11,563 bases of DNA, taken from the NCBI GenBank assembly GCA_003497505.1, contig DNNV01000098.1, positions 1 to 11,563 on the forward strand, in the 5' to 3' direction. The notes below the pieces were generated by a model, which ran no database searches, was not told the origin of the DNA, and worked only from the letters and a program-made list of their open reading frames with translations. The position numbers and the translations under genes were made by a program. Of this stretch, positions 1-11,563 are shown piece by piece. The DNA comes from Clostridiales bacterium (GTDB taxonomy: Bacteria > Bacillota > Clostridia > Tissierellales > Sedimentibacteraceae). Numbering within the stretch: the stretch's first letter is position 1; every line of letters starts with the position of its first letter.

Positions 1-109
1 TCTGTTGGCAAAAGATGAGGAAAACTTAAGAAGTGCGTTGATGGAGCACCTGACAATTGTTGATGACACATGTGAACTATATTGCAGAAATGCAGCAAAT
101 AATATATAA
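1..109 (+). CDS. C-terminal fragment, probable GntR-family (FCD-domain) transcriptional regulator
   Basis: Only the last 35 codons are present (first full codon at base 2, stop TAA at 107-109); the gene enters from the left edge. The readable tail contains LRSALMEHLTIVDD, which resembles the last helix of FadR/FCD-type GntR regulators, where an 'a..am..HL..v' pattern is typical. It is followed by a short hydrophilic end. It is the only gene on the plus strand and converges on folD, sharing the terminator at 114-141. If it is a GntR regulator it would bind a small carboxylate or amino-acid-derived ligand, but nothing in the window shows its target. The call rests on a short tail; another helical protein is possible. 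That this is real coding sequence is fairly likely, because the frame is open to the edge and stops just before a terminator. Confidence 0.45.
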   Translation, partial: LLAKDEENLRSALMEHLTIVDDTCELYCRNAANNI

Positions 110-113
110 ACAA

Positions 114-141
114 AAACAACTCCGCGAGTGCGGAGTTGTTT
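114..141. terminator. Bidirectional intrinsic terminator between the GntR-like gene and folD
   Basis: A perfect inverted repeat of 12 bp (114-125 with 130-141) surrounds a GAGT loop. The GC-rich core is CTCCGC/GCGGAG. Reading on the minus strand it is followed by TTTTGTTTATATATT, and on the plus strand by TTCGTTTATAATT, so both sides have a usable T-rich tract. It lies 20 bases beyond the folD stop and 4 bases beyond the plus-strand stop, as expected for a terminator shared by convergent genes. Confidence 0.9.
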
Positions 142-160
142 CGTTTATAATTCTCTATAA

Positions 161-1018
161 TCATATTAAATTATTTGCAATCAGACATCCCTTCAAAACA
201 TGCTTTGCCAACACAGCCGTTGTTACGGAACCAACACCTGCAGGTACCGGAGTTATAAATGCTGCTTTGTCCCTGCACATATCGGTGTCGGCGTCGCCGC
301 ATATATTCCCTTGAGAATCCACGTTTATGCCAACATCTATTACAACAGCGCCTTCTTTCACAAATTTGTCCGTTATCATTTTAGGTCTGCCTATGGCAGC
401 TATTAAAATGTCAGCCTCCGATGCAACCTGCTCAAGATTTTCTGTTTTTGAGTGGCAAATTGTTACCGTTGCATTTTCCCCTAAGAGCAAAAATGCCATG
501 GGCTTACCAACTACCATCGACCTACCTATAACAACGGCTTTTTTTCCTTTAAGCTCTATGTTGTAATATTTCAACAGTTCCATTGCCGCAGTAGGCGTGC
601 AGGGAGCAAAACCTGTTTTATCCCCCTCTGCTATTTTTGCAACGTTCATCGGATTAAAGCAGTCAACGTCCTTTTCAGGGCTTATTACATGCTTGACGGC
701 ATTTTCATCTATCTGTGCAGGCAATGGCCTGAATAATAAAATTCCGTGCACAGATTTGTCGTTGTTTACAGACTCTAATTTTTTTATAAACTCATCCTGA
801 CTTATGTCACGAGGAAGTGACGTAACCTCCCATTCGATTCCGCAGCTTTCCATTCTTTTGACTGCGGCTCTTTCATAGGACAGGTCATCTTCTCTTTCAC
901 CCACCCTTACAATCATCAGCTTTGCCTTTATACTTCCGGCTTTTAATTCTTCTGCCTTTTTTTTCACTTCAAGAGCAATAGCATCAGCAACAGGTTTTCC
1001 TTTCAATAATTCTCCCAT
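161..1018 (-). CDS. folD: FolD-type 5,10-methylene-THF dehydrogenase, cyclohydrolase residues replaced
   Basis: At 285 aa it has the usual FolD length and oxidises 5,10-methylene-THF to 5,10-methenyl-THF with NAD(P) in the cytoplasm. Visible motifs are the N-terminal folate domain with VGEREDDLSYERAAVK (about 39-54), GILLFRPLP (92-100), EKDVDCFNP (115-123), the Rossmann element VVIGRSMVVGKPMAF (about 162-176) and the C-terminal TPVPAGVGSVTTA. Against the canonical pattern 'VG.D.aS..Yv..K', Tyr48 is kept but the catalytic Lys position is Ala52 (a Lys sits two residues later, at 54). The Gln of the canonical 'VQLPLP' is Phe96. Asp119 is kept. Lys and Gln at these sites are known to be needed for the cyclohydrolase half-reaction in bifunctional enzymes, so I infer a mainly monofunctional dehydrogenase, with FchA immediately upstream doing the hydrolysis. 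The ATG is 9 bases after fchA and is preceded by AGGAG at good spacing. It is the last gene of the operon. Confidence 0.95.
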   Translation of the reverse strand: MGELLKGKPVADAIALEVKKKAEELKAGSIKAKLMIVRVGEREDDLSYERAAVKRMESCGIEWEVTSLPRDISQDEFIKKLESVNNDKSVHGILLFRPLPAQIDENAVKHVISPEKDVDCFNPMNVAKIAEGDKTGFAPCTPTAAMELLKYYNIELKGKKAVVIGRSMVVGKPMAFLLLGENATVTICHSKTENLEQVASEADILIAAIGRPKMITDKFVKEGAVVIDVGINVDSQGNICGDADTDMCRDKAAFITPVPAGVGSVTTAVLAKHVLKGCLIANNLI

Positions 1019-1027
1019 TATGCGCTC

Positions 1028-1663
1028 CTATTCCTTTATATTGATTATGTTTAAAACCTTTAAATATATTTCATCGGCAAGCCTTGAGCCCTCAAGAACC
1101 AGCCTTTCTGCTTTTTCCTTATTTTCATTTACATATTTCTCATCATTAATGGAATTCAGGTTTATAAGCACGTTTAAGTATGCGCTGTTCAATGCCGCCT
1201 TGAGGCACTGTACTCCCACTCCAACGTCACTTATTATATTTTTCGACGATATGTCTTCTATTTCCTTGTGCATAAGTATTGCATCATAGGTATATTCCAG
1301 AGTTTCCATAGGTGCTGAGCACGCCTTCTTCAGGCATCTCTGAAGCACGTCCTCTTTTTCCCTCTTTTCCTCTTCCGTTACGGAGGGCATGACATAAGCC
1401 CTTGACAAAGGCTCGAAATATTCCGCATCCTTGTCAACCAAATCAACAAGCTTTTCTCTCAGTGCCTCTCCCCTTGCTATAAGCTCATCATGCTTATCCT
1501 GATAATCTATGAATTTTTTCTTTCCTCTGGAAAAATTGGCAACCATCGTATTCAGGGCGATACCCAATGCTGCTGTCAGCGCCGCCGCACCTCCGCCTCC
1601 AGGTACCGGCTGCTTTGATGCAAGCAGTGCTGCAAAGCTTCTGCATGATTCTTGTGTAAGCAT
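1028..1663 (-). CDS. fchA: Methenyl-THF cyclohydrolase, formimino-THF cyclodeaminase family (FchA)
   Basis: This 211 aa, mostly helical cytoplasmic protein matches the cyclodeaminase/cyclohydrolase (FTCD_C) family, whose stand-alone members are about 205-215 aa. Hallmarks are the glycine-rich folate-binding turn PVPGGGGAAAL at residues 19-29 and the SDVGVGVQCLKAALNSA stretch in the C-terminal third. Family members convert 5,10-methenyl-THF to 10-formyl-THF, or deaminate formimino-THF. There is no formiminotransferase domain, and no histidine- or purine-degradation gene is adjacent. Given fhs and folD in the same operon, the cyclohydrolase role is favoured. The start ATG follows GAGGTG by 4 bases and lies 12 bases after the channel gene. 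The protein probably compensates for the loss of cyclohydrolase residues in the FolD encoded next to it. An additional formimino activity cannot be excluded. Confidence 0.93.
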   Translation of the reverse strand: MLTQESCRSFAALLASKQPVPGGGGAAALTAALGIALNTMVANFSRGKKKFIDYQDKHDELIARGEALREKLVDLVDKDAEYFEPLSRAYVMPSVTEEEKREKEDVLQRCLKKACSAPMETLEYTYDAILMHKEIEDISSKNIISDVGVGVQCLKAALNSAYLNVLINLNSINDEKYVNENKEKAERLVLEGSRLADEIYLKVLNIINIKE

Positions 1664-1675
1664 AATTCACCTCAT

Positions 1676-2416
1676 CTATTTGTAATATACCATGTGATAA
1701 ATAACAGGAATAAGTATTCCACCACCGATGAAATTCCCTATTGTGGCAGGAATTAAATTACCCATCATTCCAAGTAGAGTTATCGACGGGTCAAGCATAG
1801 CCCCCATGGGCAGGAAAAACATATTTGCAACAACGTGCTCATATCCGCAGAATACAAAGAGCATTACAGGAAACCAGCATCCAAGCATCTTTCCGGTCGC
1901 ATCCTTTGATACCGTGGCAAACCACACTCCAAGGGCAACTAAGATATTGCATAATGTAGCCTTGCATAAAACCTGCATAAACGATGCGGATATTTTCGCA
2001 TTTGCCACCTTTATTACTGTTTCCGCCATTTCCGGCTTATCATACACTCCCCCGAAATAGAGCAAGGCAGCAACAAAAACCGAGCCTGCAAAATTTCCGA
2101 TAAGCACCTGAACCATCGTCTTGATATAATCCTTCAATGTTATTTTCTTCTGCAGAAATCCAAATGTCATTAAACAGTTTCCGGTAAAGAGCTCTCCGCC
2201 AACCAATACAACAAGCATGAGACCCACCGGAAACACTGCAGCACGTATGAACAGATTGCCGTAGCCCACTAAAAAGCCCTGTCCTCCCAGCGCTATATAC
2301 AAGCCGGCCATAAAGCTGAGCAGCAGTCTTTTTTCAGTTGTGTAAGATGCCTTTTTGACTGCCGCTTCTATAAGTGCATCTGATGTTTCCCTAGGTGACA
2401 AAGAAAATGAGTTCAA
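1676..2416 (-). CDS. Formate/nitrite transporter (FNT/FocA-family) channel
   Basis: A 246 aa membrane protein with the six-helix FNT pattern; each pentamer protomer of this family forms its own anion pore. Family hallmarks are the N-terminal SPRETSDALIEAAVKKA, GGELFTGNCLM (about 73-83) in the broken helix 2 region, LCKATLCNILVALGVWFA (about 150-167), and the central-pore GYEHVVANM with His194, equivalent to the conserved histidine of FocA. It is shorter than E. coli FocA because the N-terminal cytoplasmic tail is short. The start is TTG (2414-2416), supported by AAAGGGG seven bases upstream; no other start would keep the conserved N-terminal motif. FNT members carry formate, nitrite, hydrosulfide or other small monoacids. 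With formate-THF ligase, FchA and FolD in the same operon, formate is the most likely substrate. Export fits an oxidative C1 route; import would fit an assimilatory one. Confidence 0.9.
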   Translation of the reverse strand: MNSFSLSPRETSDALIEAAVKKASYTTEKRLLLSFMAGLYIALGGQGFLVGYGNLFIRAAVFPVGLMLVVLVGGELFTGNCLMTFGFLQKKITLKDYIKTMVQVLIGNFAGSVFVAALLYFGGVYDKPEMAETVIKVANAKISASFMQVLCKATLCNILVALGVWFATVSKDATGKMLGCWFPVMLFVFCGYEHVVANMFFLPMGAMLDPSITLLGMMGNLIPATIGNFIGGGILIPVIYHMVYYK

Positions 2417-2423
2417 GTTAATT

Positions 2424-2430
2424 CCCCTTT
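2424..2430 (-). promoter_or_regulatory. Ribosome binding site that fixes the TTG start of the FNT channel gene
   Basis: On the minus strand AAAGGGG lies seven bases before the TTG codon at 2416-2414. No ATG or GTG in this frame lies at a suitable position, so this site decides the unusual start. Confidence 0.7.
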
Positions 2431-2441
2431 GCTATTTAATA

Positions 2442-2517
2442 TAGGCTATTGAAAAAGCTCACCTGCTGCATTGCCCATCTCCCGGCGCCTTGCATGGCGA
2501 ACTTTTCCAAAAGCCTA
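2442..2517 (-). repeat. Long imperfect inverted repeat with inner hairpin in the fhs-FNT gap
   Basis: The 138-base gap between fhs and the channel gene is not plain spacer. Arms at 2442-2459 and 2500-2517 can form an 18-bp stem (17 of 18 positions paired when G-U wobbles are counted in the minus-strand RNA). The roughly 40-base loop holds a second hairpin, CGCC (2486-2489) with GGCG (2496-2499). The loop is more GC-rich than its surroundings. No T-tract follows, so it is not a standard terminator. It could be a mobile palindromic repeat unit inserted in the operon, an RNA-processing or stability element setting different transcript levels, or a cis-regulatory leader. No known riboswitch consensus was recognised. 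Confidence 0.5.
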
Positions 2518-2532
2518 AGCCGGCACTATTGA

Positions 2533-2548
2533 GTGACAGCTTGCTCAC
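2533..2548 (-). other. Short hairpin just after the fhs stop codon
   Basis: GTGA (2533-2536) can pair with TCAC (2545-2548), and ACTATT occurs on both sides of it. It lies 7 bases past the fhs stop codon. The stem is only 4 bp and lacks a T-tract, so it may simply be the outer part of the structured element at 2442-2517. Weak evidence. Confidence 0.2.
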
Positions 2549-2554
2549 ACTATT

Positions 2555-4237
2555 TTAAAACAATCCTTTAATTTTTCCGTCAACATCCACATCTATGTTT
2601 TCCGCTGCAGGAACCTTCGGTAATCCTGGCATTTTCATTATATCTCCGGTCAGCGCTACAAGGAATCCCGCTCCTGCAGATATGGTTATGTCCCTGATTG
2701 TTATTTTAAATCCGGTTGGTCTTCCGAGAACCTTCGGGTCATCTGTAAGTGAATACTGGTTCTTTGCCATACATATTGGAAGATTTCCGAATCCCAGCTT
2801 CTCAAAGTTTGCTATTTCTTTGCTGGCCTTCGGTAAAAACTCCACGTCATCAGCTCCGTAAAGCTTCGTAGCTATAGCCTTTATTTTTTCCTTTATGGGC
2901 AGTTCTAAATCATATGTGAACTCAGGAATGCTTTCTTTCTCGGACAATCTCAGCACCTCTTTGGCGAGCTCTTCTCCACCTTCGCCACCCTTGCCCCACA
3001 CTTCAGAAAGAGCCACATTTACTCCTAGTTCCCTGCATTTTCTTCTTATTAAATCAAGTTCAGCTTCTGTGTCTGTAGGGAATCTGTTGATTGCAACTAC
3101 TGCCGGAAGCTTGAATACCTGAGTAATGTTTTCAACATGCTTCAATAAATTCGGGAGTCCTTTTTCCAATGCATCAAGATTTTCAGGACCTAAGTCCGTC
3201 TTTGCGACTCCACCGTTATATTTAAGCGCCTTCACTGTTGCAACAATTACTACGGCACTTGGCTTCAAGCCTGTTTTTCTGCATTTTATGTCTATAAACT
3301 TCTCAGCTCCCAAATCTGCGCCGAAACCTGCTTCTGTTACAACGTAGTCCGCAATTTTACTTGCCATTCTCGTTGCTATTACGGAGTTGCATCCGTGGGC
3401 AATATTTGCAAATGGTCCGCCGTGTATGAATGCGGGTGTTCCTTCAAGAGTCTGAACAAGATTAGGCTTCAATGCATCTTTCAGCAGCGCTGCCATGGCT
3501 CCCTCTGCTTTCAGCTGGCCTGCCGTCACAGGCTGTCCATCTCTTGTATATGCCACTATTATCTTGGCCAGGTTTTCTTTCAACTCTATTATATCATTTG
3601 ACAGGCAGAATACTGCCATTACTTCTGATGCCACTGTTATGTCAAAGCCGTCTTCTCTTGTTACTCCTTCTGTCTTTCCACCGAGACCATCCACTATGTG
3701 TCTCAGCTGTCTGTCATTCATATCAACAACTCTTCTCCACACGACTCTTCTCGTGTCTATGTTGAGATCGTTTCCTTGATGAATATGATTGTCAAGCATT
3801 GCCGCAAGAAGATTGTTTGCTGCTCCTATGGCGTGAAAGTCTCCCGTAAAGTGGAGGTTTATATCTTCCATTGGAACAACTTGTGCATAGCCGCCTCCTG
3901 CCGCTCCTCCCTTAACACCGAATACAGGTCCTAAAGATGGTTCACGCAATGCGATTATTGTTTTTTGACCAAGACGTGAAAGAGCATCTCCCAACCCTAT
4001 GGTTGTTGTTGTCTTTCCTTCGCCTGCAGGTGTCGGATTGATTGCAGTAACCAATATGAGCTTTGCATCCTCTTTGTCCTTAAGCTCGTTCTGCAAATAT
4101 CTGTAATCAACTTTCGCCTTATACTTACCGTAATTTTCAACATATTTGTCCGGTACTTCCATTTTTTCCGCTATGGTATTTATAACCTTCATTGTTGCGC
4201 GCTGCGCTATTTCTATATCGCTTAAAAACTCTGCCAT
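2555..4237 (-). CDS. fhs: Formate-tetrahydrofolate ligase (formyl-THF synthetase)
   Basis: At 560 aa it matches the bacterial monofunctional enzyme in length and motifs. It catalyses formate + ATP + THF to 10-formyl-THF + ADP + Pi and is freely reversible in clostridia, where it can make ATP. Visible features are the P-loop-like [13 protein letters not shown] at residues 67-79, the strongly conserved [19 protein letters not shown] block, [12 protein letters not shown], the glycine-rich [16 protein letters not shown], and a C-terminal [22 protein letters not shown]. No key motif is missing. The ATG is preceded by AGGAGGAAAG. It sits 70 bases after the glyA-like gene and 138 bases before the FNT channel gene. 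In this operon it links 10-formyl-THF to free formate, and therefore to the channel. The direction (ATP-forming formate release or formate activation) cannot be read from the sequence; the import-plus-channel context suggests release. Confidence 0.98.
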
Positions 4238-4276
4238 CTTTCCTCCTGATTATTAAAACTTTACAAATATATTACC

Positions 4277-4296
4277 ACAAATCTGTCCGGATTTGT
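4277..4296 (-). other. Hairpin in the glyA-fhs intergenic gap
   Basis: A perfect 7-bp inverted repeat, ACAAATC (4277-4283) with GATTTGT (4290-4296), has a 6-base loop and lies in the 70-base gap between the glyA-like gene and fhs. On the transcribed strand no run of T follows, so read-through is expected. It may modulate mRNA stability or the relative level of fhs. No convincing internal promoter was seen in the gap. Confidence 0.35.
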
Positions 4297-4307
4297 ATAT
4301 ATTTTTA

Positions 4308-5564
4308 TTAATCTTCAAAACTTCCTGCCGGATAGAGCGGGAAGTTTAAAATCAGGTTCTCCGCATCTTTTTTGCAGCTCATAATATTTGTTTCATCCTC
4401 TGGAGCTGATGCCACTCTGTCCATTATATCTGCAATGATTTTTATTTCTGCTTCCTTCAATCCGCGCTGTGTGATTGAGGTTACTCCTATTCTCACTCCG
4501 CTTGTAACAAACGGTGATGCCGGGTCAAAGGGTATCTGGTTTTTGTTTACGGTAATACCCACACGGTCAAGCGCATTCTGGAACACCTTTCCGCTGATAC
4601 CCTTGGATCTTAAGTCAACCATAACAATATGATTATCGGTGGTGCCGCTGACTATACGGAAGCCTCTGCTTGCGAGCTCTTCTGCCAACGCCTTTCCGTT
4701 TGCCAGCACCTGTCTCATAATATTTTTAAACTCATCCGATGCGGCATGTTTAAACACCCATGACTTAGCTGCCATTGTAGTAAGGTGCATGGAGCCTATT
4801 GAGCCCGGAAATACTCCCTTGTCAATTGCTTTTGCATGCTCTTTCTTGCACAGTATGAAGCCGCTTCTCGGCCCGCACAGCGTCTTTGTAGTTGATGATG
4901 ACACAAAGTCTGCATGAGGTACGGGACTCGGAATAACTCCCGCTGCTACCAGACCGCTCACATGTGCCATATCAACCATGAAATATGCTCCCACTGACTT
5001 TGCTATCCTGCTTATTCTCTCATAATCAATGAGTCTCGGATATGAGCTGCCTCCGGTTATAATTAATTTAGGTCTGATTTCTTCAGCCTTCTTTTCCAAT
5101 TCTTCATAATCAATCATTTCTGTCTTTTCATTGACACCATAAAAATGATATTCATATACCTTAGAAAGAAAGTTCACCGGACTTCCGTGAGTCAAATGCC
5201 CTCCCTGGTCAAGTCTCATGCTCATAACCTTATCTCCGGGATTAAGAATTGCAGCATATACTCCGTAGTTTGCTGAAGAACCTGAATAAACCTGTATATT
5301 TGCATGTTCCGCACCAAATAGTTGCTTCGCTCTCTCAATACCGAGTATCTCCAGCCTGTCAGCTTCGTGCGATCCTGCCTGAAAACGTGCACCGGGATAT
5401 CCTTCAAGTGTCTTGTTTGTAAATATAGAGCCGGACAGCTCCATGATTTCAAGAGAAGCGGTGCTTTCCGATGCAATCATTTCTATATTGTGCTCCTGAC
5501 GCTTTAATTCATCGGCTACTATTTCATATATTTCAAGATCTGATTTATGTGTATATTTTAACAT
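4308..5564 (-). CDS. Divergent serine hydroxymethyltransferase-like PLP enzyme
   Basis: This 418 aa fold-type I PLP enzyme aligns with SHMT over its whole length: IEMIASES (27-34), EGYPGAR (54-60), FGAEHANIQVYSGSSAN (83-99), GGHLTHGSPVNF (121-132), VDMAHVSGLVAAG (197-209), TTKTLCGPRSG (225-235, PLP lysine Lys227), VNKNQIPFDP and TSGVRIG near the C terminus. Set against E. coli SHMT, several conserved residues differ: Tyr55 is Thr52, Tyr64-Tyr65 are Phe61-Gln62, His228 before the PLP lysine is Thr226, and FPGGQGGP reads FPGSIGSM. The carboxylate-binding Arg (SGVRIG), Glu54, His123, Asp198 and His201 are kept. It therefore probably still binds PLP and an amino acid, but may prefer another substrate (for example an alpha-substituted serine or a 3-hydroxy amino acid). 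Folate genes downstream argue that it still feeds THF. ATG is preceded by GGAGG at seven bases, and it is 33 bases after the symporter gene. Confidence 0.85.
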   Translation of the reverse strand: MLKYTHKSDLEIYEIVADELKRQEHNIEMIASESTASLEIMELSGSIFTNKTLEGYPGARFQAGSHEADRLEILGIERAKQLFGAEHANIQVYSGSSANYGVYAAILNPGDKVMSMRLDQGGHLTHGSPVNFLSKVYEYHFYGVNEKTEMIDYEELEKKAEEIRPKLIITGGSSYPRLIDYERISRIAKSVGAYFMVDMAHVSGLVAAGVIPSPVPHADFVSSSTTKTLCGPRSGFILCKKEHAKAIDKGVFPGSIGSMHLTTMAAKSWVFKHAASDEFKNIMRQVLANGKALAEELASRGFRIVSGTTDNHIVMVDLRSKGISGKVFQNALDRVGITVNKNQIPFDPASPFVTSGVRIGVTSITQRGLKEAEIKIIADIMDRVASAPEDETNIMSCKKDAENLILNFPLYPAGSFED

Positions 5565-5597
5565 CTAATGCCTCCGTTGTATGTTATTGTTTTTATT

Positions 5598-7043
5598 TTA
5601 AGCCTTGTTAGCGTTTTTCCTCCAAACATTAGCCTTGTCCTCTATGCTGAATTTATCAGGGTCAAAAACTGGATCGATGCCTTTTGCTTTCTGCTCCTCA
5701 TAATCAACCAAAAGTTTAATTCCTTTATTAGATAAAATAAGTATTGCAATTATATTGAGCCATGCCATTAATCCTACACCCAGGTCTCCACATGTCCAGA
5801 TAAGCTCTCCGGTGTTTACAACTCCCGAAAATGTGGAAACTATGAAAATACATCTCATTGCAAGCTTTGCATTCTTGCTCCCCGGGAACATGTACGACAT
5901 ATTGCTCTCAGCCTGATAGTAATATGCCATCAGGGATGTGAAGGCGAAAAGAAATACTGATATAGCTATGAACGGTGCGCCAAATCCGCTGAATGCTCCG
6001 TCTACCGCAACCTGTGTATATTTAACACCGAAAGGTACGGCAGGCACATTTTCAACAATAAACCCTCCTGCGCCGTCAGATACGTTGTACGCACCTGTGA
6101 GCAATACCATGAACGCTGTTGCGGAACACACCAAAAGTGTATCTACATACACCGAAAATGCCTGTATAAGACCCTGCTTGGCAGGATGCGTACACTCTGC
6201 CGCTGCAGATACTATTGCACCGGAGCCTTGTCCCGCTTCATTTGAATAAACACCTCTTTTTACTCCCCAGGCTATAGCAGTTCCTATAATTCCTCCAAAT
6301 GCCTGATTTACTCCAAATGCAGATGTGAATATTAACGCTATAACTCCGGGAAGCTTCTGAATATTGATAACTATAATAACCAAAGCTACAAGAACATAGG
6401 CAATAGACATGAACGGTGCTATGAACTCTGCAGTCTTTCCTATTCTCTTTACTCCTCCAAATATTATCAATGCAAGCAATACACAGATTATTACACCTGT
6501 TAAGTACGTATTTATTCCAAACGCATTATTTACTGAAGCCACAATGTTGTAAGTCTGAGCACCCGGCATTAGAACCCCGGGTCCCAATATTGTACAGATT
6601 GCAAAGGCCACTGCATACCACTTCTTTCCTATCCCTTGTTCAATGAAATAGGCAGGACCTCCGACATATTCGCCGGCCACTCTTGTTTTGTATGCCTGTG
6701 CCAATGAAGATTCAACAAATGCCGAACCTGCACCCAAAAAAGCAATCATCCACATCCAGAAAACAGCACCGGGACCCCCATAATAAATGGCCGTTGCCAC
6801 TCCTGCAATGTTTCCTACTCCTACACGCCCTCCAACTGTTGTAGCAAATGCCTGGAACGGTGTGACGCCATCCTCGGATTTCTCCTTGCCCAACAAAAGG
6901 CGGATCATTTCCTTAAAAAGCCTTACCTGTGGAAACTTCATTCTGAAAGAAAAATAAACTCCTGCAACAAGACACAGTGCAATAAGCGGCGTGCTCCAAA
7001 CTGCATCATTCAAGGTCTGTACTACTGTTGATATAACATCCAT
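5598..7043 (-). CDS. AGCS-family amino acid:cation symporter (alanine/glycine type)
   Basis: A 481 aa polytopic inner-membrane protein of the alanine or glycine:cation symporter family, whose members couple uptake of small amino acids to Na+ or H+. Family signatures are the N-terminal SFRMKFPQVRLFKEMIRLL (about 32-50), GVGNIAGVATAIYYGGPGAVFWMW (about 75-98), SAFVESSLAQAYK, the highly conserved RGVYSNEAGQGSGAIVSAAAE block in the middle, and AYYYQAESNMSYMF near the C terminus. The length is normal and no signal peptide is needed. ATG is preceded by TTGGAGGAAAAGAT. It is the first gene of the six-gene C1 operon, downstream of a promoter and palindrome at 7106-7133, so it probably imports the amino acid used by the GlyA-like enzyme. 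Characterised members carry L/D-alanine or glycine. Serine-like substrates are possible here but unproven. Confidence 0.95.
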   Translation of the reverse strand: MDVISTVVQTLNDAVWSTPLIALCLVAGVYFSFRMKFPQVRLFKEMIRLLLGKEKSEDGVTPFQAFATTVGGRVGVGNIAGVATAIYYGGPGAVFWMWMIAFLGAGSAFVESSLAQAYKTRVAGEYVGGPAYFIEQGIGKKWYAVAFAICTILGPGVLMPGAQTYNIVASVNNAFGINTYLTGVIICVLLALIIFGGVKRIGKTAEFIAPFMSIAYVLVALVIIVINIQKLPGVIALIFTSAFGVNQAFGGIIGTAIAWGVKRGVYSNEAGQGSGAIVSAAAECTHPAKQGLIQAFSVYVDTLLVCSATAFMVLLTGAYNVSDGAGGFIVENVPAVPFGVKYTQVAVDGAFSGFGAPFIAISVFLFAFTSLMAYYYQAESNMSYMFPGSKNAKLAMRCIFIVSTFSGVVNTGELIWTCGDLGVGLMAWLNIIAILILSNKGIKLLVDYEEQKAKGIDPVFDPDKFSIEDKANVWRKNANKA

Positions 7044-7105
7044 ATCTTTTCCTCCAACATAATTTGTGTTAACGTTATCTGAACCGATCGATCAATCTGT
7101 ATAAA

Positions 7106-7133
7106 ATTATATATCTTTTTACTTTAAGGTAAA
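7106..7133 (-). promoter_or_regulatory. Candidate promoter of the C1 operon
   Basis: On the minus strand a perfect -10 TATAAT (7111-7106) lies 16 bases downstream of a weak -35 TTTACC (7133-7128), about 63 bases before the symporter start codon. It lies between the terminator at 7192-7214 and the first gene of the operon, as needed for independent transcription. The -35 is poor, which would suit an activator-dependent promoter; that is an inference. Confidence 0.55.
7118..7133. promoter_or_regulatory. Operator-like palindrome covering the -35 of the C1 operon
   Basis: Plus strand TTTACTTTAAGGTAAA is a 16-base near-perfect palindrome (7 of 8 position pairs symmetric) overlapping the candidate -35. 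Its position and symmetry suit a dimeric regulator. AraC-type response regulators such as the one encoded next door more often use direct repeats, so a GntR-type or other regulator is an alternative. A second, shorter palindrome, GATCGATC, lies at 7086-7093. Confidence 0.45.
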
Positions 7134-7181
7134 TTATCAATTCAATCTTGCTTTTTATCATTCTTGCCATTACATTCCGGG

Positions 7182-7214
7182 AAAATAAAAACCTCTGCAA
7201 TCTACTGGCAGAGG
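7182..7214 (-). terminator. Intrinsic terminator after the kinase/response-regulator operon
   Basis: CCTCTGC (7192-7198) and GCAGAGG (7208-7214) form a 7-bp GC-rich stem with a 9-base loop. On the minus strand it is followed directly by TTTTTATTTTC (7191-7181). It lies 21 bases past the response-regulator stop and separates the two-component operon from the C1 operon. Confidence 0.85.
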
Positions 7215-7235
7215 CACAAACACAATTTTCCGGCA

Positions 7236-7919
7236 TCATTTATATATTTGAATATATGCGGCAGGAGTACTGCCGGTAAATTTCTTGAAATACTTATAGA
7301 AGTTATTCAGGCTTTCATATCCGGTGGATTCAGCAGCTCTCTTTATGCTTTGTCCATCTTCTCTTAAAAGCTTAACCGCATTTTTTATTCTTACCTCATG
7401 AATGTAAGACATTGTTGTAGTTCCTAGAGTCTGCTTAAAAAGTCTCGAAACATGGCTCGGTGAAATATAGAACATACCTGATAATTTCTGTAAATCTATA
7501 TTTTCATAATAATGTTCGTTTATATATTCAAGAATTTCATTCAGAGTATCATTTCCCGTCACCTTCCAGCCTATTACTCTCGTTATTGCCTGCAGGAGCT
7601 GCTTGTATTCAATAGGCTTCAGAATTATATCTCTTGCGCCAAGGCGCAGAGCCTGCTGCGCATACTCAAAGGAATCATAGGCTGTTATGATTATGTAATC
7701 TTTATCCGGAGCATTTTCCATGACCTTGAAGCCATTCATGAACGGCATCAGTATATCTAAAAATACAAGGCTGACATTATTGTTTTTGAGCAACTTCAAT
7801 GCTTCCTCTCCGTTCTCCGCCATACCCACAATTGACACAGGAAGATTTTCCTTTTGTATAAAATGGCTTATTATATTGGAAACTGCCGGTTCATCATCTG
7901 CGATAATCGCGTTTATCAT
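7236..7919 (-). CDS. YesN-type response regulator (receiver + AraC HTH)
   Basis: This 227 aa cytoplasmic regulator has a CheY-like receiver domain (about 1-120) and two AraC-type helix-turn-helix motifs (about 125-227). Receiver residues are the acidic pair Asp8-Asp9, phosphoacceptor Asp55 in VFLDILMP, Thr in IIITAYDS and Lys in ILKPI. The DNA-binding part shows LSGMFYISPSHVSRLFKQTLGTT and AAESTGYESLNNFYKYFKKFTGSTPAAYI, typical AraC signatures. At 227 aa it is a minimal form, lacking the long linker domain of many YesN proteins. Its ATG overlaps the kinase stop as ATGA, with GAGGAAG upstream, so the pair is translationally coupled and almost certainly cognate. It is followed by a terminator and then the C1 operon, which is its most likely target; the target is inference. 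Confidence 0.95.
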   Translation of the reverse strand: MINAIIADDEPAVSNIISHFIQKENLPVSIVGMAENGEEALKLLKNNNVSLVFLDILMPFMNGFKVMENAPDKDYIIITAYDSFEYAQQALRLGARDIILKPIEYKQLLQAITRVIGWKVTGNDTLNEILEYINEHYYENIDLQKLSGMFYISPSHVSRLFKQTLGTTTMSYIHEVRIKNAVKLLREDGQSIKRAAESTGYESLNNFYKYFKKFTGSTPAAYIQIYK

Positions 7920-9418
7920 AGCTCTTCCTCCTGATATATTATTGGAATTTCAACAATAACATTTGTATTTTCATCACTGTTGGATGTTATGACCATATCG
8001 AATTCAGAATTGTATGCTGATTTAAGTTTCTCATAAATCAAGGAAAGTCCATGACCTGAATTTCTTGAAAGCCCTTTGTTTACCCTGTTCAAGGTTATAT
8101 CATTTAATAAAACACCGTTGTTTGATACAGTAATTCTTGCCCTGTCGTGTATTTTCCTGACGGATATTATTATATTCTTTTTATCATCGCTCGGCACGAA
8201 TCCGTGAGAAAATGCATTTTCAACAATGGGCTGTATAAAGTTAAACGGAACTTTGATTTTTTCCATGGTTTCCTCTATATCGTACTGAACATCCAGCTCC
8301 TTTCCGTATCTCAGCCTCTGCAAGTTCAAATAAGTCTCAAGATATTCTATTTCAGAGCTAAGCGTTACAAATTTCAAATCCACAGTCATGGTATATCTGA
8401 ACATCTTTGATAAATCAATTATTGAATTGTAAAGGTCGTACCTGTCTCCGCTCAGAGACATGCTTGCTATTGAATTCAGTGTATTAAACAGAAAATGATG
8501 ATTTATCCGCAAATTTGTTACTTTGTCATTAACTATGTAGAGGTTATTTTTAAGGGTTTCATTTCTTCTTATTTCATCGTTTATTACCTTATCCTTTTTC
8601 TCTATAAGCTGTCTCGATTCATAAAATGAGCAGTAGCTGATGATACTTTTCACGATTTGCTTCAGTAGGCTCTTTATCCCTATAACAGCACTTTCGGGAA
8701 AATCATACAGCTCGTCATGCTTTTCAGTCGTGCGGTCAGATATCAGTATATGCCCCCCTCTTATAGTCCCTAAATTCACACCGTTAAACACAATCGGATA
8801 GCTGAATATTGTCAGCCCATATTCGCAGATAAACTGTTTGTTTTCTTCCTTTTCAAACTTTCTTTGATGAAAGCAGCTGCAGCTGCTTCGGTTATTTACC
8901 GGATCACACTTCAAATTGCAGTAATTCGAGAAATTATTGCTCTGTATTACCACAGACCACATATCATCGTAAATTGTAAACGGAAGACTTATGGCCTCAA
9001 GAAGCGTGGTACGGATAGCTTCAACGGCAGAATATATTATATTGCTCATTGCAGCCTCTGAATTATCGGCACATTCATTAATATTACTTCCGTGAACACT
9101 CAGATCTGAATTATAGCTTACAGGACGAGAAATAAGCAGCTCACTCAACGGCACATCTCCGGTGTTAATTGTCTCATGAACTATATCAGGCTTAAGGTAA
9201 AAGTACATGCCCCTTTCAACATCCTTTTTTTCTCCATCAATATAATATATACCCTTACCTTCCAGTATATATAAGAACTGTTCTATTCCATAGTGAACAT
9301 GCTTTGGCATACGCTTTCCTCTAAGCAGAGAAGTAATGCCTACATTAAAGGATTGAAGTGTTTCCTCATTGTTAGTATGAATCCAGTTTATATGTCCCCA
9401 CTCCGTTTTTTGGATCAT
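7916..9418 (-). CDS. Cytoplasmic sensor histidine kinase: cupin + PocR + LytS-type kinase
   Basis: A 500 aa protein with no membrane segment. Residues about 25-100 form a cupin with motif 1 (GKRMPKHVHYGIEQF, His40, His42, Glu46) and motif 2 (ERGMYFYLKPDIVHETIN, His81), so a bound metal and small ligand are plausible. Residues about 120-265 match a PocR-type sensory domain: a cysteine cluster (Cys167, 171, 180, 182, 198) followed by GLTIFSYPIVFNGVNLGTIRGGHIL. A short coiled region (265-300) leads to the HisKA_7TM/LytS-type H-box INHHFLFNTLNS, with His308 as likely phosphoacceptor (the usual Pro before it is His307), the N-box QPIVENAFSHGF and a GHGLSL G-box. PocR domains in anaerobes often regulate use of alcohols, diols or methylated C1 donors. 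The start ATG follows GGAG by nine bases. It overlaps the response regulator gene and presumably senses an intracellular substrate of the downstream C1 operon. Confidence 0.9.
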   Translation of the reverse strand: MIQKTEWGHINWIHTNNEETLQSFNVGITSLLRGKRMPKHVHYGIEQFLYILEGKGIYYIDGEKKDVERGMYFYLKPDIVHETINTGDVPLSELLISRPVSYNSDLSVHGSNINECADNSEAAMSNIIYSAVEAIRTTLLEAISLPFTIYDDMWSVVIQSNNFSNYCNLKCDPVNNRSSCSCFHQRKFEKEENKQFICEYGLTIFSYPIVFNGVNLGTIRGGHILISDRTTEKHDELYDFPESAVIGIKSLLKQIVKSIISYCSFYESRQLIEKKDKVINDEIRRNETLKNNLYIVNDKVTNLRINHHFLFNTLNSIASMSLSGDRYDLYNSIIDLSKMFRYTMTVDLKFVTLSSEIEYLETYLNLQRLRYGKELDVQYDIEETMEKIKVPFNFIQPIVENAFSHGFVPSDDKKNIIISVRKIHDRARITVSNNGVLLNDITLNRVNKGLSRNSGHGLSLIYEKLKSAYNSEFDMVITSNSDENTNVIVEIPIIYQEEEL

Positions 9419-9478
9419 AATAATATCTCCGTAATTTATTTGTCATCTATTCAATATTATTTCTCTATGAATGATGTA

Positions 9479-9507
9479 ATTATAGCATTCAAGCACATTT
9501 CAGTAAA
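9479..9507 (-). promoter_or_regulatory. Probable sigma-A promoter of the kinase/response-regulator operon
   Basis: On the minus strand TATAAT (9484-9479) is preceded by an extended TG element (TGCTATAAT) and, 17 bases upstream, by -35 TTTACT (9507-9502). The start codon is about 60 bases downstream. Consensus -10, extended -10 and ideal spacing make this the best promoter in the window. Confidence 0.75.
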
Positions 9508-9659
9508 TAAAAAATCTACTTATGTGTTTTAGTGATGCGCATTATTCAAAAGTATATAACACTTTGAAATATAAGTTCTATTATCTGTTTTGCCCAATCA
9601 TTTACCGTTCTTGACAATTTATGATTTCGTCGGAGGAATGTAGCAAGCTATTTCTGAGC

Positions 9660-9705
9660 TATTGCAAAAATCAAAATGCTCGTCTAAAAGTCACTACGAG
9701 CATTT
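9660..9705 (-). terminator. Intrinsic terminator of the alkylation-repair operon
   Basis: AAATGCTCGT (9674-9683) and ACGAGCATTT (9696-9705) form a perfect 10-bp stem with a 12-base loop. On the minus strand it is followed by TGATTTTTGC. It lies 30 bases past the stop of the CCG-domain gene. Confidence 0.8.
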
Positions 9706-9734
9706 CTTCATCACTCAAATATTTAAACATCCAA

Positions 9735-10436
9735 TTAGTGTTCATCAATATACTTATTAAGTATATCGTGATAAACATCAATTCTGGTATCCTGAGGGTC
9801 GGTTTCTTCATTTAAGACAAGGTCAACCATATGGTGCGGAATTTTTCCTCCAACAGCCATGGACTTGATACATGAAACACAATATACCGCAACATCCCGG
9901 CATGGCATTTGCGCCGCACGCTTTTTTTGAAATTCTGTTACCCTTTCAATTGAAACCTTCGGGTAAAAATTATCACCGCAACATATAGATTTAACACCAC
10001 TGTAATCAGATTCAATAATTTCTGCATTCATTTTACGCAAAATGCTCCTGACCGCTGCATGAACCTGAGGCTTTGGGCGGTATGAGCAAGAATCATGAAC
10101 AGAAACCGTCATTCCGATGTAATCAGGCAGAGGCAAATTTTCAATGCTGTCCAGTACCTCCCAAAGAGAGATAGTCTGAACTCCTTCGTATAAAGAACGA
10201 AACCTTCTGTCACAGCCTGCACAGTTATTAATTATAACAGCACCCTTCGGAAGCTGCGGGTAGTGATGGCAGCAAATATTGTGCATCTTCACCTCTCCAA
10301 AGTATTTGTTCAGCATATTCAATATTTTTCCCGCCGCATCGTGTTTGTAAACACTTAACGCACATCCCGGATTAAAGTAGCATTTCTCCATATTAATGCC
10401 GGATATTTCTATGCTTGGAATTATAACACCGCTCAT
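9735..10436 (-). CDS. CCG-domain (HdrB-like) cysteine-rich Fe-S protein
   Basis: A 233 aa soluble protein with two cysteine-rich repeats of the CCG type found in heterodisulfide reductase subunit B and related oxidoreductases. Set 1 is Cys25 (NPGCALSVYK), Cys55-Cys56 and Cys72-x2-Cys75 (NNCAGCDRRF). Set 2 is Cys117 (HDSCSYRPKP), Cys152-Cys153-Gly (CCGD) and Cys186-x2-Cys189 (VYCVSCIK). In characterised homologues such cysteines hold a non-cubane [4Fe-4S] cluster that handles thiols or disulfides. No transmembrane segment, flavin site or separate ferredoxin motif is visible, so a partner electron carrier would be needed. The ATG overlaps the ogt stop (ATGA), with GAGGAGTG just upstream; an internal ATG at residue 16, immediately before EKCYFNPGCAL, is an alternative start. 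Being last in an alkylation-repair operon is unusual for this family. The substrate is unknown. Confidence 0.8.
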   Translation of the reverse strand: MSGVIIPSIEISGINMEKCYFNPGCALSVYKHDAAGKILNMLNKYFGEVKMHNICCHHYPQLPKGAVIINNCAGCDRRFRSLYEGVQTISLWEVLDSIENLPLPDYIGMTVSVHDSCSYRPKPQVHAAVRSILRKMNAEIIESDYSGVKSICCGDNFYPKVSIERVTEFQKKRAAQMPCRDVAVYCVSCIKSMAVGGKIPHHMVDLVLNEETDPQDTRIDVYHDILNKYIDEH

Positions 10437-10912
10437 TCGACACTCCTCGCATTAATCATTCCGCCCTGCTCAAGATCAAGAAGAGCCTTTTTTAATTCAA
10501 GTCCTCCCGCATAGCCTGTGAGCTTCCCATCGGTACCGATAACACGGTGGCACGGCACCACGATCATAATCGGATTCTTACCGTTTGCCGCACCGGCTGC
10601 ACGGCTTGCCCTCGGACTTCCCGCAGCCTCGGCCATCTGCCTGTATGTGCGTGTTTCACCATATGGAATACGGCACAGTTCATTCCACACCCGCTTCTGA
10701 AACTCCGTACCGTGGAGCTCGTACGGGAAATCAAAGCCTTTGCGCATTCCCTTCATATATTCGCAAATTTGTTCATATGCCATGTCTGAAAGAGATGAAC
10801 GTTCATTTTCAGCATCAATTTCACCGGATGTCCTAATGCTTATAACCGACGTTTCCGTATACCCTATTTTCAAAATACCGAATTCAAAATTATAAAATGC
10901 ATATTTTATCAT
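10433..10912 (-). CDS. ogt: Methylated-DNA-[protein]-cysteine S-methyltransferase (Ogt-type)
   Basis: A 159 aa suicide repair protein that moves the methyl group of O6-methylguanine (and O4-methylthymine) in DNA to its own cysteine. The C-terminal domain is canonical: GTEFQKRVWNELCRIPYGETRTYRQMA (68-94), the Arg-containing SRAAGAANGKNP (103-114), and the active-site VVPCHRVIG with acceptor Cys121, followed by LTGYAGGLELKKALLDLE. The N-terminal domain (1-66) is short and poorly conserved, as is usual. ATG overlaps the ada-like stop as ATGA and is preceded by AAAGGAGAA. Its stop overlaps the next start in the same way. Together with the Ada-type sensor it splits the functions of E. coli Ada over two proteins, as in Bacillus AdaA/AdaB. 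Confidence 0.95.
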   Translation of the reverse strand: MIKYAFYNFEFGILKIGYTETSVISIRTSGEIDAENERSSLSDMAYEQICEYMKGMRKGFDFPYELHGTEFQKRVWNELCRIPYGETRTYRQMAEAAGSPRASRAAGAANGKNPIMIVVPCHRVIGTDGKLTGYAGGLELKKALLDLEQGGMINARSVE

Positions 10913-11457
10913 TTTCTATTCTCCTTTCTGTACGCTGAAGGAGGCATGCCTGTTTCGCTTTTAAAAAAACTATAAAATGATGACAAACCTCCAAATCCTA
11001 CCGCATATGCTATATCAACAATATCTTCATCCGTTTCTGTCAACAGGCGCCTTGCTTCTTCTAAACGTCTGCCTTTCATGTATTCATGCAGCGTCATACC
11101 GTATTCATCCTTGAAAATTTCAGACATCCTACGCTGAGAAACACCTAACTGCGTGAATCCCTGCCTAAGTTCACTTCTCTCTTTGAAGCACTCATCCAAA
11201 AGATGTTTGGCCTTTTCCGCTATTTCCTTCATTGGATGATAATCCAAGAGGTCGCTCCTGCACCGCTTGCAAGGCCGGAATCCCGCGTTTCTGGATTCCT
11301 CCGCAGTATTAAAAAAACGGACATTTTCGCGCTTTGGCGTTTTTGACTTGCAAGATGGTCTGCAGTAGATTCCGGTTGAATTAACTGCATAGAAAAATAT
11401 GCCGTCGTAGGATTCATCATTTTCTGAAACAGCCCTCCACATTTCTTCTTGCGTCAT
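10909..11457 (-). CDS. adaA: Ada-type methylphosphotriester sensor / AraC-family activator (AdaA-like)
   Basis: From the ATG at 11457 the protein has 182 aa. The N-terminal Ada zinc domain carries Cys32 and Cys36 (GIYCRPSCKSKTP) and Cys63 and Cys66 (GFRPCKRC). Cys32 corresponds to E. coli Cys38, which takes a methyl group from phosphotriesters and turns the protein into an activator. Residues about 80-180 form the AraC DNA-binding domain (LGVSQRRMSEIFKDEYGMTLHEYMKGRR; IVDIAYAVGFGGLSSFYSFFKSETGMPPSAY). There is no methyltransferase domain; that role is taken by ogt directly downstream. An upstream TTG 11 codons earlier is open, but ATG is chosen because AAAGGAGG lies seven bases before it and it overlaps the preceding stop as ATGA. 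The protein probably activates its own operon on alkylation damage; the operon promoter is outside the window. Confidence 0.95.
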   Translation of the reverse strand: MTQEEMWRAVSENDESYDGIFFYAVNSTGIYCRPSCKSKTPKRENVRFFNTAEESRNAGFRPCKRCRSDLLDYHPMKEIAEKAKHLLDECFKERSELRQGFTQLGVSQRRMSEIFKDEYGMTLHEYMKGRRLEEARRLLTETDEDIVDIAYAVGFGGLSSFYSFFKSETGMPPSAYRKENRK

Positions 11458-11563
11458 TTCCTGCCCTCCTTTTTCTTCTTTGGTACACAATCACTTATTT
11501 CAGGTATTGCACCTCCCGCAACAGCCCATAAATACAGACTTGCTACAGTTCCGTAGGGAGAAT
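11454..11563 (-). CDS. C-terminal fragment, AlkA-like DNA-3-methyladenine glycosylase
   Basis: Only the last 35 codons lie in the window (first complete codon at 11561, stop TGA at 11456-11454). The fragment begins SPYGTVASLYLWAVAGG, matching the C-terminal helix of AlkA/HhH-GPD base-excision glycosylases (compare 'RPWRSYA..h.W' in E. coli AlkA and the 'SPYRT.A..YLW' form of related proteins). It ends in a lysine-rich tail. The stop overlaps the ada-like ATG, so it is the gene preceding it in the operon. Context (Ada, Ogt) strongly supports a role in excising alkylated bases. The catalytic Asp and HhH motif lie outside the window. Confidence 0.7.
   Translation of the reverse strand, partial: SPYGTVASLYLWAVAGGAIPEISDCVPKKKKEGRK
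11465..11472 (-). promoter_or_regulatory. Ribosome binding site that fixes the ada-like start
   Basis: Minus-strand AAAGGAGG is seven bases before the ATG at 11457. It lies inside the end of the glycosylase gene and downstream of the alternative TTG at 11490, so it argues for the shorter 182 aa product. Confidence 0.75.

Follow-up and report, generated by a model that had tools for sequence, protein, structure and literature searches.

Gene content and layout of the locus

The window, by which we mean the whole stretch of 11,563 nucleotides that was analysed, comes from a Sedimentibacter assembly that is 75% complete. It carries six metabolic genes in the order AGCS, SHMT-like enzyme, Fhs, formate/nitrite channel, FchA and FolD, followed by a terminator, and these genes, like all features described below, lie on the minus strand. 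This is the operon order given by the initial annotation, which had also held that no unrelated gene intervenes. The intergenic gaps (33, 70, 138, 12 and 9 bases from AGCS to folD) bear this out, since they are too small for a further gene of ordinary size.

The AGCS sodium:amino acid symporter (5598..7043) scores 453 bits with TIGR00835 against a cut-off of 273, and the only PDB sequence that it matches is AgcS (6cse/6csf). It is followed by the SHMT-like PLP enzyme (4308..5564), which reaches 518 bits with the SHMT subfamily model NF000586 (cut-off 335) and 461 bits with PF00464, and by the formate--tetrahydrofolate ligase Fhs (2555..4237; NF010030, 929 bits, cut-off 652). The next gene encodes an FNT/FocA-family anion channel (1676..2416; PF01226, 235 bits; TIGR00790, 206 bits, under its cut-off of 232), whose relatives in the PDB include formate and nitrite proteins as well as other members of the FNT family. 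FchA, a methenyl-THF cyclohydrolase of the FTCD_C family (1028..1663; PF04961, 210 bits; NF045657, 173 bits, under the cut-off of 275), has the methenyl-THF cyclohydrolase 7vg4 as its nearest solved sequence. The methylene-THF dehydrogenase/cyclohydrolase FolD (161..1018; PF00763 and PF02882) falls under the curated NCBIfam cut-off of every model among the matches listed (25 of 31); FchA, the channel and FolD are all under NCBIfam curated cut-offs and well over those of Pfam. Fhs, FchA and FolD are thus encoded together, as in the clostridial folate C1 module.

An intrinsic terminator with a 13-pair stem and a T-rich tail lies directly 3′ of folD (113..142; −24.2 kcal/mol, z −8.6). At the other end, a probable terminator, made up of a hairpin and a following run of T, separates the symporter gene from the two regulator genes (7184..7225; −12.3 kcal/mol, z −2.6); it was matched by 4 of 200 shuffles and missed by a pattern scan for terminators. 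Because such signals stand at both ends, the genes from AGCS to folD are predicted to form their own transcription unit. A promoter-like site upstream of the symporter gene (TTTACC-16-TATAAT, 7106..7133) is only a 10/12 match to the consensus, and the region contains 32 such sites, where shuffled sequence gave a mean of 26.9. The stretch that separates fhs from the channel gene (2419..2552) folds strongly (−50.3 kcal/mol, z −4.1). A known riboswitch was set aside, as an Rfam scan gave zero matches in the window at the gathering threshold, and a dispersed repeat is unsupported, an exact 21-base piece occurring in two loci of 237, both overlapping the window.

Upstream lie the genes for a sensor kinase with cupin, PocR ligand and His_kinase/HATPase domains (7916..9418; Pfam PF07883, PF10114, PF06580, PF02518) and for an AraC-type response regulator with receiver and HTH_18 domains (7236..7919; PF00072, PF12833), which overlap by 4 bases. 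We take this pair (7236-9418) to belong to the system; the initial annotation had captured the six metabolic genes and omitted the regulators.

An SHMT-like enzyme with an altered active-site signature

In the SHMT-like enzyme, all catalytic residues checked (E54, H123, D198, H201, K227 and R358) are kept, and T52, Q62, T226 and S258 give it the signature of 2-methylserine hydroxymethyltransferase (mSHMT). Window position 52 corresponds to position 51 in 2w7d, a PDB relative that we take to be the B. stearothermophilus enzyme; in 2w7d numbering, the clade of anaerobes to which the window enzyme belongs differs from canonical enzymes by Tyr51Thr, Tyr61Gln/His, His225Thr and Gly257Ser. Across 142 distinct GlyA rows, identical rows having been merged before counting, window position 52 is Thr in 44 and Tyr in 98. 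All 38 rows of the anaerobe clade have Thr51 and Thr225, and at position 61 they have Gln (30), His (7) or Phe (1). Tyr51, Tyr61, His225 and Gly257 are at least 95% conserved in the 98 canonical rows, for Tyr51 by definition of the set, and the window enzyme has all four replaced; Thr51 is not independent evidence, because the split into groups itself used it. All counts leave out two sequences: L050, which shares 67% identity with the window enzyme and whose extracted frame ends at residue 241, and L068 (canonical-like, 52%; 20 residues). In a wider search, 1,028 protein clusters among 7,997 candidates scored reached E 1e-150. The 120 of these that were listed, which include the window protein and range from 100 to 70% identity, all keep T52, Q62, T226 and S258 as well as the six catalytic residues, and the 12 that carry a name from their source are each called serine or glycine hydroxymethyltransferase.

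In the tree, the window enzyme falls in a separate anaerobe clade of 38 rows. A single clade uniting these with the proteobacterial mSHMT-type rows was rejected after removal of the signature columns (p-AU 0.023), in a test of 27 rows against 34 under one model (LG+G4) with a grouping picked after the first tree; the trees used 35 and 34 canonical rows selected from the 98, and the second held 21 of the 38 clade rows. Because the joint clade is rejected, the mSHMT signature of the anaerobes looks convergent. Of 130 positions conserved in canonical rows, 13 are changed in the anaerobe clade and 11 in every one of the six proteobacterial mSHMT-type rows, with 6 common to both (hypergeometric P 1e-4, or 6e-4 without the set-defining Thr51). 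The mSHMT rows used here are those named by similarity in the accessible part of PMC10848231, and the assayed Aminobacter and Ensifer enzymes lie outside the sequence comparison. No assayed enzyme from the anaerobe clade was found in the accessible portions of the open-licence PMC literature.

The accessible text of PMC6411801 assigns donor specificity to Tyr55 and Tyr65 in SHMT, as against Thr60 and His70 in alpha-methylserine hydroxymethyltransferase, and describes a Tyr55Thr SHMT that accepts D-Ser as well as D-Ala, the Tyr55Thr change being given likewise in what is accessible of PMC4761611. From the motifs, we read these sites as probably equivalent to positions 51 and 61 here. All 38 clade rows then have the Thr of alpha-methylserine hydroxymethyltransferase at the position of Tyr55 (S. 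thermophilus), and the window enzyme has Gln in place of His at that of Tyr65. We propose that the window enzyme is a quaternary-serine hydroxymethyltransferase.

One competing account is ordinary serine or glycine catabolism, in which a divergent but normal SHMT would act on serine or glycine imported by AGCS and the C1 unit would go to formate and ATP. Oxidation of the serine or glycine C1 unit to formate with ATP formation is ordinary clostridial biochemistry, the enzyme passes the SHMT subfamily model with its checked catalytic residues intact, and AGCS has a single solved relative, which is an alanine symporter. We nevertheless consider this account unlikely: the four conserved residues are all replaced, linkage to D-serine ammonia-lyase (described below) is unexpected for an L-serine or glycine enzyme, and the second, canonical glyA that the initial annotation had suggested looking for is present elsewhere in the source genome (G000:C20, 604 bits). 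Plain L-serine or glycine catabolism was set aside on the signature residues and this second glyA, and alanine as a C1 source was set aside because the operon has no chemistry for it. Among the donors first suggested, serine, glycine and alanine are thus probably not used, and alpha-methylserine stays on the list, with an alpha-substituted serine favoured.

Gene linkage and a proposed fermentation pathway

Linkage, defined as a partner gene within 8 kb, was compared between 38 clade loci (two of them in genome G999) and 65 canonical glyA loci, the latter being longer than 9 kb, drawn from broader taxa and providing 927 kb of flank against the clade's 442 kb. Because partners were counted by BLASTP against proteins of the window or of named relatives, more remote homologues go uncounted in either group. 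The cupin-PocR kinase is linked at 22 of 38 clade loci, AGCS at 15 and D-serine ammonia-lyase at 6, in four lineages (about 0.13 expected at random gene placement), and none of the three at any canonical locus. Ten of ten such kinases scanned near other clade members have cupin, PocR and His_kinase matches, one cupin match (L040) being under the Pfam cut-off. At the level of whole genomes D-serine ammonia-lyase does not discriminate (20 of 26 clade carriers, 22 of 34 non-carriers); only close linkage does. Eleven of the 38 clade loci have none of the sought partners in the available flank; seven of these (L046, L053, L133, L140, L165, L166, L167) have less than 2.6 kb to one side or both, and L042, L045, L125 and L170 have more than 5.6 kb on both. 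An M20 hydrolase, a DUF3100 protein and a LysO-like protein lie near 11, 10 and 10 of the 38 clade loci, respectively, and may feed the clade enzyme from an acylated precursor.

Fhs is linked at 4 of 38 clade loci, with its start at the contig end in a fifth (G014), and Fhs, FchA and FolD are each linked at none of the 65 canonical loci. The C1 genes have joined the clade in only three lineages, in differing orders (window/G021/G014, G041 and Bacilliculturomica). That 34 of the 38 loci have no Fhs in the available flank leaves room for a different activity, in which the substrate would be a different alpha-substituted amino acid, or else the enzyme would turn over a D-amino acid independently of THF (as an aldolase, racemase or aminomalonate decarboxylase), with the C1 genes as passing neighbours. 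Precedents are given in the accessible parts of PMC7782822, where AibC, although annotated as SHMT, decarboxylates amino-methylmalonate and lacks hydroxymethyltransferase activity with the four substrates tested, and of PMC7918591, which describes a THF-independent alpha-methylserine aldolase. The joining of C1 genes in three lineages with different orders and their absence from canonical loci argue against such neighbours being incidental, and the plasmid row L207, which appears AibC-like from its monooxygenase-type neighbours, has Tyr51 and not Thr; we judge this activity improbable.

We think it probable that the operon instead encodes a pathway dedicated to fermenting an alpha-quaternary serine, with 2-hydroxymethylserine and 2-methylserine as the likeliest substrates. 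The sequence itself establishes which genes are present, that the enzyme's clade is a separate one, that the catalytic residues are retained beside an mSHMT-like signature, and that the linkages are conserved; the substrate, direction, ATP yield and transporter specificities we infer. The cupin-PocR kinase and AraC-type regulator would sense the substrate or a product, and AGCS would presumably import the quaternary serine, or exchange it for the resulting D-amino acid. The SHMT-like enzyme would then move the hydroxymethyl group to tetrahydrofolate, leaving D-serine or D-alanine. Oxidation by FolD would convert methylene-THF to methenyl-THF, FchA and FolD would make 10-formyl-THF, and Fhs running in reverse would yield ATP and formate, as described for Clostridium acidurici in the accessible text of PMC3519856. 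We propose that formate leaves through the FNT channel, a putative formate exporter. The D-amino acid would be used elsewhere: D-serine ammonia-lyase is encoded on another contig of the source genome (C6), unlinked to the operon, and adjoins the enzyme in some relatives. The window has no genes for further use of the D-amino acid, so the earlier description of the module as self-contained is too strong.

The catabolic direction gains support from the D-serine ammonia-lyase linkage in the clade and from a Sedimentibacter relative in which fhs and a channel gene adjoin histidine-degradation genes. The reactions of Fhs, FchA and FolD can run either way, and the three enzymes could serve formate assimilation. 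In a biosynthetic direction the channel would take in formate, Fhs would activate it, and reduction would give methylene-THF, which would hydroxymethylate D-alanine or D-serine or feed housekeeping C1 metabolism. The operon's fhs and folD are the only copies found in the assembly, so the C1 block may also serve housekeeping; the initial annotation had held that sole copies of glyA, folD and fhs would mark a housekeeping cluster, and this is what we find for fhs and folD at 75% completeness, but not for glyA. A biosynthetic direction is also in keeping with G015, where Fhs, channel, FchA and FolD, with 71-91% identity to the window proteins, form a block behind PanB without the clade enzyme, and with G017, where a block of this type is followed by a metF-like gene. 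We regard it as quite unlikely, given the linked importer-type gene, the ligand-sensing two-component system and D-serine ammonia-lyase in relatives; moreover, the assembly is incomplete, and the single-contig relative G021 has four full fhs genes, that of the operon among them, and two folD elsewhere. The dedicated catabolic pathway first suggested is supported in part: by the canonical glyA elsewhere in the genome, by the specialised SHMT clade, by a gene set suited to taking up a donor, releasing and oxidising its C1 unit, forming ATP and exporting formate, and by the D-serine ammonia-lyase linkage in relatives, its direction being a matter of interpretation.

More broadly, and tentatively, it is quite possible that a large anaerobe clade independently evolved quaternary-serine hydroxymethyltransferase, that Sedimentibacter and two other lineages wire this clade to an ATP-conserving folate module, and that the Sedimentibacter Fhs-channel block is a reusable plug-in (behind ketopantoate hydroxymethyltransferase, beside histidine degradation), so that anaerobes may ferment the hydroxymethyl groups of several quaternary-carbon compounds (2-hydroxymethylserine, 2-methylserine, pantoate) to formate and ATP. 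No anaerobic counterpart or pantoate catabolism of this type was found in open-licence PMC titles and abstract beginnings, which is weak evidence of absence. If true, the proposal would mean that a large enzyme clade is mislabelled in databases and that active-site evolution has converged on a laboratory-engineered mutation, and it would hint at an unrecognised substrate in sludge and gut. Where the carbon that bears the amino group is fully substituted, the usual transamination or oxidative deamination is blocked, as stated for TRIS in the accessible part of PMC10848231; an anaerobic pathway that includes a step forming ATP would therefore be a new type of fermentation.

Comparison with known systems

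The closest parallel is TRIS plasmid cluster II of Pseudomonas and Shinella, for which the accessible part of PMC10848231 lists mSHMT, D-serine dehydratase (DsdA), FolD, PurU and DsdX. Of 271 matching plasmid records, 13 were examined (H1, H2, H3, H5, H6, H7, H8, H14, H16, H17, H34, H43 and H44), and six have Thr51 besides the anaerobe H1. D-serine ammonia-lyase is annotated in five of these six loci and FolD with PurU in three, whereas among the six Tyr51 loci, four of which are annotated, it appears in none of the four. The window shares with cluster II an SHMT look-alike with Thr51, Thr225 and Ser257, C1 oxidation by FolD towards formate, and a transporter and regulator of its own. D-serine deamination is likewise linked, but in the window's relatives: the dehydratase that lies within cluster II is absent from the window and within 8 kb at 6 of 38 clade loci. 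Cluster II, which is proteobacterial, has His at position 61, another transporter and a LysR-type regulator, and its enzyme clade differs (p-AU 0.023). Its PurU hydrolyses formyl-THF without ATP, whereas the window has Fhs and no PurU match, and no Fhs, FchA or formate channel is annotated in the cluster II loci examined.

The alpha-methylserine hydroxymethyltransferases (EC 2.1.2.7) of Aminobacter and Ensifer, known here from citing papers, share Thr at the first specificity position and differ at the second, where 30 of 38 clade rows have Gln and not His; a shared ancestry of the anaerobe clade and the plasmid mSHMT-type rows was rejected in the tree test. The accessible text on Clostridium acidurici (PMC3519856) describes the same energy-conserving step, from 10-formyl-THF to formate and ATP, that we propose here, but as part of purine breakdown, whereas here the C1 unit would come from a quaternary serine by way of a linked operon. 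Finally, the engineered Tyr55Thr SHMT of Streptococcus thermophilus (Hernandez 2015, as cited in the accessible parts of PMC4761611 and PMC6411801) carries the same Tyr-to-Thr change, with donor use widened to D-serine; that enzyme is a laboratory mutant, whereas the change in the anaerobe clade is natural and accompanied by further substitutions.

Operon layout and the place of the module in its genome

The operon lies on a 15.6-kb contig of a Sedimentibacter genome and reads, on the minus strand, cupin-PocR histidine kinase, AraC-type response regulator, AGCS symporter, SHMT-like enzyme, Fhs, FNT-family channel, FchA and FolD, which bears out the gene cluster described in the initial annotation. 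A T-run hairpin follows the response regulator gene and a highly stable stem of terminator type follows folD, so that the six metabolic genes seem to form a single transcription unit. Enzyme activity, C1 direction and ATP yield are predicted from sequence; formation of ATP and formate from 10-formyl-THF is described for Clostridium acidurici (PMC3519856). The 134 bases separating fhs from the channel gene (window 2419-2552, minus strand) fold unusually strongly (z -4.1), and no Rfam match was found in the window. Upstream of the regulators, window 9735-11490 together with 55-819 of locus L035 holds a weak, sub-cut-off CCG-domain match, an O6-methylguanine methyltransferase-like protein and an Ada-type regulator, with an HhH-GPD DNA glycosylase gene just past it; this is probably an alkylation-repair group.

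A search for a separate housekeeping set elsewhere in the genome had been put forward as a check; such a copy is found for glyA but not for fhs and folD. The canonical glyA sits on a separate contig (PF00464, 604 bits versus 461 for the operon copy), whereas the only fhs and only folD found are the operon copies. As the assembly (2.54 Mb in 406 contigs) is 75% complete, a further copy of either may be missing. Its second FTCD_C gene, next to one of imidazolonepropionase-like type, probably encodes a formimino-THF cyclodeaminase. The related genome G021 (single contig, 98% complete) has four full fhs copies, the operon's among them, and two folD genes elsewhere. Genome G015 carries a block whose Fhs, channel, FchA and FolD are 71-91% identical to those of the window, with no clade enzyme there; the block as such is therefore not bound to that enzyme's substrate.

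Residues and descent of the SHMT-like enzyme

The operon enzyme, 54% identical to the genome's canonical GlyA, aligns without gaps across 383 residues to its PDB relative 2w7d, which we take to be the B. stearothermophilus enzyme, and this alignment supplies the residue numbering. E54, H123, D198, H201, K227 and R358 (window numbering), presumably catalytic residues, are retained. Six substitutions (2w7d numbering) accompany them: Tyr51 to Thr, Ala52 to Leu, Tyr61 to Gln, His225 to Thr, Gly257 to Ser and Leu259 to His. According to a review, donor specificity involves Tyr55 and Tyr65 in SHMT and Thr60 and His70 in alpha-methylserine hydroxymethyltransferase, and Tyr55Thr SHMT accepts D-serine as well as D-alanine (PMC6411801). 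The operon enzyme is other than the housekeeping one, and its substitutions are the putative marks of a 2-methylserine hydroxymethyltransferase (mSHMT). The module envisaged at the outset is real and catabolic-looking, and its first enzyme is probably not an L-serine enzyme: the operon is made of ordinary parts and an unexpected enzyme.

In a 79-row tree, 38 anaerobe sequences with Thr51, the operon enzyme included, form one group (100/100), and six plasmid-borne mSHMT-type rows form their own (100/100), placed among canonical rows. The 98 canonical rows have 130 conserved positions. Thirteen of these differ in the anaerobe clade and 11 in all six plasmid rows, with 6 common to the two sets (P 1e-4 for the overlap; 6e-4 leaving out Thr51). 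A joint clade is rejected (p-AU 0.023; 61 rows, signature columns removed); because this grouping was picked after the first tree and judged under one simple model, convergence on the shared signature is likely but not certain. Whole-genome searches with an E-value cut-off of 1e-145 yielded matches in 19 of the 249 genomes searched from the order and in 10 of 391 sampled from the class, counts that overlap in three genomes, the window's own among them. Four of 398 genomes drawn from the phylum passed 1e-140; three have Tyr51, and the window's own genome alone remains. A large protein database holds 1,028 clusters at E 1e-150, and Thr52, Gln62, Thr226 and Ser258 (window numbering) occur in all of the best 120 of them. 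Named species that carry a clade enzyme include Acetoanaerobium noterae, Geosporobacter ferrireducens and Bacilliculturomica massiliensis.

Neighbours of the clade and of the Fhs-channel block

Genes within 8 kb were counted at the 38 clade loci and at 65 canonical loci. Near clade loci we find the kinase and the response regulator (22/38 each), AGCS (15/38, with a second AGCS type at 3/38), M20 hydrolase (11/38), DUF3100 and a LysO-like protein (10/38 each), D-serine ammonia-lyase (6/38), alpha/beta hydrolase (4/38), Fhs and FNT (4/38 each), FchA and FolD (3/38 each) and PurU (1/38); of all these genes, FNT alone is seen near canonical loci, at 1/65. For a D-amino acid dehydrogenase homologue the counts are 1/65 canonical and 0/38 clade loci. 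No sought partner gene lies at 11/38 clade loci, four of which have flanks longer than 5.6 kb on each side. All ten kinases scanned match the cupin, PocR and His_kinase models.

D-serine ammonia-lyase is common in carrier (20/26) and non-carrier (22/34) genomes alike, and therefore only close linkage counts. The six linkages, against about 0.13 expected with genes placed at random, represent four lineages on the 79-row tree, with differing gene orders and, in two sister cases, opposite strands; all six enzymes pass the curated profile cut-off.

An M20 amidohydrolase, DUF3100 and LysO-like membrane protein trio adjoins about 10/38 clade genes (L038 1355-3874, L041 9400-11868, L054 11280-13781 and others) and may serve to take up and deacylate a conjugated substrate. 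At locus L125 (NZ_CP154629.1), the clade enzyme follows leucine-synthesis genes, with no sought partner nearby; the nearly unannotated 2.63-Mb record is labelled an Acetoanaerobium noterae plasmid and may be a chromosome.

Linkage of the clade gene to Fhs and C1 genes occurs in three lineages: the window with G021; G041; and Bacilliculturomica massiliensis, where FolC is also present. The G021 stretch has Fhs and the channel only, and that of G014 ends within fhs. The Fhs-channel block recurs at other Sedimentibacter loci, where DctP, PanE-like and PanB assignments in G021 and PanB in G015 are profile-confirmed and the remaining rows rest on resemblance. TRAP transporter, PanE-like reductase and PanB (ketopantoate hydroxymethyltransferase) precede Fhs, channel, FchA (G014) and FolD, all in one direction, at L200 3162-11658 (G021) and L217 1787-10877 (G014). 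These arrays look like pantoate breakdown to formate and ATP, the same logic applied to another quaternary carbon. PanB alone precedes the block at L213 1749-6782 (G015, with FchA and FolD) and L211 5778-9234 (G018). In G024 (L210 5874-13739), fhs and a divergent channel gene lie before urocanase and glutamate formimidoyltransferase, with an imidazolonepropionase-like gene and cyclodeaminase. Because formimino-THF is a product of histidine breakdown, the direction here is likely from histidine C1 to formate. At L201 6982-12185 and L218 4558-9761, Fhs and channel have two other companions: a gene resembling sodium:neurotransmitter-type symporters (by eye) and one resembling isopropylmalate/homocitrate synthases (by profile in L201); elsewhere fhs precedes metF-like and further genes (G017) or stands beside a NuoF-like gene (G007).

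Substrate and plasmid-borne relatives

TRIS is a source of 2-hydroxymethylserine, and the rumen carrier L050 and other clade carriers with gut-type names suggest a natural source of substrate besides TRIS. D-alanine is mentioned as arising from L-2-methylserine (PMC7782822) and D-serine from 2-hydroxymethylserine (PMC10848231); a D-amino acid would be the expected product of the clade enzyme. Where clade members are linked to D-serine ammonia-lyase, 2-hydroxymethylserine is the favoured substrate; for the window enzyme, 2-methylserine is equally possible.

A TRIS-degrading Shinella strain with plasmid p2_Teo12 is described as having mSHMT (PMC10848231). The p2_Teo12 glyA and its relatives on five other plasmids have Thr51, His61, Thr225, Ser257 and His259 in common. 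D-serine ammonia-lyase is annotated at five of these six loci, and FolD with PurU at three. Six plasmid loci with Tyr51 were compared, two of them without annotation; among the four annotated, none has D-serine ammonia-lyase and one has L-serine ammonia-lyase. The plasmid enzymes and the window enzyme are alike in Thr51, Thr225, Ser257 and His259, and differ at position 61, which is His on the plasmids and Gln in the window.
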